Source of the DNA: Desulfonispora thiosulfatigenes DSM 11270
GTDB lineage: Bacteria; Bacillota; Peptococcia; Peptococcales; Desulfonisporaceae
Assembly (NCBI RefSeq): GCF_900176035.1
Contig: NZ_FWWT01000005.1
Span: 1-64,000, forward strand
Length of the DNA: 64,000 nucleotides
Direction: 5' to 3'
In this document: positions 1 to 64,000 of the stretch, one piece after another
Layout of the letters: each line of letters begins with the position of its first letter
Numbering within the stretch: the first letter of the stretch is position 1
Program-made: the position numbers and the translations under genes
The notes under the pieces: generated by a model
What the model was told of the DNA's origin: nothing
Database searches by the model: none
Seen by the model: only the letters and a program-made list of their open reading frames with translations

Positions 1-457
1 GTATCATTTCTTAAAATAATTACTCCTTCATTTTTCTAACTTTCTTTCTAATGAATTGAACTTTCCCGACCAACCTTCATGATTACCCGTCAACAAAATA
101 AATAGGAGCTAATTTTTTTTAAACCTCTTAATAAGTTTTAAACTTTTGTCTTCATCATATTTTCTCCGATCTATCAAATCCCCCGTAATTACAATAATGT
201 CGGGTGTTTTCTTTTTTTAAAATTTTAATCATATTTTTATTATTATTGCCAAACTTTTTACTATGTAGGTCTGATAGATGAATAATTTTAAAGCCTTTAA
301 AACCTTTTAAAGATTTATTACTATTGATTTTATAATGGCTAATCATTAAACCATTATTTTCATAATATAAAAAACCTATTATAAAAACCACCAATGCTAA
401 GACTAGAATTAGTTTACCTTTAATGGATCTCACCTCATTTTGAAAATCAAAAAGCAT
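1..457 (-). pseudogene. Decayed metallophosphoesterase (YkuE-like), runs off the left edge
   Basis: The minus strand encodes an N-terminal membrane anchor, then the first calcineurin-type phosphoesterase block (HLSDLHSKKFG), the second block (IVITGDLIDRR) and the GNHEG block, so the family is clear. These blocks lie in different frames. One A is missing in the A7 run at 212-218, one A is missing in the A8 run at 113-120, there is an extra G near 86-88, and a further shift near 31-37. The protein would be a membrane-anchored metal-dependent phosphoesterase. The first ATG (455-457) sits inside the helicase terminator; a GAGGTG ribosome site instead points to an ATT codon at 422-424. The gene continues past base 1. 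Multiple indels in homopolymers could be real decay or sequence error. Confidence 0.75.
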
Positions 458-478
458 CTATCTTGAGGCTAGATGCTT
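452..478 (-). terminator. Intrinsic terminator after the DEAD-box helicase gene
   Basis: On the minus strand a 9-bp stem (AAGCATCTA / TAGATGCTT) is followed by a T run. It covers the first ATG of the downstream phosphoesterase frame, which argues against that ATG being used. Confidence 0.7.
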
Positions 479-486
479 TAATTGTA

Positions 487-1647
487 CTATTTCTTTTTGT
501 TAATCTTTTTATCTACGATATTACCTTTATACATATCTTTTTCTTCTATTTTAATTTTATATGCTCTTTCATAACTTTTTAACAAAAATAACTCTTTTTC
601 AGTAATTATAGATATTGATATACCTGTAGCACCCGCTCTTGCTGTTCTTCCTGCTCTATGCAGATAAACGTGAGGGTCTTCTGGAATATCAAGACTGAAA
701 ATATAATCTATATCCTTGATATCTAATCCTCTAGCAGCTATATCAGATGCAAGTAAAAGATTAGTTTTGCCAGAACTAAAGTTATTTAAGGCTTTTTTTC
801 GTTCTTCTTTCCCTACATCTCCATATATAGACTCCAACTTTAAACCATGATATTCTAAATTAGCTACTGACATTTCAATATTATAGGCATTATTAATAAA
901 AGCAATTGCCCTTTTTGGATTAAGTGCATGTACTAATTTACGTAAAGTTAATAATTTATCTCTTCTTTCACAAACAAAGTACATATGTGTTATGTTTTCA
1001 TTTACTATACTTTTTGGATTAATTTTAATTAATTTAAAATCCTTCATTATCTCTTTTGAGACTGTTAACGTTTTTTCGGGTATTGTTGCAGAAAATAGCA
1101 TTATTTGCCTATCCTTTAACGTAGTCTTTATCACTGCTTTAATATCATTAAGATTATTCTTATCTAGTAATTTGTCGGCTTCATCTATGACAATTGTTTT
1201 AACTGTATGAGGCTTAATTTTTTTCAACTTTATTAGTTCTAAGATCCTTACTGCTGAGCCTACAATAATATGTGGTTTTTCATTTTTCAACACTTCTATT
1301 TGTCTTTTAATATTTACATTACCTATAATTACAGCTGAAGTAATATTTAAATCTGAATTATCTACTAAAAGTCTTATTTGATTATTAACTTGAATCGCTA
1401 GCTCATGAGTAGGAGCTAAAATAATTACTTGATTATCTCTTTTTTCAGCATCAATTTTTTGAAAAATCGGAATTAAATAGGCCAGTGTCTTACCACTACC
1501 CGTTTGAGCCTCTCCAATAATATCTTCATTCAAAAGTGCCTCTGGTATTACTTCTTCTTGTATCTTTGTAGGTTTTTCAATTTCTTGTAATTTTAATCCT
1601 TTAATTATATTCTGGTCAACACCAATTTCTTCAAACGTTTTATCCAT
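487..1647 (-). CDS. DEAD-box ATP-dependent RNA helicase
   Basis: A 386-residue two-domain RecA-type helicase that unwinds short RNA duplexes in the cytoplasm, in ribosome assembly, mRNA decay or cold adaptation. All core motifs are present: a Q-motif region around residues 18-34, Walker A AQTGSGKT (47-54), DEAD (about 155), SAT (about 186), and HRAGRTARAG near 330. It ends in a short lysine-rich tail without an RNA-binding domain such as the DbpA one. It looks like a compact CshB-type enzyme, but the exact paralog cannot be fixed. It stands alone, with its own terminator and about 250 bases to the next gene upstream. Confidence 0.93.
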   Translation of the reverse strand: MDKTFEEIGVDQNIIKGLKLQEIEKPTKIQEEVIPEALLNEDIIGEAQTGSGKTLAYLIPIFQKIDAEKRDNQVIILAPTHELAIQVNNQIRLLVDNSDLNITSAVIIGNVNIKRQIEVLKNEKPHIIVGSAVRILELIKLKKIKPHTVKTIVIDEADKLLDKNNLNDIKAVIKTTLKDRQIMLFSATIPEKTLTVSKEIMKDFKLIKINPKSIVNENITHMYFVCERRDKLLTLRKLVHALNPKRAIAFINNAYNIEMSVANLEYHGLKLESIYGDVGKEERKKALNNFSSGKTNLLLASDIAARGLDIKDIDYIFSLDIPEDPHVYLHRAGRTARAGATGISISIITEKELFLLKSYERAYKIKIEEKDMYKGNIVDKKINKKK

Positions 1648-1824
1648 ATAATAATATTACTCCTCTATGTGTATAATTTAAATCTTCTCTTGGTTGAATT
1701 GTATCCTACTTTAAAAGTCTTTACAAATATAATATAAATAGGATGTATGTTTACTTATTATACCCAAACTTATAAAATTTAAAAACTTTCTGTTATACTT
1801 AACCCATTAGATAAAGCATAAAAA

Positions 1825-1863
1825 AGATGGTCTACTCGACTTTAAATAATCGAATAACCATCT
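1825..1863 (-). terminator. Intrinsic terminator after the PAS chemoreceptor gene
   Basis: Minus-strand hairpin with stem AGATGGT / ACCATCT and additional internal pairing, followed by a T6 run. It lies about 30 bases after the stop of the chemoreceptor gene. Confidence 0.8.
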
Positions 1864-1893
1864 GCAATAAATTTTCCAAAATTCAAATATAAC

Positions 1894-3102
1894 TTAGTTC
1901 AAATGTGCGTGTTCAGCTAATCTATTTACCTCTCCTTGAACCTTTTGAGCTATTTCCGCAAGTTCTCCCCCTACTTTAGCTACTTCTTCCATAGCCATAG
2001 TTTGGTTTTTGCTTATATCTGTATTTTGTTCTGCTTCACTATCTAATTCTTCTACAGTACTTACAATTTTATTTAAACTATCCCTAATTTCATGAATTTC
2101 ACTTATTAATCTCACAATAACATCATCACTTGTTTTTAATTTACTATTTGTTTCTGATGCCTTTTTACTAACTTCTAAAACAAGCTGAGTTATTTCATGT
2201 AAATTTTCATGAATATCCTTTGTGGCTAAAGCACTTCCTTCAGCTAATTTACGTACTTCTTCCGCTACTACTGCAAAACCTCTACCATTTTCTCCTGCTC
2301 TTGCTGCTTCAATTGCAGCATTTAAAGCAAGTAAGTTTGTCTGGTCTGCAATTCCTTTTATTGTATTAACAATATTTACAATACCATCTGCTCTTTTTGA
2401 TAAAACACTTAAACCTGAAATGGTATTATCCATGGAATCATTTAAGATTTGGATAGATTCTTTGATTATTGCCGTATCATCAACAATTGTTTCTAATTGA
2501 TCGTCAGTTTCTTTCATACTTTCTTTGAAGTTACCAAGTTTTTTGGTTTGAGACTCTGAGGTACTAGCCACCTGCGTACTCATAGCCAAAGTTTCTTCAC
2601 TTGAAGCTGCTAATTCTTCACTAATAGAGCCCAGTTGTTGTGATTCTTGACCTAATATATCCATCATGTTCTTTTCGACAGTTACATCTTTTATAACTTC
2701 AATTGCACCAATAGTTTTGCCATTTGAATCAAAATAAGGTATATAAGAAATTAAGGTAGGTATTTCCTGATTTTTTTTATCTTTAATATCTACATAAACA
2801 TCTCTCACAGGATCTTTTCCATTTTTTAAATGTTTTTGCACAACACAATTTTCACCACAAATAGAAGCCTTAAAGACATCATAGCATTTCATTTTGAATG
2901 CTTCTTCTTTAGTATAGCCTGTCATTTTTTCCATAAGTGGAGAAAATTCTATGATGTTAAAATCCATATCACGAATATAATAAGGATAAGGCATAGCAAT
3001 TCGTAATCCATCACATCTTAATTGATCATCAGTTTTCACACGTTTTTCTTTTTCTACTTCAGTCTTTTCTATTTCTTGCTGCTTTCGATTAAAAAACTTC
3101 AT
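1894..3102 (-). CDS. Soluble PAS-containing methyl-accepting chemotaxis protein
   Basis: A cytoplasmic chemoreceptor of 402 residues with no membrane segment. A PAS domain at about residues 30-145 includes a three-cysteine stretch ([14 protein letters not shown]), which could bind a cofactor or sense redox; that is inference. The C-terminal half is the receptor signalling domain with the conserved hairpin tip ([18 protein letters not shown]) that contacts CheA and CheW. The ATG at 3102 is chosen because GGAGG lies 8 bases upstream; an in-frame GTG at 3117 has no ribosome site. No che genes are nearby, so this is an orphan receptor. Confidence 0.9.
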
Positions 3103-3278
3103 CTCGTGCACCTCCACAAAACTTTCCTAAACTTTCATCTCTATTTTGTCGCTCATTTTGTTATACAATAAGGTATTATTTTTGCCATTAACCATATATT
3201 TACTTTAACATTTAACTATCTATATTCTAGATGCAAAGTAAATAACCCTTTAATTTGTTTTTATTTTTAGCTATAAAA

Positions 3279-3312
3279 AACCCCTTAAGCTTTAAATTTA
3301 GCGTAAGGGGTT
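3279..3312 (-). terminator. Intrinsic terminator after the LysM protein gene
   Basis: Minus-strand stem AACCCCTTA.GC / GC.TAAGGGGTT with a T6 run directly after the stop region of the LysM gene. Confidence 0.85.
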
Positions 3313-3327
3313 AGTTCTTATTTTAAA

Positions 3328-4308
3328 TTATTTAATTCCTGCTGCTATCTTAGCATTATTTTGATGTTGAACATCAATTTTTCCATCTTTATGTCTAGTA
3401 CTATTTTTAAAATGAAGATCAAAATGACCATCCATTCCATTATTTTTTACCCAATCTAAATTATATCCTGCTCCATATCCTTCACTTCTCCAGGAAGTAT
3501 GAACTCCACCTGGATCTTTATCATTTCCAGCATGAGGCATACCTGAACAGCTTGCTGCCAGCTTTCTTCCATTATAATGAATTATTACAGGTTTAGCTGC
3601 CCATTTAAACTGGCCGCCCCAAATTTCCTTCATAATTTTTGTATCATCCATGCTTAGAGTTTCTAACTCTGCATGATTTGCCCCTGCTGTTCTTTTTACC
3701 ATAAAAGTTCTACCTGAATTAAAGTCTTCAACCTTTAAAACAGCTCCAATAGGTATTACATATTGAGCCTCTGTCCACCAATCTAAATACTCACCAAATT
3801 TTTCTCCTGGAGTTTCTTTTACATCAATATTATAAACTGGTACTTTTAATGTATCACCAATATGTATAACAGAATTTTCGTTTAAATTATTTGCTTTAAG
3901 AAAATCCTTAAAAGGAACTTGAAGTTCCATAGCTAATTTCCAAAGAGTATCGCCTTTTTTAACTTTATATGTATTTTCTGTACTTTCATCTTTATTAGGT
4001 TTAGGGTTTGTGTTTGTGTTTGTGTTTGTATTTGTATTTGTATCCTTCACAACTTGTCCACTATAATTTTGATTTGGAGTAGACCCTGGTATAGTAATAG
4101 TTTGTCCAATATAAAGGATTGTATTTCCTGTGGCTTTATTAGCGTTCATAAGTTCAGTACAACTAATATTAAACCTCTGACTTAATTTCCAAAAAGTATC
4201 CCCAGCTTTAATTTCATAATTTTCATTTTGGGCATTTGCTATACCTATACTTCCCGAGAGAACTGTTAAACCAACAACTGATGATAAAATCATTTTTTTA
4301 ATATTCAC
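3328..4308 (-). CDS. Secreted protein with two LysM domains
   Basis: A Sec signal peptide (about residues 1-27, ending near ANA) precedes two LysM peptidoglycan-binding repeats, each of the form Y.(I/V)K.GDT.WKL (about 30-75 and 115-160). They are separated by an Asn/Thr linker made of repeated NT pairs. The C-terminal ~160 residues form a conserved clostridial domain of unknown reaction, with a HAGNDKDPGG motif and a HFDLHF..S.RH motif rich in His and Asp; a metal-dependent wall hydrolase or peptidase role is possible but not shown. Start taken as the GTG at 4308, 6 bases after GGAGGGG; the upstream TTG/ATG alternatives overlap the ribosome site. Monocistronic. Confidence 0.85.
   Translation of the reverse strand: MNIKKMILSSVVGLTVLSGSIGIANAQNENYEIKAGDTFWKLSQRFNISCTELMNANKATGNTILYIGQTITIPGSTPNQNYSGQVVKDTNTNTNTNTNTNPKPNKDESTENTYKVKKGDTLWKLAMELQVPFKDFLKANNLNENSVIHIGDTLKVPVYNIDVKETPGEKFGEYLDWWTEAQYVIPIGAVLKVEDFNSGRTFMVKRTAGANHAELETLSMDDTKIMKEIWGGQFKWAAKPVIIHYNGRKLAASCSGMPHAGNDKDPGGVHTSWRSEGYGAGYNLDWVKNNGMDGHFDLHFKNSTRHKDGKIDVQHQNNAKIAAGIK
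4020..4056. repeat. Tandem 6-base repeat in the LysM linker
   Basis: About six consecutive copies of a hexamer (TTTGTG drifting to TTTGTA on the plus strand) encode the NTNTNT linker between the two LysM domains. Such an in-frame hexamer array can change copy number without breaking the gene, so linker length could vary between strains. Confidence 0.7.
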
Positions 4309-4419
4309 ACTTTTCCCCTCCAAATTATGTATTTACCAATTTTGCTATACCTATTATACCATTAAACATAGTAAAGTTGTTGCTTAATTTTCCAGATATT
4401 ACTGGCAAAATAATGTAAA

Positions 4420-4446
4420 GGCTGTTGAACATAAAGTTCAACAGCC
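4420..4446 (-). terminator. Intrinsic terminator after the 43-aa small ORF
   Basis: Perfect 11-bp stem (GGCTGTTGAAC / GTTCAACAGCC) with a 5-base loop, 11 bases after the small ORF stop on the minus strand and followed by TTT-A-C-A-TTA. It supports that ORF being a transcribed gene. Confidence 0.7.
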
Positions 4447-4457
4447 CCTTAATTATC

Positions 4458-4589
4458 TTAGAATTCTCTTTTTATTGATTGCTTTTTAGCATTTTTATTA
4501 TGATTTTGTGCTTCTCTAGTTATAGGAGTCTGATAATTACATTTTCTCATTCTTGCTTCTTTGTTATCAGGTTGACTATCTTTAGGCAT
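4458..4589 (-). CDS. Small hydrophilic protein, 43 aa (paralog of the ORF at 24953-25063)
   Basis: A 43-residue, highly charged protein with one cysteine, beginning MPKDSQPDNKEARMRKCNYQ and continuing TPITREAQNHN. The ATG follows AAGGGGTG with good spacing, and a strong hairpin terminator follows the stop. A second gene 20 kb away encodes a clear paralog with the same SQPD.KEAR..K.N.Q.P..REAQ pattern, which shows this is a real conserved family. Function unknown. Lysine-rich composition and lack of hydrophobic core suggest a disordered or nucleic-acid-binding protein, possibly spore-related; this is inference. It lies 101 bases after a radical SAM gene, but a hairpin separates the two. Confidence 0.75.
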   Translation of the reverse strand: MPKDSQPDNKEARMRKCNYQTPITREAQNHNKNAKKQSIKREF

Positions 4590-4682
4590 AATTAACACCC
4601 CTTTTCCGCAATTATTAAACAAATATAACAATTAAAAATCTTACAAAATTAGTATTTGCGAAAAGTCTAAGTTTTATGTAAT

Positions 4683-4706
4683 AAAGCTTACTATTTAGTA
4701 AGCTTT
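4683..4706 (-). terminator. Hairpin overlapping the stop of the radical SAM gene
   Basis: Perfect 10-bp inverted repeat (AAAGCTTACT / AGTAAGCTTT, 4-base loop) spanning the stop codon, followed on the minus strand by TATTA. Probably a weak intrinsic terminator that separates the gene from the 43-aa ORF. Confidence 0.55.
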
Positions 4707-5575
4707 TCAAATCTCTTTCTATATCCACATTTTTTACATAAAGGTTCTACTACTTCCCTTTGAGAAAAACCATTAACCATATTTAGGGACCTTTTATTAT
4801 TAATGATTTCTGTGAATTTTTTTTCATAAATATTACCCAAATTAATCACACCATCTGAGTCTAAGCAACATGGGACAACAGTTCCATCTACTAAAATAGC
4901 AATTTGACTTCGTAGTCCATAGCAAAAACCTTTTTCGCTTATATCGTTGATACCTAAGTTTGGCCACGTAAATTTGGTTTCTTGACTTAAATAAATAGAG
5001 TTTACTAATTTTATTCCTTTACCCGGAGTTACCTTTTCTTCAATTTTAAAAGGCAAATTTAAGGAACTTTGAATATAATTAAGCATAAAGTCATTTTTAG
5101 ACGATTTATTTTCTACGTTATTAGAGTTATTTAAATTCCACAGCCTAAGTTCGATAATTAAATCTGTTTCTTTAACTGCTCTATGCATGAAATCCAAAAT
5201 ATCTTTAATGTACTTTTCTTTTTCATTGAGGTTATTATTTTCACAGCTTTGTAAAGAAAAACTAATTTGTCTTAAAGCAGGGCTATTTAATAAAATATCC
5301 CCTGTTTTTTCTATCAAAGTTCCATTAGTGGTTAAATTTACTTTAAATCCTTCATTATCACTAATCTTAAGTAATTGTTCTAGTTCTGGATGAAGTAATG
5401 GTTCTCCTTTTACGTGAAAATAAAGATAATCAGTATATTTATTAATTTGATTTAATATTTTTTTAAAATTATCTATCGTTATATATTCTTGTTTTCTATT
5501 CGTTGGGGGACAAAAACTACATTTCAAATTACAGATATTTGTAATCTCTAGATAAATTCTTTTAAACTTTTTCAT
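4691..5575 (-). CDS. Radical SAM protein with SPASM-type C-terminus
   Basis: A 294-residue radical SAM enzyme. The first [4Fe-4S] site is CNLKCSFC near residue 15, followed by a GEPLLHPE motif (the GGEP equivalent) and a TTNGT strand. The C-terminal part carries extra cysteines (CYG, PCCLDSDG, CKKCGYR) typical of a SPASM auxiliary-cluster domain, as in peptide-modifying and anaerobic-maturase enzymes. The substrate is not evident. The ATG at 5575 was preferred to one 27 bases upstream because an AAAGGGATG ribosome site precedes it. A small ORF (4458-4589) follows, but the terminator between them makes an enzyme-substrate pair uncertain. Confidence 0.87.
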   Translation of the reverse strand: MKKFKRIYLEITNICNLKCSFCPPTNRKQEYITIDNFKKILNQINKYTDYLYFHVKGEPLLHPELEQLLKISDNEGFKVNLTTNGTLIEKTGDILLNSPALRQISFSLQSCENNNLNEKEKYIKDILDFMHRAVKETDLIIELRLWNLNNSNNVENKSSKNDFMLNYIQSSLNLPFKIEEKVTPGKGIKLVNSIYLSQETKFTWPNLGINDISEKGFCYGLRSQIAILVDGTVVPCCLDSDGVINLGNIYEKKFTEIINNKRSLNMVNGFSQREVVEPLCKKCGYRKRFEKLTK

Positions 5576-5723
5576 CAGAACATCCCTTTTCATATCTCGC
5601 ATATAACGGATATAATTATCTATTTTTTATTTTCTAAAATGAGCTAAATATAATATTGCGGTCTTTATTTTTATCACTTCATTAACTATTATATCATTAT
5701 TTGAAATTATACACATAAAAAGA

Positions 5724-5763
5724 GCACCTCCTCATCTTAGATTTTATCTAAGATGGGGGGTGC
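5724..5763 (-). terminator. Intrinsic terminator after the superoxide reductase gene
   Basis: Long minus-strand hairpin (GCACC..CCATCTTAGAT / ATCTAAGATG.GGTGC) followed by CTTTTTAT, about 15 bases after the superoxide reductase stop. Confidence 0.88.
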
Positions 5764-5779
5764 ACTTCGATATAACCTT

Positions 5780-6157
5780 TTAAATATCTGCTTTCCATAA
5801 TCCGTGTAAATTACAGTATGCATATACTTCAACATCATCTTTATCACAGGTTACTATTTTTGGCTCATCATTTGGTGAAAGCGCTATTCTTTCAACTGTA
5901 TCATCTGTTACAACTACTACCCACTCAATAAAATGAGCTTCTGTCATCGGATGTGGTACTGAACTTACATCTACATGAATCTGATTATCCTTTTTAGTTA
6001 CCACTGGGATATGTTTTTCATAAGCAGCTTCAGTAGTATTAGCTTCTAGCTTAACCATAGGCTGACCACAGCAAACTAATTCTCCTCCACCGTTTTTAAT
6101 TAACTCTACTATGTTACCACATATTTCACAACGGAAAAAAGATACTTTCGATTTCAT
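5780..6157 (-). CDS. dfx: Desulfoferrodoxin (superoxide reductase)
   Basis: Reduces superoxide to hydrogen peroxide without producing oxygen, in the cytoplasm of anaerobes. The 125 residues contain an N-terminal desulforedoxin iron site (CEICG near residue 10 and a CCG about 18 residues later) and a C-terminal neelaredoxin domain. That domain has the expected active-site ligands: HIPVV, HPMTEAHFIEW and the final CNLHG Cys/His pair. It is therefore the two-iron type. It lies 42 bases after the rubrerythrin gene on the same strand, and the two probably form one oxidative-stress operon in which rubrerythrin removes the peroxide made here. Confidence 0.96.
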   Translation of the reverse strand: MKSKVSFFRCEICGNIVELIKNGGGELVCCGQPMVKLEANTTEAAYEKHIPVVTKKDNQIHVDVSSVPHPMTEAHFIEWVVVVTDDTVERIALSPNDEPKIVTCDKDDVEVYAYCNLHGLWKADI

Positions 6158-6199
6158 ATTATTACCACCCTTCTCTTATTATTTTACTAATAATTAAAC

Positions 6200-6736
6200 T
6201 TAATAGTTGTCAGCTTTAATTTGAAAAAATGCTTGTGGATGATCACATACTGGACATACTTCTAAAGCTTTTTTACCAACATGAATATGACCACAATTAT
6301 CACATTTCCACTCTTGTTTTTCTTCTCTTTCAAAAACTTTTCCTTCGTTTAGGTTTTCTAGTAGTTTTAAATATCTTTCTTCATGTTCTTTTTCAATGCG
6401 AGCTACTTGTTCAAAAAGATAAGCAATCTTATCGAATCCTTCTTCTTTAGCTTCTTTTGCAAACTTTGCATACATGTCTGTCCATTCGTAGTTTTCACCA
6501 GCTGCAGCATCCTTTAAATTCTCTTTTGTATCTGGGATACCATCATGTAAAAGTTTAAACCAAATTTTAGCATGTTCTTTTTCATTATTAGCTGTTTCTA
6601 AAAACAAATCAGCTATATGATTAAAACCATCTTTTTTTGCTCTAGAAGCATAATATGTATACTTGTTTCTTGCTTGTGATTCGCCCGCAAAAGCTGCCAT
6701 TAAATTTGCCTCAGTTCTTGTTCCTTTTAGATCCAT
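6200..6736 (-). CDS. rbr: Rubrerythrin
   Basis: A 178-residue peroxide-reducing di-iron protein. The N-terminal four-helix ferritin-like domain carries the paired EXXH-type iron ligands ([18 protein letters not shown]). The C-terminal rubredoxin domain supplies electrons through CDNCG and CPVCDHP. Full length. The ATG at 6736 follows a GGAGG ribosome site. With the superoxide reductase downstream it forms the standard anaerobe defence against oxygen. I saw no convincing PerR-type palindrome in the ~80 bases upstream. Confidence 0.96.
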
Positions 6737-6820
6737 TTCTTTTCCCTCCTATAAGTAACTATATAGTATATTTCAACATTCTATTTAAATGTCCTGTTTT
6801 TAATTTTAATTATTTAGATT

Positions 6821-7399
6821 TTAAGGTGTATTAACTGCAACTATACCATAAAAAAATTCCGATAAATTTAGAGTTTTATCTATTTCAAATCCTTCAGAAA
6901 CTAATAAATCAATAACTTCATTTTTATCAATTCTATCTTGTATAGGGGGACCTTTTTTATCTTGTCCCATTTCCCATTCTATTATCGCTAATTTACCCTT
7001 ATCTTTTAAAATTCGTTTAATTTCTTTTAAAAAGGTGTTTTTATCTTCAACTTCATGAAGTACATTTACTAGTAATGAAAAACTAGTTGATTTATTTTCT
7101 AGCTTTAGCTCATATTCATCAGTCTTAATACCTACAATATTAAAAGACTCAGCTACAGAAGCTCTTCTTTCCACCTCTGAAAGCATTTCATCTGACGTAT
7201 CCAAAGCATATACCTTATTATTAGGATCAACAATGTTTGCAGCAGATATTGTAAAATAACCAATCCCGCAACCAATATCTGCTACTATATCATCTGTAGA
7301 CAGCCCTAATATTTTTAATGTATCTAAAGGAGGTAAGTTCTGACGCCTCCACTCATTATCGAGCATATCTTTATTTTTAGATTCAAATTTATGTACCAT
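6821..7399 (-). CDS. Class I SAM-dependent methyltransferase
   Basis: A 192-residue methyltransferase with the SAM-binding glycine loop (VADIGCGIGYF, about residues 40-50), the acidic end of strand 2 (YALDTSDEM) and a LVNVLHEVED motif IV region, in the UbiE/Methyltransf_11 class. The substrate cannot be told. The ATG at 7399 is chosen because AAGGAGG lies just upstream; the 10 extra codons of the open frame have no ribosome site. It lies 65 bases downstream of mnmH on the same strand and may be read with it. Confidence 0.87.
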   Translation of the reverse strand: MVHKFESKNKDMLDNEWRRQNLPPLDTLKILGLSTDDIVADIGCGIGYFTISAANIVDPNNKVYALDTSDEMLSEVERRASVAESFNIVGIKTDEYELKLENKSTSFSLLVNVLHEVEDKNTFLKEIKRILKDKGKLAIIEWEMGQDKKGPPIQDRIDKNEVIDLLVSEGFEIDKTLNLSEFFYGIVAVNTP

Positions 7400-7464
7400 A
7401 ATTACCTCCTTGGATAAAAGCATATTCACTAAACTATCAGAAAAAAATTCCAGTTATATCATCT

Positions 7465-8577
7465 TTAGGCCAACATCTTAAAATAATCTATAACCTCTTT
7501 CGCATTACCTTGAAAAACCATTTCCCTGGTACACTTTTTCATTTGATAAGAATACATAGGATCATAGTATTCTTTTAAAAGTATTTCTATCCAATTTCTA
7601 TGTAAGTCGGGTTTATTAGAACCAATTTGTATTTTAAATGCATCTTCAAATACATTTAAAAGTCTTTTATGACCTTCAACGCCTAATCTTTTCTGCAGCT
7701 TATTTATACTTCTAGTGATATAACCAGACCACTCTATAAGCCCTGTTGAATGTCCAAATGTATCTATATAATTAGCTTGTGACATGAGTACATACTCATT
7801 AAAGGTAATTTGAACCCGCTCTTCAAAAGGTACATTCAATACCACTAAATTACCCTTTCTAAAAAACTCAAATAACTCTTTTGGTATAAAACAATAACCA
7901 ATATTTCGTGATTCATCTTCTAATATCATATATTTATGTTTCTCATGTTTATGTGAGATAAGAGCATAAGAAAGATTATTTTCAAAATCAATTTGACTAG
8001 GTTGTGGTGTAACATGATTTCCAAATGATGAACCACGATGGTGGGCAATTCCTTCTAAATCAATTGCATTTTTAAGTTCTTTTAGAAGTATTGTTTTACC
8101 AGAACCTGTATATCCTCCTAGTAAAATCGGTGTACTTATTTGTTTTTCCGGAGAAAGTTCTTCTATTAAATAATTCCTAAACGCTTTATATCCTCCCTGA
8201 AGACGCAGTACATCATTACCAGTAGCTTCTTTTATCCATTTTTGAGTTATTGCAGAACGCTGACCACCTCTAAAACAGTAAATCATAGTATTAGGGTGCT
8301 TAGTGATATAAGATGACCAGGCATCTATCCTGGACTTTCTTAAATCTCCAGAGACTAACTGGTGTCCTAATTTTACAGCTTCTTTATTTCCTTTTTCTTT
8401 ATAACAAATTCCAACTAAATGTCTTTCTTCATCATTCATAAGAGGTAAATTTATTGCATTTAAAAAGGCACCCTTTTCATACTCTATAGGAGCTCTAACA
8501 TCTATTAGTGGGATTTTTTCTAAGACAATTTTTTCAAAGTCATTATATGTATAATTGCTTAAACTAGATCTATTCAT
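7465..8577 (-). CDS. mnmH: tRNA 2-selenouridine synthase MnmH
   Basis: Converts wobble 2-thiouridine in tRNA to 2-selenouridine, via a geranylated intermediate, using selenophosphate. The N-terminal rhodanese domain has the catalytic cysteine in YCFRGGQRS (Cys about 101), and the C-terminal half has a P-loop GGYTGSGKT (about 154-162). 370 residues, normal length. It needs SelD, which is not present intact here, yet the 21-codon ORF overlapping its start resembles the SelD N-terminus. The ATG at 8577 lies within the last codons of that mini-ORF, so translation is probably coupled. Confidence 0.93.
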   Translation of the reverse strand: MNRSSLSNYTYNDFEKIVLEKIPLIDVRAPIEYEKGAFLNAINLPLMNDEERHLVGICYKEKGNKEAVKLGHQLVSGDLRKSRIDAWSSYITKHPNTMIYCFRGGQRSAITQKWIKEATGNDVLRLQGGYKAFRNYLIEELSPEKQISTPILLGGYTGSGKTILLKELKNAIDLEGIAHHRGSSFGNHVTPQPSQIDFENNLSYALISHKHEKHKYMILEDESRNIGYCFIPKELFEFFRKGNLVVLNVPFEERVQITFNEYVLMSQANYIDTFGHSTGLIEWSGYITRSINKLQKRLGVEGHKRLLNVFEDAFKIQIGSNKPDLHRNWIEILLKEYYDPMYSYQMKKCTREMVFQGNAKEVIDYFKMLA

Positions 8578-8635
8578 TTGTTAAGGCTGAGATTTCAGCT
8601 CCATTACTATACTCTGTTAATTTAATGTTTTCCAT
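8570..8635 (-). CDS. 21-aa mini-ORF resembling the SelD N-terminus, overlapping mnmH
   Basis: ATG at 8635 preceded by AAGGAG opens a 21-codon frame whose product begins MENIKLTEYSNGAE. This closely matches the usual start of selenide, water dikinase (pattern (M)..I(K/R)LT.YS.GAGC.CK), but it stops before the catalytic Cys/Sec and Lys. Its stop overlaps the mnmH start by 8 bases. The likely explanation is a selD gene deleted internally, leaving its ribosome site and first codons as a coupled leader for mnmH. A chance 14-residue match is the alternative. Confidence 0.5.
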   Translation of the reverse strand: MENIKLTEYSNGAEISALTNE

Positions 8636-8647
8636 ATAAATTCTCCT

Positions 8648-9319
8648 TTATTCAAAACTCATATCCCAAAATCCCATTTCATATCGACATGCTTCTAAAA
8701 AGATTGTCATTAACTTTTCTTTTTCTTCTTCGTCAATATCTTTACATATCCTATCCACAAGCTCACAAGACTTAATACTAAAATCTTCGAATCCTTCTCC
8801 AGCGTAATCTTCAATCCAAGGATAGTAGTAATTGTCTTTAGCATTATTATTACCATTTTTAATACATTGTTCTTTTAAAGTTTTTCCTATATATTCATAA
8901 GTTAGTGTACAAGGAAGCGCAGACATAAAAATCTCTTTAATATCCCCACCCTCTTTAAAGCTTAACATATAATCTAAATATGCTCTATTTGCAGGTTCAA
9001 TTTTCATATTATCAATCATAAAAACATCAAGATTAAAATCTTTAAGATATCTAATATGCATATTAGTTTCTTCTGCAATTACAACACCTATACATGTATG
9101 TAAAAATTGCAAATCTTCTATTCTATCAGATAATAAGAATGCATGTGCATATACCTTACCATAATCCTTTAGATATAATGTGTCTTGTATAAGATACTTT
9201 TTAAATTTTTCTTTTTCTAAACTTCCATCCCCTAGTCCCTTAATAAAGGGATGTTTCATGTAATCTTCATAATATTTTTTCACTCTCTGATCTTCAATAA
9301 TCATTTTAGCAAAACTCAT
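8648..9319 (-). CDS. tenA: Thiaminase II / aminopyrimidine aminohydrolase TenA
   Basis: Hydrolyses thiamin breakdown products to hydroxymethyl-pyrimidine so that the pyrimidine can be salvaged. The 223-residue all-helical protein has the catalytic cysteine in ALPCTLTYEYIG (about 137), and the conserved C-terminal EACRYEMGFWD with the active-site glutamate (about 209). It lies 12 bases downstream of thiT under the same TPP riboswitch, so uptake and salvage are co-regulated by thiamin diphosphate. Confidence 0.94.
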   Translation of the reverse strand: MSFAKMIIEDQRVKKYYEDYMKHPFIKGLGDGSLEKEKFKKYLIQDTLYLKDYGKVYAHAFLLSDRIEDLQFLHTCIGVVIAEETNMHIRYLKDFNLDVFMIDNMKIEPANRAYLDYMLSFKEGGDIKEIFMSALPCTLTYEYIGKTLKEQCIKNGNNNAKDNYYYPWIEDYAGEGFEDFSIKSCELVDRICKDIDEEEKEKLMTIFLEACRYEMGFWDMSFE

Positions 9320-9331
9320 ATTTTCACCCTC

Positions 9332-9928
9332 TTATAATTTTACTAATTCTCTAAATTTATTTAATGGTAACAATGTTAGAACAATTGAACTAGCTAATGC
9401 TTCTACTCCATATCCAAGCAAACTATATCCTGCCGCATAATACCAGACATTCATACCCTCTGGTGCAAAATGACCAAAGAAAATTATTCCTGAATAAATA
9501 CTAAATAAAATAGATATAATTGAAGCAAATATAGCCCCTAAAAACAATTTACTCTTTTTATCAATACCAAAGATAGGAGTAAATGCTATCGCCATCATTC
9601 CACCTAAATAATCTAGGGGTATTTGTAATGGGAAAAAGGGTGGAGCAACGACAATTTTGGTAAGTCCAACAACAATACCACAAATTAGCGCTTCTTCCTT
9701 TCCGGCTATCACAGCTAGTACCATAATAGGAAGTATAGATAATAAACTACAGCCTCCTCCTTGTGGAAATGGCACTATTTTAATCATGTACAAAACAAGG
9801 GTTAATGTTGTAACAACTCCAATTCTCGTTAACCTTCTTGTATCTAATTTAAATCCTTTTAGATTAACACAAGTTATAACACTAAGTACTACTGTGAAAA
9901 TCACTGCTAAAAAAATTGCTATACTCAT
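9332..9928 (-). CDS. thiT: ECF thiamin transporter substrate-binding subunit ThiT
   Basis: Membrane S-component (198 residues, six predicted helices) of an energy-coupling-factor thiamin importer; it works with shared EcfA/EcfT subunits encoded elsewhere. The thiamin-site signature VPFPQGGGCSLLSILPI is present. The ATG at 9928 (MSIAIF) follows a GGGGG ribosome site; a GTG at 10009 would start inside the riboswitch terminator and is rejected. First gene after the TPP riboswitch. Confidence 0.92.
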   Translation of the reverse strand: MSIAIFLAVIFTVVLSVITCVNLKGFKLDTRRLTRIGVVTTLTLVLYMIKIVPFPQGGGCSLLSILPIMVLAVIAGKEEALICGIVVGLTKIVVAPPFFPLQIPLDYLGGMMAIAFTPIFGIDKKSKLFLGAIFASIISILFSIYSGIIFFGHFAPEGMNVWYYAAGYSLLGYGVEALASSIVLTLLPLNKFRELVKL

Positions 9929-9991
9929 TCTATTTTCCCCCTTTTTATAGAAAAATGCAACTTTCTCTGATAAGTTAATTAGAATTTTGCA

Positions 9992-10031
9992 ATAAAAAAA
10001 AACGTGCACCTAACTGGTTAGCACGTTTAAA
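9992..10031 (-). terminator. Riboswitch-controlled terminator before thiT
   Basis: Minus-strand hairpin AACGTGC / GCACGTT with additional internal CTAA/TTAG pairing, followed by a T9 run. It lies between the TPP aptamer and thiT, and is the expected expression platform. Confidence 0.85.
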
Positions 10032-10043
10032 AATACTAATATA

Positions 10044-10132
10044 ACATATTTCCTACGCTGGCATTACCCAGATCAGGTCAGAGGTCAGAAGATACATCTT
10101 CTATCTCAGCCGTTTACACAGCTCCCTTATAT
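10044..10132 (-). promoter_or_regulatory. TPP riboswitch (thi box)
   Basis: On the minus strand the conserved aptamer elements appear in order: GGGAGCT..., CTGAGA, ACCTGATCTGGGTAATGCC and AGCGTAGGAA. When thiamin diphosphate binds, the downstream hairpin at 9992-10031 should terminate transcription before thiT and tenA. Confidence 0.97.
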
Positions 10133-10275
10133 TTTTCTAAATTATATCTTAAATTTCTAATTTATTCAATATTTTAATAATTATCTGCGATTATCTAATA
10201 ATATTATTAACTCTCTTTATTAATAATATCTGCCTTAATATAAAAACCGACAGAAGATACAGATATATTTTTTCA

Positions 10276-10310
10276 GTAAAAAACCTCTTAAAGAATTAAC
10301 TTTAAGAGGT
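10276..10310 (-). terminator. Intrinsic terminator after the cold-shock gene
   Basis: Minus-strand stem AACCTCTTAAAG / CTTTAAGAGGTT with a 6-base loop and a T run, just after the csp stop codon. Confidence 0.88.
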
Positions 10311-10319
10311 TTAAATTGA

Positions 10320-10517
10320 CTAGATAACTGTGATGTTTTCAGCTTGAGGACCTTTAGCTCCTTCAACAACGTCAAAAGATACATTTTGACCTTCTTCAAG
10401 AGTTTTGAATCCTGTTGAGTTGATTTGTGAAAAATGTGCAAATACGTCTTTACCATCTTCACCTGTAATAAAACCAAAACCTTTTTCTGCGTTAAACCAT
10501 TTTACTGTACCATTCAT
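10320..10517 (-). CDS. Cold-shock domain protein
   Basis: A 65-residue CspA-family single-stranded nucleic-acid chaperone. RNP1 (KGFGFI) and RNP2 (VFAHFS) are intact. The ATG at 10517 (MNGTVKWF) follows GGAGG; an upstream in-frame ATG would add 14 residues not found in the family. About 230 bases separate it from the next gene upstream, leaving room for the long structured leader that cold-shock genes often have, though no specific element was recognised. Confidence 0.96.
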
Positions 10518-10788
10518 ATAATAATACCTCCGAAATTTCATTCCTTTAATCCTGTGCAAAAATTATTAGTACTAAAATTCCCGAAATAACAATACCAAAT
10601 CTAAACTTAGTAAACTCAGAACATATTACATAATAAATATTTACTGCTGAATTAAGGTAAGTTCATTCTATCATGAATTTATATTCTGTGCAAGTATTTT
10701 TATGATATTTTTTATTTTTTTTTGCATTTATTTATAATTATATTTTTCAAGTGTAAATTTACAGGTATTTTATTAGTTTAAAACTTTA

Positions 10789-11544
10789 TTATGCGTCTAC
10801 TTCTAACACTACGGGACAGTGATCACTCCCCATAATTTCTGCATGAATTTGGGCATCTTTTATTTTGTCTTTTAACTTTTCCGAAACTAAAAAATAATCT
10901 ATTCTCCACCCTACATTTTTTTCTCTTGCTCTTGCCATATAAGACCACCAAGTATAAGCTTCAGTTTTTTCAGGATAAAAAAATCTAAAAGAATCAATGA
11001 ATCCAGCCTCTAAAAGTTTAGATATTTTATCTCTTTCTTCATCAGAAAACCCTGCATTTTTTCTATTTGTCTTGGGATTTTTTAAGTCGATTTCTGTATG
11101 AGCAACATTAAAGTCACCACAAGTTATAACAGGCTTTTGACTATCTAACTTTTGTAAATATGCTTGAAAATCATTTTCCCAATTCATACGATAATCCAAT
11201 CTTAAAAGCCCTCTTTGCGAATTTGGTGTGTAAACATTTACAAGATAGAAATTAGGAAATTCCATTGTTATAACCCTACCTTCTTGGTCATGTTCTTCTA
11301 TTCCTATGCCATAAGTCACAGATAAAGGGGTATATTTTGTAAAAATCGCTGTACCAGAATATCCTTTTTTAACTGCATAATTCCAGTATTGTTCATATCC
11401 CTCTAACTTTAAATCAATTTGACCTTCTTGTAATTTTGTCTCTTGAATAGAAAATATATCAGCATCTACTTCAGTAAAGTAATCTAAAAATCCTTTTTTA
11501 ACACAAGCCCTTATACCATTAACATTCCAAGAAACCAATTTCAT
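10789..11544 (-). CDS. xth: Exodeoxyribonuclease III / AP endonuclease
   Basis: A 251-residue enzyme of the exonuclease III family that cleaves DNA 5' to abasic sites and trims 3' ends in base-excision repair. The family signatures are present: SWNVNGIRA at the N-terminus, QETKLQ (metal-binding Glu), CGDFNVAH, and the C-terminal GSDHCPV. Monocistronic, full length. Confidence 0.95.
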
Positions 11545-11622
11545 CTAAAAAACTCCTTATATAAATATTTGAACCGTTTACAAGATATAGTTGAAAACGA
11601 GATTATAATAATTTAAAACTAT

Positions 11623-13269
11623 TTAAATTGCAAATTTATTTACAATTTCTTTAAGTTTAGTTGCTAATTCACTTATAGAATTAGTATTTGCAGATACTTC
11701 TTCAAAAGAAGCCGTTTGTTCTTGTACTGCAGCAGCTACGTCCTGAGTGCTATTACTGTTTGCTTCAGATATTTCACTTAAAACAACTGAAGCATTTTTA
11801 ATATTTTCAAATTCTGCTAAGACAATTCCTACTATTTGTTTAATTTCTTCTGATTCTATTAGTGTAGTATTAGAATTTGCTAAAATTAATGATAACTGGT
11901 TTTCTAATCCTTCCATAGAATCTTCTTGAATTTTAATTTTAGCTACTAATTCATCCATAGATTGATTAACATCATTACTTTTCATACCCATATTTTTAAC
12001 TATTTCATTAATATTACTAGCTGATTTATCTGTTTCTTCTGCTAATTTTCTAATTTCGTCAGCTACCACTGAAAAACCTCTTCCATGTTCTCCAGCACGT
12101 GCTGCTTCAATTGAGGCATTTAAAGCCAATAAGTTGGTTTGTCCAGAAATATTTTTAATAAGTTCTACAATTTCTCTAATATTTATTGAATAATGATTTA
12201 AATCATTAACAACCTGCGAAGCTGATTCAATTGCAGTAATAAAATCAGTTAATTCTTGGGATTGTTTGAATACATATTCATTACCCACCTTTACAGAATG
12301 CTCGGTTTCTTTAGAATAACCCAATGTCATATTTGCTTTTTGATTTACATTTTTAAGTTCTACTTGAAGTTTATTTATTAAATCTAGTAACTTCTCTATT
12401 TCATTACCTTGAGTAATAGATCCATCTGAAACCTCCTGAGATGAATAAGCAATTGACTCTGTAGATTGAGTTAATTCATGAGTAGTGATAGCAATTGTAT
12501 TCATATCAGTTGCTATTAAATTCGAAGCCTTAGCAATTTCTTGAACTATTTTATGTATATCATCTATAAAAAGATTAAAATAGTTAGTAAGTGTTCCTAT
12601 CTCATCTTTACTATTAGTCTTAATTCGTTTAGTTAAATCACCTTGACCTGAGGATAAATCTTTTAATTCATTCATCAAAACTTTAAGTGGTTTTAGAATT
12701 CCTTTATTTAACAAAAGTATTGATAGTATACCAATCAGCAAGGCTAATATTAAAAAAACTGAATTAATAGTTTTGGCCGTAAGAACCTTATTTCTTGAAT
12801 AAAGCGAAAAATCCGTTACTAATTCATTAATTTCTTGTACATATGTATCTATTTCAGTATTAATAATCGCTAAAGATGTTTCATCTTCTTTCTCCATGAT
12901 ATTCATAAAAGCTGGTTTATATCTTTCATCCCACTGATTTTTAATTTTCTCCAAGCTTTTTTTTGTTTCTTCATGTTTTAAGGGTTTTAATCCTAGAGAA
13001 TCATTTCCATTTTGAATATTATTAATAATATCATCAAAAGTTTTTATTTTTTCACCTAAATCCTTTTTAGCTGTTAGATTATTTTCAAATATAATCATAT
13101 TTGATACTTGTGCCATTCTAAAAGTGGTAGCCCTTAATCTGCCTGAGAAATTTATAAAACTAGAATCCGATTCAAGCATTTGGTACGTTGAATAGTTGAC
13201 TGTAACAACCGATAAAACAGTTATTATCATTAGTAGAAAGGTTACTATAATCTTTGTTTTAATTTTCAT
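11623..13269 (-). CDS. Transmembrane methyl-accepting chemotaxis protein
   Basis: A 548-residue receptor: TM1 at about 5-25, an extracellular helical sensor domain resembling the type IV pili/PilJ-like helical bundle (about 30-180), TM2 at about 182-202, HAMP (about 203-257), and a cytoplasmic signalling domain with [18 protein letters not shown]. The ligand is unknown. The ATG at 13269 follows GGAGG with 6 bases of spacing. Orphan receptor with no che genes adjacent. Confidence 0.93.
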
Positions 13270-13355
13270 ATAAACCTCCATAATTTAAGTTTTTTATAAT
13301 AATTTAGTATAGCATATTTAGTAAGCCTTTCCATATTTTCTTGAATAGAAAAAAC

Positions 13356-13386
13356 AAAAGACCACTAGCTTTGCTAGTGACCTTTT
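13356..13386 (-). terminator. Intrinsic terminator after the lipoprotein gene
   Basis: Stem around ACTAGC/GCTAGT extended by G-U pairs on the minus-strand RNA and flanked by A and T runs. An additional inverted repeat (TAAATAATTAACTTA and its complement) overlaps the gene's stop at about 13424-13459. Confidence 0.7.
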
Positions 13387-13453
13387 AAAAATTTCATTAC
13401 ATATTTTTTATTTTTAAACCTTTTTAAATAATTAACTTATTGAATTAAGTTAA

Positions 13454-14110
13454 TTATTTAGTAACATCCGTAATTAGTACATCTTTAGGTAATTCGAAAA
13501 TATTTTCAGAAATTTTTTCGGTTTTAATATTTTTATATTCCATAACTACTTTTTTATCACTATCAAGTCCTTCTTCTACCTTTATAGGTAGATTGCTTTT
13601 AGTCGAAAACCACATTTTTAAAATTTCTTTTCCATCTTTATTAACTTCAGAGATAACTTTACATTCCTCATCAGCATAAGTAGTAGTTTCTACGATTTTT
13701 GCGTTTTCTAAATTTATATTTTTTATATAATCACTTGGTTTTTTAATACTTTCGTTTTCTGGATTTTTTACATTCATTTTTATCGCCATCTTTTTAGTAG
13801 GTAAATAAGTATAAGAGATGTTTTTATTCATATCTAAAATGTAAATTATCTCTTCTTCATCAGCCATGAATTGATTTTTAACCCACTTATCCTTTGTCCA
13901 ATTTTTCCCTTTTGTAACCTCTTCTTCTGAGGTCATGATGAAATCATATGATAAATCCTTGATTTTTTCTGATTTTTCAAAAAGAGTGGCTATTTTTTCT
14001 TCTTTGGCACTTCCTTTATCCTTAGATACTGAATCATCCTTATTTCCACAGGCAACGAGGAATGTACTAAGTACTAAAGACAATAAAACTAATAAAGCTA
14101 TTTTTTTCAT
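13454..14110 (-). CDS. Lipoprotein with LolA-like fold
   Basis: A 218-residue secreted lipoprotein: signal peptide with lipobox FLVAC (Cys about 21), followed by a charged Ser/Lys linker and a LolA/LppX-like antiparallel sheet domain. The run of YLPTKKMAI, WFSTKSNLPIKVE and FELPKDVL segments is typical of outer-membrane-lipoprotein carrier homologs in Gram-positives. It may bind lipids or other hydrophobic ligands at the cell surface; the role is not established. The ATG at 14110 follows AAGGAGG; the extra 19 codons upstream are not family-like. Confidence 0.82.
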   Translation of the reverse strand: MKKIALLVLLSLVLSTFLVACGNKDDSVSKDKGSAKEEKIATLFEKSEKIKDLSYDFIMTSEEEVTKGKNWTKDKWVKNQFMADEEEIIYILDMNKNISYTYLPTKKMAIKMNVKNPENESIKKPSDYIKNINLENAKIVETTTYADEECKVISEVNKDGKEILKMWFSTKSNLPIKVEEGLDSDKKVVMEYKNIKTEKISENIFELPKDVLITDVTK

Positions 14111-14419
14111 ATACAACTCCTCCTTAATAAAATAATATTTTCCTAACCTTACATTCAGGTCTTTCATAATTAACTATCCCCACTAATAATAACATATTAT
14201 TACAAATAAACACATCATTTATTTAGGTAAGTTAAATTGTCTTACATTTTAACATAACTTAACCTCTTATTACTATCTTTATTCTATTTTTTTATTTTTG
14301 TCTTTATTTAAAAGAATTTGACTTAATGTCTTGAGATAATATTAAAATGAATAATTTTCTAATATAAGTGAAAAATAGGGTAAGTATTTCTCTTTTAAAT
14401 TCATGCTTTGGAGGAAAAT

Positions 14420-15984
14420 ATGCACATAGATAAAGAATATCCTTTTTCCAAATCACCACAATCATATTGGCTGGCTTCCACCCCTGTAACCAAGTATCCT
14501 GCTTTAATGGAAGATGTAAAAGTTGATGTTGCTATCATTGGCGGAGGCATTACAGGCATATCCTGTGCTTATGAGCTTGTTCAAGAGGGTTTAAAAGTTG
14601 CCATTTTAGAATCTGATCGGATTTCACAAGGTACAACAGGACATACTACTGCAAAAATAACTTCCCAACATGGTCTAATCTATAACAAAATTAAAAACCA
14701 AATTAGTGAAGAATTTGCAAAGCAATATGCTGATGCCAATGAATATGCCCTGTCCTTTATTAGAAAAACTGTAAAAGAACTTGAGATAGAATGTAATTTA
14801 ACTACCGAATCAGCCTATGTCTTTACGCAGCAAGATGAATATATCCAGGAAATCAACAATGAAATAGCTACCGCTTCTAACCTAGGTCTTAGTGCAAGTT
14901 TTGTAAATCAATTACCTTTTAGTTTACCTATTAAGGCAGCTATTCGTTTTGACAATCAAGCTCAGTTTCATCCTCGTAAATATCTTTTAAAGTTAGCACA
15001 GGAATGTATAAATAAAGGCGTCCAAATATATGAACAAAGTAGAGTTGTTGATATTATTGAAGGCAGTCCCTATATTTTAACTACTGGTCAAGGGAAAAAA
15101 TAACCGCTGAAAAGGTTATTATTGCTTCTCATTATCCCTTTTATAACAAAGCCAATCTTTATTTTAGCAGAATCTCTACAGAGAGATCTTATGTAGTAGC
15201 AGTTAAAGCTGTGGATAAATATCCTGGAGGAATGTATATTTCAGCCGAGGATCCTACTAGATCCTTAAGAAGCCAAGATACTGAAAATGGAGAACTACTC
15301 TTAGTAGGTGGAGAAAATCATAAAACAGGACAAGGTGTTAACACACAAAACCATTATGATTTATTAGTTAATTACTCTAGAAAATTATTTAGCATAGAAG
15401 ATATTCCCTATCGCTGGTCCACCCAAGACTGTATGACTGTGGATGGACTCCCATACATAGGTCAATATACAGAAAAAACACCCAATATGTATATTGCTAC
15501 AGGTTATGGAAAATGGGGAATGACTAATGGTACAGCTGCAGGTATGGTTATAAAAGATTTAATAATAAAGGGAGATAGCCCTTGGAAAGATGTCTATAAT
15601 CCATCACGTCAAACCATTAAAGCTTCTGCAAAAAAATATATTACCGAAAATTATAATGTTGCACGAGAACTTTTAAAGGGTAAACTTTCTCCCCTTCCAA
15701 ATAAAGTTGAAATTAAACGTGGAGAAGGCAAGGTAATTGAAGCTGATGGACAAAGATGTGGCGCATTTAGAGATACCCTTGGTAAACTCCATATAGTAAA
15801 TACAACATGTACCCATCTTGGATGTGAATTAACTTGGAATTCAGCTGAAACCTCTTGGGACTGTCCATGTCACGGATCTAGATTTTCCTATAAAGGAGAA
15901 GTAATTGAAGGCCCAGCAATTAAACCTTTAGATGCCCGTAATGATGTTAATTTAATTGAACGATTAATTAAAGAGGACTTTTAA
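14420..15984 (+). pseudogene. FAD-dependent oxidoreductase with C-terminal Rieske domain, frameshifted
   Basis: The N-terminal half is a DAO/glycine-oxidase-type flavoprotein with the dinucleotide loop VAIIGGGITGISCAYEL. The C-terminal ~90 residues are a Rieske [2Fe-2S] domain (CTHLGC ... CPCHGS). The two parts are in different frames: the reading frame ends at TAA 15101-15103 right after an A6 run (15095-15100). Adding one A gives an unbroken ~520-residue protein, and the bridging region (TAEKVIIASHYPFY) is clearly coding. The ATG at 14420 follows GGAGG. If the shift is real, the Rieske domain and half the flavin domain are lost unless slippage restores frame. Substrate unknown. Confidence 0.8.
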
Positions 15985-16072
15985 TTATTTAAATATCTAC
16001 AGCTAGTTAAGTGTACTTAATTTGAGAAATTAAAGAAGGTCTGTATTTCAAACATTTATTAAAAATGATATG

Positions 16073-16123
16073 CTCCCCTTATAGTAGACAGTTAAAATAA
16101 TATACCTGTTTGCTATAGGGGAG
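16073..16123 (+). terminator. Intrinsic terminator after the FAD/Rieske gene
   Basis: Plus-strand hairpin with stem CTCCCCTTATAG / CTATAGGGGAG (one unpaired base) followed by TTTTATT, about 90 bases after the oxidoreductase stop. Confidence 0.8.
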
Positions 16124-16175
16124 TTTTATTATAGGGAAAAAATCTAAGGTATTATTTGAAATAAAAATAACTTTG

Positions 16176-16835
16176 TTATGTTTTTAGTCCCTTAACTAAA
16201 AATTCTATCATGGTTTCAATCTCCTGTTCATCATTCCAGTCTTGGTTAGGGGAAATCAGAAAACGAGTTACAGCATACCCTGCTATTGTACTAAAGATTA
16301 ATCTCGCTATGGTTTCATAAGGTAATAAAACTATTTCACCCTGCTCCTGAAAATATTCAATTGCGAGTTGTATTTTAGTCATTATTCTTGTTGTTAGGAT
16401 TTCTTTAACCATCTGTTGTAATTCAAGATGAAAGGAAATTTCGTTAGCAATTATTTTTAAAATAGCTTGATTGTTTTTAATAAATTCAAATCTGTCTTTA
16501 ATAATTGTACGTAGGAAATCTGCAAAATCCACATACTGTTTTTCCAGTATACTCTCAAAATCCTTTAGAACAATCGGGGCTCCTAAACCTACAATAGTTG
16601 GAGAAACTATACTAAAAAGCAAGGCTTTCTTGGTTTTATAATGACGAAAAATAGTACCCTCAGCAACTCCAGCTTTTTGAGCAATTTCACTAGTTGAAGC
16701 TCCCGCAAAACCTTTTTCGCTAAAAACAGCTACAGCTGCTTTTAAGATATTTTTTTGTTTTTCTGTAAGATTTTTTTCTGTTTCAAGGTATTGCTGTAAG
16801 AGAATACTTAAAGCATTATCACTTAAGTTTTGCAT
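16176..16835 (-). CDS. TetR-family regulator of the efflux operon
   Basis: A 219-residue repressor with an N-terminal helix-turn-helix (TSEIAQKAGVAEGTIFRHYKTK, about residues 43-64) and a variable ligand-binding C-terminal domain. It is the last gene of the adaptor-RND-TetR operon, 25 bases after the pump, so the operon is probably autoregulated. The likely operator is the TGAGT-4-ACTCA palindrome at 21301-21314 upstream of the adaptor gene. The inducer is unknown but would be a pump substrate. Confidence 0.9.
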   Translation of the reverse strand: MQNLSDNALSILLQQYLETEKNLTEKQKNILKAAVAVFSEKGFAGASTSEIAQKAGVAEGTIFRHYKTKKALLFSIVSPTIVGLGAPIVLKDFESILEKQYVDFADFLRTIIKDRFEFIKNNQAILKIIANEISFHLELQQMVKEILTTRIMTKIQLAIEYFQEQGEIVLLPYETIARLIFSTIAGYAVTRFLISPNQDWNDEQEIETMIEFLVKGLKT

Positions 16836-16860
16836 TTAATAGCTCCTTTCATTTTTCCCC

Positions 16861-19800
16861 TTATTCTAGAGCTTTAAGTCCTAATTTTTCTTTAATATCT
16901 TCAAAACTTGCATATATTAAAGGTATAATTATAATAGTTAGAAATGTAGCTGATAACATACCTCCAATAACAGCTATTGCTAAAGGTGAAAACCTTTCAG
17001 AACCTAAGGCTAGCTGTAATGCTAATGGAAGCATTCCTACTACATCTGAAAGAGCAGTCATCATTATTGGTCTAAATCTTGTCCTGATAGCTCCTACTAT
17101 TGCTTCTTCTATATTCATACCTTCTTTTCTTTTATCCTGTATATACCCAATTAAAAGTATAGAATTATTAACAACTGTCCCCGCTAACAAGATAAAACCT
17201 AAAAGAACGGGCATAGATATATATTTATTTGCAAGGGCTAAGGCTGGAGCTATACCTATAATTACTAAAGGTATGGCTGACATAATTGTTATTGGATGTA
17301 AAAAAGATTTAAACTGGGGAACTAAAATCAAATAAACAAAAATAATCGCCATAGAAAGTAACATAAGCATATCTTTCATGGAATCTGATAAAGCCTCTTG
17401 TTCTCCAGTAAGCTTGGCACTATATCCTGTTGGCAAGGGATAATTATCCAGTATTTTATTAATATCTTTAGTTATATGGCTAAAGGGACGATCATGGGTA
17501 TAACCTAAGATGTCTATATTATACTCTAAATTATCCTTAGTTATAATGTTAAATCTTTTTGTAATATCAATAGATGCAACTTCCCGTAGCGGGACTTTAA
17601 TTCCAAGAGGAGACTGAATAGCTACATCTAATAGATCATCCACAGACTCTCTATAATCATCCCTATAACTTACTGTTATATCGATATTTTTAGCTTCATC
17701 TAAATTCATTGTTGTATTTTTAAGACCTTCTATTGAGCTATATACTTGACTAGCAATAACTCTATTATTAAGACCTAATTCTATGATTCTTTGCTCATTT
17801 GTTTTAATATTGAGTTGTTTATTATTCATATCAAAACTCTTATAAACATTAGTCGTGCCTTCTACTTCTTTTATCTTTTCCTCCAAGCCTAGTGCCATTG
17901 TATATAATATTTCTTGATCCGGTCCACTTATTTTAATATCTAAAGGAGCTGGAGAAGTCCCTATTGCCGTTCCTCCCTTTTCCTTAACTACAAATCTTTT
18001 TATATCTGGAATTTTAGTAATTTTCTTTCTTAATCTTTCTTGAAATTCCCAAATGGTTTCATTTCTTTGTGTTCTATTATTCAAATTAACTGTTATCATC
18101 CCTTGATTCGTTCCCATTATTCCAAAATCGCCAAGCTGATTACTTCCTTTTTCATATCCTAGCTGTGAATCATAGCTTATAATATTTTTTCTTTTTCTAA
18201 CAATTTTTCAATATCCTTAATTGTCTCAGTAGTATCCTTAATGTCAGTTCCATCTTCCATTTCTATTGAAATAAAAGTAGTTCCGCTATCAAATTTAGGA
18301 AGCATTTCTACACCATTTGTAATTAAAAATCCTCCACTTAAAACCATTAAGACAATTATGGATATATACGACTTTACCTTATTACCAATAACATACTTTG
18401 AAAGTCTTAAATAAAGATTTAACAATTTGTCCATCATTTTATTAAAAGGATTTGTTACTTTACTAATATTTTTTTCTACTTTTGGTAATCTAAATGGATC
18501 AAGTAATACTGTTAATAAAGGTATTATAGTTAGTGCTATAATTAATGAAGATAAAATAGCAAATATTATAGTCATTGATAAAGGTCTGAACATCTCCCCT
18601 ACAAAACCTTTAATAAAGATAAGAGGCACTAGAACAATTAAAGTAGTAGTTGCTCCTGCAATAGTTGGAAGAGCTATTTCATTGGTTCCATCTATAGCTG
18701 CTGATACTATATCTTTTCCTAAAACATCCTGGTGTCTTACAATGTTTTCCACAACTACTATAGCTCCATCGACAACAAAACCAATACTCAAAATTAATGC
18801 TGAAAGTGTTACTAAATCTAGCTTCATTCCAAATAACTTCATAAGTCCTAAAGTAGCTAAAAATACTAACGGCATCGAGATAGAAACTACTAATGATTGA
18901 TTTATCTTAGTTATAAACAAAATAATTACAAATACAGTTAAAAGGATAGCCGTGAAAACACTACTACTCATATTATTTACCATTTGCTTCGTAAATGTTG
19001 AATCATCCTGAGCTACCTTAAAATCAATAAAGGGATATTTCTCTCTTAATTCTTCAAGCTCTCCTTCTACATTTTTTATCACTGTTTCTGTATTATCATT
19101 AGTTTTTTTAGTAATCATTAAAGCAATTGCTTCTTCTCCATTAAATCTATAAGAGCTTTCGAGCTTTTCCGTTGATAAATCTACAGCAGCAATTTCTTCT
19201 AAATAAACAAAACCCCCGCCATTTAAAGGAACCATAGTTTTTTTAATATCATCAAGTGTTTGAAAACTTTCTTCAATCCTAATTAAGATATCTTTATTCT
19301 CATGAGTAACTTTACCCCCAGGGGCTTTAATATTATTTTGCTTTAAAATTTCAGATACTTGTTCTAGCGAAATCCCATAAGCTACTAACTTATCTTTATC
19401 TACTTTTACTTGGATTTCATTATTATAACCTCCAAATAATTCGACAGAAGCAACTCCCTCTAAAAGCTGAAGATCATAAGCAATTTTATCGTCAGCTAAT
19501 TGCCTAATATCTCGCATACTTAAAGATTTACTATTTAAACTTATGGTCATAATTGGTTTATCAGCTGTACTAAATTTTAAAACCCTTGGTTCCATTATTT
19601 GATTTGGTAAGCTTTGTCTAATTCGACTAATGGAGTTTTGAATCTCAATTGCCGCTTCATCTATATTTCTACTATAATCAAATTCTAACTGGATAATTGC
19701 TATATTATCTTGGCTAGTTGATTTAACATTTTTAATTCCTTCTAGTTTTCCAAATTCATCTTCCATAGGTTCTACTACATCTGTAACCACATCTTGAGCA

Positions 19801-19964
19801 GCAGAGCCTGGATACTGGGTTATCACTGTAGCCATCGGTGGATTTGTATCAGGAGATAATTGAGTACTCATTGTGAACCTAGCGTAAAAACCAAAGATAA
19901 CTATACCTATAATTATAGTTAAAATTAAATATTTGTTTTTAACAGAAAATTTACCTATATTCAT
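16861..19964 (-). pseudogene. RND-family efflux pump, frameshifted
   Basis: An AcrB/HAE1-type inner-membrane proton antiporter of about 1,033 residues, present in two frames. The N-terminal 595 codons end at TAA 18177-18179, just after an A6 run (minus strand, 18185-18190). One additional A restores the frame through SYDSQLGYEKGSNQLGD into the remaining ~420 residues. TM4 carries the proton-relay aspartate in GFVVDGAIVVVENIVR. The second half has the matching TM10-12 repeat (LLAGTVVNNSILLIGYI). The start overlaps the adaptor stop by 4 bases (ATGA type). No outer-membrane channel is expected in a Gram-positive. Either inactivated or a sequence error. Confidence 0.85.
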
Positions 19965-21235
19965 AAATTACCCACTCCTTGATAAACAAATATTTTTGCA
20001 CCATCGTATAATGTAGTTATATTTTTATAGGCAATTTTATCTCCCTTTTTTAAACCCTCTAAAACCTCTACTTTATCTCCTACTTTTAATCCTGTCTTAA
20101 TTTCTTTTTCAAATACTATTCCATCCTTTTCTACATAAACAATTTTTTTATTTTGTAATTCTTTAATAAAGGCACTCTCTATTAATATTTCTTCTTTTAG
20201 ATCCTCATTAAGGATAAATCTTACCTTTTTACTAGCGCCCATTTTTAAGTCTTTTTTATCTTTTAGAGAAAAGGAAACTTCTACTTCACCTAACTTGGTA
20301 AGAGGATTAACACTTGGCAATATATTGGTAATATTTCCTTCAATATGGTATTTATTAAGATCGCTTTCAATAATAGCGCTTGTTCCTAACTTAAGCTTAG
20401 CTAAATCTACTTCGCCTACATTTACTTTAACTATCAGATTATCTAAATCATCAATAATTGCTAAAGGTTTTCCCATCATAGCTAAATCACCTTCATTGTA
20501 GTTAATTAACCTGATTCTGCCACTTATAGGTGCTGTTATCACTGTTTCCTGAACATTCAAATTTAATTCATTGGTTAGAGCATCTATTTCTTTTATTTGG
20601 GTTGTTACCATATTTTCTTCATGAATAAGTTTATTATATGAATTCTCCGAGGTTGCTTTTAATTCTTTTAGCTGAATTGCCATTACCTCTTGTTCATGAA
20701 CTACTTCATCATAAGAATTTTTCGGAATAGCTCCATTTTCATAGAGAACTTTTTGTTTTTCTACTTGAGTACTTAAAAAGTCATAATTACTTTGTAAAGC
20801 TTCTATTTTCTTAACTAGTGGATTTTTTTCGTAATAATTATTAATTTCTTTATTTAAATAATTACGATTAACTTGTAATGTTTCTTTCTTATGCATAGTA
20901 GTATCTACTTTAGCGCTAAGCTGCTTGTCATTTAAACTTGCAATAACATTTCCTTTACTCACAAAATCTCCTTCTTTAAACTTTAACTGGCTTACCTCCG
21001 AAGTTATTTTAGGGGAAATGGCAACTGCATTTTTACTTTCGATTATTCCCACATAACTTATTTCGTCCCTTAGTTCTCCTGTAGCAACTTCCATAATAGC
21101 TGTAGGTATGCCTAAGTCATTTTCTTCTGCAACTATCAACGATTTTCTTTGGTTTATTTTTTTTACAGAGACAATACCAGTAATTATGATTCCTACTATA
21201 ATAATTACTATCAATATCTTTCTTTTTTTCAGCAT
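19961..21235 (-). CDS. RND efflux periplasmic-adaptor-type subunit (HlyD/MFP family)
   Basis: A 424-residue membrane-fusion protein: N-terminal membrane anchor (about residues 5-25), a biotinyl-lipoyl half (SEVSQLKFKEGDFVSKGNVIA), a long coiled-coil hairpin (about 110-215), the second lipoyl half (APISGRIRLINYNEGDLAMMGKPLA), and a beta-barrel plus membrane-proximal domain. First gene of the efflux operon; its stop overlaps the pump start. In Gram-positives such adaptors sit on the outer face of the membrane. Confidence 0.92.
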   Translation of the reverse strand: MLKKRKILIVIIIVGIIITGIVSVKKINQRKSLIVAEENDLGIPTAIMEVATGELRDEISYVGIIESKNAVAISPKITSEVSQLKFKEGDFVSKGNVIASLNDKQLSAKVDTTMHKKETLQVNRNYLNKEINNYYEKNPLVKKIEALQSNYDFLSTQVEKQKVLYENGAIPKNSYDEVVHEQEVMAIQLKELKATSENSYNKLIHEENMVTTQIKEIDALTNELNLNVQETVITAPISGRIRLINYNEGDLAMMGKPLAIIDDLDNLIVKVNVGEVDLAKLKLGTSAIIESDLNKYHIEGNITNILPSVNPLTKLGEVEVSFSLKDKKDLKMGASKKVRFILNEDLKEEILIESAFIKELQNKKIVYVEKDGIVFEKEIKTGLKVGDKVEVLEGLKKGDKIAYKNITTLYDGAKIFVYQGVGNL

Positions 21236-21300
21236 AATAACTATTCCCCTTTACCAATATTTTAGCGTAAATCAAAAGTTTACAATCAATACATCCACAA

Positions 21301-21314
21301 TGAGTGATTACTCA
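21301..21314 (-). promoter_or_regulatory. Likely TetR operator upstream of the efflux operon
   Basis: Perfect inverted repeat TGAGT-GATT-ACTCA about 65 bases upstream of the adaptor start, the only clear palindrome in this promoter region. Arm length and spacing fit a TetR-family site. That the operon's own TetR binds it is inference. Confidence 0.55.
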
Positions 21315-21379
21315 CTTTATATTAACTTAAAATATTTCCTGTGTAAAGCAAGAATAAATAAGTTTAGTTTTAATAAAAA

Positions 21380-21420
21380 AAGGTTCATTAAAGTATAGAT
21401 TATCTCCTTTAATGAACCTT
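21380..21420 (-). terminator. Intrinsic terminator after the nitroreductase
   Basis: Perfect 14-bp stem (AAGGTTCATTAAAG / CTTTAATGAACCTT) followed by a T7 run on the minus strand. It insulates the efflux operon promoter from the nitroreductase. Confidence 0.9.
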
Positions 21421-21447
21421 AGATTTATATCAAATTATGTTTGTAAA

Positions 21448-22009
21448 TTATTTTATATAATTAACTAGGTTTTCTTTTCTTTGAGGTGCTTTTGCGGATT
21501 GATGTTTTTTCTTTCCTAAAGCAACTGCATGTATTTGTCTATAACCTTCGGGTAGTTCTAATTCTTTTAGAAAGCCTTTGCCTTCTTCACTATTTAATAA
21601 AAGAGCGATAAATCCTATCCAGCAGGATCCAATGTCTAATGATTCTGCTTGAATCAGCATATTTTGAGTAGCTGCTGCACAGTCCACAGGAGCCTTTGGA
21701 TTTTTTTCATCTCCTGAAATAAATATTACTGTTGGTGCGTTATAAAACACATGAAAGTTTTCGCTATTTCCTACATTTTTTTACATGAGGATGCTCAGAT
21801 TTTTTTGCTAATTCTTTAAAACTAAGATTCATGCGATCTAGTAAATCCTTGTTTTGTACAACGGTAAAATACCAAGGTTGCTGATTTACTGCACTTGGTG
21901 CATAAATACCTGCCTCCAAAATAGCCTCTAATTCTGCTTGTTCAATCTGCTCAGGCAGAAAAACTCTAGTGCTTCTTCTAGATTTAATTATTTGTAAAGT
22001 ATCATTCAT
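21448..22009 (-). pseudogene. Nitroreductase-family FMN protein, frameshifted
   Basis: The N-terminal 75 residues (SRRSTRVF, APSAVNQQPWYF) and the C-terminal ~100 (FYNAPTVIFISG, GSCWIGF, LPEGYRQIHAVALG) are the two halves of a single ~185-residue oxidoreductase that reduces nitro or quinone compounds with NAD(P)H and FMN. They are in different frames: the N-terminal frame runs into TAG after an A7 run (minus strand, 21776-21782). Removing one A joins them as HPHVKNVGNSENFHVFYNAP, which is family-like. Here the indel is an extra base, unlike the missing A in the pump and FAD/Rieske genes. Confidence 0.82.
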
Positions 22010-22157
22010 TTAAATCTCTCCTTTACTATATTTTTACCATAATTTATATTAACATATAATCACCTACTATATTTATCAACATTTATTGCTAAAATAATAC
22101 TAATTAAATCAAGCAAATTTCTCCTTCTAAACAAATCAAAATTAAAGGTGGGATACT

Positions 22158-22853
22158 GTGAATAAAATGAAAATTTTAATTATCGATGATGAAGAACGTA
22201 TCCGTGAAATGATTAAAGAATATCTTAGTCAAGAAGAATTTGATGTTAATGAAGCATCTAATGGTTTAGATGGTCTTGAGCTTATTAAACAAAATGATTA
22301 TTCTCTGATAATTTTAGATGTAATGATGCCTAAAATGGATGGCTGGAGTACCTGTAGAGAAATTCGTAAAATATCAAAAGTGCCAATCATTATGCTCTCA
22401 GCTCGCGGAGAAGAATATGATAAACTTTTTGGTTTTGAATTAGGTGTTGACGATTATATAGTGAAGCCCTTTAGTCCTAAAGAACTACTTGCTCGTATGA
22501 ATGCAATCATAAGAAGAAGCTCCTTAACACAGGAAAATAAATCACTTGAAAATAAATTTAAGGCCGAAGGACTTGTAGTAGAATTTGATTCCCGAAATGT
22601 CTATGTAGATGAAAATTTAATTAGTCTTACCCCCAAGGAGTATGAATTATTAAACTTTTTTGTCCAAAACACTAATATGGTATTTTCTAGAGAACAACTC
22701 TTAACTTCTGTCTGGGGATATGATTTTATGGGAGACTTTCGGACAGTAGATACTCATATTAAAATGCTTAGAGACAGTCTGAAATCTTATCGTAAATTTA
22801 TTAAAACAGTATGGGGTACGGGCTATAAATTTGAAACTGGAGAAAAAAAATGA
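22158..22853 (+). CDS. OmpR-family response regulator
   Basis: A 231-residue regulator: receiver domain with acidic pocket DDEE, phospho-acceptor Asp in LIILDVMMPKMDGW (about residue 54) and Lys in VKPFSPKE, then a winged-helix DNA-binding domain (LTPKEYELLNFF ... TVDTHIKMLRDSL, about 130-228). GTG start after AAAGGTGG; an in-frame ATG lies 9 bases later. It overlaps the kinase gene by 4 bases, so the two are translationally coupled. A likely target is the downstream DUF2680-like gene, whose promoter has a fitting direct repeat. Confidence 0.95.
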   Translation: MNKMKILIIDDEERIREMIKEYLSQEEFDVNEASNGLDGLELIKQNDYSLIILDVMMPKMDGWSTCREIRKISKVPIIMLSARGEEYDKLFGFELGVDDYIVKPFSPKELLARMNAIIRRSSLTQENKSLENKFKAEGLVVEFDSRNVYVDENLISLTPKEYELLNFFVQNTNMVFSREQLLTSVWGYDFMGDFRTVDTHIKMLRDSLKSYRKFIKTVWGTGYKFETGEKK

Positions 22854-24253
22854 AAAGTATTCGCATAAAACTTTGGGCTGGAATGATGATTCTTGTTGTG
22901 GTCATGCTTATTTTATTATGGCTTTTTCAAATTGTTTTTTTAGAAAAATTTTATACTGATATGAGAGTCAAAGAAATAAAAAATGCAGGTTATTCTATTA
23001 TTAACGAATTAGAAAATAATAATATACAGGGAATTGGAGATAAATTAGACCTTTTTACCTATAATAATAATTTAAGTCTTGAAATTATTGATGCTACCGG
23101 AAATACTATCTATAAAAGTACAGGAATGAATAATAATTTTTCCATGATGATGCATCACAATATGCACCAGGAAAATTTCAAAAAAATTATTATAGGTGAA
23201 GAAATAGCAATTTTACAAACCCATCCTCGTTTTGGAAATAAATTCATGCAAATAGGGTTGCCTATACAAATATCTGGTAATATCCAAGGAGCACTTTATA
23301 TTAACATGCCCCTAGCCCCTGTTGAAGATACTGCTTTAATTTTAAAAAAGCAATTTCTCTACATATCGATTATATTATTTTTAGTAGCCTTGATTCTTTC
23401 TTTTATCATAGCTAATAACTTTCTTAAACCCATCTTAAAAATCAAAAAAACAGCAAAAAAAATGGCTTCTGGTGATTTTTCGGATCGCATAATATCTTAT
23501 AGTCAAGATGAGATTGGTCAATTAGCGGAAACCATAAACTACATGGGTCAAGAATTAGCTAAAATTGAAGAACTTCGCAAAGAACTCATTGCTAATATGT
23601 CCCATGAATTACGAACTCCTTTAAGTATAATCAGAGGTTATGCTGAAACAATTCGGGATATCACAGGTAATACTCCTGTTAAGCGTGAAAAACACTTAGA
23701 AATTATTATTGAAGAATCAGAACGCCTAAGTAAAATGGTTGATGATATTCTTAATTTATCGCAAATGCAAGCGGGATACCTTGACTTAAATTTGCAGAAA
23801 ACCTCCTTAAATTATTTATTAAATCGGATTCTTAATAAGTATGAACTTTTAAGTGAAAAAACAGGTATAACCATTTCTGCTCATTGCCCAGCTAAATTAG
23901 ATCTAATAATTGATGAAACTAGAATTGAGCAAGTTTTTTATAACCTTATCAATAATGCTTTTAATCATACAAATGAAAATGGTCAGATTTCTATCCTTGT
24001 TGCTAACTATAATGATTTTATTAGGATAGAAATTAAGGATACTGGAGAAGGTATATCTGAGCAAAATCTTGTGCATATCTGGGATAGGTATTATAAGGGA
24101 GATAAAACTAATGAGGCTAAAATGGCGGGAACAGGACTTGGACTAGCTATTGTTAAAAACATCTTAGAAGCACATCATGCTTTATATGGGGTTACAAGTA
24201 AAAAAGGTGAGGGTACTACATTTTGGTTTGAACTAAAAAATAAAAATCTTTAA
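22850..24253 (+). CDS. Membrane sensor histidine kinase with Met/His-rich sensor
   Basis: A 467-residue kinase: TM1 at about 10-30, an extracytoplasmic sensor of ~135 residues, TM2 at about 168-190, HAMP, HisKA with the phospho-acceptor in NMSHELRTPLS (His about 251), and an ATPase domain with N (NLINNAFNH), G1 (DTGEGIS) and G2 (GTGLGLAI) boxes. The sensor carries the cluster MMMHHNMHQ at residues 99-107, a composition typical of Cu(I)/Ag(I)-binding loops, so metal sensing is a reasonable inference. Partner of the response regulator. Confidence 0.94.
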   Translation: MKSIRIKLWAGMMILVVVMLILLWLFQIVFLEKFYTDMRVKEIKNAGYSIINELENNNIQGIGDKLDLFTYNNNLSLEIIDATGNTIYKSTGMNNNFSMMMHHNMHQENFKKIIIGEEIAILQTHPRFGNKFMQIGLPIQISGNIQGALYINMPLAPVEDTALILKKQFLYISIILFLVALILSFIIANNFLKPILKIKKTAKKMASGDFSDRIISYSQDEIGQLAETINYMGQELAKIEELRKELIANMSHELRTPLSIIRGYAETIRDITGNTPVKREKHLEIIIEESERLSKMVDDILNLSQMQAGYLDLNLQKTSLNYLLNRILNKYELLSEKTGITISAHCPAKLDLIIDETRIEQVFYNLINNAFNHTNENGQISILVANYNDFIRIEIKDTGEGISEQNLVHIWDRYYKGDKTNEAKMAGTGLGLAIVKNILEAHHALYGVTSKKGEGTTFWFELKNKNL

Positions 24254-24273
24254 TAATTTACTCTTTTTTCAAG

Positions 24274-24310
24274 CTTCTATCATACTTCTATCACATTTAA
24301 TAATTATAAT
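24274..24310 (+). promoter_or_regulatory. Response-regulator direct-repeat box and -10 element
   Basis: Two identical 9-base repeats CTTCTATCA start 11 bases apart (24274-24282 and 24285-24293), followed 11 bases later by TATAAT (24305-24310). Repeats at one helical turn placed over the -35 region are the classic arrangement for OmpR-family activators, here between the two-component genes and the DUF2680-like gene. No good -35 sequence is visible, consistent with activator dependence. Confidence 0.65.
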
Positions 24311-24351
24311 AGCACTATAACAAAAAACAAATTATAAGGAGTGAAAAGATT

Positions 24352-24813
24352 ATGATTAAATTAAAGAAATTGGTATCCGTAGTAACAATTGTAGGTGTAC
24401 TTGGTGTAGGCGGAGTTGCCTTTGCTTCAGGTCTTAAAACGCCTGCCGACATTACTTCTGAATTAACCGGAAAAACTGTAGCGGAAGTTAGAGAGGAAAG
24501 AGCTTCAGGTAAAACTTATGGGGAAATGGCAAAAGAAACAGGAAAACTTGAAGAATTTAAAACTCAAATGTTAGAACAAAAAAAGGAAATTCTTGATCAA
24601 AAAGTAGAAGAAGGAAATTTAACTAAAGAACAAGCTGATGAAATTTACACTAAAATCAAAGACAATCAAGCAACTTGCGATGGTACTAGCGAAGCAAAAA
24701 TAGGCCAAAAACATGGTGTAGGATTTGGCAAGGGTCAAGGTAACGGAATGGGTAGAGGCGCAGGTATGAGAAACGGTCAAGGTATGGGTTGTGGTCAAAA
24801 TTTAAATAGATAA
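24352..24813 (+). CDS. Secreted DUF2680-like protein with Gly/Met-rich tail
   Basis: A 153-residue exported protein: signal peptide (about 1-26, cleavage after AFA), a helical region resembling DUF2680 (about 30-105; a LTKEQADEIYTKIKD motif), and a tail rich in Gly, Met, Arg and Gln (GQGNGMGRGAGMRNGQGMG). Function unknown. Position directly after the two-component system and the direct-repeat box suggests it is the system's main target, perhaps a surface chaperone or metal buffer analogous to CpxP/Spy; this is inference. Confidence 0.8.
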   Translation: MIKLKKLVSVVTIVGVLGVGGVAFASGLKTPADITSELTGKTVAEVREERASGKTYGEMAKETGKLEEFKTQMLEQKKEILDQKVEEGNLTKEQADEIYTKIKDNQATCDGTSEAKIGQKHGVGFGKGQGNGMGRGAGMRNGQGMGCGQNLNR

Positions 24814-24822
24814 GTATTATTA

Positions 24823-24857
24823 AGCCAGCAAAGATAATTTTATATCTTTGCTGGCTT
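24823..24857 (+). terminator. Intrinsic terminator after the DUF2680-like gene
   Basis: Plus-strand stem AGCCAGCAAAGATA / TATCTTTGCTGGCT followed by T6. Confidence 0.92.
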
Positions 24858-24887
24858 TTTTATTATGGTTTAAAATTATCGATAAAA

Positions 24888-24933
24888 AACCCTTCTTTTC
24901 AGAATAATTTAAAATATATCTAAAAAGAAGGTT
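24888..24933 (-). terminator. Intrinsic terminator after the two small-protein genes
   Basis: Minus-strand stem CCTTCTTTT / AAAAGAAGG with a long AT-rich loop and then GTTTTTTAT, about 20 bases after the 36-aa ORF stop. It supports transcription of the small ORFs. Confidence 0.75.
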
Positions 24934-24952
24934 ATACTTAAAATTAATTATA

Positions 24953-25063
24953 TTATTTTTGAGAATTATTATTGTACTTTTGAGCTTCTCGTACTAGTGG
25001 GTTTTGACAATTACCTTTTTTAACTCTAGCTTCCTTACTATCAGGCTGACTCTTTTTTGCCAT
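24953..25063 (-). CDS. Small hydrophilic protein, 36 aa (paralog of the ORF at 4458-4589)
   Basis: ATG after AAGGAGGG encodes a 36-residue charged protein beginning MAKKSQPDSKEARVKKGNCQ and continuing NPLVREAQ. It aligns without gaps to the 43-aa protein at 4458-4589 (SQPD.KEAR..K.N.Q.P..REAQ), each with a single cysteine shifted by two positions. Read after the 51-aa ORF upstream (45-base gap) and before a terminator. Function unknown; low hydrophobicity suggests a disordered or nucleic-acid-associated protein. Confidence 0.8.
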   Translation of the reverse strand: MAKKSQPDSKEARVKKGNCQNPLVREAQKYNNNSQK

Positions 25064-25108
25064 TATTAAACCCTCCTTTTGCCTTTAAAGCATTTTTACT
25101 TCATAAAA

Positions 25109-25264
25109 TTACTCAATTGGGTTTGCTTTTTCATGTCCTCTTTTTGCTTTACCTTGAATTTCAGGAACAGGCTTCATTGAGTTTTTCGGGAATTTTTGTT
25201 TCTTGTTACTCTCTGTTCCATGAGGTTCACTCGGGTCTGGTCTTCTCATTCCTGCCTTTGCCAT
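25109..25264 (-). CDS. Small basic protein, 51 aa
   Basis: ATG after AAGGAGG encodes a 51-residue Pro/Lys/Glu-rich protein beginning MAKAGMRRPDPSEPHGTESN and containing VPEIQGKAKRGHEKANPI. I believe similar short proteins occur in other Clostridia as conserved hypotheticals, from memory only. It is the first gene of a two-gene unit with the 36-aa ORF. No membrane segment, no cysteine. Function unknown. Confidence 0.78.
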   Translation of the reverse strand: MAKAGMRRPDPSEPHGTESNKKQKFPKNSMKPVPEIQGKAKRGHEKANPIE

Positions 25265-25442
25265 AATTATAGCCTCCTTCAAAATTCAGATAAATACAAA
25301 TATAGTATTTGCAAAAAAGGAGATTATATACAAGGGAATTGGTAATAAAGTTAAAATAGATTATAATATATTAAACTTATAGTACTATTTATATAACTGT
25401 ATACATTTATTTTTTTGAAATTTTATTAAGGAGGAGATTATA

Positions 25443-26615
25443 ATTACTAAACAACCTTTATGGACAAAGAATTTTATTTTAATTTCTTTAGTTAATTTAT
25501 TTATTTTTACGAGCTTTTATTTTTTACTTCCTACTCTCCCTATCTATGTGATAGATGTCTTACATGGTGATGAAGGAAATGTAGGCTATATTGTGGGTAC
25601 ACTTACTATTGCAGCTGTTCTAGTTCGTCCACTCTCTGGCTATCTTTTAGATACCTTAAGCAGAAAAAGAATTTTAATTATTGCCTTAATTGCCTTTACT
25701 GTTACAACTTTAGCCTACAATTTTGTTACTAGTTTAGTTATGCTTTTAATTTTAAGAGCAGTCCACGGCTTTTCTTGGGGTTTTGTCACCACGGGATCAG
25801 GTACGATTGCAAGTGACATTGTTCCTGCTTCACGAAGAGGTGAAGGAATGGGTTATTATGGACTTGCAAATACAATTGCCATGGCTGTAGGTCCTATGCT
25901 AAGTCTTTTTATCTTAGATTACTATGGATTTAGCTATCTCTTTAGTTCTGGTTTTGTGATTGCGATTTTTGCTCTACTGTGTGTGCTTGGTATACAAGGT
26001 TATGAAGGTAATCCAAATCAGGGAAGGGAAAAGCCAACAATTAGTTTAGAAAGTTTTCTCGAACCTAGAGCTTATTCTTTATCCATTGTTTTATTTTTTG
26101 TTACCTTAACTTATGGTGGAATTATCTCATTTATAACTCTTTATGCTGGGCAACTAGGTATTCAAAATGCTGGTATATTCTTTCTAATATATGGTGCATC
26201 TCTTTTATTTGTGAGACCTTATGCAGGTAAAACGTTTGATAAAAAAGGTCCTAATCAAATTATGATTATTGGATTTATAGCTTTAGTAGTTTCTTTCACA
26301 ATGCTGTATCTAGCTAATGGTTATTTACTTTTCGTTTTAGCTGCTATCAGCATGGGAATTGGCTTTGGGATTATTCAGCCTACCATTTTAGCAATGGCTA
26401 TTAATCGAGTTGAACCCTTTAGGAGAGGTGCTGTAAATGGTACTATCTTTACAGCCATGGATCTTGGTATTGGACTTGGATCGATTGTAATGGGCTTATT
26501 ATCTAATAAATTAGGACTATCACTTATGTATTTAGTTTGTGCATTTTTAATAATAATCCCAGCAATAATATTTTATTTAAAAGATGCTGATAAAAAAAAT
26601 ACTAATTATAATTAA
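25443..26615 (+). CDS. MFS drug/H+ antiporter, apparent ATT start
   Basis: A 12-helix major-facilitator transporter (about 390 residues) of the DHA1 class. The motif A region is degenerate (SGYLLDTLSRKRILI). The conserved N-terminus (PLWTKNFILISLVNLFIF ... LLPTLPIYV) extends 35 codons upstream of the first GTG at 25548, and without it TM1 is lost. No ATG, GTG or TTG lies between the AAGGAGG ribosome site and that region; ATT at 25443 is 8 bases from it (ATA at 25440 is 5). Initiation at ATT or ATA is therefore inferred. Substrate unknown. Confidence 0.85.
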   Translation: MTKQPLWTKNFILISLVNLFIFTSFYFLLPTLPIYVIDVLHGDEGNVGYIVGTLTIAAVLVRPLSGYLLDTLSRKRILIIALIAFTVTTLAYNFVTSLVMLLILRAVHGFSWGFVTTGSGTIASDIVPASRRGEGMGYYGLANTIAMAVGPMLSLFILDYYGFSYLFSSGFVIAIFALLCVLGIQGYEGNPNQGREKPTISLESFLEPRAYSLSIVLFFVTLTYGGIISFITLYAGQLGIQNAGIFFLIYGASLLFVRPYAGKTFDKKGPNQIMIIGFIALVVSFTMLYLANGYLLFVLAAISMGIGFGIIQPTILAMAINRVEPFRRGAVNGTIFTAMDLGIGLGSIVMGLLSNKLGLSLMYLVCAFLIIIPAIIFYLKDADKKNTNYN

Positions 26616-26680
26616 GGTCAATAAAAAACGCACTTAAATCAAATACTATTATTAATCTAAAGGTTTCAGGAGTTGACTTT

Positions 26681-27499
26681 ATGAATGATAATAATATAAA
26701 AAGTTGGAAAGTTTCCCTATATAAAATTATTTTTGAAGCGGATACTCCTTTAGGTAAAGCCTTTGATGTTGCTTTAATATTCTTTATAATGTTTAGCAGT
26801 ATTATTGTTATGGCGGAAAGCGTTGAGAGCATAAAATATACTTATGGCGATGATTTGCTCGTCTTAGAATGGTTTTTCGTTATTATTTTCACTTTAGAAT
26901 ATTTTTTACGGATTATAACTGTACATAATAAATGGAAATATATTTTTAGTTTTTATGGTGTAGTCGATTTATTAACTATTCTTCCTGCCTTTCTTAGTTT
27001 ATTAGTCCCTAGTGCTCATTTTTTACTGGTTATCAGGGTATTAAGGCTACTACGTCTTTTTAGGGTTTTTAAAATGGTGCGTTATGTTGAGGAATCAGGT
27101 ATTCTCCTAAAAGCTTTAAAAGCCAGTCGACCTAAAATTACGGTTTTTCTGTTTACTATTTTTTCTGTTATAACAATCGTTGGTTCTTTAATGTATATTA
27201 TCGAAGGTCCAACCAATGGTTATGCTAGTATTCCCGAATCCATGTACTGGGCAATTGTTACTATTACTACAGTAGGTTATGGTGATATTTCACCTCAAAC
27301 AGCACTGGGAAAACTTCTTGCTAGTACACTTATGATTATGGCTTATGGTATTTTAGCTGTTCCCACAGGAATAATCTCTTTTGAATTAGCTCAGGCAAGT
27401 AAGACCCCTGTAACCACTAGAACCTGCCCTGATTGTGCTTTAGAAGGTCATCCTCCTGATGCTATTTTTTGCAAGAAATGTGGTGAAAAACTACTATAG
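26681..27499 (+). CDS. Voltage-gated-type potassium channel with C-terminal zinc ribbon
   Basis: A 272-residue six-helix channel: S1-S4 voltage-sensor region with an arginine-rich S4 (RVLRLLRLFRVFKMVR, about residues 114-129), a pore loop with the K+ filter TTVGYGD, and S6. The cytoplasmic tail is a CPDC ... CKKCGEKL zinc ribbon instead of an RCK domain. Function: K+ conductance across the cytoplasmic membrane. ATG after AGGAG. The next gene, 73 bases on, is a CBS protein on the same strand. Confidence 0.92.
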   Translation: MNDNNIKSWKVSLYKIIFEADTPLGKAFDVALIFFIMFSSIIVMAESVESIKYTYGDDLLVLEWFFVIIFTLEYFLRIITVHNKWKYIFSFYGVVDLLTILPAFLSLLVPSAHFLLVIRVLRLLRLFRVFKMVRYVEESGILLKALKASRPKITVFLFTIFSVITIVGSLMYIIEGPTNGYASIPESMYWAIVTITTVGYGDISPQTALGKLLASTLMIMAYGILAVPTGIISFELAQASKTPVTTRTCPDCALEGHPPDAIFCKKCGEKLL

Positions 27500-27572
27500 T
27501 AAGGTCTAATAACTAATAATTATGCTATAATAAATAAACATACTTTATATGTTATCGAAAGGAGTTGTCTAA

Positions 27573-28022
27573 ATGAAGGTTAAAGATATTATGCAAACCA
27601 ATGTTATTACAATCAATACTGAGACACAAATCAAAGAAATTGCAAAAACATTAGTAGAAAATAATATATCAGGTGTTTTTGTAGTTGATTCTTCAAATAT
27701 TTTAGTAGGAGTTGTTAGCGAGGGAGACTTATTACATAAAGAAACAAACCCTCGTGCACCTGGGGCTTTTGGGTTATTAGGAGCTATTATTTATTATAGT
27801 GGTGTAAAGCAATATGAATCGGACCTTAAAAAACTAATTGCTTTAAAAGCCTCTGAAATAATGACACCTAAAATCATAGAAATTTCACAAGATGCTGAAA
27901 TTGAAGAAGCTGCTTCTTTAATGATAAATAAAAAAATCAAACGTTTACCTGTCATGGAAAATGGAAAAATAATCGGAGTTGTCACTAGAAGAGATGTAAT
28001 TAAAACCTTGATGCAAGATTAA
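27573..28022 (+). CDS. Two-CBS-domain protein
   Basis: A 149-residue protein made of a CBS pair (VKDIMQTNVITIN ..., ASEIMTPKIIEISQ ... VVTRRDVIKTLM) with a Gly-rich insert between (APGAFGLLG). CBS pairs bind adenosine nucleotides and regulate partner proteins. The partner is unknown; the upstream K+ channel on the same strand is a candidate by position only. ATG after AAAGGAG. Confidence 0.9.
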   Translation: MKVKDIMQTNVITINTETQIKEIAKTLVENNISGVFVVDSSNILVGVVSEGDLLHKETNPRAPGAFGLLGAIIYYSGVKQYESDLKKLIALKASEIMTPKIIEISQDAEIEEAASLMINKKIKRLPVMENGKIIGVVTRRDVIKTLMQD

Positions 28023-28040
28023 ATTCTTGCTTCAAGGTTT
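28003..28040 (+). terminator. Intrinsic terminator overlapping the CBS gene stop
   Basis: Plus-strand stem AAACCTTGATGCAAGA / TCTTGCTTCAAGGTTT (one mismatch) followed by T run. The left arm encodes the last codons of the CBS protein. Confidence 0.88.
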
Positions 28041-28080
28041 TTTATGTTTTTTATTTTTTTATATTAATAAGCTTTAATTC

Positions 28081-29289
28081 CTAAAGAGCTTTTACTAGTC
28101 TTTGATTTATTTCTGCTAAAAATTGTGTTGTAGTAACTGCTTGTACTTCACCACCGGCTAAAGCAGTTAAATCTTTAGTCATCACGCCTGCTTCAATAGT
28201 TTCAAGAGAAGCCTTTTCAAGCTTATTTGCAAAATTAATTAAATCTTCATTATTATCTAATTCTCCACGTTTTTTTAGCGCTCCTGTCCAAGCATATAAA
28301 GTGGCAATTGGATTTGTAGAAGTTTCTTTTCCTTCTAAATGTTGATAATAATGTCTTGTTACCGTACCATGAGCTGCTTCAAATTCATAATGACCATCTG
28401 GCGAAACTAGTACTGATGTCATCATCGCTAAACTACCAAAAGCAGTAGCTACCATGTCTGACATCACATCACCATCATAGTTTTTACAAGCCCAGATAAA
28501 TCCACCAGAGCTACGAATAACCCTTGCTACAGCATCGTCAATTAAGGTATAAAAATACTCAATTCCTACAGTTTTAAATCTTTCTTCATACTCTTTTTCA
28601 TAAATTTCCGCAAATATATCTTTAAAGGTATGGTCATATTGTTTAGAAATAGTATCTTTGGTTGAAAACCATAAATCTTGTTTTAAATCTAAAGCATATT
28701 CAAAACAAGCTCTTGCAAAGTTATCAATAGAATAATCCGTATTATGCATTCCTTGAATAATTCCTGGAGCATCAAAATCATGAATTAATTCTTTAGAAAC
28801 TTGTCCATCTTCATCTGTAAATACAAGTTCTGCTTTACCTTTTACTTTAGTTCTCATTTCTACGCTTTTATATACATCACCATAAGCATGTCTTGCAATA
28901 GTAATTGGATATTTCCAGTTACTAATAAATGGTTTAATATTTTCAACAATTATCGGACTGCGAAATACTGTTCCATTTAAAATAGCTCTTATTGTTCCAT
29001 TAGGACTTTTCCACATTTGCTTTAAATTATATTCCGTAATTCTTTGAGCATTAGGGGTGATAGTTGCACATTTTACCGCAACTCCGTATTTTTTTGTAGC
29101 TTCAGCTGCATCAATTGTAATTTGGTCGTTAGTTTCATCTCTCTTTTTTAAACCTAAATCATAATACTCAGTTTTTAAATCTATATATGGTAATAAAAGT
29201 GTGTCCTTTATTTGTTGCCAGATTATTCTGGTCATTTCGTCTCCGTCCATCTCTACTAAAGGAATCTGCATTTTAATTTTCTCTACCAT
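28081..29289 (-). CDS. icd: NADP-dependent isocitrate dehydrogenase
   Basis: Oxidative decarboxylation of isocitrate to 2-oxoglutarate with NADP+. The 402-residue protein is of the eukaryote-like homodimeric subfamily (opening VEMDGDEMTRIIW; substrate-loop SPNGTIRAILNGT; APHGTVTRHY-like EAAHGTVTRHYYQH), not the shorter-loop bacterial icd type. ATG at 29289 is 6 bases from the GGTGAGG ribosome site; an overlapping ATG 12 bases upstream is less well placed. In this anaerobe it likely supplies 2-oxoglutarate and NADPH for glutamate synthesis. Confidence 0.95.
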   Translation of the reverse strand: MVEKIKMQIPLVEMDGDEMTRIIWQQIKDTLLLPYIDLKTEYYDLGLKKRDETNDQITIDAAEATKKYGVAVKCATITPNAQRITEYNLKQMWKSPNGTIRAILNGTVFRSPIIVENIKPFISNWKYPITIARHAYGDVYKSVEMRTKVKGKAELVFTDEDGQVSKELIHDFDAPGIIQGMHNTDYSIDNFARACFEYALDLKQDLWFSTKDTISKQYDHTFKDIFAEIYEKEYEERFKTVGIEYFYTLIDDAVARVIRSSGGFIWACKNYDGDVMSDMVATAFGSLAMMTSVLVSPDGHYEFEAAHGTVTRHYYQHLEGKETSTNPIATLYAWTGALKKRGELDNNEDLINFANKLEKASLETIEAGVMTKDLTALAGGEVQAVTTTQFLAEINQRLVKAL

Positions 29290-29383
29290 AGTCATCCTCA
29301 CCTTTCATTGCTAATTCTAATTCATTATACATTAATTTAACTTTAAAGAAAATAAACTAAGCCTTTACTTATTGTATACATTA

Positions 29384-30967
29384 TTAACCTTCGTCTAAAT
29401 TTCTACCCATTTCTAATAATTCTTGATTTGTCAGAGCTGCTTTATCTTCATTTACTAACACATTTAAACAATCACCTGAATAAATCACCGTATCTCCTCT
29501 AGGGATAATTTCTTTTTCTCCTCTTTTAATAGCAACAAGTAAACAGTCCTTTGGAAGTTTTAAATCCTTAATTTGTTTACCATCCATTTCACAATCGATG
29601 CATACCGGTACTTCTAGCACAGTTTTACTTTTACTATCGCCAACAGTCTCGTATATTCCATTACTTTTTAAAACTCTTTCTAACAATGATTCATATATTG
29701 GAGCTGATTTTAATAAATCTGCAACAACATAAGCTACTAGGGAGATGATCGTTAAAGAAAGTAAGTGAGAAAAAGACCCAGTCATCTCAGTTATTAAAAT
29801 ACTGCCCGTAATAGGTGCGCGAACAATAGCAGTAAAATATCCTGCCATGGCTAAAATTATAAAGTTATTTATATATTCTGGACTAAAATTAAAGAAATGT
29901 ACTAAAACATTTCCATAAATAGCCCCCGTTAATGCGCCTAATACTAATAAGGGAAAAAAGATACCACCTGGAGCACCAGAACCATAGCTAATCATTGAAA
30001 AGACAAACTTAACTAATAAAACTATCATTAGCATTTTCATTGTAATACTACCCTCAGTTAGAGCATCAATAAGTCCGTGCCCACCACCTAAAACCTGCGG
30101 AAGAGTAAATGCTAATATACCGGCAACTAAAAATGGAATAACATGTTTAAACTCAACGGGTATCCATTTTAATTTAGAATACAATTCTTGGGTTTTTATT
30201 AAGCTAAAATTATAAAACACACCAAAAATTCCCACTATAATTCCTAACACTATAATATATCCATAACTATTTAATGGTAAGGTGCCTACATTTTCAAAAC
30301 TAAAGACAGGCTTTAAGCCAAAAAAATGTGATGAAATGAAATCTGCTGTTAACGAGGCAGATAACGCAGATAATAATATAAGAGGTGAGAAATGCTTATG
30401 AACTTCTTCTAAAGAAAACATTACCCCAGCTAGAGGAGCATTAAATGCAGCAGCAAGACCAGCACTAGAACCACTAGTAATTAAATATTTTTCTTCAATT
30501 TTCAATCTTTTAAATATTCTACTAAAACCTTGTCCCATCGCAGCACCTAACTGAATGGAAGGGCCTTCTCTTCCAAGCGATAAACCTGCCCCTATTGAGA
30601 TAAAGCCTCCGATTACTTTTTTTATAACAATAGACACCCAATTCATTTCTAATTTTCCTAATAGTTGAGCTTTGACTTGGGGAATACCACTACCACTTAT
30701 TAATGGTTCTCTTTTTACAAGGATTCCCACTATATAGGCTAGGAATATTAAAATTAAAAACCATAAAGGTATTAATAATCCTTTTTCAATATTTAAGTTC
30801 AAAAAATACGTTCTAAGCTTTTCAGCATCATCTAAAATTATCCTATAAAAAACAACTAAAAATCCTGCAAAGATACCGACAACAATACCTTCTAACATTA
30901 GCTTAAGTCGAAATTTATGCCAATGAGATAAGGTGTTATAAGTATTGTTTTTATTAATTTTCGCCAT
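29384..30967 (-). CDS. ClC-family chloride channel/antiporter with RCK_C domain
   Basis: A 527-residue membrane protein with the ClC ion-pathway motifs GSGIPQVKA, GREGPSIQLG (gating glutamate) and GAPGGIFFP, about 18 helices, and a C-terminal TrkA-C/RCK_C regulatory domain (about 440-515; KDLKLPKDCLLVAIKRGEKEI). Probably a Cl-/H+ antiporter. Monocistronic, ATG followed by Lys-rich N-terminus. Confidence 0.93.
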   Translation of the reverse strand: MAKINKNNTYNTLSHWHKFRLKLMLEGIVVGIFAGFLVVFYRIILDDAEKLRTYFLNLNIEKGLLIPLWFLILIFLAYIVGILVKREPLISGSGIPQVKAQLLGKLEMNWVSIVIKKVIGGFISIGAGLSLGREGPSIQLGAAMGQGFSRIFKRLKIEEKYLITSGSSAGLAAAFNAPLAGVMFSLEEVHKHFSPLILLSALSASLTADFISSHFFGLKPVFSFENVGTLPLNSYGYIIVLGIIVGIFGVFYNFSLIKTQELYSKLKWIPVEFKHVIPFLVAGILAFTLPQVLGGGHGLIDALTEGSITMKMLMIVLLVKFVFSMISYGSGAPGGIFFPLLVLGALTGAIYGNVLVHFFNFSPEYINNFIILAMAGYFTAIVRAPITGSILITEMTGSFSHLLSLTIISLVAYVVADLLKSAPIYESLLERVLKSNGIYETVGDSKSKTVLEVPVCIDCEMDGKQIKDLKLPKDCLLVAIKRGEKEIIPRGDTVIYSGDCLNVLVNEDKAALTNQELLEMGRNLDEG

Positions 30968-31042
30968 TTTATGCCCCTTTCATTTTAATTTTTCTATACA
31001 TAACCTTTATTATAGAATTTATGTACTAAATAATCAATAAAA

Positions 31043-31066
31043 GACACTCATTATCTCATGAGTGTC
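31043..31066 (-). terminator. Intrinsic terminator after the 88-aa ORF
   Basis: Minus-strand stem GACACTCAT / ATGAGTGTC with TTTTATT following, 13 bases after the gene stop. Confidence 0.85.
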
Positions 31067-31078
31067 AGCATATTTAAA

Positions 31079-31345
31079 TCAATTGTATTTATATGTTGTA
31101 TGGTCATTTCCTAAATAGTGTACATTTGCAGTAATTGTTACGATATTATTATCTTCATGTTGAATTTCAATATCAGATGGTCTTCCATCATCACCTCTAT
31201 TTTCTAAATGATGATTTAAAATTTCAGTAGCTACTTCATTATTAAACTGATTATAAACTTTGTTATATTCATCCACTGGAATCTCTAATACTAGACTATG
31301 AAGACCTTTCGTCACAGCTCTTTTTTCTATAATATCATTTAACAA
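31079..31345 (-). CDS. Hypothetical protein, 88 aa
   Basis: A small soluble acidic protein with no signal or membrane segment; the composition alternates predicted helix (residues 24-50) and strands (IEIQHEDNNIVTITANVHYLG). I do not recognise the family. The start is a TTG 9 bases after GGAGG. It has its own terminator and no operon partner (31346-31508 holds only the putative promoter region), so nothing nearby suggests a role. Confidence 0.75.
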   Translation of the reverse strand: MLNDIIEKRAVTKGLHSLVLEIPVDEYNKVYNQFNNEVATEILNHHLENRGDDGRPSDIEIQHEDNNIVTITANVHYLGNDHTTYKYN

Positions 31346-31508
31346 TTTATCTAACCTCCATTAAAGATTTATCATAACTAAGAAATTATCTTAAAATTTC
31401 TTACTATTATTTTCTCTCTATTGGAGGTTTTTATGTCAGTTATCTAAAATTATTTCTTATTTTTTATTTTAACTAGAAAATATTGTATTTAACTATCTTT
31501 ATTAACTC

Positions 31509-32738
31509 TTAATATCGATTATCAAAGATACGCGTAGATTTTTTTTCACTTCTTGGAAGCTCTCCCATAGCTACAGCCTTTGGTAAAATAGTGAGGCCAA
31601 TTTTTGTTTTACAATATTTGCTTACATTTTTTTCAACATTTTCTTTATCTGCAATATTCTCAATTTCAAAAAACAATGTCATAATATCTTTTCCCTGTAA
31701 ATGGTCAATCATTACTTGATACTCACTACTAGCTCCTTCTATTTCACGTAACATTTCATCTATTTGTCCAGGATAAATGTTAACTCCTTTAACTTTAACC
31801 ATATCATCTGTGCGACCGATAAGAGTATCAATCCTCGGAAACTTAAGTCCACACTCACATTCTCCAGGTAAAAAACGCGTTAAATCATGGGTACGATAAC
31901 GAATTAAAGGAGCTCCTTCTTTTCTAAGAGTAGTAATTACTAATTCCCCTATTTCCCCTTTAGGAACCTGCTCACCTGTGTTTGGATCAATTATTTCAAA
32001 ATATACATAATCATCCCAATAGTGCATACCACATTCATGATCGCAACTCATAGCAATCCCTGGCCCATAAATTTCTGTTAAGCCATATATATCATAAAGC
32101 TTTACCCCTAACTCATTAGCAATACGACAGCGCATTTTTTCGCCCCAACGCTCTGAACCTATTATTCCTTTTTTAAGATGAATTTCATCTCTAACTCCAC
32201 GCTTAGCAATTTCTTCTGCTAAAAGTAAAGCATAAGAAGAAGTAGCACATAAAACTGTACTTTTTAAATCCCTCATCATTTGAATTTGTTTATCAGTATT
32301 ACCAGGTCCCATAGGAATTACCATTGAACCTAATAGCTCAGCTCCCGTTTGAAAGCCAATTCCAGCTGTCCACAGTCCATATCCAGGGGTAATTTGCACA
32401 CGGTCTAAATTAGTCATTCCTGCTGTTTCATAACAACGCTTAAACATTATAGCCCAGTCTTCAACATCCTTTTGTGTATAAGGAATAATAATTGGCGTAC
32501 CTGTTGTACCAGAAGATGAATGAATACGAACTATTTCACTATCAGGAACACCAGCAAGCCCTAGTGGATAAGCATCTCTTAAATCACCTTTATTGGTAAA
32601 AGGTAACTTTTCAAAGTCTTCCTTACACTTAATTTCAGTTAAATCAATTCCTGCAAACTTATTACGATAAAACTCACTAACCTTGGGAAGTTTAATTAAT
32701 AATTCTCTAATTATCTCAAACTGTTCTCTTCTCATCAT
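31509..32738 (-). CDS. paaK: Phenylacetate-CoA ligase (aryl-acetate CoA ligase)
   Basis: Activates arylacetates to CoA thioesters with ATP (AMP-forming). The 409-residue protein carries the P-loop-like SSSGTTGTP, the Y(G)LTEIYGPG adenylate motif and the C-terminal GRTDDMVKVKGVNIYP signature of the PaaK family. The ATG at 32738 begins 1 base after the iorB stop with GAGGAG upstream. Third gene of the iorA-iorB-paaK operon under T-box control, so it probably acts on phenylacetate or indoleacetate from aromatic amino acids, or runs in reverse to recover ATP. Confidence 0.94.
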   Translation of the reverse strand: MMRREQFEIIRELLIKLPKVSEFYRNKFAGIDLTEIKCKEDFEKLPFTNKGDLRDAYPLGLAGVPDSEIVRIHSSSGTTGTPIIIPYTQKDVEDWAIMFKRCYETAGMTNLDRVQITPGYGLWTAGIGFQTGAELLGSMVIPMGPGNTDKQIQMMRDLKSTVLCATSSYALLLAEEIAKRGVRDEIHLKKGIIGSERWGEKMRCRIANELGVKLYDIYGLTEIYGPGIAMSCDHECGMHYWDDYVYFEIIDPNTGEQVPKGEIGELVITTLRKEGAPLIRYRTHDLTRFLPGECECGLKFPRIDTLIGRTDDMVKVKGVNIYPGQIDEMLREIEGASSEYQVMIDHLQGKDIMTLFFEIENIADKENVEKNVSKYCKTKIGLTILPKAVAMGELPRSEKKSTRIFDNRY

Positions 32739-32739
32739 T

Positions 32740-33327
32740 CTACACTCCTCTAAAAAATTCAGCACCTTGATGCAGTGCTTTTAAATTCATCTCTACAAAC
32801 CTTTCAGCTAATCTATCTTTAATTGTTGCCCTAACTTCTTCTAAGCTCATTTCCAGTGCTCCACTTGCTACAGCTGCTCCTAATAAGGCAATATTTAATA
32901 CCTTAGCTGAACCACAATCAGCACAAATTTTTTCACTATCTACAACGATTAAGTTAGTTATAGTATTTTTAAGATAGGAAATCATTTCACTTCCATTATA
33001 ATCAGAATTAGAAAGAGAGGCTGTAATTGGCTTAATTGCCTTTTGGCTCACAATAACTGTACCATTTTCCTTTAAATAACCCAAAGAACGAACTGCTTCA
33101 GCTGGCTCAAAACCTATAATTAAATCAGCTGATTTTAAAGGAATTAAAGGAGAATGAATATTCTCACCAATACGCACATGACTTACCACACAGCCACCCC
33201 TTTGTGCCATGCCAATTGTTTCGGCAGTACGTGCATTTAAGCCTTTATTCATAGCAGTTTGAGCAATTAATTTAGAGGCTAAAATGGTACCTTGTCCGCC
33301 TACACCTGCTAAAATACAATTAATCAT
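32740..33327 (-). CDS. iorB: Indolepyruvate ferredoxin oxidoreductase, beta subunit
   Basis: Gamma-domain-type subunit of 195 residues (GVGGQGTILASKLIAQ, then AQRGGCVVSHVRIG) that pairs with IorA. The complex oxidises indolepyruvate and other aromatic 2-oxoacids to acyl-CoA while reducing ferredoxin. Its first base overlaps the last base of the iorA stop, and paaK starts one base after its stop, so the operon is tightly coupled. Confidence 0.95.
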   Translation of the reverse strand: MINCILAGVGGQGTILASKLIAQTAMNKGLNARTAETIGMAQRGGCVVSHVRIGENIHSPLIPLKSADLIIGFEPAEAVRSLGYLKENGTVIVSQKAIKPITASLSNSDYNGSEMISYLKNTITNLIVVDSEKICADCGSAKVLNIALLGAAVASGALEMSLEEVRATIKDRLAERFVEMNLKALHQGAEFFRGV

Positions 33328-35117
33328 TATTTAGCACCTCCGATTGCATCAAATGGACAAACCTGGGCACAAATTGAACATCCATAACAAAGGGCAGAAT
33401 CAATTTGTACTTTGCTGTCTAATTTAACAATAGCTGGGCATCCTAATTCTGTTATACATCTTTTACATCCTGTACATTTATCCTCATCAACAACATATAA
33501 AGGGGATGGCTTTGTAACCGCTATACACGGAGACTTAAAAATAACAGCAGATACTCCCTTAATAGTAGCAGCACCTTTAACTACACTAATTGCCTCTTTT
33601 AAATTTAAAGGATCACAAGTAGTTACATTTTCTACACCTAAAGCTGTAAGCACTTTACTAATATCTATTTTTTCTGATACATTTCCCATCATGGTTTTAC
33701 CTGTACCTGGATGAGGCTGATGACCCGTCATCGCAGTGGTAGAGTTATCTAACACAATTAGCACTATATCAGTTTCATTATAAATAGCATTTACTACACC
33801 AGGGATACCTGAATGAAAAAAGGTCGAATCTCCAATAAAGGCAAAATTTTTAGCATCTGGCTCTGCTCGGTGAAGTCCTTGGGCAATTGTAATCCCAGCT
33901 CCCATACAAAGGCAAGTATCTACCATATTAAGAGGGCTAGCATTTCCTAAAGTATAACACCCTATATCACCTGAAAAAACGGCTTTTTGGCCTTTCATTG
34001 CTTGTTTAACAGCATAAAAAGAAGCTCTATGAGGACAACCAGCACAAAGTACAGGTGGTCTAATTGGTAATTCAGGTATACCTTCTTGAATATCTATTTT
34101 TTCTAAAGCGATATCTAAATAACTAGCTACAGCTTTTATCACTATTTCTACGGTGTTTTCTCCTGCCTGAGGCATATGCCCTGTTAATTTTCCCTTTATT
34201 TTAACGGATAAATTATACTTTCCACATAAATACACCAACTCTTTTTCAATAACAGGGTCTAATTCTTCAATTACTAATACTTCTTCTAACCCTGTTAAAA
34301 ACTCTAGGGCTAATTTTTCTGGAAAGGGATGTGGGGTTGAGACCTTAAAAAGCTTACTCTCACCTTCTAGTTTTGCTAAAGCTTCCGAAGTATAAGCAAA
34401 ACTAATTCCTCCCGTAGCAATCCCCTTTTTTCCACTACCTACGACAGAATTAAAACGATAAGAAGAAAAGTCTTTACTTAAAATAGGCGTGCGTGCTTCT
34501 ATTTTTAAATGATTTTGATAAGAAAGACGTGGAAAGATAACCCATTTAGGATCTTTAATAAAACCTTCTACCTGAATTTCATGTTTCTTATCATCTACTT
34601 CAATAGAGGCACAACCATGGCACACTCTAGTGGTTGGTCTGAATATAACTGGTGTATTATATTTTTCGGAATAATTAAAAGCATCTTCAATCATTAAATA
34701 AGCTTCTTCTGGAGATGAAGGATCAAAAACTGGCAATTTCGAGAAAATACCAAACTGACGAGTATCTTGTTCTGTTTGCGATGAAATAGGGCCTGGATCG
34801 TCAGCGACAACAATTACCATACCACCTTTAATACCAATATAAGCAAGACTCATCACTGGGTCTGAGGCAACATTTAATCCAACCTGCTTCATCGTTACCA
34901 GTGTACGCATTCCCGCATAAGCAGCTCCTGCAGCAACCTCTAAAGCTGCTTTTTCATTTATAGACCATTCAACATAAATCTTTCCATTGTTTTTTTTAGC
35001 AATTGTTTCTAAAATTTCTGTTGATGGAGTTCCAGGATACCCTGTAACAACTCCCACTCCTGCACGAATTGCTCCCATTGCAATAGCTTCATTTCCCATT
35101 AATAGCTCTTGTGCCAT
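33327..35117 (-). CDS. iorA: Indolepyruvate ferredoxin oxidoreductase, alpha subunit
   Basis: A 596-residue thiamin-diphosphate enzyme: N-terminal pyrimidine domain (GYPGTPSTEI), transketolase-like core, PP-binding domain (GDIGCYTLG ... GDSTFFHSGI ... NSTTAMTGHQPHPG), and a C-terminal two-[4Fe-4S] ferredoxin domain (CTGCKRCITELGCP, CYGCSICAQVCP). It catalyses CoA-dependent oxidative decarboxylation of aryl-pyruvates in amino-acid fermentation. First gene after the T-box leader; ATG after AGGAGG. Confidence 0.96.
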   Translation of the reverse strand: MAQELLMGNEAIAMGAIRAGVGVVTGYPGTPSTEILETIAKKNNGKIYVEWSINEKAALEVAAGAAYAGMRTLVTMKQVGLNVASDPVMSLAYIGIKGGMVIVVADDPGPISSQTEQDTRQFGIFSKLPVFDPSSPEEAYLMIEDAFNYSEKYNTPVIFRPTTRVCHGCASIEVDDKKHEIQVEGFIKDPKWVIFPRLSYQNHLKIEARTPILSKDFSSYRFNSVVGSGKKGIATGGISFAYTSEALAKLEGESKLFKVSTPHPFPEKLALEFLTGLEEVLVIEELDPVIEKELVYLCGKYNLSVKIKGKLTGHMPQAGENTVEIVIKAVASYLDIALEKIDIQEGIPELPIRPPVLCAGCPHRASFYAVKQAMKGQKAVFSGDIGCYTLGNASPLNMVDTCLCMGAGITIAQGLHRAEPDAKNFAFIGDSTFFHSGIPGVVNAIYNETDIVLIVLDNSTTAMTGHQPHPGTGKTMMGNVSEKIDISKVLTALGVENVTTCDPLNLKEAISVVKGAATIKGVSAVIFKSPCIAVTKPSPLYVVDEDKCTGCKRCITELGCPAIVKLDSKVQIDSALCYGCSICAQVCPFDAIGGAK

Positions 35118-35157
35118 GTAATAACCTCCTAAAATAACTCAATCTTAAAAATAAAAA

Positions 35158-35193
35158 AAGCTCATCCTCAGCATATATGCCAAGGACAAGCTT
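35158..35193 (-). terminator. T-box-controlled terminator before iorA
   Basis: Minus-strand stem AAGCTTGTCCT / AGGATGAGCTT with an inner GCATATATGC helix and a T7 run. It is the alternative to the antiterminator that contains the T-box sequence. Confidence 0.88.
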
Positions 35194-35430
35194 TATAGCC
35201 TGTGGTACCACCTTGATTGGTTATAAAAACCCTCTCTGGTGCAATATTACATTGCTCATCGTTAACGCTGATGCCTGCGTTGCTAGCTACTAAATCTTAA
35301 ATAATTAAGGTTTTTCACCGCACCCTCTAGAGCCCATTTATCTGTGCTGTTATCTGTCAAACTCCCACCATCATTGACTCGCTGTAAGTTCATATCACAG
35401 TTTTATTTCTCTATCCTAGGTTTGTTTAAT
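35194..35430 (-). promoter_or_regulatory. T-box leader of iorA-iorB-paaK, probable Trp specifier
   Basis: The conserved T-box AGGTGGTACCACAGG lies at about 35200-35214 on the minus strand. Upstream is stem I, closed by TAGAG/CTCTA, with the next helix CTGTG/CACAG. The specifier bulge between those helices reads ATAAATGGG on its 3' side; a UGG codon followed by a purine directly above the basal helix fits tryptophan, though AUG cannot be excluded by eye. Uncharged tRNA binding would stabilise the antiterminator and turn the operon on. Confidence 0.9.
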
Positions 35431-35454
35431 GTTTATTTAATTTATATTTTGTAA

Positions 35455-35483
35455 ATTGTATCATTTTAAAAATATAAAAGCAA
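35455..35483 (-). promoter_or_regulatory. Promoter of the ior-paaK T-box transcript
   Basis: Minus-strand -35 TTGCTT and -10 TACAAT with 17 bases between, about 25 bases upstream of stem I. Confidence 0.6.
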
Positions 35484-35523
35484 TATTAATTCAAGTTTTT
35501 ACATAGTTTGCTAGGTTATTTTA

Positions 35524-36069
35524 TTAAACACCTTGGGTTGCGATACTATTTCTCTCATAAACATCCTTTTTCTCTTTTTCACTTAGGATTCTTTCTGATA
35601 AATATGCGATAATTGCAATCCCCGGTATGTTAAGCAAAAACCTTATAAGCATAAAATTCCACCCTAGTGAGGATGCTTCAAAAAGTAGTAGGGGAATTTT
35701 TGTGGTTGACCATGCTCCAATGAAAATCAATACATTTGAAAGCTTACTTCCCTTTTTGAGCAATATACCAGCTACTGGAAAAGCAGCATACAAAGGTCCT
35801 GCTGCCATAGAACCTAGAAAAAAAGCAATAATAATTCCTCTAAAACCTGAATTATCACCCATCAACTTTATCATAGTTTCCTTTTCTACCCATACATCCA
35901 TTAGTCCTAAAAGAATAAAAATGGGAGGAACAACAGAAAGCATCTCTAGTGTATTTTTCCATGTTATAGATAAGGATTTTTGCCCAATAGTAGGTTCTAT
36001 TACTAAAAAGGTTATTTGTATTAAGAGTAAAATTATAAAAAATAAATATCTTCTTAATAATTTGTTCAT
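35524..36069 (-). CDS. Half-size permease, second subunit
   Basis: A 181-residue membrane protein with about five helices and the motif MAAGPLYAAFPVAGILLKKG, which resembles the repeated G.(I/L)...FP...LLK.G motif of the YraQ/DUF318 permease family. Its start overlaps the stop of the preceding permease gene by 4 bases. The two proteins look like the two halves of a full-length permease encoded separately. Substrate unknown; related permeases are linked to metal or metalloid export, so that is the working inference. Confidence 0.72.
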   Translation of the reverse strand: MNKLLRRYLFFIILLLIQITFLVIEPTIGQKSLSITWKNTLEMLSVVPPIFILLGLMDVWVEKETMIKLMGDNSGFRGIIIAFFLGSMAAGPLYAAFPVAGILLKKGSKLSNVLIFIGAWSTTKIPLLLFEASSLGWNFMLIRFLLNIPGIAIIAYLSERILSEKEKKDVYERNSIATQGV

Positions 36070-36545
36070 CCTAATATCGCCCCCATCACAATTGCTACAA
36101 TAAAGGAAAATCCTAAACCCATAATATTTCTAGCTAATGCTGTTTTTTTACCAAAATACTGTATTTCTACAGGAATAGTTACTATTCCAACCATCATCAA
36201 AGTTGAAACAAACATTGTTATCTGCATGTATCCTGCTCCATTTTTTAATAAAGCATCTACTAAAGGAAAGGCGACAAAACCAGGTATAAGTGTAATAGAA
36301 CCCAAACCGCCTGCTATAATCATTCCAAGCCAACCTGATTCTTTTCCTAAAAGCTTAGAAATTGTGTCTTGATCTAATATCGAGAGCATTAAACCAATAA
36401 TTAATAAAATAGCTAAAAATTGCGGAAGTATATTTTCAAATGTTTTCCACGCTTTTTTTAATCCCATTTTTGTTTTCTTTTTATCTTTACTAAAAGATAA
36501 AATAACCATGCCTATCGCTAATATATATAATATTTTTGTAAACAT
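36066..36545 (-). CDS. Half-size permease, first subunit
   Basis: A 159-residue protein with about five helices and the motif ITLIPGFVAFPLVDALLKNG, parallel to the motif in the next gene, indicating an inverted- or direct-repeat pair of half-permeases (YraQ/DUF318-like). It lies 44 bases after the start-side polyferredoxin gene's stop and is probably the second gene of a three-gene operon under the palindrome at 37393-37407. Function not established. Confidence 0.72.
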   Translation of the reverse strand: MFTKILYILAIGMVILSFSKDKKKTKMGLKKAWKTFENILPQFLAILLIIGLMLSILDQDTISKLLGKESGWLGMIIAGGLGSITLIPGFVAFPLVDALLKNGAGYMQITMFVSTLMMVGIVTIPVEIQYFGKKTALARNIMGLGFSFIVAIVMGAILG

Positions 36546-36589
36546 TTTTTCCCTCCCCAGCTACATAACTATATTCTTTTTTTAATCTC

Positions 36590-37363
36590 TTAATTCATTA
36601 CCTTTGCTGAGTCCTCTTTAACCTTTAATACTCCTTTTTCAGTTTTTAAGGATAAAAGATCTTTAGGACAATTTTCTATGCAAGTAGAGCATTTAATGCA
36701 GTTTAGATTATTGAATTGGTTATTCTCCGTGAAGTTTAAATATGGTTTTAACTGAAATGGACAAACTTTTGCACATTTACCACAATTAAGACATGCATCT
36801 TTATTAGATATAGTCAGTTTTTTCTCAGTTTTTTTACTTACACCTGACACTCTTCCAAGGGCGTGAGTTGCTTTTTGAATGGAACCCATAGGACAGAATT
36901 GACACCAAGTTCTTGGTGTAGTAAAAAGAGCTAATGTTCCACCAACTACTAATACAACTAAATAAGTAGCAACTAGTACAAATCCTAATTTATCTGGAAA
37001 AGTATATGTTCCCCAGGCATCAAAAGCATTTAAAATTCTTCTTGTAAAGTTATACATAAAAAAGATAAAAAATAAGACAATAAAAGTTCGTGATTTCAAA
37101 AACTTTGGAATATTTCTATTTTTACTATATGGAAGTAATATCTTATCAAATAAACTACCATGAGGACAAAAATTACCACACCAATATCTGCCGGTAAAAA
37201 AACCACTTATCATTAAACTAGCCATAATTGCTAAAACAAGTAAACCTAATTTTGGTACCCATAGTCCACCTATAGCTACGAGGATAGTAAATAACCATCC
37301 ATGTTTTCTGATAGGTGAAAAGGTACGATTTGTCTTTATATAATAATTGTTTAATTTATTCAT
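36590..37363 (-). CDS. NapH/CcoG-like membrane polyferredoxin
   Basis: A 257-residue membrane protein with four to five helices, two CXXXCP-type motifs at membrane edges (YWCGNFCPHGSL, WCQFCPMGSI), and a C-terminal pair of [4Fe-4S] ferredoxin sites (CLNCGKCAKVCP, CIKCSTCIENCP). Related proteins pass electrons between quinone or ferredoxin and extracytoplasmic reductases. The ATG at 37363 follows AGGAGG. First gene of the operon with the two half-permeases; a CsoR-like palindrome sits about 30 bases upstream, suggesting copper, sulfane-sulfur or related control. Confidence 0.85.
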   Translation of the reverse strand: MNKLNNYYIKTNRTFSPIRKHGWLFTILVAIGGLWVPKLGLLVLAIMASLMISGFFTGRYWCGNFCPHGSLFDKILLPYSKNRNIPKFLKSRTFIVLFFIFFMYNFTRRILNAFDAWGTYTFPDKLGFVLVATYLVVLVVGGTLALFTTPRTWCQFCPMGSIQKATHALGRVSGVSKKTEKKLTISNKDACLNCGKCAKVCPFQLKPYLNFTENNQFNNLNCIKCSTCIENCPKDLLSLKTEKGVLKVKEDSAKVMN

Positions 37364-37388
37364 AAAAACCTCCTGACAAAACATGTTA

Positions 37389-37407
37389 TTTATACCCCCG
37401 AGGGGTA
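37389..37407 (-). promoter_or_regulatory. CsoR/CstR-like operator over a -10 element
   Basis: TACCCC-CGA-GGGGTA inverted repeat (37393-37407), a C/G block flanked by TA as in operators of the CsoR/RcnR/CstR family, partially overlapping a TATAAA -10 (minus strand, 37389-37394). In an otherwise AT-rich intergenic region it stands out strongly. No csoR-type gene lies in the window. Confidence 0.6.
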
Positions 37408-37500
37408 CTATTGAATTATATTTAATATCTCTATGTTTGTAAAGAGTAATTTAAACATAACTTCTCTTCTTTATTTATAGTATATTTTATCTTAAACATT

Positions 37501-37539
37501 AGAAAGCCTATTAAGGATTGAATCCTTAATAGGCTTTCT
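37501..37539 (-). terminator. Long perfect hairpin after the copper-storage gene
   Basis: Nineteen-base-pair perfect inverted repeat (AGAAAGCCTATTAAGGATT and its complement) about 40 bases after the gene stop, with only a moderate T-rich tail. Most likely a terminator. Confidence 0.75.
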
Positions 37540-37579
37540 AGGTAAAACCTTTAATTTTTAATATCTTTGTTACAGCTGA

Positions 37580-37927
37580 TTACATGGATGCCATTTTTCT
37601 ACATTCATCTGCACATTGACGGCAAATATCAGCACATTTTTGGCAATGATCATCTTTAAACATCGCACATTCCTGTGCACATTTATCACAAATTTCTGCA
37701 CAAACCTGACAATGTTGTTTAGAAAATTGACCACTCATAGACATCATACCTACTGACATTTGACACATCTGTGCACATTCCACTAGGGTGCTTACACAAT
37801 TTTTTCTTTCCTTTAAATCTGGCTCATTTAAACATGCCTCAAAACACTCATAACATGCTCTACTACATTTTGCACATGAATCTATACATGCTTGATACTT
37901 ATCAGTTTTATTTGTTACGATACCCAC
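37580..37927 (-). CDS. Four-helix-bundle copper-storage protein (Csp, DUF326)
   Basis: A 115-residue cytosolic protein with about 19 cysteines spaced CXXXC/CXXC along predicted helices (ACIDSCAKCSRACYECFEAC, HCQVCAEICDKCAQEC, HCQKCADICRQCADEC). This is the Csp pattern, in which cysteines lining a four-helix bundle bind many Cu(I) ions. The GTG at 37927 is chosen because AAAAGGGG lies 7 bases upstream; a longer frame from a TTG at 37981 lacks a ribosome site. Stands alone, next to the CsoR-like-operator operon, hinting at a metal-homeostasis neighbourhood. Confidence 0.88.
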   Translation of the reverse strand: MGIVTNKTDKYQACIDSCAKCSRACYECFEACLNEPDLKERKNCVSTLVECAQMCQMSVGMMSMSGQFSKQHCQVCAEICDKCAQECAMFKDDHCQKCADICRQCADECRKMASM

Positions 37928-38002
37928 TTTAAAACCCCTTTTCCTAAAAATATCTATTACTAGTTTATATTTCTCAATCAAAGGGGTTCTTATACATTAT
38001 AA

Positions 38003-39700
38003 TTATTTGGTTTCTTCAAAATGCGTGACCTTATTTCTTCCATGATGTTTTGAATAATATAAAGCCTCATCTGCCTCTTGAATTAAAGTTTCGGAGTGGT
38101 CGATTTCTTTACTAGCATGCCAGGTTGTAATGCCTAAGCTAATTGTTATTCTTATACTATTATTTTCTTTATTTCTATAATCTTCAATATCCACTCTTAG
38201 CCTTTCAGCTATTTCTAACGCACTTTTCTTATCATAATTTTTCAGTAAAATTGCAAATTCTTCTCCTCCATACCTAGTTACTAAAGCATCTCTAGGGGAA
38301 TTTTCCGTTAGAATCTTTGAAACAGCTTCTAACACTTTGTCGCCCATTAAATGTCCATAGATATCATTAAACTTTTTAAAGTGATCTATATCTAACATAA
38401 TTAAAGAAATTGACCCTTTTATTTTATTCTTATTTTTAACTATCTCGATTAACTCATTTTTAAAAAAACTTTGTGTGAAGAGTCCCGTAAGTCCGTCTCT
38501 GCTTGCTTTTGTATATAGGTTAATATGTTCAAAGGCCAAATCTAGCGCAATTATGCCTAGAAAAAATATGAGCGCATAAACATTTAATTGAAGTCCTAAC
38601 GGAGAATATTGGCCTATTATTTGAAAATAGATATCATGACTACACATGACCAAAACAATAATGATCCACGGAGTCATTTTTTTAATATAAATATTTTCTT
38701 GAAAATAGTCATAAATAACTAAACCAATTATATAAAAAAAATCAGCTGCAAAAATTATAAAATAAAACCTTCGAAAAATATAGTAAGATACTAAATCTTT
38801 AAAAAAAATAATGCCAGCTATTATGACTACAACTCTAATTACCATATTTATTTTTTGTGGCCTAAGCACTGATAGTTCTGAAAATTCTCTCATAAATAGC
38901 GTGAAAAAAATGGGTATAAAAAACATACTGGAGAATATTATTTTTTGAAAAAGCAAGTAGGAAATTGGAAGAATAGTAATAAAATAATTTCCATAATATA
39001 TAGCTGTAACGAAACATAATAAGGAAAAATATAAATACTTTTTTAGCTTCTTCATTTTTAGATAAAGAAAACCGAAATAAGCTGATACAGCAAGTAAAAT
39101 GATCATATTACTAAGATACATATTAATATAGCTAATATCATACAATGCAATTTTTTTCTGTACGTCTTTAGCATTCTCAATGCTTAACGGCTCTTAGGGA
39201 CCATATTCATACGTACTATGGGTTCGTATTGCGATGATATTTTCTTGACCATATACAATTAATTTCTTTGGAATAAAGTACCCAATTTTTTTATTCCAAT
39301 TACTAAAAAGGTTATGAGTGTCAGCAATAGTTTTACCAATCAAATTACCATTAAAATATACACTATGGTAATTTGCCATCCTCTGAACATAAAGCATTAA
39401 ATCTTCTTCCTTTAATTCCTTAGGAATAAAGATCTTCTTTCGAAACCATATCACTTTATTTACCTTTTCTTGTTCTTTTTTTACAATTACATCGGTATAT
39501 ATAAAAGGTGCCTCTTTCCAGGTGCTATCTTCATAATCTGTAATCATAAAATCTGGGGAATCATTTACAGAATATAGCCAATTACCATTCAACGTTATTT
39601 TATTTGGAGTATCATCAGACTTGATAGATATATTTATAATAATCAAAATAGATAATAAGAAAATAAAAAGAAGTGATAGTATCCATCCTTTATCTTTCAT
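38003..39700 (-). pseudogene. 7TM-receptor diguanylate cyclase interrupted by in-frame TAA
   Basis: A single 566-codon frame. Residues 1-168: a membrane anchor and an extracellular jelly-roll sugar-binding-like domain (LNGNWLYS ... WFRKKIFIP ... VYFNGNLIG). Then TAA at 39194-39196, followed in the same frame by PLSIENAKDV, seven predicted membrane helices (7TMR-DISM type) and a GGDEF domain with an intact RYGGEEF active site. The normal family architecture is exactly this order, so the stop splits one gene. The downstream piece has an ATG at 39145 but no clear ribosome site. An RxxD inhibitory site is absent. Confidence 0.82.
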
Positions 39701-39828
39701 ATCTTTTCCCCCAAATAATACCTTATTAAATAAATAATTTTACTATTAATTAGAAAAACACTACAGATGCTTGCTATTTAGTATATTCCTATGTTTACCA
39801 TTAGTTCTTAATCTAAAAATTTTCTTAA

Positions 39829-39880
39829 AAAAGGGGCTACCTCAAAATGAATATTAATTCATTTTGAGGTAGCCCCTTTT
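39829..39880 (-). terminator. Long bidirectional terminator
   Basis: Perfect 24-bp stem (AAAAGGGGCTACCTCAAAAT... and complement) with a 4-base loop and T runs on both strands, after the CBS-ACT gene of the liv operon. Confidence 0.9.
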
Positions 39881-39941
39881 ACTATTGGTATAACATATAC
39901 ATAACATAATATTTTATTTTATTAAATTTATTTAACTTTTG

Positions 39942-40592
39942 CTAATTATTATCATAGCTTTTAAGCACATGAATAACCTTGTAACCACGTTCCATCAGAG
40001 CCTGTTCAATTTCAGTAGTATTGGAGCTATTTATTCTAATTATAACATCACTTGTACTACCACTACCTTTATAAACTGCAATATGGGATACATTTACGCC
40101 AAAAGATTTTAATATGCTAGACATTTCTGAAAGTGATCCAGGCACATCCTTAGCTTCGACAGTTATTCTTGTACCGGCATCTCTAAAGCCTAATAAGTCA
40201 ATAAAAGCATCAAAAATATCTGTTTCAGTTATAATCCCGACAAGCTTATCGCCTCTCATTACAGGTAAGGCACCGATTCGATTATCCCTCATTAAAATTG
40301 CAGCTTCTTCTAAGAGTGCATCTTCTGAAATAGCAATAGGGTTTTTACTCATGGCATCTTTAACAGTTGCTTTAGCTAACAAATAATTAACTTCATAAAT
40401 ACTTAGTGTAGTTGCATTAGACGGGGTTACCTTTTGTAATTCCTTCTCTGTAACAATTCCCACTAACTTTCCACCCTCAAGTACTGGTAGCCTCCTAATT
40501 TTATGCTTAGACATTATTTCAAAAGCATCCGTAATAATGTCCTTAGGGGAAATTGTATATGGATTTGCAGTCATTCTACTTTTTACAAACAT
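39942..40592 (-). CDS. CBS-pair plus ACT-domain protein (AcuB-like)
   Basis: A 216-residue regulator: two CBS domains (MFVKSRMTANPYTIS ..., VKDAMSKNPIAIS ... IITETDIFDAF), then an ACT domain (ITVEAKDVPGSLSEMSSILKSFGVNV, about 140-210). AcuB-type proteins bind nucleotides and possibly amino acids. It is 14 bases after livF and the last gene of the branched-chain amino-acid ABC operon, suggesting it senses an amino acid and modulates its use. Confidence 0.9.
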   Translation of the reverse strand: MFVKSRMTANPYTISPKDIITDAFEIMSKHKIRRLPVLEGGKLVGIVTEKELQKVTPSNATTLSIYEVNYLLAKATVKDAMSKNPIAISEDALLEEAAILMRDNRIGALPVMRGDKLVGIITETDIFDAFIDLLGFRDAGTRITVEAKDVPGSLSEMSSILKSFGVNVSHIAVYKGSGSTSDVIIRINSSNTTEIEQALMERGYKVIHVLKSYDNN

Positions 40593-40606
40593 AATAATCC
40601 TCCTTT

Positions 40607-41311
40607 CTAACCTCCTAAATAAGCTTTCGTCACATCTTCACTTGCTAATAATTCCTTTGAAGTACCACTAAGAACAATTCTACCTGTTTCTATAACATAA
40701 GCTCTGTCAGCTATAGATAGAGCCATATTAGCATTTTGTTCTATTAGTAGTATAGTCGTTCCTATTTCATTTATATTCTTAATAATTTTAAATATCTCCA
40801 TAATGAGTAAAGGTGCAAGTCCCATAGATGGTTCATCTAAAAGTAAAATCTTTGGCTTAGACATAAGAGCACGTCCCATAGCGAGCATCTGTTGCTCTCC
40901 TCCTGATAATGTTCCAGCCATCTGTTTGTTTCTCTTTCCCAAAATGGGAAAAAGCTCATAAACATTGTTCATATCCTTACGTATTTCTGCCTTATCACGT
41001 CTTAAGTAAGCCCCTAGTTCTAAATTTTCTAGAACAGACATACGTGAAAAAACGCGTCGTCCTTCAGGAACATGAGAAACACCTAAACTAACTCTATCTG
41101 GTGCTATAATTTTATTTAATTCTTTGCCATCTAAAGATACTGTACCACCTGAAGGCTTAACAAGTCCAGATATAGTTCCAAGTGTTGATGTCTTACCTGC
41201 ACCATTTGCTCCGATCAAGGTAACTATTTCACCATCATTAACTGTTAAGGAAATATCTTTTAGAGCGTGAATGACCCCGTAGTGCACATTTACGTTTTTA
41301 AGCTCAAGCAT
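40607..41311 (-). CDS. livF: Branched-chain amino-acid ABC transporter ATPase LivF
   Basis: A 234-residue ATPase with Walker A GANGAGKTS, signature LSGGEQQML and Walker B ILLLDEPSMGLAP. It works with LivG to power uptake through LivH and LivM. Overlaps livG by 8 bases. Confidence 0.95.
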   Translation of the reverse strand: MLELKNVNVHYGVIHALKDISLTVNDGEIVTLIGANGAGKTSTLGTISGLVKPSGGTVSLDGKELNKIIAPDRVSLGVSHVPEGRRVFSRMSVLENLELGAYLRRDKAEIRKDMNNVYELFPILGKRNKQMAGTLSGGEQQMLAMGRALMSKPKILLLDEPSMGLAPLLIMEIFKIIKNINEIGTTILLIEQNANMALSIADRAYVIETGRIVLSGTSKELLASEDVTKAYLGG

Positions 41312-42086
41312 TCACTTCGCCTCCCAGATAAGCTTCAATTACTCGTTTGTTTGATTTAATCTCTTCAGGTACCCCAGAGGCAATCAACATCCCATAATCT
41401 AAAACATTTATTCTCTCACAAATTTTCATAACTAAAGACATATCATGTTCAATAAGTAAGATAGTTAAATTAAATTCTTCGCGTAGCCATTTAATGCTTT
41501 CTGTTAGAGCTGCCGTTTCAGCTGGATTCATTCCTGCAGCCGGTTCATCTAATAATAATAACGAAGGCTTAGTGGCAAGTGCTCTTGCAATTTCCAAATG
41601 TCTTTGTTCTCCATAAGATAAGTTTTTTGATAAATCATTTTTTTTGTTATCAAGTTTAAATATTTCCAATAATTCATTAGCCATTTTTAAAAGTTCTTTT
41701 TCTTCTCTATAATAAGCGGGAGTATGAATAAAAGATGCTCCCAGGCCATATTTTACATTTTGGTGCATAGCTATTCTCACATTATCTAAAACAGTTAAAT
41801 CTTTAAAAAGACGTATATTTTGAAAGGTACGTGCTACCCCAAGTTTAGTAATATCATAAGGCTTACGCCCTGCGATACTTTGTTTTTTACCATCTATGTT
41901 TAACGTAATACTTCCAGAGGTTGGAACATATACACCAGTTAATAAATTAAAAAGTGTTGTTTTACCTGCTCCATTTGGTCCAATTAGTCCTACTAGTTCT
42001 CCCTTTTGTAAATCCATATTTACATTTGAAACAGCAGTTAGACCACCAAAAGATTTCGTTAATTTTTCTACTTGCATTAGTGACAT
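41304..42086 (-). CDS. livG: Branched-chain amino-acid ABC transporter ATPase LivG
   Basis: A 260-residue ATPase with Walker A GPNGAGKTT, the LivG-type RTFQNIRLF segment, signature LSYGEQRHLEIARAL and LLLDEPAAGMNPAE. ATG after GGAGG, 14 bases downstream of livM. Confidence 0.95.
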   Translation of the reverse strand: MSLMQVEKLTKSFGGLTAVSNVNMDLQKGELVGLIGPNGAGKTTLFNLLTGVYVPTSGSITLNIDGKKQSIAGRKPYDITKLGVARTFQNIRLFKDLTVLDNVRIAMHQNVKYGLGASFIHTPAYYREEKELLKMANELLEIFKLDNKKNDLSKNLSYGEQRHLEIARALATKPSLLLLDEPAAGMNPAETAALTESIKWLREEFNLTILLIEHDMSLVMKICERINVLDYGMLIASGVPEEIKSNKRVIEAYLGGEVNA

Positions 42087-42100
42087 TTTCCCACCTCCTC

Positions 42101-43069
42101 TTATTCTACCTTAGAAGACTTATTTTTATTAAACATTTTACCCCATTTACCAAATATCTCAAGAGATAATTCTTTTGACCCCATTATTCCTTGTGGTCTA
42201 TAAAGCATAATAATAATTAATAATAATGAATAGATTATCATTCTAATTGCTGGAAATGCCTGTAAATAGGTAGTAAGAGCTGCTAGTAAAATAGCTGCAA
42301 TAATAGAACCTGAAAGACTCCCTAATCCCCCTAAAACTACGATTACTAGAAAATCGATTGATTTTAAAAATCCAAAAAGATCAGGTTTTAAGAAATAAAA
42401 ATAAGAAGCATATAGTCCCCCTGCAATACCAGCAAAAAATGCGCCCATTGCAAAGGCTATAATTTTATATTTAGTTGTATTAATACCCATAGATTCAGAT
42501 GCAATCTCATCTTCTCTGATTGAAATACACGCACGTCCATGAGAAGAATTAATAAAATTGCTTATGATTAAAATGGTTCCCGCTGTAAAAATAAACATCC
42601 ATACCCAATTTGTGTATTGTGGTATCCCACTAAGCCCTGCAGCACCATTAGTAATCTCTAAGTTTAAAAAAACAATACGGATAATTTCAGCTAACCCTAA
42701 GGTTGCAATAGCTAAATAGTCTCCCTTTAATCTAAGGGTCGGTATTCCAACTAAAAAACCTACAAAAGACGCTAAAATAGCACCTGCAAATAAACCAATT
42801 AAAAAACCAACAATGGAATCAAATTCTAAAGAAATAATAGCGCAGGTATAAGCTCCGATAGCCATAAAACCTGCATGACCAAGTGATAATTGTCCAGTAA
42901 AGCCTACCACTAAATTAAGGCTAACTGCCATAATAATATTAATACAAATAAGAGCCAAAGTAACTTGTAAATAATCATTAATAATATTTAATGAAATCAG
43001 TACTTGCACAATTGCAAAGGTGGCAAGAAGCAAGACTGGTTTTGTCATATTTTTTAATATATGCTTCAT
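42101..43069 (-). CDS. livM: Branched-chain amino-acid ABC transporter permease LivM
   Basis: A 322-residue permease with about ten helices and the family motifs LSLGHAGFMAIGAYT and GIPTLRLKGDYLAIATLG, plus the cytoplasmic coupling motif REDEIASESMGIN. Three bases after livH. Confidence 0.95.
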   Translation of the reverse strand: MKHILKNMTKPVLLLATFAIVQVLISLNIINDYLQVTLALICINIIMAVSLNLVVGFTGQLSLGHAGFMAIGAYTCAIISLEFDSIVGFLIGLFAGAILASFVGFLVGIPTLRLKGDYLAIATLGLAEIIRIVFLNLEITNGAAGLSGIPQYTNWVWMFIFTAGTILIISNFINSSHGRACISIREDEIASESMGINTTKYKIIAFAMGAFFAGIAGGLYASYFYFLKPDLFGFLKSIDFLVIVVLGGLGSLSGSIIAAILLAALTTYLQAFPAIRMIIYSLLLIIIMLYRPQGIMGSKELSLEIFGKWGKMFNKNKSSKVE

Positions 43070-43072
43070 AAT

Positions 43073-43951
43073 CTACACCTTTTCTTTCGTATTTTTTCCT
43101 AATAGACCCGCAGGCTTGATAATTAAAACTAATATTAATATTGAAAATACAACTGCATCTTTTAACATAGAATTTCCATACCCAGAAACTAAAGTTTCAG
43201 CCACTCCAATAAAATATCCTCCTAGCATAGCACCTGGAATAATCCCTATACCACCAAATACTGCGGCAACAAAGGCCTTAAGCCCCGGCATAATTCCCAT
43301 TAAAGGATCGATTGAATTATAATAAATACCAACTAACACACCTGCTGCCCCTGCTAAGGCAGAACCTATAGCAAATGTATATGATATAGTTCTATCAACT
43401 TTAATTCCCATGAGTTGGGCAGCATCAGCGTCAATAGAAACAGCTCTCATAGCCTTTCCGACTTTTGTTTTATGCACAATAAATTGTAGTAAAAGCATTA
43501 AAACGATTGTTATCAATATAATATAAATTTGTTGCATATTAATTATTACTTCACCTAAGTGAAAGGTTTTATCCGTAAGTACATTAGGATAAGAACGTAC
43601 CGTAGGACCAGCCACAAACATAGTACTGTATTCTAAAAATAAAGATACACCTATAGCTGTAATTAAAGCAGCAATTCTTGTTGCATTACGAAGAGGTTTA
43701 TATGCTATTCTTTCAATTGCAACACCAAGAACAGAACAAACAACCATTGCTAGTACTAAAGCAGGAAAAAAACCCACATTTCCATATGTAATAGCAGCAA
43801 ATCCTACATAAGCTCCTATCATATAAATATCTCCATGTGCAAAGTTAATTAAATTAATAATACCATAAACCATTGTATAACCAAGAGCAATTAGTGCATA
43901 TATACTACCTAAAGAGACACCATTTATTAACTGTTGCAAAAATTGGTCCAA
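43073..43951 (-). CDS. livH: Branched-chain amino-acid ABC transporter permease LivH
   Basis: A 292-residue permease, about eight helices, with MVYGIINLINFAHGDIYMIGAY and the coupling motif MRAVSIDADAAQLMGI. First permease of the operon, read after the binding protein with a hairpin between. Confidence 0.95.
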   Translation of the reverse strand: MDQFLQQLINGVSLGSIYALIALGYTMVYGIINLINFAHGDIYMIGAYVGFAAITYGNVGFFPALVLAMVVCSVLGVAIERIAYKPLRNATRIAALITAIGVSLFLEYSTMFVAGPTVRSYPNVLTDKTFHLGEVIINMQQIYIILITIVLMLLLQFIVHKTKVGKAMRAVSIDADAAQLMGIKVDRTISYTFAIGSALAGAAGVLVGIYYNSIDPLMGIMPGLKAFVAAVFGGIGIIPGAMLGGYFIGVAETLVSGYGNSMLKDAVVFSILILVLIIKPAGLLGKNTKEKV

Positions 43952-43984
43952 TTGTAAAACACCTCCTGATGACTTATATTAAAC

Positions 43985-44016
43985 AAACAAGTTAGAGCCT
44001 AAGCCCTAACTTGTTT
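43985..44016 (-). terminator. Hairpin between the binding-protein gene and livH
   Basis: Minus-strand stem AAACAAGTTAG / CTAACTTGTTT. It likely attenuates read-through, so the binding protein is made in excess of the membrane parts, as is usual in such operons. Confidence 0.7.
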
Positions 44017-44038
44017 ATTTAACTTGTTAAATGATAAC

Positions 44039-45244
44039 TTAAGGTCCAACTTTCACACTAGAAGCTTGAACTCCATCTTTAAGTTCAATTACAACTATTG
44101 CTTTAACAGGGTTATGGTTTTCGTCCATGCTAAATGATCCAGTTACACCTGTAAAATCTTTAGTAGCAGCAAGTGCATCTTTGATTGCTTCTGGATCATT
44201 TGATCCAGCACGTTTTACTGCATCAGCAATGAACTTACCAAGGTCATATCCTAATGCATTGAATGCATCTGGATCTTTTTTATATTTATCTTTAAAGTTT
44301 TTGATGAAATCCACAACGACTGGGTCTTGGTCTAAAGATGAATAGTGATTAGAAAAATAAACACTATTTAAAGCTTCAGCACCAGCAAGTTCTAATAATT
44401 TTGGTGAATCTAATCCATCAGCTCCTAAAATAGGTGCTGTAATTCCTAAATTACGTGCTTGTTTAATTAAAAGACCAGCTTCTTCATAATATCCTGGTAA
44501 AAAGATAACATCATATTCTTGATTTTTAACACTAGTTAGAATTGCATTAAAGTCTTTTTCTTTTGCTATGTAACCTTCTTCCGCTACAATAGTTCCACCA
44601 CCATCAGTAAAAGTTGCTCTAAAGTTTTCTGCAAGTCCTTTAGCATAGTCACTAGAGTTGTCTTTAATGATTACAGCCGTCTTCGCCTCTAAGTTACGAG
44701 CAGCAAAGTTTGCCATTGCAGTTCCTTGGAAAGAATCACTAAAGCAAAGTCTAAAAACATATTCCTTAGCACTGCCTGGTACAATTTTACCATTTTTATC
44801 AAGCTTAACTGTTACATCATCTGCTGTAGCAGAAGCAGAAACCATTGGAATTTTATTTTTCATTGCTACAGGTTCTTGAGCTTTAAAGTTACCAGATGTA
44901 GCAGGTCCTAAAACTGCAACTACTTTATCATTAGTCATAAGTTTAGTTGCAGTAGAAGTTGCTTCAGCTGGTTCTGATTTATTGTCATACTCAATAGGCT
45001 CGATCATTTTTCCGTCAATCCCGCCAGCAGCATTGATTTCATCAAAAGCCATTTTAATTCCATCAACAGAACTTTGACCATATGAAGCTACTCCACCAGA
45101 TAATTCATAGTTAATACCAATTTTAACTGTTTTGTCGCCTTCTCCATCTTTTTCAGCTGCAGGTTTTTCATTACTGCAACCTACTAAAGCACCAGCAAGA
45201 AGTACTAAAACTAACATAATGCTAAATAGTTTGTTCTTGAACAT
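44039..45244 (-). CDS. Branched-chain amino-acid ABC transporter substrate-binding lipoprotein
   Basis: A 401-residue lipoprotein: signal peptide with lipobox GALVGC (Cys about 23) and a two-lobed periplasmic-binding type I fold (VKIGINYELSGGVASYGQSS ..., GPATSGNFKAQEPVA). LivJ/LivK type, so ligands are probably Leu/Ile/Val, although aromatic or other amino acids are possible. First gene of the liv operon; ATG after GGAGG. Confidence 0.93.
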   Translation of the reverse strand: MFKNKLFSIMLVLVLLAGALVGCSNEKPAAEKDGEGDKTVKIGINYELSGGVASYGQSSVDGIKMAFDEINAAGGIDGKMIEPIEYDNKSEPAEATSTATKLMTNDKVVAVLGPATSGNFKAQEPVAMKNKIPMVSASATADDVTVKLDKNGKIVPGSAKEYVFRLCFSDSFQGTAMANFAARNLEAKTAVIIKDNSSDYAKGLAENFRATFTDGGGTIVAEEGYIAKEKDFNAILTSVKNQEYDVIFLPGYYEEAGLLIKQARNLGITAPILGADGLDSPKLLELAGAEALNSVYFSNHYSSLDQDPVVVDFIKNFKDKYKKDPDAFNALGYDLGKFIADAVKRAGSNDPEAIKDALAATKDFTGVTGSFSMDENHNPVKAIVVIELKDGVQASSVKVGP

Positions 45245-45295
45245 AGATAAATCCTCCTCTGTGAAATTTTAATAGTGTATTAATTAACTATCACT

Positions 45296-45333
45296 ATTAT
45301 ATATTAGTTTTTTAATTTCAACAATAGTTGAAA
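45296..45333 (-). promoter_or_regulatory. liv operon promoter with overlapping palindrome
   Basis: Minus-strand -10 TATAAT (45296-45301); 17 bases upstream, the -35 position (45319-45324, TTGTTG) lies inside a perfect TTTCAAC-4-GTTGAAA inverted repeat (45316-45333). A repressor could occupy this; the regulator is unknown. Confidence 0.5.
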
Positions 45334-45655
45334 ATATATTCTGAATATAAATTTATTTAAAGCATCTAATCTTCGCTATTCTACTCATTTTTATCCTTTA
45401 ATGCGTGTTTTTCCGACTTTGTTTTATAATTATTCTATACTAGTACACCTTGTATATTAATATTTGACTTATATATTCATTCTGTTATATATTACATTTA
45501 AATTGACATAGTTACTGTTTAACTATTTTGGTTAGTGTAAGACCTATTTTATGTTTTCACTGAGTTCGTTAATTTAATATCTACTTTGTGTTTTTAATCT
45601 TAGTTATCGAAAAAACATTTGTTAGCAATCAAGATAATTTAGAATTTATGACACA
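45334..45655. other. Non-coding AT-rich spacer
   Basis: No credible gene on either strand. It contains one further inverted repeat (ATAGTTA-5-TAACTAT, 45508-45526) preceded by a TTGACA-like hexamer on the plus strand, but no gene follows on that strand, so no function is assigned. Confidence 0.5.
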
Positions 45656-45658
45656 AAA

Positions 45659-45720
45659 AAACAGACCCTTTTGAACTGCTCTACCTTCTAATTGAAGAGC
45701 ATAACTTTAGGTCTGCTTTT
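45659..45720 (-). terminator. Intrinsic terminator after the acetate-family transporter
   Basis: Two-tier minus-strand hairpin (GCAGACCT / AGGGTCTG with an inner GCTCT / AGAGC helix) ending in T7. Confidence 0.82.
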
Positions 45721-45736
45721 TAATATTCTTATTTTT

Positions 45737-46336
45737 TTATTTTACAGGTCCAATCGGCAAAACTGTTTTACCATATACTTCATTTATCACCTGAGCTAGA
45801 GCCGTATAAATAGCTGAAAATCCACAAACTATTCCTTCATAACCTGCAATCATTTTAATTGTTTCATTACCTGTAAAATCTCCTAAAGCAAGAAGAAAAA
45901 ACAAAATTGTTAACGTTCCAAAAACTACTTGTAACGCTTTAGTAATTTTAAGGGTTCCGATAAACATAACAAAGGTAAATAATCCCCACATAAAAAGATA
46001 TGTTGCCATTGCAAGGTCATCTGCTGCTTCTGCCCAACCTAGTCGTGGCATTACCAGAAGACCAACTAATGTAAGCCAAAAGAATCCATAAGAAATAAAA
46101 GCTGTTGTTGCAAATGTGTTATTCTTCTTCCATTCCATAATACCAGCAATTATTTGGGCAAACCCACCATAAAATATACCCATTGCTAAAATCATCGCAC
46201 TAAGAGGAAAAAATCCCGCATTATGAACATTAAGTAAAACTGTGGTCATACCAAAAGCCAATAATCCTAGTGGGGCTGGATTTGCCGTTTGATCCTTTAA
46301 ACTGGCAATTATCATACCCTTATCATCTTTCTTCAT
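45737..46336 (-). CDS. satP: GPR1/FUN34/YaaH-family acetate transporter
   Basis: A 199-residue protein with six helices and the family signature [11 protein letters not shown]. Members carry acetate and succinate with protons. It lies 31 bases after the polar amino-acid ABC ATPase on the same strand and shares its terminator. Linking amino-acid uptake to acetate movement fits an amino-acid fermenter, where acetate is an end product; direction is not known. Confidence 0.9.
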
Positions 46337-46367
46337 TAACTTACCTCCATTATGATATTTTATATTT

Positions 46368-47108
46368 TTAACCTTGAGTCAAAGTGCGCTTTAAAAATTC
46401 TCTAGTTCGCACTTCTTTTGGGTTATTAAATATTTGTTCTGGTTTACCTTCTTCTGCTATAACACCCTTGTCCATAAACACAACCCGATCAGCTACATCT
46501 TTTGCAAAGCCCATTTCATGAGTTACAATTAACATCGTAAGACCAATTTCAGCCAGTTCCTTCATTACCTTTAGAACTTCTCCTACCATTTCAGGATCAA
46601 GAGCTGATGTTGGCTCATCAAATAGCATTACATCAGGATCCATAGAAAGGGCTCTAGCAATTGCTACACGTTGCTTTTGACCACCTGATAATTGTCTAGG
46701 TTTAGCATTAATATATTGCTCCATTCCCACCACTTTAAGGTATTTCATTGCTACCTCTTCGGCTTCTTCTTTAGAACGTTTCAATACTTTCATTTGACCT
46801 ACAACACAATTACTTAAAGCATTATGATTATTAAATAAATTAAACTGTTGAAACACCATCCCAAGTTTTGTCCGATAAGCATAAATATCATGTTTATCAT
46901 CTAATATATTTTCTCCCTGATAGATGATTTGACCACCACTTGGCTTTTCTAAAAGGTTTACACACCGAAGAAGGGTAGATTTGCCAGATCCAGATGATCC
47001 AATGATGCACACTACTTCACCTTTTTTTACTGAAAAATTAATATCTTTTAATACTTCATGAGATCCAAAGGATTTGCTTAGATGTTGAATATCAATTATC
47101 TTTTCCAA
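46368..47108 (-). CDS. Polar amino-acid ABC transporter ATPase
   Basis: A 246-residue GlnQ/HisP-type ATPase: Walker [11 protein letters not shown]-loop [11 protein letters not shown], signature [15 protein letters not shown], Walker [15 protein letters not shown] and H-loop VTHEMGF. Works with the permease and binding protein just upstream. Confidence 0.95.
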
Positions 47109-47125
47109 ATTTTCTCCTCCTTCGT

Positions 47126-47905
47126 TTAATATTTGTTTTTATTTCCTTGATTCTTACGCACCTTATCTTCAGGTCTTTGTACTTGCATTTGATTTCCGCT
47201 CATAATGTAATTATCAGGACCATCTAATTTTTTCTCTATAAAACGTAAAATTCTTGTTACTGTAAAAGTCATTACAAAATAAAGGATACACGCCACAAAA
47301 AACGATTCAAAATATCTAAAGTTATTACCCGCAATTGATTTTGTTTGGAAAAATAACTCAGTTACCGAAATTACATTAAGCACAGAAGTATCTTTTATGT
47401 TAATTACAAACTCATTTCCAGTTGCTGGCAAAATGTTACGAATTACTTGTGGTAAAACTACATTAAACATAGTTTGTAGATGATTCATACCAATAGCATG
47501 AGCAGCTTCAAACTGTCCTTTGTCCACAGAAACTATACCGCCACGCACAATCTCAGACATATATGCTCCTGTATTAATAGAAACAATAAAAATAGCTGCT
47601 ACTAATCTATCTACATCTATTCCAAAAGCTAATGCTGAACCATAATAAATTACCATGGCTTGTACAATCATAGGAGTTCCACGGAAAAATTCTATATAAA
47701 AAGATAAAAGACCATTAACTATTTTAAACGTTATTCTTTTTATTCCTTGTTCAGGCATAGGGATAGTACGTATAACCCCTATTAAAAGACCAATGATGGA
47801 TCCCAAAATTGTACCAACTATGGAAATTAAGAGAGTCACACCAGCTCCGCGAATGAACATTGGTCCATTTTCTGAAATAATTCTAAGTATCCATTCTAAG
47901 GACAT
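47126..47905 (-). CDS. Polar amino-acid ABC transporter permease
   Basis: A 259-residue HisM/GlnP-type permease with about five helices, the [16 protein letters not shown] segment and the EAA loop [21 protein letters not shown]. The hydrophilic, Gln/Asn/Lys-rich C-terminal tail (about 235-259) is slightly longer than usual. Confidence 0.94.
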
Positions 47906-47971
47906 ATTTTTACCTCCATCATAAGCATTATGAAACCGACTGCATATGACGCACTCGGTTTCAAATAATCA

Positions 47972-48814
47972 TTATTGAGCTGCTGGTTGATTCTTTATAG
48001 CAGTATCCATAATTTGTGTACGTTCTTCTTGTGAAATTTCTGCTAAAATCTTATTAATTTTTTCTGTTAATTCACTACCCTTTTTTACTCCTACTGCGAT
48101 TGCTGTATCATCATCAGATGTAGTAAATCCATCCTTAAATTCTACCATTGCATATTTTTCATTTGCATTAGTTGCACTAACTCCTTCAGGACGTTCTGAT
48201 ACATAACCATCAATAACACCTGATTCAAGAGCAACTCTCATTGCTGGGAAGTTATCCATTGCCGTCCCCTTTTTCACATCCTTAATTTGGTCAATTACAG
48301 AATAATGAAAAGTATTTAATTGAGCTGTTACCTTTGCTCCTTTAAAGTCTTGGATAGAAGTTGCTTTTTCAAATTCTCCGCCTTTTTTAACAACCATGAC
48401 TAAATCTGATTTATAGTAATTATCGGAAAAGTCAATTGTCTCTTTACGTTCAGCTGTTGGTGACATACCTGCAATAATTACATCAATTTTACCTGATGTT
48501 AATGCTGGCACTAAACCATCCCATTCAGTTTTCACAATAACTAATTCTTTATTTAAACCTTTAGCAAGCTTTTTAGCAATTTCTACATCATATCCACCTG
48601 CATATTCAGCATTGCCATCAATTTTAACACCATCATTTGAGTCATTCATTTGTGTCCAGTTAAAAGGGGCATATCCACATTCAAGACCAACTTTTAAGGT
48701 ATCAGTTTCCCCTTCAGTAGTAGTTTGTTCTGCATCATTGTTAGAACCACATCCTGCTAGTAACATCACAAATGTTAAAGATATAGCTACTAGTAATAAT
48801 AATTTTCTTTTCAT
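47972..48814 (-). CDS. Polar amino-acid ABC transporter substrate-binding lipoprotein
   Basis: A 280-residue lipoprotein: lipobox LLAGC (Cys about 22) and a periplasmic-binding type II fold (ECGYAPFNW, then DVIIAGMSPTAERKETIDFS). The spacing resembles glutamine/arginine/cystine binders; the ligand is not certain. First gene of the operon binding protein - permease - ATPase - acetate transporter. Confidence 0.93.
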   Translation of the reverse strand: MKRKLLLLVAISLTFVMLLAGCGSNNDAEQTTTEGETDTLKVGLECGYAPFNWTQMNDSNDGVKIDGNAEYAGGYDVEIAKKLAKGLNKELVIVKTEWDGLVPALTSGKIDVIIAGMSPTAERKETIDFSDNYYKSDLVMVVKKGGEFEKATSIQDFKGAKVTAQLNTFHYSVIDQIKDVKKGTAMDNFPAMRVALESGVIDGYVSERPEGVSATNANEKYAMVEFKDGFTTSDDDTAIAVGVKKGSELTEKINKILAEISQEERTQIMDTAIKNQPAAQ

Positions 48815-49010
48815 TCAATTCTCTCCTCCTAATATTAATAATTTAATATACCATTTCGAACCTTATAAGACCATTCTCTTAAGAAATTTACCTATTTAAA
48901 ATTTCCTAAAGATTCTTTACTCTAACGATTAATTTATCATTATTTCTATATGATTTCAAGTATAATCTGATATATTCTGACTTATTTCGTTGTAAATTTT
49001 ACCCAGGTAA

Positions 49011-49045
49011 AAAAATCCTTCTAACCTTAAGCTAGAAGGATTTTT
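49011..49045 (-). terminator. Intrinsic terminator after the COG0731-type radical SAM gene
   Basis: Perfect 13-bp stem AAAAATCCTTCTA / TAGAAGGATTTTT with T7. Confidence 0.9.
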
Positions 49046-49053
49046 GTTTACAA

Positions 49054-49980
49054 TCATTTTAGTCTATAAGTTATATACCCTTTATAGTCTATTACGTCTA
49101 CTTGCTCATCTTTTTTCAAATCACTAATAATTTCATCAATATTGGTGCATTCACGTGATTTCAAAAACTCTTCAATTTCAAATTGATTCATAGGATGACG
49201 CTTAATTATACTTAATATTGCTTTCAGGTCATCCTTAATTTCACTTTGAAACCCTAGTGATTTAAGTAGATCTATTGATATTCCACCCAGTTTTTCTACT
49301 GCATATAACATTTTTTCAGAATTAATTTCTTTAACATAGGATTCAGCTGGAGGCCTCACAGGAGTATTTAAATAAAGTCTATCATATTTAATGTTATTTA
49401 GTAATTTAGCATAGTTATTTAGAGCCTCTTCATCATCATTAACTTCATCAATGAGCATAATCTCTAGCCAAAGCTGACCTTCGTATTTTTCTGAAAATGT
49501 CACTAATCCCTTATATACTTCATCATAATTTAGTTTACCATAAGGTCTATTGATTTTTCGATATGTAGTATTGTCATAAGCATCCATTGAAGGTAAAACT
49601 ATATCAGCCTTACTTAATTCTAATTGTACATTTTCATCATATAGTAATGCAGCATTTGTAATTACCGCTACTGGTTTATCGGTTCGTTTTTTGATTTCAG
49701 AGATAAGATCACCCAGACCTAAATATAGCGTAGGCTCTCCTTCCCCGACAATGGTAACTACATCAAAATTGGGACTATTTGCTATTGTCTCTTCGAATTC
49801 TGCGATTATGTCTTGCACAGGATAAAACATTTGCCTTGTATTAGCTAAGTTATATGTTTTTCCAAGTTGACAATAGGTACACGCATAATTACAAGTTTTC
49901 TTAGGAATAGGGCTAACCCCTAGAGACAGACCCATTCTTCTAGAAGGCACAGATCCAAAGATATATTTCATTTCTTTCAT
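49054..49980 (-). CDS. Radical SAM protein (COG0731-type Fe-S oxidoreductase)
   Basis: A 308-residue radical SAM protein with opening FGSVPSRRMGLSLGVSP, cluster site CNYACTYC (about 31-38), and the GEGEPTLY motif for SAM binding. The C-terminal ~70 residues look like a small winged-helix domain (IIKRHPMNQFEIEEFL). Enzymes of this group have no firmly assigned reaction. ATG after AAGGAGGG. Monocistronic. Confidence 0.88.
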   Translation of the reverse strand: MKEMKYIFGSVPSRRMGLSLGVSPIPKKTCNYACTYCQLGKTYNLANTRQMFYPVQDIIAEFEETIANSPNFDVVTIVGEGEPTLYLGLGDLISEIKKRTDKPVAVITNAALLYDENVQLELSKADIVLPSMDAYDNTTYRKINRPYGKLNYDEVYKGLVTFSEKYEGQLWLEIMLIDEVNDDEEALNNYAKLLNNIKYDRLYLNTPVRPPAESYVKEINSEKMLYAVEKLGGISIDLLKSLGFQSEIKDDLKAILSIIKRHPMNQFEIEEFLKSRECTNIDEIISDLKKDEQVDVIDYKGYITYRLK

Positions 49981-50079
49981 TAAGACACCCTCCTTATCTC
50001 CTTTTGAGTTATAGATCTTAGCCTTTTACTTTAAAACACAAAAAACAGGATAAACTTATAATCTTATTTTATTTGCATT

Positions 50080-51336
50080 TTACAGAAAAAAATAAAATGA
50101 ATTCAAAAGATAGTCTTGCTCATACTTAAGAGTTAGTTTCCATAAAAAGTTTTTAATTGTTTTGATTTTTACCTTACCCTGTTTATATTTTTCTATATTT
50201 TTCAAAAAGGAATCCTTTTCTTGTTTTGTCACAATTTTTTTAAAATATCCCCATACATGAAGAGCTGAATTAAGCAAATCTCCTGGTATAGGCTCCTTTT
50301 CTAAAGCACCTTCGATAAGATTATAAAAGGCTACTACAGGATAATCGGATTTATTTTTCAGTAAATGTCTAATTTCGGTATAATTTACAGGTGCATATTC
50401 TAAAACAGTATATTTATATCTACTCCACTCTTCTTCCAATCTCTTAATTTTCTTACTAGATGAAATACTATTAATACACTTAATAGCTGATAAATTTTTA
50501 TCCTTCACTTCTAACATTATATCGATATCTTTATCTTCTAAGTTTGTATAAAATTGCAAAAATTCAATAATCCTAATAGTTTTAGAGTGTGATCCTGCTT
50601 TTTTTAAAGGATCTTGCTGCGAATAATGAATTTTTTGTTTTCCGTCTTTTTCCTGCCATGTTTTATTACATTCCCTTATCCAGTAACTATCGGTTTCTAT
50701 AAGTTCCGGTGAGTTAATTGCATTATGCAAATTATCATAAATAACCGGAATCTTAAGTTTATTTCCAATATTTAATACCTCTTCTATTGTATATGATTTA
50801 TCATCATTTTCAATTACCAAGCGTTGTTTTACATTATCCTCTAAGAGACGATAATTTGAGATAAATCGTTCAGTAGCAAGTTTTTTATCATTATAGACGC
50901 CACCTATATGGAGAATAATTTTACTACTAGCATCCATATCAAGACTATCTAGCACCCGTGCATGGTAATTTAAATCAGCTATTGCTCTTTCTACTACCTC
51001 TTCACTAGGCGAGTTTAATACCGTATACTGACCAGGATGCATCGAAACCCTAATACCATTACTTTTAATTTTTTCACCTATTCTTTTAAAATGAGGGGCA
51101 AATTCTTCCCACCAAGAAAGGGTATTAGCCATACTTGAACCAAATGGGATTATATCAGAACTAATTCTAAATAACTTAATCTTATTTTTAATATTGTACT
51201 CAATAATGTTTTCTAATGAAGTTAAATTATGTTTAATTAATTCTGACAATTTATCAGTGGTTGCATTTTTAAGTAAACAATTTTTTTGATCCGTATTTAA
51301 AACTCCCATTGTTAAGCAAGCATAACCAATACTCAT
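50080..51336 (-). CDS. uvsE: UV DNA damage endonuclease UvdE
   Basis: A 418-residue TIM-barrel nuclease that nicks DNA 5' to UV photoproducts, independently of UvrABC. Diagnostic segments: SIGYACL near the start, FRISSDIIPFGS, SMHPGQYTVLNSP, LHIGG, LVIENDD and YDNLHNAIN, which carry metal ligands. The C-terminal ~120 residues are an extension common in Firmicute versions. ATG at 51336 follows AAGGG; an overlapping GTG at 51345 is possible. Confidence 0.95.
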   Translation of the reverse strand: MSIGYACLTMGVLNTDQKNCLLKNATTDKLSELIKHNLTSLENIIEYNIKNKIKLFRISSDIIPFGSSMANTLSWWEEFAPHFKRIGEKIKSNGIRVSMHPGQYTVLNSPSEEVVERAIADLNYHARVLDSLDMDASSKIILHIGGVYNDKKLATERFISNYRLLEDNVKQRLVIENDDKSYTIEEVLNIGNKLKIPVIYDNLHNAINSPELIETDSYWIRECNKTWQEKDGKQKIHYSQQDPLKKAGSHSKTIRIIEFLQFYTNLEDKDIDIMLEVKDKNLSAIKCINSISSSKKIKRLEEEWSRYKYTVLEYAPVNYTEIRHLLKNKSDYPVVAFYNLIEGALEKEPIPGDLLNSALHVWGYFKKIVTKQEKDSFLKNIEKYKQGKVKIKTIKNFLWKLTLKYEQDYLLNSFYFFL

Positions 51337-51359
51337 CCTAATCACCCTTCTTATTTTAC

Positions 51360-51692
51360 TTAGTGAGTGTAATCAATAAATCTAATTGATTCTCCTACCT
51401 TTTTTCTAATGGCTTCTTTAATTTTTTCAGCATGAGGGCAAGGGAAATCAAACGGATTGCCTTTTGTAATACATGAACCAAAAGCAATCGTATCTGCTCC
51501 TCTTTTAACCATTTCAGCAGCTCTAGATACTGCTTTTTTTCCTGGACACCCACCACAGCTGTTTATTCCAATTAATTCAATATCCTCTTCCACACCTTCA
51601 AAAGCAAGTGTTTTGGTGTTCATAACCTTAATACATGTAGTTGCTGGGCAATGATCTTCTGTTTGCATACATCTTATTAATCCTACCTTCAC
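51360..51692 (-). CDS. CGGC-domain protein
   Basis: A 110-residue protein starting MKVGLIRCMQTEDHCPATTC and containing NSCGGCPGKK, which gives the CGGC domain its name; HCP and CPHAEKI complete a set of conserved cysteines that probably bind metal. Function unknown. The GTG at 51692 is 8 bases after AAGGGG and matches the family start; the earlier GTG at 51701 overlaps the ribosome site. It precedes uvsE on the same strand by about 25 bases. Confidence 0.88.
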   Translation of the reverse strand: MKVGLIRCMQTEDHCPATTCIKVMNTKTLAFEGVEEDIELIGINSCGGCPGKKAVSRAAEMVKRGADTIAFGSCITKGNPFDFPCPHAEKIKEAIRKKVGESIRFIDYTH

Positions 51693-51817
51693 TTCATACA
51701 CCCCTTAATGTTATTAATTTTTGTTATTTAATTAAAATCACTTCTTACATTTTATTTTACGCTATTACTAGCATATGTCAATAATGGCGTGCTACTACTT
51801 TGTTAAAAACTAAAATT

Positions 51818-52915
51818 CTACTGTTTTTCTTTTTTAAGAAAAGTAACTGCAAAAAAAGCTGTAATAGGTATAGTTAAGATTAAACCAATACTACCTGCTA
51901 TTGACCTCACAATTTCAGTAGCTACTATGTCCATATTTATCAGTCTAATAAAAGGAGTTTCATAAGCTAAAAATAATAATAATAGTGGAATAAAACTACC
52001 TGTATAAGCTAAAATTAAAGTATTAGACATTGTTCCCATAATGTCTCGCCCAACCTCCATACCAGATTTAAATAGTTCTGACCTAGAAAGGTTATTATTA
52101 GCATTATGAATTTCTTGGATAGATGACGCAATACTCATTGCCACATCCATTACTGCACCTAAAGCACCTAAGATAATACCAGCAAAAAGCAAGTTTCTAA
52201 AATCAAATGTTATTTCCTGAGGAATATTCATGAGCATACCAGCCTCTTCCATAGACATACCTGTAAGTTTTACTAACTTTGCTATTATAATGGAAATTAT
52301 CCCTGCAATAACAACTCCTGAAATTGTACCAATAATAGCAGCATAACTTTTTTTGTTTAATCCTGAGACAAGTATAATTGTTATTAATGTAATAATAGTA
52401 GAGATGATAATAGTCAGAAACAGGGGATTAAATCCTTTTAAAACTAAGGGTAAAAACATTCCAAATATTAATAAAACAGTAAGAGAAATTGTAATTACAG
52501 ATTTAAATCCTTTACCTCTTCCTACAAAGATTAATAAAAGTAAAAATGCAATAACTAACAATTTTACTACTGAATCTCTAGCATAATCAGTTATATGTAC
52601 ATTTTTGCTTTCCTCAAATTCCTCAATAGCTAAAAGCACTTTATCCTTTTCTTTAACAACAATATTATAAAGAGAATTATCAGTTAAAGCATTTTCAATA
52701 TTAACTATCTCACCTTCATATTTACCAGTGAGAATTTTTAATTTTACTTGTTGATAATCATAAGAATAATCTCCTTCCATATGTTTATCTTCTACATTAA
52801 GTACTCTCCCTTTTTCAAAGGAAATAATAGGTTCGTCCACTACAGTATCAGCAAAGGCAATGTTACTACATAAAAGTATTAATATTAAAACTGTTAAAAT
52901 TATATTTTTTTTCAT
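51818..52915 (-). CDS. YibE/F-family membrane protein
   Basis: A 365-residue protein: signal peptide, an extracellular beta-rich region (about 25-120; ENALTDNSLYNI), then about seven helices with the conserved FAGIILGALGAVMDVAMSIASS and FKSGMEVGRDIMGTMSNTLILAY segments. Family role unknown; a transporter is generally assumed. Monocistronic. Confidence 0.88.
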   Translation of the reverse strand: MKKNIILTVLILILLCSNIAFADTVVDEPIISFEKGRVLNVEDKHMEGDYSYDYQQVKLKILTGKYEGEIVNIENALTDNSLYNIVVKEKDKVLLAIEEFEESKNVHITDYARDSVVKLLVIAFLLLLIFVGRGKGFKSVITISLTVLLIFGMFLPLVLKGFNPLFLTIIISTIITLITIILVSGLNKKSYAAIIGTISGVVIAGIISIIIAKLVKLTGMSMEEAGMLMNIPQEITFDFRNLLFAGIILGALGAVMDVAMSIASSIQEIHNANNNLSRSELFKSGMEVGRDIMGTMSNTLILAYTGSFIPLLLLFLAYETPFIRLINMDIVATEIVRSIAGSIGLILTIPITAFFAVTFLKKEKQ

Positions 52916-53002
52916 TTTATTCTCCTTTATTTAAAGATATTTTAGTCACTTAGATATTTTATCTAACAAAAACAGATTTATCAATGTCAAGAAGTGCTAA
53001 AA

Positions 53003-53041
53003 AAATGTCATACCCCTTCTAAAATAAGGTGCATGACATTT
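53003..53041 (-). terminator. Intrinsic terminator after the third chemoreceptor
   Basis: Minus-strand stem AATGTCATGCACCTT / AAGGGGTATGACATT (two mismatches) followed by a T run. Confidence 0.85.
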
Positions 53042-53054
53042 ACCTAACTAAATT

Positions 53055-54743
53055 TTAAACTTTAAAACTTCCTATTAATGTTTGCAGGTCTTGAAATAAC
53101 CTTGTTAAATCTTTACTTGCTTGTGATATAGCCTCGATTGAGATAGATTGTTCCTCCATAGATGCTGATGCCTCTTGAGTTCCTGCTGCATTTTCTTCTG
53201 CTACAGCTGAAAGTGTCTGTATCGTGTCTAATACTTCATTTTTTTGTGATTCCATTTTATTACCTGATTGATTTATGATTAATACAGCTTCTCTTGATTT
53301 TTTAATTGCTTCAGCAATTTCTTTATATTTATTTTCTGTCTGATCTACGTTTTCGATTTGTTCTTTTAAAATTTGTTCTACTTCTTGCATAATTTGAACG
53401 GCTTTAGTTGCATCTTGACGCAAAATTTTCACTCTATCATCAATTATCTTAGTCGAATTAGCAGATTGTTCAGCAAGTTTTCTAATTTCATCAGCTACTA
53501 CTGCAAAGCCTTTGCCATGTTCTCCTGCTCTTGCTGCTTCTATAGCTGCATTTAAAGCAAGCAAATTTGTTTGCTCTGCTATTGATGCAATCAGATTACT
53601 AGCTTCACTTATCTTTTCAGAGCTTTCATTAGTTTTAATAATACTTTCATATACATTAGTTGTTGCACTACTACTTTCTTTTGTTTTTGTAGCAAGTGCC
53701 TCCACTACTTCTAAACCTTGCGCTACTAACATATGTACCTGTCCAGAGGAACTTTTTAATAAATCTACGTTATTTTTATTTTCTTCAATAATATTACCAA
53801 GGACGACTAATTTCTCAGACCCCTCATTTGTATTTTGAGACTGAGCCTGTGCACCTTTAGCTATTTCATTAATTGTTAAAGCTACTTCTTCGGAAGTAGT
53901 CGCTGATTGCTCAGCTTGAGCTTTAAGTTGTTCAGAGGATAACTGGATTTTTTGAGATAACTCTTTTACTGTTATGACAATGTTATTAACAGTATCAATA
54001 AAAGAATTTAAATAAAGTGACATCATTCCAATCTCATCTTTTGATTCCACATTAGCACGTTTGGTTAGGTCTCCCTCTCCGGCAGAAATTTCTTTAAGTA
54101 TCTCTGTCATTATATGTAAACGCTTTATTATTATTTTTTGTATATTAAAATAAGATATAAAACTAATTAATATCACTAAAATAAATAATATCAGAGAATT
54201 TCTGTATAAATTATTGATTTTTAAAGCTATTTTATTATTTCCCTCAATAAACTTAGCGTCTACTTGTGTTAATAATAATTCAATACTTTCGTTTATCTGT
54301 TCAGCAAAAGGGTCGAATTTTTCCATATAAATATTACCTGCATCTGTGCCTTCTGCAATATACGCATTAGCCATTTTTGTTCCCATCTGATAATACTCAT
54401 CTAAATCCAGAGCAAGTTGAGCTAATGTATTTTCATCTACACCTAATTCTTTTAATCTTGTAATTTTAGCTTTAGCATCTTCATAATAATCTGAAGCCTC
54501 ATCAAAACCATCATCAAATCCCGGTTTTGCCCGAGTAGCAGAAATATCTGTAAGCCACTGTTGAATTTGAATAATATCCTTTTGTAAATTAAGTGAGGTA
54601 ATCATTACGGGTGTATTCTTATTTTGATGCTCTTCAGTATTTTCACTTATACTATCTAAAGAAGTTAGTGTATAAATCATAAGTGACCCCATTATTAAGA
54701 TAATTCCTAGCATCATTGCGCCAAATTTTGTTGATATTTTCAT
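53055..54743 (-). CDS. Transmembrane methyl-accepting chemotaxis protein
   Basis: A 562-residue receptor: TM1 at about 8-28, a helical extracellular domain (about 30-180), TM2 at about 182-202, HAMP, then a signalling domain with [25 protein letters not shown] at 54743 follows GGGGGAG. Unlike the chemoreceptor at 11623 it lacks the extended PilJ-like arginine-rich start. Ligand unknown. Confidence 0.93.
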
Positions 54744-54961
54744 CTTTTCTCCCCCCATTACTTAAGATTTGCTAATCATAACTTTACATATGTTCTTAAT
54801 TATACACTTAATTTTTTCAAAAGTTAATAATCTTCTTAAAAGGTTACTCTTAATTTTTCTAGGAAATACTTATAATAAATACTACATTAGCAGTTAAGAA
54901 GTTTCTCTTAAGAATTATAAAAATATGCTACACTTTATGTAAAAAGTAATGGAGGGATATA

Positions 54962-55528
54962 ATGACTGAAATGCGTCGTAAAGATCGAGAAATGAATACA
55001 AAATTTGCTCAAAATGTTATTGATGGGGCTAATTTTGCTACATTATCAATGATAGATAATGTAGGGTTGCCTTATGGAATTCCAATTTCTTTTGTAAGAG
55101 ATGGGGATATAATCTATTTTCACTCAGCTTTAGAAGGAAAAAAAGTAGATATTTTAAAGAAAAACCCCTTAGTTTCCATGTCCTTTGTCGGGAAAGTAGA
55201 AGTTCCACAGCTGTTTACACAAGATGAAATTAAAAGTTTAATCGCCGAAAATAAATTTTCTCTGTTAGCCCGTAAAGTTTATACCACCGAATTTGAATCT
55301 ACTATTGTATCTGGAAAAACATCCTTGCTTGTTAATAAAGAAGAAAAGATCAAAGCATTACGTCTGATTTGCCAAAAATACACTCCTAATTATATGGACT
55401 ATTTTAGTTATGCTATCGAATCAAGTTTAAACCATACACTTGTTTATCGTTTAGACATAGAAAAAATTTCGGGGAAAAGAAAAAGATTTGATGAGCATGG
55501 CGAAGAAATGAAATGGGGCAGAATGTAA
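54962..55528 (+). CDS. Pyridoxamine-5'-phosphate-oxidase-fold flavin protein (NimA-like)
   Basis: A 188-residue split-barrel flavin protein: MRRKDREM at the start, ATLSMIDNVGLPYGIPISFV and IYFHSALEGKKVDILKKNP are characteristic of the NimA/PPOX-like group, some of which reduce nitroimidazoles. ATG after GGAGGG. Stands alone with its own terminator. Confidence 0.9.
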   Translation: MTEMRRKDREMNTKFAQNVIDGANFATLSMIDNVGLPYGIPISFVRDGDIIYFHSALEGKKVDILKKNPLVSMSFVGKVEVPQLFTQDEIKSLIAENKFSLLARKVYTTEFESTIVSGKTSLLVNKEEKIKALRLICQKYTPNYMDYFSYAIESSLNHTLVYRLDIEKISGKRKRFDEHGEEMKWGRM

Positions 55529-55573
55529 AATTAATCATGGTTTTAAATTAAATATAGTAATTTATTTTAAAAT

Positions 55574-55609
55574 AGGCATAAGCTAAGGTATTTTACCTAA
55601 CTAATGCCT
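55574..55609 (+). terminator. Intrinsic terminator after the NimA-like gene
   Basis: Plus-strand hairpin AGGCAT ... TAGGTA/TACCTA ... ATGCCT followed by GTTTTATG. Confidence 0.75.
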
Positions 55610-55682
55610 GTTTTATGTAAAAGATTAAATAAATTCTACTTATTAAAAATAAAGCGTAAAATAATATTCTATAAATTATTAA

Positions 55683-56507
55683 TTAGCCAAATATAATGAA
55701 ATACCCAAAAACTAAAATACCTAAAATAATCCGATACCACCCGAAGGCTTTAAAGTCATTATTTTTAATGTATCCTAAGAGGAATTTAATAGCAATTATC
55801 GAAACTACAAAAGCTACAATCATCCCTGTAAGCAAAATATACATTTCCATTTGAGTAAATGTTAAGCCAAACTTTAGAAGTTTTAAGGCACTTGCTCCAA
55901 ACATTACTGGAATAGACAAGAAAAATGAATATTCTGCAGCAATAAATCGTGATGTACCTAAAATAATTGCCCCTAAAATAGTTGCGCCTGATCGAGATGT
56001 ACCTGGAATTAAAGATAATACCTGAAACATTCCAATTAAAAAGGCTGTTTTATAGGTTAAAGCCTCAAAACTAGTAACACGACCATATCTACCTCTATTT
56101 CTATTCTCGATAACAATAAATAAAATTCCATAAACTATAAGCATTATTGCAACAGTTTGATAATTGTAAAATTGTTCATTTAACCAATCATCGAATAATA
56201 ATCCTAAAACTGCAGCAGGAATAACCCCTACAATTACCTTATACCAAATACTCATAGTTTCTTTCTTTTCAAGTTTAGACTTTCTTAGTGAAAAAGGATT
56301 TAACTTATGAAAAAAAAGTAAAACAACAGCCATAATTGCCCCTAGCTGAATAACTACAAAAAACATTTCTTTAAACGCTGCTGTCGCATTTAACTGCATA
56401 AACTCCTCAACTAAAATCATATGACCAGTACTACTTATAGGTAGCCATTCAGTGATACCTTCAACAATTCCTAAAAATACTGCCTTTAATAATTCAATGA
56501 GAAACAT
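55683..56507 (-). CDS. uppP: Undecaprenyl-diphosphate phosphatase
   Basis: A 274-residue integral membrane enzyme of the BacA/UppP family that recycles the undecaprenyl carrier for wall synthesis and gives bacitracin tolerance. Both catalytic repeats are intact: [20 protein letters not shown] near residue 14 and [10 protein letters not shown] near 168. Eight helices. Monocistronic. Confidence 0.96.
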
Positions 56508-56733
56508 CCTACTTTACCTCCACACTTAAGTATAATTTAAAGCAAAAAAAGTTCGAGATCCAAAATGAATGACTTACTTAAAAATGCATTTTAGCCTCTA
56601 TACTAAGATATTATTTTATCACATAATTATGTAATTATCATTTAAACTAATTAAACCTAAATCAACAACCACTCTCAAATATTTATGTGAAAGTGGTTCT
56701 TGATAAATCTATCACAGCATTTTAGTAAATTAA

Positions 56734-57609
56734 TCATGGTTTTTTAGTAAATGATTCTCTATTATTTATAACAAATTCTTCAAGAGAACCTGGTTTCTTA
56801 CCCGTCAAATTAAAAAACCCATCTGTCACTTCTGCCGCAGTTCCCATTCTCGTCATAAAATAAAGTGCAATAGTAACGTTAACATAGCTTTTATTTAATC
56901 CACGTTTTTTTATATAATAATTTCTATACTTTAAATAACCTGGATTAGCATAAGTAATTTTTCTTTCCAGAACCTTACTTAATATTTCTGCTACTTGATA
57001 ATAATCTAAGGCTTTTCCACCTGTAATTGTATGAGCAGTATTTTTATATTTATCTACTTGATTAAGAACGGTTGCAATTGCTAATCCTATATCAGCTGCA
57101 TCTATAAAGCTAGTTTTACTTTTTCCAGCAGGTACAAAAATTTGATCCATTTCTCGTATTTCAACAGCATGAACGCCTGATATGTTTTGCATAAAAAAAC
57201 CTGGTCTAATATGGGCATAGGGAATTTTTGAATTTTCGATGTATTTTTCAATCTTATAATGGGGTGGAATTGTATTTTTCTCAATACCCATTAAAGATAG
57301 AAACGAAACCAATTTAATGTTGTTATCTTTCATAGCATCAATAAAGGGATATAACTCCTCCGGTTTACCAAGATGAGGTGGTCTCATCAAAAATACTCTG
57401 TCCACATCTTTAAGAGCATTTTTAAATGTATCATTTTTAGTAAAGTCAAACAAAGCAATATCTACTCCTGTATTACTATCAAATATTCCCTTTAACTTAT
57501 TTAAATCCGTGCCTGCAGCAACTATTTTTTCTCCCATTTTTAATAACTCTTTGATTACATATTTCCCAACATTTCCAGTAGCACCTGTTACTAATATTTT
57601 CTTTTTAAT
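56734..57609 (-). CDS. NmrA-like NAD(P)-binding protein, apparent ATT start
   Basis: A 291-residue atypical short-chain dehydrogenase of the NmrA/HSCARG kind. The nucleotide-binding loop ILVTGATGNVGKYVIKEL lies upstream of the first ATG (57537), so translation must begin earlier. An AGGAGG ribosome site precedes it, and the only initiation-like codon before the motif is ATT at 57607-57609 (10 bases from the ribosome site), followed by KKKILVTG. NAD(P)H quinone oxidoreductase or redox sensor is the usual family guess. Confidence 0.82.
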   Translation of the reverse strand: MKKKILVTGATGNVGKYVIKELLKMGEKIVAAGTDLNKLKGIFDSNTGVDIALFDFTKNDTFKNALKDVDRVFLMRPPHLGKPEELYPFIDAMKDNNIKLVSFLSLMGIEKNTIPPHYKIEKYIENSKIPYAHIRPGFFMQNISGVHAVEIREMDQIFVPAGKSKTSFIDAADIGLAIATVLNQVDKYKNTAHTITGGKALDYYQVAEILSKVLERKITYANPGYLKYRNYYIKKRGLNKSYVNVTIALYFMTRMGTAAEVTDGFFNLTGKKPGSLEEFVINNRESFTKKP

Positions 57610-57706
57610 TTTAAATCTTCCTCCTGCTTTTAACTGCTATTTATAGTAACTAAATATAAATTTCCCCTAAAACAAATTTAAATGTATATTTGTTTTAATT
57701 TTAAAA

Positions 57707-57728
57707 AACCGCCATAGCTATGACGGTT
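57707..57728 (-). terminator. Intrinsic terminator after mscS
   Basis: Minus-strand stem AACCGTCATAG / CTATGGCGGTT (one G-U pair) followed by T6. Confidence 0.9.
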
Positions 57729-57736
57729 AATAATCG

Positions 57737-58546
57737 TTATTGATTAAAATGTACATCCATTTGAGGATACGGTATAGAAATACCTTCTTCATCAAATTTT
57801 CTTTTTACAGTTTCAATTATATCAAAATAAACTGTCCAATAATCCTCTGCCTTTGTCCATACTCTTACCGTAAATACTAAGGCACTATCTGCATGTTCTG
57901 ACATTCTCACAAAAGGTTTCGGCTCTTTAAATATTTGAGCATGATTATCCATAATTTCTTCCAATAAACTAATAACCTTATCTTGATCATCATTATATCC
58001 TGCAGTAAATTTAAAATCTACACGACGCGTGTCTTTTACCGAATAATTTACAATGCTTGTATTTGCAAGGTTTCCATTAGGTATGTAAATTACCTTGTTA
58101 TCAACAGTTATGAGTTCTGTATAAAGAATCTGAATTGCCTCTACAGTTCCACCGTAGCCACTTGTCTCAATATAATCTCCAACTTTAAATGGTCTAATGG
58201 TTAGTAGAAGTACCCCTCCTGCGAAATTAGCCAAAGATCCTTGAAAAGCTAACCCAACAGCAAAACCTGCAGCCGCTAGAATTGCCACAAATGAAGTAGT
58301 ATCTATCCCTATAATTTTAATTATTGAAACTGCTAATAAGACTTTTAAGGTAGCATTGACTAGGGATATCGAAAAAGGTTTTAAAGTATTATCAAGTGGT
58401 GATTTTTCGATATATGTTTTAAATTTTCCTGTGACCCATTTAATAACCACAAGTCCAACAATTATGACTACGATGGCTAGCGCTAAATTTCTAACAAAAG
58501 GTAGAAATAAAAAAGTCATTTGAGCTAGTGTACGTGTTCCCTCCAT
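57737..58546 (-). CDS. mscS: Small-conductance mechanosensitive channel MscS
   Basis: A 269-residue channel that opens under membrane tension: three N-terminal helices, the pore helix AAAGFAVGLAFQGSLANFAGGVLLL (Gly/Ala packing, about 95-118), the beta domain FKVGDYIETSGYGGTVEAI, and the C-terminal alpha/beta domain. ATG after AGGAGAGG. Confidence 0.95.
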   Translation of the reverse strand: MEGTRTLAQMTFLFLPFVRNLALAIVVIIVGLVVIKWVTGKFKTYIEKSPLDNTLKPFSISLVNATLKVLLAVSIIKIIGIDTTSFVAILAAAGFAVGLAFQGSLANFAGGVLLLTIRPFKVGDYIETSGYGGTVEAIQILYTELITVDNKVIYIPNGNLANTSIVNYSVKDTRRVDFKFTAGYNDDQDKVISLLEEIMDNHAQIFKEPKPFVRMSEHADSALVFTVRVWTKAEDYWTVYFDIIETVKRKFDEEGISIPYPQMDVHFNQ

Positions 58547-58783
58547 CTTATCCTCTCCTTATGATATATAGAGTACAAGGTTGTTTGTGCCTTGTTATAT
58601 CTTAATTCTTTCTCTGATTGTAACATTATTAATACTAATTTAAAAGTTTACAATAATTTAAAATCAGTATCCAAGATTCATCATCAAGTTTTAATTTCTC
58701 AATTAGAAAATAAAAAGCCATGTCAGAATTATTTTAATAGTGCTATCATACAATTAGTATAATTATATCTAGGAGGAAATTAG

Positions 58784-59836
58784 ATGACGTGCAAAAGATG
58801 TAACAGTGTTCCAAAAACTAATTATGGAAAATGTAAAGCTTACATAAGTATCCCTATTGATGAATTATTTATTAAGGTTAAAGATATAATAGGAACATAT
58901 GCAAATGTAATTAGTATTAAAGAGGATTACCTAGAAGTTGAAGTAGAAGACTTTGAAAGTTTTATTATAAATTTGGGAGCTGATAAAAAATTATTCGAAA
59001 AAGAAAAAGATGATATCAATGTTCTCCCAATTTCATATGCTGATGTACTTAATTTCAGTGCATTTTCTAAAACAAAAACTCTCCAAAAATGGGTTAATAC
59101 AATAAAATCTAAAGATTTAATTTACATTTTATGTAACAAAAAACTTATTACCCTTTTCCAACCTATAATTAATATAAAAAATAATGAAATCTTTGGTTAC
59201 GAAGCTTTAACCAGGGGAATAAAGGAAAATGGCACAATTATGCCTCCCTTTGAGATGTTTAATCTAGCTAAAAAATGCGATTTAATTTTTAACCTTGACC
59301 GACAAGCCAGAGAAGCTGCCATAAATAATTCCGCAAAAAAAAATATAAAGAAAAATCTCTTTATTAACTTTTTACCTAGTGCTATTTATGATCCTAGTGT
59401 TTGTTTAAAAACCACTACAGAGCTAATTAATAAATATAATTTAAATCCGAGTGATATTGTTTTCGAGGTGGTAGAAACAGACCAAATCACTGATATTAAT
59501 CACCTTAATAATATTTTGAATTTTTATAGAAATAAGGACTTTAATATCGCCTTAGATGATGTAGGAAGCGGGTACTCCTCTCTTACAAATTTAGCAATAT
59601 TAAGTCCAAATTATATAAAAGTTGATATGGAGATAATTAGAGATATCCATAAAAATAGATTAAAACAGGCTATCTTAGATGCCCTAATTTCCATATCCAA
59701 AAGTATTGACTCTAAAGTGCTTGCTGAAGGGGTAGAAACCAAAGAAGAGTTCCAATATGTTCTAGCTAAAGGTGTGGATCTTGTGCAAGGATATTATTTT
59801 GGTAAGCCTACCGAAGAACCTTTACTGCATTTATAA
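58784..59836 (+). CDS. EAL-domain c-di-GMP phosphodiesterase
   Basis: A 350-residue cytoplasmic protein. The C-terminal EAL domain (about 122-350) has all catalytic and metal residues: FGYEALTRG (EAL 140-142), INFLP, FEVVETD, ALDDVGSGYSSL, IKVD, AEGVET and QGYYFGKP, so it should be active. The N-terminal ~115 residues, starting CKRC, are a small domain of unknown type. ATG after AGGAGG. Counterpart to the (interrupted) GGDEF receptor at 38003-39700. Confidence 0.92.
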   Translation: MTCKRCNSVPKTNYGKCKAYISIPIDELFIKVKDIIGTYANVISIKEDYLEVEVEDFESFIINLGADKKLFEKEKDDINVLPISYADVLNFSAFSKTKTLQKWVNTIKSKDLIYILCNKKLITLFQPIINIKNNEIFGYEALTRGIKENGTIMPPFEMFNLAKKCDLIFNLDRQAREAAINNSAKKNIKKNLFINFLPSAIYDPSVCLKTTTELINKYNLNPSDIVFEVVETDQITDINHLNNILNFYRNKDFNIALDDVGSGYSSLTNLAILSPNYIKVDMEIIRDIHKNRLKQAILDALISISKSIDSKVLAEGVETKEEFQYVLAKGVDLVQGYYFGKPTEEPLLHL

Positions 59837-59864
59837 CTTTTAAACAACTCAAAAATACATAATG

Positions 59865-61139
59865 TTATTGCAAATCCCTATAATATTTTGGATACTTCTC
59901 AGATTTATGATCCTGACAAATAGATAGGGATTTCTCTTTTTCTAATGGGAGCTTACCTTCAGCCAGGTTATAAACTTTTCGATTTGCTTTCTGCGCAAAA
60001 CAACCAATTTTAGGTATGCCTATTTGTTCATTCATCTCTTTCCATAGATGATTAATCCCCCTATCTCTAACGCTACCAAAATTCATCGGTACAAAATCGC
60101 ACGGATATAAATGTCCATCACCACTAACATAAGAGTGCTGTGTACCTGCCCCACAACCATATTTTTCTTCACTTTCTGTATAAGCAAAGCTTGTAATCTT
60201 TGGAAATCCTGATATTTCATTAGCTTTATGCTGTATCTCGATTAATTTTTGGCGTGTTTTAGGATCATAAAGTATATCTTCTATATCTTCTGTAGTTAAT
60301 AAACTTCCACTTAAGATTGGCTCTAATATTTTCACTTCGTGAGCCCCCTTATCTCCAGCAAACTTAAAAAACTGAAATAATTTATCTTGATCTACATCTT
60401 CTTTCATTACAACAGTTTGCACCATCGTATATAATCCAGCCTTTCTTGAATTATCAAGGGCAGCTAGAGCATAATCAAAAGCCTTATCGCTATTTCTATT
60501 TGCATTATGCTTGTTTCTATCAAAGGAATCTAAGCTAATTCCAATACTAAATAGGCCACTTTGCTTTAACCTTTTTGCCTTTTCTAAAGTTAAATTAACA
60601 CCACTAGTAAATAAAATAGCGGTACTTCTTTCATCTATAGCGTTAATAATTTCATAAATATCTTCTCTAACCATGGGTTCTCCCCCAGTAAGTCCAATGA
60701 TAGACGTTCCCATATCTTGCAAATCATTAATTACTTTTATCCATTCTGTAGTAGTTAATTCTTCTGCTATCTTTCTATTCTTTGCACTACAATATAGACA
60801 ATTATTAGGGCATTTGTGCGTTAAACATAAATAGATTGATATAGGTGCACTTCTTTTAGCATATATTTGTTGGGTAAATATATTATGCGGAGATAGACTT
60901 GCCGTTACATTAGTTATAAAAGCCTCTGACGGAAAAGGTGGTAAAAAGGAACTTAAAACATACTTATTTTCAAATTTAACTATTTTTTCACCTTTTAAAA
61001 TATTCAGCATCATTTTAATGTATTTATTTAAAGTAAAGTTTTTATCTTCTTTTAAAATATTATAAACTTTAACTAAATCTTTGGTAACCTTTGGGTTTAA
61101 ACTCATATTCATTAACATACCTATTTTAGACCAGTTCAT
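59865..61139 (-). CDS. SPASM radical SAM enzyme (PqqE/MftC-like)
   Basis: A 424-residue enzyme. A ~100-residue N-terminal region precedes the core with CPNNCLYC (about 114-121), TGGEPMVREDI and SIGISLDSFDR. The C-terminal SPASM-like region contains CGAGTQHSYVSGDGHLYPCD, CFAQKAN and SICQDHKSE. Similar enzymes modify ribosomal peptides or mature cofactors. ATG at 61139 is 9 bases after AAGGGGAG. It is preceded by a 42-aa ORF whose stop overlaps this ribosome site, and by two methyltransferases, so peptide modification is plausible but unproven. Confidence 0.88.
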   Translation of the reverse strand: MNWSKIGMLMNMSLNPKVTKDLVKVYNILKEDKNFTLNKYIKMMLNILKGEKIVKFENKYVLSSFLPPFPSEAFITNVTASLSPHNIFTQQIYAKRSAPISIYLCLTHKCPNNCLYCSAKNRKIAEELTTTEWIKVINDLQDMGTSIIGLTGGEPMVREDIYEIINAIDERSTAILFTSGVNLTLEKAKRLKQSGLFSIGISLDSFDRNKHNANRNSDKAFDYALAALDNSRKAGLYTMVQTVVMKEDVDQDKLFQFFKFAGDKGAHEVKILEPILSGSLLTTEDIEDILYDPKTRQKLIEIQHKANEISGFPKITSFAYTESEEKYGCGAGTQHSYVSGDGHLYPCDFVPMNFGSVRDRGINHLWKEMNEQIGIPKIGCFAQKANRKVYNLAEGKLPLEKEKSLSICQDHKSEKYPKYYRDLQ

Positions 61140-61154
61140 ATTTAGCAACTCCCC

Positions 61155-61283
61155 TTAATATCTGGTGGATGATATAACGATACTATTAGTGTCACCATCT
61201 TCATGCCCTACAACATATTTCCTAGGATCTTTGGAAAATTCCAGATGCAAATTTATGATTAATAACGTATTTTCCATTCTCAT
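61155..61283 (-). CDS. 42-aa ORF overlapping the methyltransferase end; candidate peptide substrate
   Basis: An ATG at 61283 (+1 frame relative to the methyltransferase) opens 42 codons ending ...DGDTNSIVISSTRY. Its TAA merges with the AAGGGGAG ribosome site of the radical SAM gene, the layout of a coupled cistron, and its third codon positions look like the neighbours'. There is only a weak purine-rich ribosome site upstream. A small ORF directly before a SPASM enzyme is the classic position of a peptide precursor, but chance openness of this frame remains possible. Confidence 0.35.
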   Translation of the reverse strand: MRMENTLLIINLHLEFSKDPRKYVVGHEDGDTNSIVISSTRY

Positions 61284-62085
61284 ACTTTTTCTTCTTTATC
61301 TCTGCGATAATATCATCTTTTACCTTTTCAAAATCCTGAAATATTTGTGCAGTTCCCGCTATTGCACCTGTTTTAGTTAACCATTCAAAAAGTTCTTCAG
61401 GGGTATCAAAAGCAAAATTATTTTCTTCCTCACTTATTTTCACAGTTGCAAAATTCTGGTTTTTAAACCATTTTTCTAAGCCTTCTGTGCCTTTTGGGAG
61501 ATGAAATCTTATGTCCATAAACTTGTTAACTTCTTGTTGATTTTTTTCCATTACCTTTAAAAATATTTCTTCAATTCCTTGCAACGTTCCCTGACTATTT
61601 ACAATCACACATGCTAACCCCTTTTTGTACAAAACTCGTTTAAATTGCTTTATAAGTTCCTTTTGATTAAAATAAGGTAAAGCCCAGCCACAAAAAACAA
61701 GGTCAAATTTTTCCTCAGTATTTTCTAGGAATTTCATCCCATCTTGATTTATAATCCGAACCTCACTACCTACTACTTCTTTAAATTGTTCTAACATTTT
61801 TGCCGATATATCAACTGCTGTTATTTCGCAATCTATCTCTTTTTCTAAAAGCTTTTTCGTAATATAACCTGTGCCGCAGGCAAAATCTAATATTTTTAAC
61901 CTTTTTTCTTCATTATAATACTCCGGTTTTATAATCTTATCTGTAAATTTACCCATCTCAGCCAGCCATAAATTATAGGTGCTTGCTACCTTATCATATT
62001 CTTTAGCATAATCACCACTGGTAATAATTTCTTTATTATATAATTTAGAAGCTCCTTTTAAATAAAGCTTTACCTTATTTAGCAT
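61222..62085 (-). CDS. Class I SAM-dependent methyltransferase
   Basis: A 287-residue methyltransferase. SAM site: ILDFACGTGYITKKLLEKE, ITAVDISAKML, INQDGMKFL and LVFCGWALPYF. The extra N- and C-terminal helices set the substrate, which is unknown. ATG at 62085 follows AAGGGTG by 6 bases; the frame overlaps the preceding methyltransferase stop. Same operon as the radical SAM enzyme. Confidence 0.87.
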   Translation of the reverse strand: MLNKVKLYLKGASKLYNKEIITSGDYAKEYDKVASTYNLWLAEMGKFTDKIIKPEYYNEEKRLKILDFACGTGYITKKLLEKEIDCEITAVDISAKMLEQFKEVVGSEVRIINQDGMKFLENTEEKFDLVFCGWALPYFNQKELIKQFKRVLYKKGLACVIVNSQGTLQGIEEIFLKVMEKNQQEVNKFMDIRFHLPKGTEGLEKWFKNQNFATVKISEEENNFAFDTPEELFEWLTKTGAIAGTAQIFQDFEKVKDDIIAEIKKKKYENGKYVINHKFASGIFQRS

Positions 62086-62647
62086 TTTTTTCACCCTTAA
62101 TGATAAAATAATATTTTTCTTGCCTACACAAGTGGACAGTAAACCTATCCTTTAGTAACTCCTTGACTTCCCTGCTCGTTTTAAAATAAAGTTTACCAAA
62201 TAAAAAATACTCAAATAACCTCAATAGTTTAGTCCGTAAATATTTTCTATCAAAATCAAGAATTAAAATTTTACCCTTATCTTTTAATACTCGCTCTATT
62301 TCAACGATTAATTTTTCTTGCTGGGAAATGTGATGTAATACATCGGCTAAAATAACAACATCTATACTTTTATCTTTAAAATTCGTGGTTAAAGCATCTC
62401 CTACAATTGGTACAATCTTTTTATTAGGTTTAATTTTAGAAAGCATTTTTTCACTTTCATCTAATATATATACTTTTTTACAGTCTTCTTTTAAATGCTG
62501 AGCTAAATGACCCGTACCACCACCGATATCTAAAATTATCTCTGTACCCTGTAAATTTAAAACTTCCTTTATTTCCCTAACCTTATATAGTTTAAATGTT
62601 CTCATAAAAGAATCATAATGAGCAGAAACCTTATCAAAATCCTTCAA
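62075..62647 (-). CDS. Class I SAM-dependent methyltransferase
   Basis: A 190-residue methyltransferase: ILDIGGGTGHLAQHL, YILDESEKML, VDVVILADVLHHI-like VVILADVLHHISQ, and LKDKGKILILDFD. UbiE/Methyltransf_11 class. It overlaps the next methyltransferase and follows the XRE regulator by 27 bases. Confidence 0.88.
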   Translation of the reverse strand: MKDFDKVSAHYDSFMRTFKLYKVREIKEVLNLQGTEIILDIGGGTGHLAQHLKEDCKKVYILDESEKMLSKIKPNKKIVPIVGDALTTNFKDKSIDVVILADVLHHISQQEKLIVEIERVLKDKGKILILDFDRKYLRTKLLRLFEYFLFGKLYFKTSREVKELLKDRFTVHLCRQEKYYFIIKGEKNAK

Positions 62648-62674
62648 AGTAATATCTTCCCCTTTAACTATTAC

Positions 62675-63127
62675 TTAAATATTAGCCAATTCAGCTAGTC
62701 TTTTCTTCATATAGTCAAGATCAAAAGAAGAACTAATCCTCTTATTTTGCTCGTTTAAAATCCTATAATGGTTGCTTATTATATTCTGCTGTATTTTATA
62801 ATTATTGCATTTTTCTACATCACGCCACCATACCTTACCCCCTAGGGTATTTTCATAATCTAGTTCATATTTTTTAAAGGCAAGAGACAAAATAATATCT
62901 TCTACATCCCCACCAAAATTCATTTGCATTATTTTGCTATTTTTAAATATAGAAGCTACCGCTACAGCCCCCATCCAACCTAAACTTGCTCGTTCTTTTT
63001 CTATTTGTACCAAAGTCTTTTTTGAAATTCCTATAGTTTCAGCCATTTTATCTTGCGTAAAATTACTTTCATTTCTTATAAGTTTAAGATTAGTATCTAT
63101 AATTTTTATAAATGCATTACGATCCAA
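62675..63127 (-). CDS. XRE-family transcriptional regulator
   Basis: A 150-residue regulator with an N-terminal Cro/C1-type helix-turn-helix (TQDKMAETIGISKKTLVQIEKER, about 22-44) and a C-terminal segment of ~100 residues with no recognised domain. A TTG at 63127 is 5 bases after AGAGGTG, so it is favoured; an upstream ATG at 63148 lies right against the palindrome at 63151-63166. First gene of the operon with two methyltransferases and a radical SAM enzyme, presumably its autoregulator. Confidence 0.85.
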   Translation of the reverse strand: MDRNAFIKIIDTNLKLIRNESNFTQDKMAETIGISKKTLVQIEKERASLGWMGAVAVASIFKNSKIMQMNFGGDVEDIILSLAFKKYELDYENTLGGKVWWRDVEKCNNYKIQQNIISNHYRILNEQNKRISSSFDLDYMKKRLAELANI

Positions 63128-63150
63128 AATATCACCTCTATGTATCATTT

Positions 63151-63166
63151 AGTGTAATTTTACACT
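63151..63166 (-). promoter_or_regulatory. Candidate operator of the XRE regulator
   Basis: Inverted repeat AGTGTA-ATTT-TACACT immediately upstream of the XRE gene. Arm sequence and spacing fit a Cro/C1-type dimer site; autoregulation is inferred. Confidence 0.5.
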
Positions 63167-63193
63167 TTAGTATACCTTTTGTAAATATAAAAA

Positions 63194-63251
63194 TGCTCCA
63201 TTTAAAGTATCCAGATTATTATTGTTTAATCTGGATACTTTAAATGGAGCA
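63194..63251 (-). terminator. Long perfect terminator after the SMR pair
   Basis: A 25-bp perfect stem (TGCTCCATTTAAAGTATCCA... and complement) with an 8-base loop and a T5 run on the minus strand. It separates the SMR genes from the XRE operon. Confidence 0.9.
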
Positions 63252-63365
63252 CATCATAACAAAAGTGTCAAAAATATTCACTATGAAGTTTTACATAATA
63301 ATTACTGCTAGGTATAAATTCATTTTTAATCCGTCTGCTAATACTATTTCTATCTTTTTGTACCT

Positions 63366-63680
63366 TTATCCCACAAACTTTAAACCTATAGCCCCTGTAA
63401 TAATAAACCCTAGGAAAATAATTCTTTTTAAATTAGCTGGTTCTTTAAAAAATATTATCCCCATTAAAACTGCTCCTGCCGCTCCAAGCCCAGTCCAAAT
63501 AGCATAAGCAGTTCCCATGGCTATTTGACGCATTGATAATGATAAGAAAATAAAGCCCGAGGCAAAGATTAGTGCAATTAAAAAAAGCCGTGCTATACTC
63601 TTTTTTTGTAAATAATAATTAATACTCGCAACACCTAAGATTTCACCTAAGCTTGCTATAATCAAGTACATCCAAGCCAA
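63366..63680 (-). CDS. SMR-family efflux subunit (paired)
   Basis: A 104-residue four-helix protein. The TTG at 63680 is 8 bases after AAGGAGG and gives the family start (M)AWMYLIIASLGEILG, where the glutamate is the conserved proton/substrate residue. MGTAYAIWTGLGAAG is typical of SugE/YkkC-type pairs, some of which export guanidinium. It starts one base after the stop of the other subunit, so the two probably form a heterodimer. Confidence 0.92.
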   Translation of the reverse strand: MAWMYLIIASLGEILGVASINYYLQKKSIARLFLIALIFASGFIFLSLSMRQIAMGTAYAIWTGLGAAGAVLMGIIFFKEPANLKRIIFLGFIITGAIGLKFVG

Positions 63681-63681
63681 A

Positions 63682-64000
63682 CTATTTTCCTCCTTCATTT
63701 ACTTGTAAATCCTTTTTATTTTCTGCTCTTTCTTTAATTTTTTCTTCCTCAGTAGATAATTTAATTCCTATAACTCCTGTAATAATTAGCCCAATAAAAA
63801 GAGCCTTAGCCAGTGAAAAGTCTGCCTTAAAAACTAAAAAGTCTATTAAAACAATGCCTGTAGCACCCATACCCGTAAAGACAGCATAAACCGTTCCAGA
63901 AGGAAGAGTATCGCATGCTTTTATTACAAAATAAAAGCTTAAAATTATCATAACTATTGTCCCTAGCCACTGCCAAGAGGTCGATGAATGTCTTAGCCCA
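63682..64000 (-). CDS. SMR-family efflux subunit (partner), runs off the window end
   Basis: The visible 105 residues read (from the window end) ...HSSTSWQWLGTIVMI, then CDTLPSGTVYAVFTGMGATG, and end in a charged tail (EEEKIKERAENKK). The N-terminus including TM1 with its glutamate lies beyond base 64000. The longer, charged C-terminus distinguishes it from its partner, as in YkkCD/EbrAB-type pairs. Whether a guanidine riboswitch lies upstream cannot be seen. Confidence 0.9.
   Translation of the reverse strand, partial: GLRHSSTSWQWLGTIVMIILSFYFVIKACDTLPSGTVYAVFTGMGATGIVLIDFLVFKADFSLAKALFIGLIITGVIGIKLSTEEEKIKERAENKKDLQVNEGGK

Follow-up and report, generated by a model that had tools for sequence, protein, structure and literature searches.

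A four-gene run near the end of the window (the whole 64,000-nucleotide stretch of DNA analysed) is best explained as an autorepressed operon whose product is a non-ribosomal small molecule, in which a radical SAM enzyme and two methyltransferases (MT1 and MT2) would make or tailor a probably acyl- or polyketide-like compound, a reading to which we give about an even chance of being right. The original prediction of a small autoregulated biosynthetic locus is supported, as the promoter, operator and XRE head is conserved in genomes of the same class and the MT1-MT2-radical SAM triad is conserved elsewhere.

Operon layout

As originally predicted, the window ORFs place all four genes on the minus strand in the order XRE, MT1, MT2 and radical SAM, with the following features:

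63194–63251, minus strand: 25-bp perfect hairpin with T-run, predicted terminator of the upstream SMR genes (z = -11)
63157–63185, minus strand: predicted promoter, -35 TTTACA, 17 nt, -10 TAAAAT inside the operator; -35/operator spacing the same in four genomes
63151–63166, unstranded: predicted operator palindrome, half-sites AGTGTAA and TTACACT around TT; exact match once in the genome; the site recurs 5' of XRE in G032 and G033 and, in degenerate form, in G031
62675–63127, minus strand: XRE-family HTH regulator (Pfam HTH_19); ORF opens at ATG 63148, probable start TTG 63127
62075–62647, minus strand: MT1, small class I SAM methyltransferase with TTG start (Pfam, NCBIfam, ortholog alignment)
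61222–62085, minus strand: MT2, class I SAM methyltransferase, BioC-like below cut-off (Pfam/NCBIfam); conserved start ATG 62085, ORF opens at GTG 62094
61155–61283, minus strand: 42-aa ORF put forward as precursor and taken here as a chance frame; not found in the seven other triads, gap shuffling 5.5%
59865–61139, minus strand: radical SAM enzyme, 424 aa, ATG 61139 (Pfam Radical_SAM 87 bits, SPASM 26 bits; triad orthologs)
60789–60812, minus strand: CX3CX2C SAM-cluster motif, C110, C114 and C117 (from sequence; kept in 18/20 family members)
60000–60155, minus strand: three family-invariant auxiliary cysteines, C329, C347 and C380 (20/20 family members)

The genes had been described as overlapping, which holds for MT1 and MT2 (spacing about -11 to -20 nt, depending on the MT2 start) but not for XRE and MT1, which are 27 nt apart, or for MT2 and the radical SAM gene, separated by 82 nt. 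Relatives of MT2 begin at window residue M4, so that its start is probably ATG 62085; likewise, XRE homologs begin at window residue 8, placing the XRE start probably at TTG 63127, behind GAGGTG.

Upstream and codirectional with the operon lies an overlapping pair of SMR-type small multidrug transporter genes (63366–63999, running on to about 64099 in the contig). These end at the 25-bp hairpin terminator, so that the XRE-MT1-MT2-radical SAM run is, by sequence, its own transcription unit; a fused SMR-XRE unit was rejected because the terminator stands between them. The earlier statement that no transporter or protease is present is thus correct for the triad runs, which hold no peptidase or exporter, but overlooks the SMR pair upstream on the same strand, albeit behind a terminator. 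At the other end, an EAL-domain gene of the c-di-GMP phosphodiesterase type (58784–59836) converges on the operon, leaving 28 nt to the stop codon of the radical SAM gene. No riboswitch or other known RNA was found in 59000–70000.

A conserved promoter-operator head

The 7+7-bp palindrome at 63151–63166, AGTGTAANNTTACACT, had been noted as autoregulatory-looking, and comparison with other genomes indicates that it is real. XRE homologs of 58–62% identity occur in three genomes of the same class (G031, G032 and G033), and across 12 genomes (~40 Mb) the exact 16-mer was found three times, always immediately 5' of a homologous XRE; this genome (G000), G032 and G033 have one copy apiece, and the other nine genomes scanned have none. 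This restriction to sites upstream of homologous XRE genes argues that the palindrome is more than chance. All four genomes share TTTACA followed by 13 nt and the palindrome, the degenerate form included, and in all four the -10 element (TAAAAT or TAAATT) falls inside the palindrome. There is thus good comparative evidence that XRE autorepresses its own promoter through this predicted operator.

A conserved MT1-MT2-radical SAM module

MT1, MT2 and the radical SAM gene recur in the same order and strand in eight genomes, the window genome and seven others, of which six are close (L006, a Tissierellales MAG, L032, L033, L054, L055 and L056) and one is diverged (L059). In the three close relatives that were fully aligned, identity to the window ranges from 56 to 68% across all three proteins, and from 65 to 68% for the radical SAM enzyme; those of L054–L056 score 749–857 bits against the radical SAM profile. 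The radical SAM enzymes of the seven close triads group in a single supported clade, where the window enzyme stands next to that of L006, and in a wider tree all eight, together with three nested unlinked enzymes, form a clade with 91/90 support. The single-gene trees of MT1 and MT2 are poorly resolved, so strict co-inheritance with the radical SAM enzyme is not readable from them.

The triad is rare, being found in only ~1% of sampled genomes: 3/249 in the order of the L006 genome, 4/391 in its class, and 1/46 in the window's own class, namely the window genome itself. Its flanks all differ, the close triads share no PKS, NRPS or lipid genes, and no biotin genes were seen beside triads. XRE stands outside the module, as it has no ortholog in the L006 genome and matches no other locus compared. 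We found no description of the trio in the part of the literature covered. Taken together, these comparisons indicate that MT1-MT2-radical SAM is a conserved, uncharacterised module across anaerobes.

In the divergent triad L059 there is also a gene for an alpha/beta hydrolase that weakly resembles BioH, overlapping the radical SAM gene by 4 nt. Elsewhere, an MT2-like gene in G006 stands alone, with neither a radical SAM gene nor MT1 adjoining it, and no phage or viral carriage of MT2 was found in viral contigs.

The radical SAM enzyme and its methyltransferases

The radical SAM enzyme consists of an N-terminal region of ~95 aa, a radical SAM domain and a SPASM-like tail. It belongs to the radical SAM superfamily by its C110/C114/C117 motif and its PF04055 match (87 bits), and passes the Pfam SPASM profile marginally (26.3 bits, cut-off 21.5). 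SPASM domains with two auxiliary clusters carry a seven-cysteine pattern that includes CX2CX5CX3C. This pattern is absent from the enzyme, and in the 20-member family alignment a fourth tail cysteine is variable, while the three invariant cysteines suggest that the tail carries one auxiliary cluster. Two radical SAM relatives (L057 6282–7586 and L058 5755–7062) retain the three tail cysteines and have lost CX3CX2C (SRYPNNKYLDGD), so they are probable pseudo-enzymes.

The label of a PqqE/MftC-like SPASM enzyme is loose, as the PqqE and MftC family models reach only 109/381 and 86/265 bits, far under their cut-offs; the enzyme is not PqqE or MftC. No equivalog cut-off was reached by any NCBIfam model, the best for the radical SAM enzyme being NirJ2 (143/500 bits) and AhbD (128/500 bits). 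These matches, together with a resemblance of MT1 to UbiE (its best NCBIfam match at 60/158 bits, under cut-off), would fit a trio that makes or repairs an intracellular cofactor such as a tetrapyrrole or quinone. Against this, the NirJ2 and AhbD scores lie far under cut-off, occurrence in ~1% of genomes would be unusual for a general cofactor, and the genome has a separate radical SAM relative (C22, 32% identity) of the size and match position expected of heme-type enzymes; we consider a cofactor role unlikely.

RNA and protein are known substrates of class I methyltransferases and of radical SAM enzymes alike, and the trio could in principle modify a macromolecule (tRNA, rRNA or protein). 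However, the proteins contain no RNA-binding domain and match no RNA methyltransferase family above its NCBIfam cut-off, and distant kin of the radical SAM enzyme adjoin acyl and lipid enzymes, which makes this alternative quite unlikely.

No peptide partner

The closest solved relatives of the radical SAM enzyme, by sequence and fold search, are SkfB (PDB 6efn) and PqqE, both RiPP enzymes, and some RiPP precursors are unlinked to their enzymes, so that the substrate might be a ribosomal peptide whose gene lies at another genomic locus. The structure models behind the fold search, built from the window and L006 sequences only, are poor (mean pLDDT 48.5 and 51.0), and the fold search therefore counts as weak support only. 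An RRE is present in RiPP enzymes including SkfB and CteB (PMC8326336). In the window operon, no protein has a Pfam or NCBIfam match to an RRE or PqqD-like domain; a divergent RRE may lie in the N-terminal region of the radical SAM enzyme, where the structure model is poor. Furthermore, when all short frames lying up to 1.5 kb from the triads in eight genomes were compared at the protein level, no shared small ORF emerged: apart from a few marginal ones, the matches traced back to the triad genes themselves, mostly to their antisense strands and ends. An unlinked peptide is accordingly very unlikely.

A peptide encoded within the operon, on which the radical SAM enzyme and the methyltransferases would act, was originally raised as a possibility. 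The 42-aa ORF proposed as its precursor does exist at 61155–61283, with its stop abutting, as described, the AAGGGGAG ribosome site of the radical SAM gene. Half of the frame, however, is out-of-frame MT2 sequence and the C-terminal half lies in the unconserved 82-nt gap. In the seven other triads MT2 and the radical SAM gene are 3–25 nt apart, or overlap in L059, so that the frame has no counterpart in any of them. When the gap was shuffled, 5.5% of trials produced a frame of 42 aa or more with its end in the gap, and the window contains 56 ATG ORFs of 42–99 aa, so the length is not unusual. The 42-aa frame is thus very likely a chance reading frame. The precursor claim thus falls by the refuting condition originally set for it, lack of the frame in relatives. 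As there is also no conserved small ORF beside the related radical SAM genes, no match to an RRE or PqqD family, and neither a protease nor an exporter conserved nearby, a RiPP locus of this kind is highly improbable.

The 82-nt gap was also considered as a genomic repeat and as a structured RNA, and rejected as both (single copy in the genome; z = +0.7). In L006, at about 4230–4350, a small frame with a GTG start (MSSKFTSSNFLIFPAAVLVNKIGNSQSSAESKKPKETI, read by eye) precedes a terminator-like hairpin upstream of the triad; it has no counterpart among the short frames near other triads.

Viperin-like anti-phage nucleotide chemistry, for which patchy distribution and a 65-bit match of pVip models might speak, is hardly credible, as that match is limited to the generic radical SAM barrel, no defence neighbours are present and pVip is not known to have a SPASM tail or methyltransferases; a defence system in general was rejected, having only generic barrel and methyltransferase matches.

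Neighbours of the wider family and a proposed mechanism

In G032 (L075 6485–16491), behind the homologous XRE come UbiA, an old-yellow-enzyme-type oxidoreductase, ACP, a BioF/serine-palmitoyltransferase-like protein, a lipid kinase, a ThiL-like protein, FabF and an epimerase, and the run closes with a distant relative of the radical SAM enzyme; G033 has the same gene set, split over two contigs (L076 8–6413 and L078 224–3873). The radical SAM relatives closing these two runs score ~116–120 bits, and the runs themselves look like an uncharacterised lipid- or polyketide-like cluster. Other relatives lie beside a GMC oxidoreductase in seven genomes, beside GH3 and a B12-radical SAM gene in L065, and beside an NRPS with reductase in L067. 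In L060 (5102–12227), a relative is accompanied by a ketosynthase, hydrolase, methyltransferase, carotenoid-synthesis-like membrane protein, epimerase, polyketide cyclase and putative cyclase. A recurrent operon (L026, L027, L061–L064 and L068) combines a relative with a four-helix membrane-like protein, a ~180-aa protein that has no Pfam match and a GMC-type oxidoreductase, and is possibly another non-RiPP radical SAM system.

This recurring company of KS, ACP, UbiA, polyketide cyclase, carotenoid-type, GMC, GH3 and NRPS-reductase genes speaks for substrates that are small and acyl- or polyketide-like, and against peptides. The relatives with acyl or polyketide neighbours are ~25–37% identical to the window enzyme, and KS, ACP or acyl-chain genes are absent from the window run and the close triad runs, being found only beside these distant relatives. 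Because the window operon has no substrate-making gene, we infer the substrate class from the distant relatives alone.

In the small-molecule operon that we favour, the comparisons above support transcription of XRE from the TTTACA-17-TAAAAT promoter, whose -10 lies inside the operator; XRE would bind this operator and block RNA polymerase until a ligand or stress relieves the block. The radical SAM enzyme would generate a 5'-deoxyadenosyl radical at its CX3CX2C cluster, and its partly Cys-ligated auxiliary cluster would assist in converting a small substrate, probably an acyl-, polyketide- or lipid-like one; MT1 and MT2 would methylate either this substrate or the resulting product, at O, N or C, and the 42-aa frame would have no role.

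More tentatively, the three-cysteine-tail enzymes could represent a previously undescribed radical SAM family acting on acyl- or polyketide-type molecules in anaerobes, with a class-specific XRE/operator head recombined onto different operons of the family, here the MT-MT-radical SAM trio, giving a methylated product of new structure; we see this as possible, though doubtful. Many radical SAM/SPASM enzymes are assumed to act on ribosomal peptides. With no peptide partner in eight genomes and relatives beside acyl, polyketide and lipid genes, the trio offers a tractable non-RiPP radical SAM case, and the conserved promoter and operator provide a direct handle for derepression and product search.

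Comparison with known systems

SkfB, the sporulation killing factor maturase, is the closest solved relative over the radical SAM and tail region, and shares a single-cluster, twitch-type tail. It differs in having an N-terminal RRE and a peptide substrate, whereas the window enzyme shows no RRE family and no precursor, and the SkfB family model TIGR04403 gives it 68/300 bits. PqqE and MftC resemble it in their radical SAM and SPASM-like architecture; the window locus, by contrast, lacks PqqA/MftA, PqqD/MftB and the 7-Cys motif. NirJ2 and AhbD, its best if distant NCBIfam matches, have different gene neighbours, and other radical SAM relatives exist in the window genome. For MT2, the best NCBIfam match is the malonyl-ACP O-methyltransferase BioC, at 94.5 bits about half of the cut-off of 185. 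The XRE-headed runs of G032 and G033, though built from other structural genes and an only distantly related radical SAM enzyme, share with the window operon a homologous XRE and the same promoter and operator, and their radical SAM enzyme falls within the same broad family.
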